The position numbers and the translations under genes were made by a program. Positions 1-11,205 of a DNA stretch of 11,205 nt are shown one piece after another (position 1 is the stretch's first letter; each line of letters opens with the position of its first letter). The DNA comes from an uncultured Candidatus Melainabacteria bacterium (GTDB lineage: Bacteria; Cyanobacteriota; Vampirovibrionia; Gastranaerophilales; Gastranaerophilaceae): positions 1 to 11,205 of the forward strand of contig CAKUZO010000057.1 of the NCBI GenBank assembly GCA_934717895.1, given 5' to 3'. A model generated the notes under the pieces. It was not told the DNA's origin. It saw only the letters and a program-made list of their open reading frames with translations, and ran no database searches.

Positions 1-132
1 CCCTTAGTCTGTAAATATTGAGCTTTCCCCATAAATACAATAAAATATATATGCAAACTTCACATCAATCATTTAATGGATATTTTGAGAAAATCAAGAC
101 AAAATTTTTACAAAATTTGGATTTAATTATAA

Positions 133-162
133 AAGTTGTGTGAAAATATTTCAACACAACTT
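133..162 (-). terminator. Probable terminator downstream of the sigma factor gene
   Basis: A long hairpin lies about 65 nt past the sigma-factor stop codon. The arms at 133-145 and 149-162 pair over about 13 bp with one bulged base. Read on the minus strand, the hairpin is followed by a short broken T-run (TTTTATAATT), which fits a moderate intrinsic terminator for the nadA-rlmB-sigma transcript. The plus-strand side has no T-run. The rest of 1-225 is AT-rich, with no gene I can support. Confidence 0.5.
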
Positions 163-225
163 AGTAGCAATAAATTTTATATAAATTTAATTTTGGAGTT
201 TAATACATATTTATATTCTAAAATT

Positions 226-1227
226 TTAACCAAAATAGTTTTTCAAACCAACAGATAACTGCTTATTTTTGCAGAATTTTTTAAGTTTTGCAATAGCCCT
301 GTTTTCGATTTGTCGAATTCTTTCACGTGAAACTCCGTATTGTGTTCCAATTTCATCTAATGTTTTTTTAGTTCCACTGTTATCAAGTCCATAGCGAAGA
401 ATTAGGACATCGCGTTCTTTCGGGCTTAACTGATTTAGCATTTTTCTGATATCTTCAAATAAATTTTCTTGCGAAACTCTGCTTTCTGGGGCAATAGATG
501 CTTCATCAACAATAAAATCTGCAATTTTAGAAGTGTCATCAGAAGATGTTGCAGGGGTCTCCATACTTATTGTTGATTGGGCTGATTTTATGATAGAAGA
601 AATCTTACTAACCGGAACCCCAAGCCTGTACGCGATTTCTTGTTTTGTTGGTGTATGTCCGAGTTCTGTCGTCAAATCTATTGTTGCACGTCTAATTTTC
701 CCCAAAGATTCAATCATGTGAATTGGAAGTCTAATAATTCTTGACTTGTCTGCAATTGCACGACTTATTGATTGCTGAATCCACCAAGTTGCATAAGTTG
801 AAAACCTGTAACCTTTTGTGTAGTCAAACCTTCCGGCAGCCTTCATTAATCCCATATTACCTTCTTGGATTAGGTCAAGAAATGAAAGACCTCTGCCAAT
901 ATATTTTTTTGCAATACTTACAACGAGTCTTAGATTGGCATTTACCAGCAAATTTTTTGAAAATTCGTCATGGGTTTCGTATATTTTTTTTGCAAGGTCA
1001 TATTCTTGCTCATGAGAAAGAAGTGGAATTTTACCAATTTGTTGCAAGTAAATCTTAACACTATCATCTGAATTGACAGACGTCAAACTCTCTTGAACTT
1101 TTGGCTCCTCTACGGATTTTAAAACATCTTCATCTTCTTCTTCATTATTTTCAAGTTCATGAAAATTAACGTCTTCGTCCGAAATTTCTTCTGTTAATAT
1201 TCCGTATTTTTCAAGTTCTTTTTTCAT
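226..1227 (-). CDS. rpoD: RNA polymerase sigma factor, RpoD/SigA family (group 1 or 2)
   Basis: This 333-residue sigma-70 protein directs core RNA polymerase to -35/-10 promoters. An acidic N-terminus (about residues 1-50) resembles only the tail of region 1.1. Region 1.2 follows at about 53-83, with the [16 protein letters not shown] stretch. Regions 2.1-2.4 span about 91-168 and include [14 protein letters not shown], the core-binding [13 protein letters not shown] and the promoter-melting [10 protein letters not shown]. Region 3 is about 171-245, and region 4 with the -35-binding helix-turn-helix is about 265-316 ([20 protein letters not shown]). The usual WWIRQ is WWIQQ here (Q151). The start is supported by AGGAGA a few bases upstream. 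It is the last gene after nadA and rlmB, 57 bp from rlmB, and probably has its own promoter. I am sure of the family; whether it is the primary sigma or a group 2 paralogue cannot be settled from one window. Confidence 0.93.
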
Positions 1228-1277
1228 TTCTCTCTCCTAAATGCTCATTTGTAAGTTCAAATTTTGCTTCTTTGATT

Positions 1278-1306
1278 ATTATAACTATTTTTGCAATTTT
1301 TGTCTA
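1278..1306 (-). promoter_or_regulatory. Candidate sigma-70 promoter for the sigma factor gene
   Basis: On the minus strand a TAGACA -35 box (1301-1306, five of six consensus bases) is followed by a 17-bp spacer and a perfect TATAAT -10 box (1278-1283). It overlaps the last codons of rlmB and would start transcription near 1271, giving a leader of about 45 nt before the sigma start codon. It would allow sigma expression independent of nadA-rlmB. The basis is sequence match only. Confidence 0.5.
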
Positions 1307-2022
1307 ACTGTTTCAAAAATTATTGCACTTAATGCATTTGAAACATTAAGGGAGTTAAAATTTTTGTACATCGGAATTTTTACAACAAAATCAGACAATT
1401 TAAGGATCGATTTTGAAACTCCGGCGTGTTCAGCTCCCATTACGAGTGCAAAATTCATATCATCATATTTGACATCATAATAATTATCTTTTGCACTTGC
1501 GTCTGCTGCAACTACCCACCAGTCGGAATTTTTAAGTTTTTGAACAGCGTTTACAAGGCTGTTTACTTTTATTATAGGAATATGATTTATGGCTCCGGCA
1601 CTTGTCTTTTCAACTGTTGCATTCACTTGAACATTCCTTCTTGATGGGATAATAATTCCTTCAACACCAGCACAAACACAAGTTCTTATAATGGAACCAA
1701 GATTGTGTGAATCCTCAATTCCGTCAAGAATTACAAGAGATGAATTCTCGCGTTTTTGTTCCAAGAAATCGTCTAAATCCATATATTTGATAGGCGAAAT
1801 TTGTGCAACAATTCCTTGATGGTTGAATTCTGCATAAGGCTGAAACTTTTCTTTCGCAACGAATTGATACACTATTCCGTTTTGTTGAGCAAGTTCCTTA
1901 ATTTTGTTAATTTTATTATCGCTATGTATATTTTTTGAAATAAGAATTTTGTTAATTTCTCTGTTGCCAGCAATTAGAGCTTCCATTACGGAGTTTTTTC
2001 CAAAAATTATATTATCTTCCAT
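1285..2022 (-). CDS. rlmB: 23S rRNA 2'-O-methyltransferase, RlmB/TrmH (SpoU) family
   Basis: This is a 245-residue SPOUT-class methyltransferase that uses S-adenosylmethionine to methylate a ribose 2'-OH. RlmB acts on the peptidyl-transferase-loop guanosine of 23S rRNA. The N-terminal RNA-binding substrate domain (about 1-75) opens with IIFGKNSVMEAL and ends with the typical HQGIVA. The catalytic knotted domain carries motif 1 (DSHNLGSIIRT, with N107 and R113), motif 2 (VMGAEHAG, 195-201, with the E198 expected in the family) and motif 3 (SLNVSNA, 224-230), which forms the cofactor-binding knot. Length is normal for RlmB. The ATG directly follows the nadA TAA stop with no gap, and GGAG lies within the end of nadA, so the two are translationally coupled. 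RlmB is the best assignment because of the N-terminal domain; another TrmH-family RNA target is possible. Confidence 0.9.
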   Translation of the reverse strand: MEDNIIFGKNSVMEALIAGNREINKILISKNIHSDNKINKIKELAQQNGIVYQFVAKEKFQPYAEFNHQGIVAQISPIKYMDLDDFLEQKRENSSLVILDGIEDSHNLGSIIRTCVCAGVEGIIIPSRRNVQVNATVEKTSAGAINHIPIIKVNSLVNAVQKLKNSDWWVVAADASAKDNYYDVKYDDMNFALVMGAEHAGVSKSILKLSDFVVKIPMYKNFNSLNVSNALSAIIFETVRQKLQK

Positions 2023-2943
2023 TTATTTTGCTCCTACGGCTGAAACTTCCAACATTCTGTCGATACAAGTTAGAGCTTTTTTTGCCATTTCTTCATCTAC
2101 TGTAATTTCGTGTTCTTCTCTGTCAAGTGCATTGTAAATATCTGTCAGAGTGTTCCATTTCATATTTGGACAAATCACAGAATCTTTAATCAGAATAAAT
2201 TCTTTTTCCGGATAATCACGTTTAAGTCTATCTACAACACCTTTTTCAGTTGCGATTATAAATTGTTTATTATCACTTTCTTTGGCAAACTTCATAATTC
2301 CTGTTGTAGAACCGACATAATCTGCGATTGCAGTTACTGATTGATGACATTCCGGGTGCGCAAGAACAAGAGCGTTCGGATATTTTTCACGAGCTGCAAT
2401 AACATCTTTATCCCTGATTTGCATGTGTGTAGGACAAAATCCCGGGTATGTATTCACTTTAACATTGCCTAATTTTGCCTCAACCCATTTGCCAAGGTAT
2501 GTATCCGGCAAGAACAAAATTTCGTCTGCGTTAAGACTGTCAACAATTTTCACGGCATTTGAGCTTGTACAACAAATATCGCATTCTGATTTTACCTCTG
2601 CTGTCGAATTGATGTAACAAACAGTCGGCATTTTAGGAAATTTCTTTTTGAATTCTCTAAGTTGTTCCAAAGTAATCATGTCTGCCATTCTACAACCGGA
2701 TTCTAGCCTTGGCAAAAGAACTTTCCTTGTCGGGTTAAGAATTTTTGCAGTCTGCGCCATAAAATATACGCCTGCAAAAACAATTATATCAGCATTCGTT
2801 TTAGCCGCCATTTGACTAAGATATAGCGAATCCCCAACATAATCGGCTACTTCGTCAATTTCCACGTTCTGGTAACAATGAGCCAAAACAACAGCGTTTT
2901 TATCCTTCTTTAATTTATTAATTTTTTCAATTAACTCTTTCAT
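2023..2943 (-). CDS. nadA: Quinolinate synthase NadA
   Basis: NadA condenses iminoaspartate with dihydroxyacetone phosphate to make quinolinate, a precursor of NAD, using an oxygen-sensitive [4Fe-4S] cluster with three cysteine ligands. The 306-residue protein shows the three-fold repeat layout and the expected cysteines: C84 (ESGCRMADM), C170 (YPGFCPTHMQIRD) and C258 (ICPNMKWNTL), at spacing like that of the short-form NadA proteins. Other family stretches are LAHCYQ (20-25), PTVCYINSTAEVKSECDICCTSSNAVKIV in two halves at about 106-134, LAHPEC (194-199) and GSTTGI (211-216). Length is typical of the short class. AGGAGAG about 10 nt upstream supports the start. nadB and nadC are not in the window, so the cluster is not a full NAD operon. 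It is the first gene of the nadA-rlmB-sigma set. Confidence 0.96.
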   Translation of the reverse strand: MKELIEKINKLKKDKNAVVLAHCYQNVEIDEVADYVGDSLYLSQMAAKTNADIIVFAGVYFMAQTAKILNPTRKVLLPRLESGCRMADMITLEQLREFKKKFPKMPTVCYINSTAEVKSECDICCTSSNAVKIVDSLNADEILFLPDTYLGKWVEAKLGNVKVNTYPGFCPTHMQIRDKDVIAAREKYPNALVLAHPECHQSVTAIADYVGSTTGIMKFAKESDNKQFIIATEKGVVDRLKRDYPEKEFILIKDSVICPNMKWNTLTDIYNALDREEHEITVDEEMAKKALTCIDRMLEVSAVGAK

Positions 2944-3056
2944 TTCGAGTAATCTCTCCTACATTTAGTGTAAATTTATGTTAATTTCGCAAACTTTATA
3001 AAATATATTGTATAATAAAAAAGAGAGATAGTAAATAAAAAAAAGAAAATTGCGAT
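2944..3056. promoter_or_regulatory. Divergent promoter region between nadA and the pilMN fusion
   Basis: This 113-bp AT-rich gap separates two divergent genes. On the plus strand a perfect TATAAT (3011-3016) would start transcription near 3023, about 34 nt before the fusion gene. Its -35 region is poor. No good Shine-Dalgarno site lies just before the ATG at 3057; the purine-rich AGAGAGATAG at 3021-3030 is too distant. For nadA on the minus strand AGGAGAG is clear, but I cannot choose among several weak AT-rich -10 boxes. Confidence 0.5.
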
Positions 3057-4775
3057 ATGGATATAAATGAAATTTTTTCACAATTAGGGTTGGGCAGCAA
3101 AGAAGTTGTATATTTGTCAGTTACACCAAGCGTCGGGCTAGAATTAATTCAACTTGATACAAGCAGTAAAACCGTTAAGGATTATGCATACAGACCATTA
3201 GATTATAATGAGTCATTGAGAGAGATTTCTGACATGGAAGCTTTCAAAAATGCCGTAAGCGAATTGTTTGCAGAATTAAGGGTTAATCCGAAATCAAATG
3301 TTGTTGTAAATTTGCCTATGGTTTTCTTCGGACAAAAAGAACTTTCGTTGATGCTGGGAGATGATAGTATTTCGGTAGCATTAACATCTGAAGCTGAACA
3401 ATCATATATCTTTAAAAGATATGAACCGGCTATTGCATGGTGCGACTCTATGGCATCACAATCCGGAGATGCTAGAAAACTGTTTTATTCAGCTATCCAA
3501 AAAGACGTAATAGAAAATATAAAAAATGCATTAACGGAAATTGGTGCAACTCTTACGGGCATTGAAATTTCTTTAATTTCCATTTTAAAAGCTTTGGAAT
3601 TTACCGGTTTAGCACAAGAGCAGATGAAGAGTAATATATCATGGAATTTGATGTTAGTTTCTTCTAATGGTTATTCTATATGTTCTATGGTTGGAAAAAA
3701 TATTATAGATTATTACGAAGAGCCACTCGCTATTAAATCATTTGAGGGAGATGAAATATATAGTGCAATCAGCACATCTGCACAAATAACCTTGATGAGC
3801 TATCCGGCTAACTCTTTGTTTATATTATCTGAAACAGATATGGTAAGTGCTGAATTGTTGTCAAAACGAATTCAGGTAGAATGCCCAATATCGTTCTGGG
3901 ATAATAACAGTTTTAAGAAAAACGATGCAATTCCTGTAAGCTTAGAGGTTTTGGAAGAAACTGCACATAAAATTTCTCTTGAAGCGATTGGTTGTGCAAG
4001 CAATGTTTCATTACCGACCAGATTTAACTTTTTGTCAGGTGCATCAGGTGTTGAAGGAGATAATCCAGATGAGCCAGTGCATGTTGTTTTGGGATCAACA
4101 GAGTTTGATATCTCGCCTAATATGGCAAGAAATTATTCAATTCTGATTGCAATTATTATATTAATACCTGCGCTGCTGTTTGCACTTGTAGTTCCAACTG
4201 TTGAAAAACATAAGCAAGCTCAACTTGACGATATTACAAGTCGTTTAACGAATACAAATTCTGAGATTGAAAGAGTTCAAAAAGAACAAAATAAAGAGAA
4301 CGATTTTGATGTCGCTGCTGAAATTAAAAAAGTTATGAAAAATAACAGATCTAAGCTAATGGCATTTACCGCTCTTGGAGAATCTGTTCCGAAAAAACTT
4401 TGGGTTACTTACTTCACAGCACAAGGTGATGGACAAATTGACATAAAGGGAGAAGCATCAAATGTAGAGGATATTTACCTGTTTTTTAAGAACATGAAAG
4501 ATTCTCTTTTGAATACTCAATTAAGACTTCATAAACTAGAAATGAAGTCAGATTCAGTAGATGATGCGGTTAGCTCAAACCCAAATCACCCAACTGTTTA
4601 TGAATTTGAGGTTACGAATATGTCTGCGGCTGATCTTAATCCGCCTGCACAAAATCAGGGAGAAAATGGTCAGCAACAACAAGATCAAAATCAAAAAGAG
4701 CAAAATAACAATCAACAACAAGAACAAAATGCAGGTGCGGTTCCGAATAAGCCATTGTTGAATTTTGGCAAGTAG
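3057..4775 (+). CDS. PilM-PilN fusion protein, GspL-like (type IV pilus / type II secretion platform)
   Basis: This 572-residue protein looks like PilM and PilN joined in one chain, the architecture of GspL in type II secretion. Residues about 15-320 form a divergent actin-like PilM/GspL cytoplasmic domain, recognised mainly by layout; a clear ATP-binding motif is not visible. Residues 319-327 (LPTRFNFLS) resemble the NLLP-type PilN start that docks onto PilM. One membrane helix follows at about 360-381, then a charged coiled coil (383-415). A PilN-like periplasmic domain lies at about 430-520, with VPKKLWVTYFTAQGDGQI and IKGEASNVEDIYLFFKNM. The tail (about 528-560) is rich in Gln and Asn. 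The protein would tie the cytoplasmic assembly ATPase side to the periplasmic alignment complex. The next gene, 21 bp downstream, is its natural partner PilO/GspM. The PilN half is firm; the PilM half is more inferential. Confidence 0.78.
   Translation: MDINEIFSQLGLGSKEVVYLSVTPSVGLELIQLDTSSKTVKDYAYRPLDYNESLREISDMEAFKNAVSELFAELRVNPKSNVVVNLPMVFFGQKELSLMLGDDSISVALTSEAEQSYIFKRYEPAIAWCDSMASQSGDARKLFYSAIQKDVIENIKNALTEIGATLTGIEISLISILKALEFTGLAQEQMKSNISWNLMLVSSNGYSICSMVGKNIIDYYEEPLAIKSFEGDEIYSAISTSAQITLMSYPANSLFILSETDMVSAELLSKRIQVECPISFWDNNSFKKNDAIPVSLEVLEETAHKISLEAIGCASNVSLPTRFNFLSGASGVEGDNPDEPVHVVLGSTEFDISPNMARNYSILIAIIILIPALLFALVVPTVEKHKQAQLDDITSRLTNTNSEIERVQKEQNKENDFDVAAEIKKVMKNNRSKLMAFTALGESVPKKLWVTYFTAQGDGQIDIKGEASNVEDIYLFFKNMKDSLLNTQLRLHKLEMKSDSVDDAVSSNPNHPTVYEFEVTNMSAADLNPPAQNQGENGQQQQDQNQKEQNNNQQQEQNAGAVPNKPLLNFGK
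4647..4730 (+). repeat. Gln/Asn-rich low-complexity tract in the fusion protein tail
   Basis: The coding sequence becomes a run of CAA, AAT, AAC, GAA and CAG codons encoding about 28 residues dominated by Gln, Asn and Glu. It lies after the PilN-like domain and would be a disordered periplasmic tail. The A-rich imperfect triplet pattern suggests that its length could vary by slippage. Confidence 0.7.
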
Positions 4776-4796
4776 AATAATCAGGAGAATAATATA

Positions 4797-5501
4797 GTGG
4801 ATAATGATTACAGTATATATCTAAAAAAATTTAAAATTGCAGTAGCGATATTAGGATTATCATTGGTATTTGCAATTGCCATGATTGCTAAAACAGTTCC
4901 TGAAATTCAAAAAATGGTTCAAATTCAACAGGAAACAAGCGCAAAATCAGGAGAACTTGCTGATGCAGAGAGAAAATTAGCTGAGTTAAAGACAGCTGCT
5001 GAAAAAAGAGATGAGCAAGATACCAGTGTTTTGCAAATGTTTTTTAAACCTGTTAGCGAAGGCTTGGATACCGAAGCTGCAATTTCAGACGAGTTTGGAG
5101 AAATATTGCAACTTATGCGTGACAATAAGATTAAAGCTCGTTCCGTAAAATACGATTACGATCCACAAGATGATAATTTCGTGAAAAATGCTGCAAGTAA
5201 ATACCATGTGTGCAGAGTTTCTGCTGAAATGATTTCGAGTTATGCAGATTTTGCAAATTTCGTCAGAGAACTTTATAAACATGAACACTTTTTGGATATT
5301 TCAAAAATCGAAATAGTTCCATATCAAAAAAATAAAAGAATTTTGCTAGTAAGTTTTCAATTGAAGCTTTATGCACAAAGAGATCCGTCCTCAGTTGTTG
5401 AAACACCTACACCGACAGAAAATACTGCAAATGCAAACGAACAAACTCCGCCTTCTCCTCAACCAACGGAAGGAGCAACTTCGCCGGAAGCCGCTGAGTA
5501 G
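4797..5501 (+). CDS. pilO: PilO/GspM-like alignment subcomplex protein
   Basis: This 234-residue bitopic inner-membrane protein has a short cytoplasmic N-terminus, one membrane helix (about 13-31) and a coiled coil (about 35-75, with heptads such as SGELADAERKLAELK). A ferredoxin-like periplasmic domain (about 97-193) contains the PilO/GspM-type stretch VSAEMISSYADFANFVREL followed by FLDISKIEIVP. The last 40 residues (195-234) are a Pro/Thr/Ala/Glu-rich tail. PilO heterodimerises with PilN through coiled coil and ferredoxin-like folds, which fits the fusion gene directly upstream. The start is GTG at 4797, supported by AGGAG about 10 nt upstream; no in-frame ATG gives a complete membrane helix. 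Other pilus genes such as pilQ do not follow, as the next gene converges 25 bp away. The fold assignment is good; PilO versus GspM cannot be decided here. Confidence 0.75.
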   Translation: MDNDYSIYLKKFKIAVAILGLSLVFAIAMIAKTVPEIQKMVQIQQETSAKSGELADAERKLAELKTAAEKRDEQDTSVLQMFFKPVSEGLDTEAAISDEFGEILQLMRDNKIKARSVKYDYDPQDDNFVKNAASKYHVCRVSAEMISSYADFANFVRELYKHEHFLDISKIEIVPYQKNKRILLVSFQLKLYAQRDPSSVVETPTPTENTANANEQTPPSPQPTEGATSPEAAE

Positions 5502-5526
5502 TAAGTTTTATTTTTTGGTATGTAAT

Positions 5527-6384
5527 TTATTTGAACTTTTCAAAATTTATGCCAAAAAACTGTTGCTTGTTTTGCAAACATGTTGCACAAAAATCTGTTT
5601 CAAGGGTATTGTGGTTTGCAAAATCTTGGAAATTTGCTCCACATCTGCCTCTGTGATCATTTGCCAGAAACGGACATGTGTAAACCCCTTTGGCTGTTAA
5701 AATTCGTCCATATTCACAATCTAGTCTTGGTGCTGTTCTGTCAAAGTTTATGTCATCGTTTTTTTCTTTGTCAAAATACTTGTTTATAGAAAGAGTTGTG
5801 TCAAAAGTTTTACAGCCAATTTTATTAAGAATTTTCTCAAATTCTGCTCTTATAATGTTTTCATCTTCGTTGTAAAAATTTGTTACACATAAAATCGGGT
5901 TAAAACCGTATTTCACAAGACTTTTGAAAGCATAAATTGTTTGCCGAAAAGCTCCTCGACCTCTTAAATCGTCGTTTTTTATTTCGTTATAGTGGTCGAT
6001 ACTAAGTTTAAAAATAATTTCATTTGTTCCCTCGTCTTCTACGCGTCTTAAAAAACGAGCTTTCTTTTCATTAATAAATGTTCCGTTTGTAAAAATACAA
6101 ACGTTGGTTCTTTTTAAGCAAGTTCTTAAAATCAGGTTAAAATCAGGGTGCGTCATTGGCTCTGCACCTGTCAAATAAATACATTCAAGACTTTGGGACT
6201 TTGTATCAGAGATAGCATTTTTTATAACTTCAAGTGATATAAAATCTTTCACATTTTTGGTTAGCGGAAAATCAATATAACAGTGTTTACACCTTTGGTT
6301 GCAGTTTTTTGCAGTAAGCTCAATGAATAAGTTGTTAAAATTTTTTAGCTCACAAACAGGTGTTTGAAAAATAGCGTTTTTCAT
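5527..6384 (-). CDS. Radical SAM protein with C-terminal cysteine cluster (SPASM-like)
   Basis: This 285-residue radical S-adenosylmethionine enzyme has an unknown substrate. The [4Fe-4S] motif CNQRCKHC (C28, C32, C35) sits on the first strand after IELTAKN. A GGE-type SAM-binding motif appears as LTGAEPM (71-77), and strand 4 carries CIFTNGTF (96-103). The C-terminal part has five cysteines: C223 (RLDCEYG), C237 (GVYTCPF), C248 (GRCG), C266 and C269 (FCATC). That pattern, with the stretch AKGVYTCPF, resembles SPASM/twitch domains binding an auxiliary Fe-S cluster, found in peptide-modifying and cofactor-maturing enzymes. The start is supported by AAGGAGAG. It has its own promoter and converges on pilO with a 25-bp gap without an obvious terminator. 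No precursor peptide gene is visible beside it. The family is certain; the reaction is unknown. Confidence 0.85.
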   Translation of the reverse strand: MKNAIFQTPVCELKNFNNLFIELTAKNCNQRCKHCYIDFPLTKNVKDFISLEVIKNAISDTKSQSLECIYLTGAEPMTHPDFNLILRTCLKRTNVCIFTNGTFINEKKARFLRRVEDEGTNEIIFKLSIDHYNEIKNDDLRGRGAFRQTIYAFKSLVKYGFNPILCVTNFYNEDENIIRAEFEKILNKIGCKTFDTTLSINKYFDKEKNDDINFDRTAPRLDCEYGRILTAKGVYTCPFLANDHRGRCGANFQDFANHNTLETDFCATCLQNKQQFFGINFEKFK

Positions 6385-6455
6385 ATTCTCTCCTTTTTGT
6401 TTATATATATTTTATTTTTTGAAAGAAGAAAATATATTCACCTATTGAGTAATTC

Positions 6456-6484
6456 ATAATAGCCCGAACGGATACTATATTCAA
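6456..6484 (-). promoter_or_regulatory. Promoter of the radical SAM gene
   Basis: On the minus strand TTGAAT (6479-6484), a 17-bp spacer and TATTAT (6456-6461) form a well-spaced sigma-70 promoter. Transcription would start near 6449, giving a leader of about 65 nt before the ATG at 6384. The site lies just past the stop of the glycosidase-like gene. No terminator is evident between the two, so read-through from the lpt operon is possible. Confidence 0.65.
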
Positions 6485-6501
6485 TTTGAAATATAATAGA
6501 T

Positions 6502-7299
6502 TTAGTTTATAATCAAAAAGGACTTTAAACTTCTTCCTGCTCCATCACCTTTGGTTGAAATAATACTGTATTTATTCAAATAATTCATTGAGGTTGAGCT
6601 GCCACCATCAAAAGCCATTGCCCTATCCCAGCCGAGAGATTTTACGTAATCTCTAACTTCATACAAATCCATCGGGTGATCGTCTGTAATTATTAATATA
6701 TGTGCTTCTCCACCTTTTAACCCAATTATAGTCCGAGAAGTCTTGTGTAATACGGAACAACTTTCTCTAACAACGACTCCGTCCTTTTTTACTATAAAAA
6801 ATTCTTCTTCTAATCTTAATTGTGGATAAATTAGAGGGCCTCCTTGTGCTGACGTGATTATGTTGCACCCAAAATCCACAGAACTCTTATGTGGAACTAT
6901 CTCATAGTGCATTTTCCCGTTTGAACATTCGACAACTCTAAATTCTGTTCTGTTTAAAATTTTATCTAAATTTCTCCTCAAAATCGGATTAGAAAGTAAA
7001 CTCTCATTTAAAAGCGGATCATCTGTTGTGTTTCTATCACTAACAATGTAAGAAATAGATTTTCCATTGTTAGGGTCGAAATAACCGGCATTTACAGTCA
7101 ATTTAGCTTTCCCACGCTGATGAGCTTCTTTGTTTGTAATTAAACTGTCAGAGCTAATAAATTTTATGTGTTTTTTTATTTTTTCACCCTTTAAAACAAT
7201 ATGATAAATTCCATCATTATATGAAATATCAATTGGGTTTGCATTTACACAAACCTGTGTTATTAAAAGAGCGAATAATAAAAATAAAATTTTCTTCAT
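6502..7299 (-). CDS. Secreted phosphodiester glycosidase family protein (NAGPA domain)
   Basis: This 265-residue protein has a signal peptide: MKK, a hydrophobic core (ILFLLFALLITQV) and a likely cleavage site after VNA at residue 20. It is thus predicted to be periplasmic or exported. The mature part matches the NAGPA/phosphodiester glycosidase family: VNAGYFD (69-75), SAQGGPLI (150-157), TSRTIIG (187-193), the hallmark AFDGGSSTSM (229-238) and GAGRSLKSFL (253-262). The family includes the enzyme that removes GlcNAc from phosphodiester-linked sugars; bacterial members are proposed to act on cell-envelope or secreted glycans. I chose the ATG at 7299 rather than the upstream in-frame ATG at 7329. 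It has AAGGA at proper distance, starts one base past the permease stop, and puts the signal peptide at the very N-terminus. It is the third gene of the lpt operon. The exact substrate is unknown. Confidence 0.85.
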   Translation of the reverse strand: MKKILFLLFALLITQVCVNANPIDISYNDGIYHIVLKGEKIKKHIKFISSDSLITNKEAHQRGKAKLTVNAGYFDPNNGKSISYIVSDRNTTDDPLLNESLLSNPILRRNLDKILNRTEFRVVECSNGKMHYEIVPHKSSVDFGCNIITSAQGGPLIYPQLRLEEEFFIVKKDGVVVRESCSVLHKTSRTIIGLKGGEAHILIITDDHPMDLYEVRDYVKSLGWDRAMAFDGGSSTSMNYLNKYSIISTKGDGAGRSLKSFLIIN

Positions 7300-7300
7300 A

Positions 7301-8413
7301 TTATAAATCCTTAGACTTGTAAAATGCAATTATTGCGCAAAGAAATGCAAATGGAGGGAAAATTGCTGTAACTAACGGCGGTAATACCCCCTTTTCTGCC
7401 AACAAATCAAAAAACGGCAGAGTGATATAATATAAAAATATACTTCCGATTGCAATTGTAAATCCGACTAATCTTTGTTCTCTCGGCTTGCTAAAACCTA
7501 ACAATGCACCCATAATCGCCAATAGTACACAAACAAACGGGTGGAAAAATCTTTGCAAGTATTTGTTCAGCATATACCTGTATTCTTCATCAAGTCCTTC
7601 TTTTTTCAAAAGTTTTATGTAATTGTGTAAATCGTGATTGTTAATTTCTCGTTCTTTTTTTACAGAATAAGTCATTAGTGTAAATGCATTTTGCGCAGAT
7701 TCACCTTGTAAAATATCCATTTCCGGAATTTTATTTATATCAATATAAATTCCGTCATTAGATAGTTCATATTGAGTGATATCGTAGAGTCGCCAGTAAT
7801 TGTTGAAATTTTTACCCGTTTTTGCATAATAAATATCTTGTAATTGATGCACGTCAGTGTATTGCTTTTTAGAGAAATCTAAAACAATTACGTTATACAT
7901 TGTATCTTTTGAGAACTTTGAAACAACAACAGCTTTTGTCGGAATTTCTTCTTTATCTTTTTGAGTGTAAATATATTGAGTAGATATATATCCACCTTTT
8001 AAAGCTCCTGCTTTGTTTACAGAATATGGAATAAGCTTATCACCTGTAACGAAGCAAAGCCAAGTTACAATTAAGCTTAAAACCAACACAGGTGCAATAA
8101 TTCGCTGAAAAGACAATCCAACGGCTCTAAAAATTGTTAATTCAGAATCTTTACTGAGTTTGTCAAAAGTAAAAAGACTTCCTAACAACAAACCTACCGG
8201 AAAAGCTTTTCCTAAGATTTTAGGTAACTCGTATAAAATTACAAGAATTGCTGTTTTTACGCCATAATCACCTGAAAGCGTCTTTTTGATTGTGTTTAAA
8301 AGCATTTCAGGCGCAATCCAAACAACCGTGAACAACAAAATTGCCACGAATGTCGCCATCATTACCTGTGAAAAAATATATTTGTCATAGATTGTTATTT
8401 TAGGAAATTTCAT
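7301..8413 (-). CDS. LptF/LptG family lipopolysaccharide-export permease
   Basis: This 370-residue YjgP/YjgQ-family inner-membrane permease works with LptB to extract lipopolysaccharide toward the outer membrane. It starts with the family's DKYIFSQVMMATFVA (10-24). Membrane segments lie at about 15-35, 55-80, 103-123, 292-308, 315-336 and 343-365, giving the expected three plus three. A periplasmic beta-jellyroll-like domain (about 140-260) sits between them. The segment LSKDSELTIFRAVGLS (86-101) is the typical cytoplasmic coupling helix that contacts LptB. The ATG overlaps the lptB stop in a TAATG junction, so the two are translationally coupled. Only one permease is encoded here. It may act as a homodimer, or its partner may lie elsewhere, so I do not choose between F and G. 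Confidence 0.93.
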   Translation of the reverse strand: MKFPKITIYDKYIFSQVMMATFVAILLFTVVWIAPEMLLNTIKKTLSGDYGVKTAILVILYELPKILGKAFPVGLLLGSLFTFDKLSKDSELTIFRAVGLSFQRIIAPVLVLSLIVTWLCFVTGDKLIPYSVNKAGALKGGYISTQYIYTQKDKEEIPTKAVVVSKFSKDTMYNVIVLDFSKKQYTDVHQLQDIYYAKTGKNFNNYWRLYDITQYELSNDGIYIDINKIPEMDILQGESAQNAFTLMTYSVKKEREINNHDLHNYIKLLKKEGLDEEYRYMLNKYLQRFFHPFVCVLLAIMGALLGFSKPREQRLVGFTIAIGSIFLYYITLPFFDLLAEKGVLPPLVTAIFPPFAFLCAIIAFYKSKDL

Positions 8414-9138
8414 TATAAAGCAAAATCCTTTCCTAAGTAGAATTCTTTCGCGACCGGATCGTTTGCGACATCTACACTCCGACCTTGAATTTTGATTTTT
8501 CCGTCAAAGATTACATAAGCTCTGTCTGTGATTGATAATGTTGCCTTAGGGTTGTGGTCGGTAATCAATACTCCCAAGCCTTTTTCTTTGGAAATCTTTT
8601 TAATATTGTCTTTGATATCGCCGATTGCAATCGGATCGATACCAGCAAACGGTTCATCTAAAAGCATAAAATCAGGACTTGCAGCCAGTGCACGTGCGAT
8701 TTCAACCCTACGTCTTTCACCACCAGACAGTGAAACAGCGGCGTAAGATCTAAGTCTTAAAATTCCGAACTCTGTTAAAAGCTCTTCCAACTTGCGCTTT
8801 TTCTCATTTACTGTCAATTTGTCATTCATTTCAAGCACGAGTTTAATATTATCCTCAACAGAAAGTTTTCTAAAAATAGACGCTTCCTGTGGCAAATAGC
8901 CAATCCCTGCTCTTGCACGTTCATTCATTGGCCAACTGGAAATGTCTTGCCCGTCCAAGAAAATATGCCCTTTATTTGGTTTTACAAGTCCGACAACCAT
9001 ATAGAAAGTTGTTGTTTTTCCGGCACCATTTGGACCTAAAAGACAAACTACTTCGCCTTTATTTATATCAAAAGATACATCATTTACAACGCTTCTATCG
9101 CCATATATTTTTATTAGGTTTTTAGCTTCAATCCTCAT
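8413..9138 (-). CDS. lptB: LPS export ABC transporter ATP-binding protein LptB
   Basis: This 241-residue ABC ATPase powers lipopolysaccharide extraction by the LptB2FG transporter on the cytoplasmic face of the inner membrane. Walker A is GPNGAGKT (35-42), the Q-loop is YLPQEAS (81-87, Q84), the signature is LSGGE (137-141), Walker B is FMLLDEP (157-163, with catalytic E162), and the switch histidine is H195 in ITDHN. LptB is specified by GYLPQEASIFRKLSVEDNI, LLDEPFAGIDPIAI and the DHN stretch before the C-terminal part, as well as by the permease gene overlapping its stop. The length matches LptB (about 240). AGAGGGG about 8 nt upstream supports the ATG. The upstream gap holds candidate regulatory features. 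Confidence 0.96.
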   Translation of the reverse strand: MRIEAKNLIKIYGDRSVVNDVSFDINKGEVVCLLGPNGAGKTTTFYMVVGLVKPNKGHIFLDGQDISSWPMNERARAGIGYLPQEASIFRKLSVEDNIKLVLEMNDKLTVNEKKRKLEELLTEFGILRLRSYAAVSLSGGERRRVEIARALAASPDFMLLDEPFAGIDPIAIGDIKDNIKKISKEKGLGVLITDHNPKATLSITDRAYVIFDGKIKIQGRSVDVANDPVAKEFYLGKDFAL

Positions 9139-9390
9139 TCCATACCCCTCTTATCATGATAATATTTTACTTTAAAAAAATATCTATTGCAATTATTTCA
9201 CCACAAAAGCCTGTGATAAATATTAACATTTGTAAATATATATTATGTATATGTTATAGATATCTAATACAGTGGTATACATGAAGTATAAACCATTTTC
9301 TTTTTCTTTATTTTCTCCTACACACACTAACCTTTTACCAAATATGAGATTGGCCGTTTCTAACGGCTATTTTTATATAAAAATTAAACA
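9139..9390 (-). promoter_or_regulatory. Leader and probable promoter region upstream of lptB
   Basis: This stretch is very AT-rich, without a gene I can support. The lptB promoter should be here, since thrS upstream ends at a strong terminator. A weak candidate on the minus strand is TTGTGG, 18 bp, TATTTT in about 9177-9206; no clear consensus promoter is visible. A small hairpin (9195-9205 with 9212-9221, about 9 bp with two G-U pairs on the minus strand) would form in any longer lptB leader. Confidence 0.35.
9353..9374 (+). terminator. Palindrome with T-run: plus-strand terminator or operator
   Basis: GCCGTT (9353-9358) and AACGGC (9362-9367) form a perfect 6-bp inverted repeat with a 3-nt loop. 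On the plus strand it extends to 8 pairs, including one G-U. TTTTT (9370-9374) follows, giving the shape of a small plus-strand terminator, but no plus-strand gene upstream is convincing. The same palindrome falls between candidate -35 (TTGGCC, 9350-9355) and -10 (TATATA, 9374-9379) boxes of the downstream small RNA, so it may instead be a repressor site. Confidence 0.4.
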
Positions 9391-9456
9391 TAGATTTGAC
9401 CCGCACAACTATTCAGTCATAGTAGCGGATTACAGGCAGACTTGGTTACTCCGTTT

Positions 9457-9465
9457 ATTATATCA
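9457..9465 (-). promoter_or_regulatory. Extended -10 box on the minus strand
   Basis: Read on the minus strand the sequence is TGATATAAT, a perfect extended -10 element. No matching -35 box is present 17 bp upstream. If active it would start near 9450, run antisense to the small-RNA candidate and reach lptB with a leader of about 310 nt. Part of the match falls in the AT-rich terminal loop of the RNA fold, so chance is possible. Confidence 0.3.
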
Positions 9466-9521
9466 GGTCTGCCTGATGTTATGCGAATAGTAATCTAACT
9501 TATTTCAAAAATTATATGCAT

Positions 9522-9556
9522 AAAAATAAGGTGCAAGGTTTTTGCACCCTATTTTT
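9522..9556. terminator. Strong bidirectional intrinsic terminator after thrS
   Basis: GGTGCAA (9530-9536) and TTGCACC (9542-9548) form a perfect 7-bp stem with a 5-nt loop. Outside one mismatch the stem continues with A-rich bases at 9522-9528 against a T-rich run at 9550-9556. Either strand therefore ends in a T-tract: TATTTTTTT on plus, TTATTTTTAT on minus. It would terminate thrS on the minus strand and the candidate small RNA on the plus strand. Confidence 0.88.
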
Positions 9557-9582
9557 TTATTTAACGTTTTTGAAAACATTAA

Positions 9583-11205
9583 TTAAGCTTTAACCAATGC
9601 TTTTGCAAAAGATTCAGCGCTTCTTGATTTAATTTCATCTTCAACTTTTCCGATGAACTCATCAATTTTCATGGTACCAACTTGACCAATTCCACGAGCA
9701 CGAACTGCAACTGAATTTGCCTCAATTTCCTTATCACCGATTACACAAACGTAAGGTATTTTCTTGTCTTGTAAACTTTCTCTGATTTTGTAGTTCATAC
9801 TTTCAGATCTGTCGTCAAGAGTTACTCTGATACCTGCATTGCGCATTTGTTTGTAAACTTTTTCAGCAAAGTCAATGTGTTTTTCGTTGCTGATTGGTAC
9901 GATTGCAACCTGTGTTGGAGCAAGCCATGTTGGGAAAGCGCCTGCATAGTGTTCAATTAAGATACCATGAAAACGTTCCATTGAACCAAAGATTACACGG
10001 TGAAGCATTACAGGGGTTTTCATCTGTCCGTCTTTGTCTTGATATTTAATATCAAATCTTTCAGGCAAGTTGAAGTCAAGTTGAATTGTTGCACACTGCC
10101 AAGTTCTACCAATAGCATCTTTTACCTTGAAGTCGATTTTTGGACCATAGAAAGCGCCATCGCCTTCGTTGATGTCGTATTTCATTCCTCGTTTGTCCAT
10201 TGCTTCTTTCAAGCCGGCTTCTGCTCTGTTCCAGTTTTCGATTTCTCCAACGTAGCTTTCAGGTCTTGTCGAAAGTTCAACTTCAAAAGACATATTGAAT
10301 ATTTTCATTGTATCAGCTACAAAATCGATAATTTCGTTGATTTCATCAACTAATTGTTCCGGTGTACAGAAAATGTGTGCATCGTCTTGTGTGAAACCTT
10401 GAACACGTGTCAAACCTGATAATGCACCTGATTTTTCTTTTCTGTAAACTGTTCCGAGTTCAGCCATTCTCAATGGTAATGAACGGTAAGAGTGTCTGTT
10501 TGCTTGATAAATCAAGATGTGGAACGGACAGTTCATCGGTTTCAAGATAAATTGATCTTCATTTTCTTGATCGCTATCTTTTTGTATAAAGAACATATTT
10601 TCACGGTAGTGATCATAGTGACCTGAAATTTCCCACAATTTTGATTTTGCGATGTGAGGAGTGTTAACGATTACATAACCGCGTTTTCTGTGTTCTGTTC
10701 TCCAATAGTTTTCGATTTCTTCTCTTACTACTGCTAAGTTAGGGTGCCACAAAACAAGTCCGCCGCCCAATTCATCTCTTGTTGAGAATAAGTCAAGTTT
10801 TGCACCAAGTTTTCTGTGATCACGTTTTTCTGCTTCTTCTATGAAATGCAAGTAGTCAGCCAAATCTTCTTTTGACCAAAATGCTGTTGCATAAATTCTT
10901 TGAAGCATTTTATTTTTTGCATTCCCTCTCCAATATGCACCTGCAACTTTAAGAAGTTTGAATGCGTTAGCTTTAATATATGATGTATTTGGAAGATGTG
11001 GTCCGGCACAAAGATCGTTGAATAGAACATTTCCGTCTTTGTCTTTTGTTAAGTACAAAGTCGGATTGTCGTTTTTGTGTTCTTCCAAAAGTTCAGCTTT
11101 GTAAATTTCACCTTCTGCTTTAAATTCAGCGATTTGTTTGTCCACGTCAGGGATTACGTATTTTTCAAATGAAAGATTTTGTTTAACAATATTTTTCATT
11201 TCTTC
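9583..11205 (-). CDS. thrS: Threonine--tRNA ligase ThrS (5' end cut by the window)
   Basis: ThrS charges tRNA-Thr with threonine. At least 540 residues are visible. The reading frame stays open through the window edge (two Glu codons precede the Met at 11199), and that Met aligns inside the protein. About 100 N-terminal residues are therefore missing, including the TGS domain and the first half of the editing domain. Numbering from that Met, the rest of the editing site is seen as CAGPH (C64, H68). The class II catalytic core shows motif 2 (about 248-270: GTVYRKEKSG, LTRVQGFTQDDAH), the zinc ligands C224 (MNCPFH), H275 and H400 (VMLHRVIFGSMERF), and motif 3 in that last stretch. The anticodon-binding domain starts at about 426 (APTQVAIVPIS). 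Any T-box or leader would lie outside the window. It ends at a strong terminator. Confidence 0.97.
   Translation of the reverse strand, partial: EEMKNIVKQNLSFEKYVIPDVDKQIAEFKAEGEIYKAELLEEHKNDNPTLYLTKDKDGNVLFNDLCAGPHLPNTSYIKANAFKLLKVAGAYWRGNAKNKMLQRIYATAFWSKEDLADYLHFIEEAEKRDHRKLGAKLDLFSTRDELGGGLVLWHPNLAVVREEIENYWRTEHRKRGYVIVNTPHIAKSKLWEISGHYDHYRENMFFIQKDSDQENEDQFILKPMNCPFHILIYQANRHSYRSLPLRMAELGTVYRKEKSGALSGLTRVQGFTQDDAHIFCTPEQLVDEINEIIDFVADTMKIFNMSFEVELSTRPESYVGEIENWNRAEAGLKEAMDKRGMKYDINEGDGAFYGPKIDFKVKDAIGRTWQCATIQLDFNLPERFDIKYQDKDGQMKTPVMLHRVIFGSMERFHGILIEHYAGAFPTWLAPTQVAIVPISNEKHIDFAEKVYKQMRNAGIRVTLDDRSESMNYKIRESLQDKKIPYVCVIGDKEIEANSVAVRARGIGQVGTMKIDEFIGKVEDEIKSRSAESFAKALVKA

Follow-up and report, generated by a model that had tools for sequence, protein, structure and literature searches.

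The window (the whole 11,205-nt stretch of DNA that was analysed) carries a small RNA, here called A, followed by a structured element, B, in the intergenic region between an LptF/LptG and an ABC ATPase match in Pfam on one side and a class II tRNA synthetase match on the other (Table 1). The gene names were assigned by us from Pfam, the ABC ATPase being read as lptB and the synthetase as thrS. The thrS gene of the window shows up to 95% identity to Candidatus Gastranaerophilales genomes (best 80 loci of 365 relatives), and since lptB was absent from the fetched flanks of all 80 related thrS loci (0/80; up to 3 kb, shorter at contig ends), lptB next to thrS is an unusual gene order.

In many copies from relatives, the gene 5' of A is lptB in divergent orientation or a plus-strand pilin-like gene. 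At least four kinds of gene are found on the far side of B. The convergent gene is thrS in the window, has a trpS-like C-terminus in 22 of 38 copies (C-termini read by eye; the one such gene tested matched Pfam tRNA-synt_1b), and carries an N_methyl motif in other copies (two tested with Pfam). B travels with A, whatever neighbour gene stands beyond.

Three further observations concern the gene context. The window has thrS (9583-11205) where relatives L081-L088 carry the trpS-like gene beside B, and this swap is either a rearrangement at this site or, with lower probability, a join made in assembly. In L113, L129 and L131, genes with N-methylation (pilin-like) motifs flank A-B on either side, in a manner resembling an insertion hot spot. 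Runs of 10-12 G are present near the starts of frames 3' of A in L133, L138, L181, L183, L193 and L198, as in phase-variable genes; the frame in L193 appears pilin-like by eye.

Table 1. Features of the A-B region, in window coordinates
Feature	Position	Strand	Basis
Putative promoter of A: TTGTAA, then extended -10-like TGTTATAGA (9252-9260)	9230..9261	+	conserved block, 31-row alignment
sRNA A: 5' hairpin, long open C/U-rich stretch, terminator	9267..9376	+	conservation, single-strand fold; both ends inferred
5' hairpin of A	9271..9297	+	fold
Core of A, CTTTATTTTCTCCTACA, predicted unpaired	9306..9322	+	exact in relatives; fold
Terminator of A	9351..9376	+	terminator scan; stem recurs with varying sequence, 29-row alignment
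P1 of the original prediction, 5' arm	9391..9396	+	seen in the window alone
Hairpin 1 of B (HP1, CCGC/GCGG), loop with AGTCATAGT (9415-9423)	9401..9428	+	recurs with different stems in relatives
P2 of the original prediction, 5' arm	9408..9414	+	seen in the window alone
Hairpin 2 of B (HP2, equal to P4 of the original prediction), loop with CTCCGTTTAT (9449-9458)	9433..9475	+	double changes; model matches
Terminator-like hairpin between B and the thrS end	9530..9557	+	terminator scan

The upstream small RNA A

The original prediction described a rod-shaped RNA in the region of B; just upstream of this rod lies a plus-strand terminator, absent from that prediction, which ends a separate and more conserved RNA, A. 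The open stretch of A carries CTTTATTTTCTCCTACAC, and its core is unchanged in all 91 A loci compared, namely the window and 90 others selected for their similarity to A. The putative promoter hexamers were read from conservation; the block is missing from the output of a consensus promoter scan, which gave 5 sites against 4.3 expected by chance. One of the hexamers ATGTTA, ACGTTA or TTGTTA is found 5' of A in 80 of the 91 loci, a count made without a chance control.

A loop-anchor scan found B in 38 of the 91 A loci. Several B-free loci among those listed have unrelated sequence or the next gene straight after the A terminator, and A is therefore regarded as a complete unit. Used together as a 307-nt query, A and B matched at least 175 of 288 family genomes with E no higher than 0.001; the weakest of these matches may be due to chance. 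In a phylum sample of 386 genomes, a model of A found matches in 119 (E 0.01 or better), including two that look like chance (genomes of 4.8 and 7.2 Mb; E 0.008 and 0.0098). More distant A copies read CTTTATTTTCTCCTCCACTCC. Divergent A-like RNAs in which a CTCCTCCACTCC, CTCCTCCACTAT or TTCACTCCTTTTCTCC-like stretch replaces CTCCTACAC were also seen (L261, L263-L266, L268-L277 and L280).

Hairpins, covariation and distribution of element B

B is very probably a selected RNA structure. The rod drawn for it consisted of four co-linear helices, which are all found at their places: P1 and P2 (3' arms 9492-9497 and 9485-9491), P3 (9418-9423/9478-9483) and P4 (9433-9444/9464-9475). They contain 31 base pairs rather than the 34 claimed, and three plus-strand G-U pairs, of which two lie in P3 and one in P4, rather than four. 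The RNA element is real, but its drawn shape is not supported: across aligned relatives only P4 and HP1 recur, and P1 and P2 were seen in the window alone. Enforcing the rod helices on the window sequence gives -30.4 kcal/mol versus -33.6 for the free minimum, which contains the CCGC/GCGG stem of HP1 together with P4. The conserved core, 9401-9478, comprises two hairpins, HP1 and HP2. Compared with shuffled sequences, the plus strand folds at z -5.06 and the minus strand at z -5.73, and because both are far below the shuffles, stability gives no strand bias.

With positions 9381-9560 as the query, 8 of the 20 nearest genomes gave a match with E no higher than 3.2e-7, seven of these matches spanning approximately 9414-9480 and one 9381-9458. 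A nine-row alignment matches the relatives to the window over the core and upstream of 9378, and not over P1, P2 or the hairpin at 9530-9557. The compensatory changes anticipated for a selected structured RNA are present in relatives, in P4: double changes occur at 10 of the 13 HP2 pairs among 21 aligned copies, with 93.9% of cells pairing, and the HP2 covariation of 0.462 compares with a shuffled mean of 0.239 (0 of 500 shuffles reach 0.462) and with at most 0.130 when the partners are slid. Six short minus-strand matches in alignment A5 were left unused. Pairing of each copy's own arms points in the same direction, the median score being 24.5 versus 15 for swapped arms in HP2 (4.8% of swaps reach the real median) and 14 versus 10 in HP1 (13.4% of swaps).

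In relatives the HP2 stem has about 12-15 bp and the HP1 stem is short. The stem letters vary (CAGGCAGAC/GTCTGCCTG, CAAGCCGATATGC/GCATGTCGGCTTG, and CGGGTCGGTGCGC/GCGCGCCGACCCG, the last with a bulge), and they do so more than the loops. Of 38 copies, 31 show CTCCGTTTA in the HP2 loop (28 show CTCCGTTTAT) and the other 7 a CACC variant, and the HP1 loop has CATAG in 32 of 37 copies and ATAGTC in 29 of 37; the 38 copies were located by loop anchors, so that this conservation is partly by construction. A covariance model of B matched 30 of the 288 family genomes at E 0.01 or better, with a single copy in each, and in all 30 genomes B lies directly 3' of A on the same contig and strand. The distance from the A stem to the HP1 loop ranges from 16 to 83 nt.

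Two other readings of the region were rejected. The plus-strand open reading frame over it is not conserved: A changes in 2-nt steps of ACAC, and B through gaps of odd length. By eye, the HP2 loop (TCCGT) could form a pseudoknot with GCGGA, a partner that is missing in clades with other HP1 stems.

Strand and origin of B

We consider it likely that B is made from the plus strand, as had been predicted, on evidence that supports this orientation without proving it. The orientation shared with A in all copies, the varied neighbours, the minus-strand terminator-like hairpins that separate the gene from B in 6 of 38 copies and the wobble pairs of HP2 favour the plus strand; the wobble pairs of HP1 and the lack of a scored plus-strand terminator in 35 of 38 copies count against it. 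The prediction had argued for the plus strand from G-U pairs, an argument that holds weakly for HP2 (27 internal G-U versus 12 A-C in 36 distinct copies) and fails for HP1 (9 G-U versus 23 A-C in 34 distinct copies, mostly one clade-shared C-A); taken together, 36 G-U versus 35 A-C leave the strand unsettled. The terminator said to follow the rod is real on the plus strand of the window as the hairpin at 9530-9557, but from HP2 onwards a plus-strand terminator-like hairpin is present in just 3 of 38 copies, the window included. The terminator scan does not score loops longer than 9 nt, so most HP2 forms are outside its scope. On the minus strand, TTATTTTTAT comes after the hairpin at 9530-9557, which could also act for thrS, a reading made by eye and not scored by the scan.

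If B were instead made from the minus strand, it would be a 3' UTR element or a small RNA of the convergent gene, and its loops would show GGAG- and AUG-like sequences, forming a decoy for RNAs that bind ribosome-binding sites or a stabiliser of mRNA ends. The minus strand folds equally well, in 27 of 38 copies the longest downstream minus-strand frame stops 20-43 nt beyond the HP2 loop, and the HP1 wobbles fit this strand. Just 6 of 38 copies have a scored minus-strand terminator-like hairpin separating the convergent gene from B, which speaks for this reading; those six copies themselves argue against B as a 3' UTR of the convergent gene. Because B tracks A and not any particular neighbour, and the HP2 wobbles fit the plus strand, we regard a minus-strand origin as unlikely.

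On the plus strand, B could be a stand-alone small RNA with a promoter of its own, placed within A or directly after it. The A terminator is good, and its T count is similar with and without B (7.2 of 10 in 38 B-bearing loci versus 7.6 of 10 in 50 B-free loci), as such an arrangement would have it; the spacer between the A stem and HP1, however, is variable in both length and sequence, and the sole plus-strand promoter-like match near B, 9396-9423, overlaps HP1. This makes an independent B improbable, and the stand-alone unit of 165 nt in the original prediction finds no support, the element being an accompaniment of the upstream A.

A purely DNA-level role, as protein-binding inverted repeats or as a barrier between convergent transcripts with no RNA made, would suit the inverted repeats, the mostly convergent intergenic gap and the usual lack of a scored terminator around B. 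A DNA site is expected to conserve its arms, whereas the stems of B vary freely while the loop letters stay constant, and HP2 contains G-U pairs; we think this role very unlikely. The last alternative, a variant of 6S RNA, to which the prediction had likened the element, recommends itself by the size of the proposed unit and its elongated overall drawing, and can practically be dismissed, given that Rfam searches at E up to 5 for the window and up to 1 for 20 related loci gave no 6S match and that the rod is not conserved.

The reading that we favour over these alternatives is that B forms the second part of a two-part small-RNA locus in Gastranaerophilales, a proposal that in our judgement stands about as good a chance of being right as of being wrong. 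The conserved promoter-like block would drive A, an RNA of about 110 nt ending at its terminator, and B would be produced by read-through as part of a longer A-B RNA, or be cut from such an RNA. No conserved promoter of B's own was seen, and B lies at a short and variable distance past A; read-through is for this reason its most likely source, and taken by itself we hold it to be an evenly balanced supposition.

Possible targets and relation to known systems

The functions proposed for A and B are read from sequence. A would offer its open CTCC-containing stretch, and B the CTCC- (or CACC-) containing loop of HP2 and the CATAG loop of HP1, for pairing in trans with the ribosome-binding sites of mRNAs, whose translation would then be blocked; CTCC is complementary to a Shine-Dalgarno sequence. 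Such pairing by A and B is conceivable, if on balance somewhat doubtful.

A comparison with the 810 gene starts found within 800 kb of one B-bearing genome gave the ribosome-binding site of sepF (ATAAACGGAG) as the longest match to the HP2 loop, and the start of an OmpR-type response regulator gene, identified by Pfam, with GACTATGACT over the ATG, as the longest match to the HP1 loop. When each genome's own loops were used in 28 B-bearing genomes (from 30 searched), the sepF match to HP2 has 10-14 nt in 21 of the 28 genomes and is shorter in G121 (9 nt), G098 (7 nt) and all five CACC-clade genomes tested (5-6 nt). The match of the regulator start to HP1 has 10-11 nt in 14 of 27 genomes, 8-9 nt in 11 and 6 nt in 2. 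A different base beyond the core often goes with a different loop (TTTATC with GATAAA, TTTATT with AATAAA), with exceptions in G008, G091 and G062 (TTTATT with GATAAA). In the sepF leader, ATAAACGGAG is present in 25 of 28 B-bearing versus 16 of 29 B-free genomes, and AACGGAGG in 28 of 28 and 22 of 29, respectively; the B-free set is made up of 30 genomes minus G036, which carries HP2. Since the site is common without B, the sepF match is suggestive at most, and it may be due to chance (by a rough estimate, the chance of such a match at some Shine-Dalgarno (SD) site is about 0.2 per 800 kb). We therefore rate sepF as a rather unlikely candidate for a real target of B. Where the leader keeps AACGGAGG, the sepF start is mostly GTG (L365-L392, L420-L449). 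In the CACC clade, 4 of 6 genomes have ATAGGTGGTG, which is complementary to the usual loop, nowhere except at B; the remaining two have it at five other places, inspected briefly.

Scores summed over the two loops reach 13 or more at 9 starts (shuffled mean 6.5, maximum 16; no clear excess) and 11 or more at 141 starts (shuffled mean 75.7, maximum 132 in 40 shuffles), a modest excess that may be due to SD and AUG content. Joint targeting of SD and AUG by the pattern ACGGAGN{0,20}CTATGA was rejected, with a modest 46 matches versus 31 for the reversed control in 19 genomes, as was an orthologue pair with both elements, other members of the family being without a full match. A matches three gene starts of a single genome over 13-16 nt. 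Two of these, a 195-aa orphan and a Band_7 gene, were discarded with longest matches of no more than 11 nt in other orthologues with readable leaders; the third appears adenine phosphoribosyltransferase-like by eye. As long matches are not kept in orthologues, A, if it pairs with leaders, would act mainly via the SD sequence. The HP2 loop may also be complementary to a segment of 23S rRNA; the corresponding pattern was not found in 800 kb of one B-bearing genome.

B is a real structured RNA element, new within the searches made, that lies beside a widely conserved small RNA of gut Melainabacteria. None of the Rfam 15 families attains its cut-off at A or B, either in the window or in 20 relatives, in line with the original prediction, which had placed the element in no family. 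Three sub-threshold matches were taken as chance: STnc40 on the minus strand of the window at 9524-9591 (26.3 bits, cut-off 45), BTnc231 over B in L144 (27.2, cut-off 80.4) and Phe_leader just past B in the same locus (30.6, cut-off 55). A literature search by title and abstract start gave no paper on small RNAs of this kind in Gastranaerophilales or Melainabacteria. A catalogue of 3161 intergenic structured-RNA candidates from human microbiomes does not name either group in its main text (PMC8040213), and A or B may be among these candidates, unnamed, in its supplements. The near-invariant A and its covarying companion B provide a concrete entry point to the small RNAs of these bacteria.

6S RNA is a rod with a large central bubble. 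B has the size range alone in common with it and lacks this architecture, having two conserved hairpins, with P1 and P2 seen in the window alone.

The closest likeness is to two small RNAs of cyanobacteria. Yfr1 is described as an RNA of 54-69 nt with the undecanucleotide ACUCCUCACAC in an unpaired stretch of 16-20 nt (PMC2190773). Compared by this published description, A is Yfr1-like in its layout of a 5' hairpin, an unpaired near-invariant CTCCTACAC and a GC-rich 3' terminator hairpin with a U tail, and differs in having CUCCUACACAC where Yfr1 has ACUCCUCACAC, in its length of about 110 nt (ends inferred) and in an unpaired stretch of 44 nt in its fold (PMC2190773). A has the layout of Yfr1 without its exact motif or length. 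The host organisms come from a related group; the exact 11-mer of Yfr1 is absent from 800 kb of one relative, and no convincing match to the A model was found in the large genomes of the 386-genome phylum sample. The genomic neighbours of Yfr1 differ from those of A.

Yfr10 is described as carrying its motif in a hairpin loop (PMC6778093), and B resembles it in carrying a CUCC-containing motif in a loop that caps a stem. Each of the two systems has two small RNAs, with the motif open in one and looped in the other, and B differs from Yfr10 in its two hairpins and its CUCCGUUUAU, with no Yfr1/Yfr10 motif (PMC6778093). It is a long shot that A corresponds to Yfr1 in non-photosynthetic bacteria and that B is a clade-specific partner whose two loops read the SD and start-codon regions of cell-division (sepF) and OmpR-type regulator mRNAs, which would tie growth control in the gut to an RNA regulator that cyanobacteria also have. 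The pair of A and B allows the question to be asked whether Yfr1-type regulation is older than the photosynthetic cyanobacteria or had two origins.
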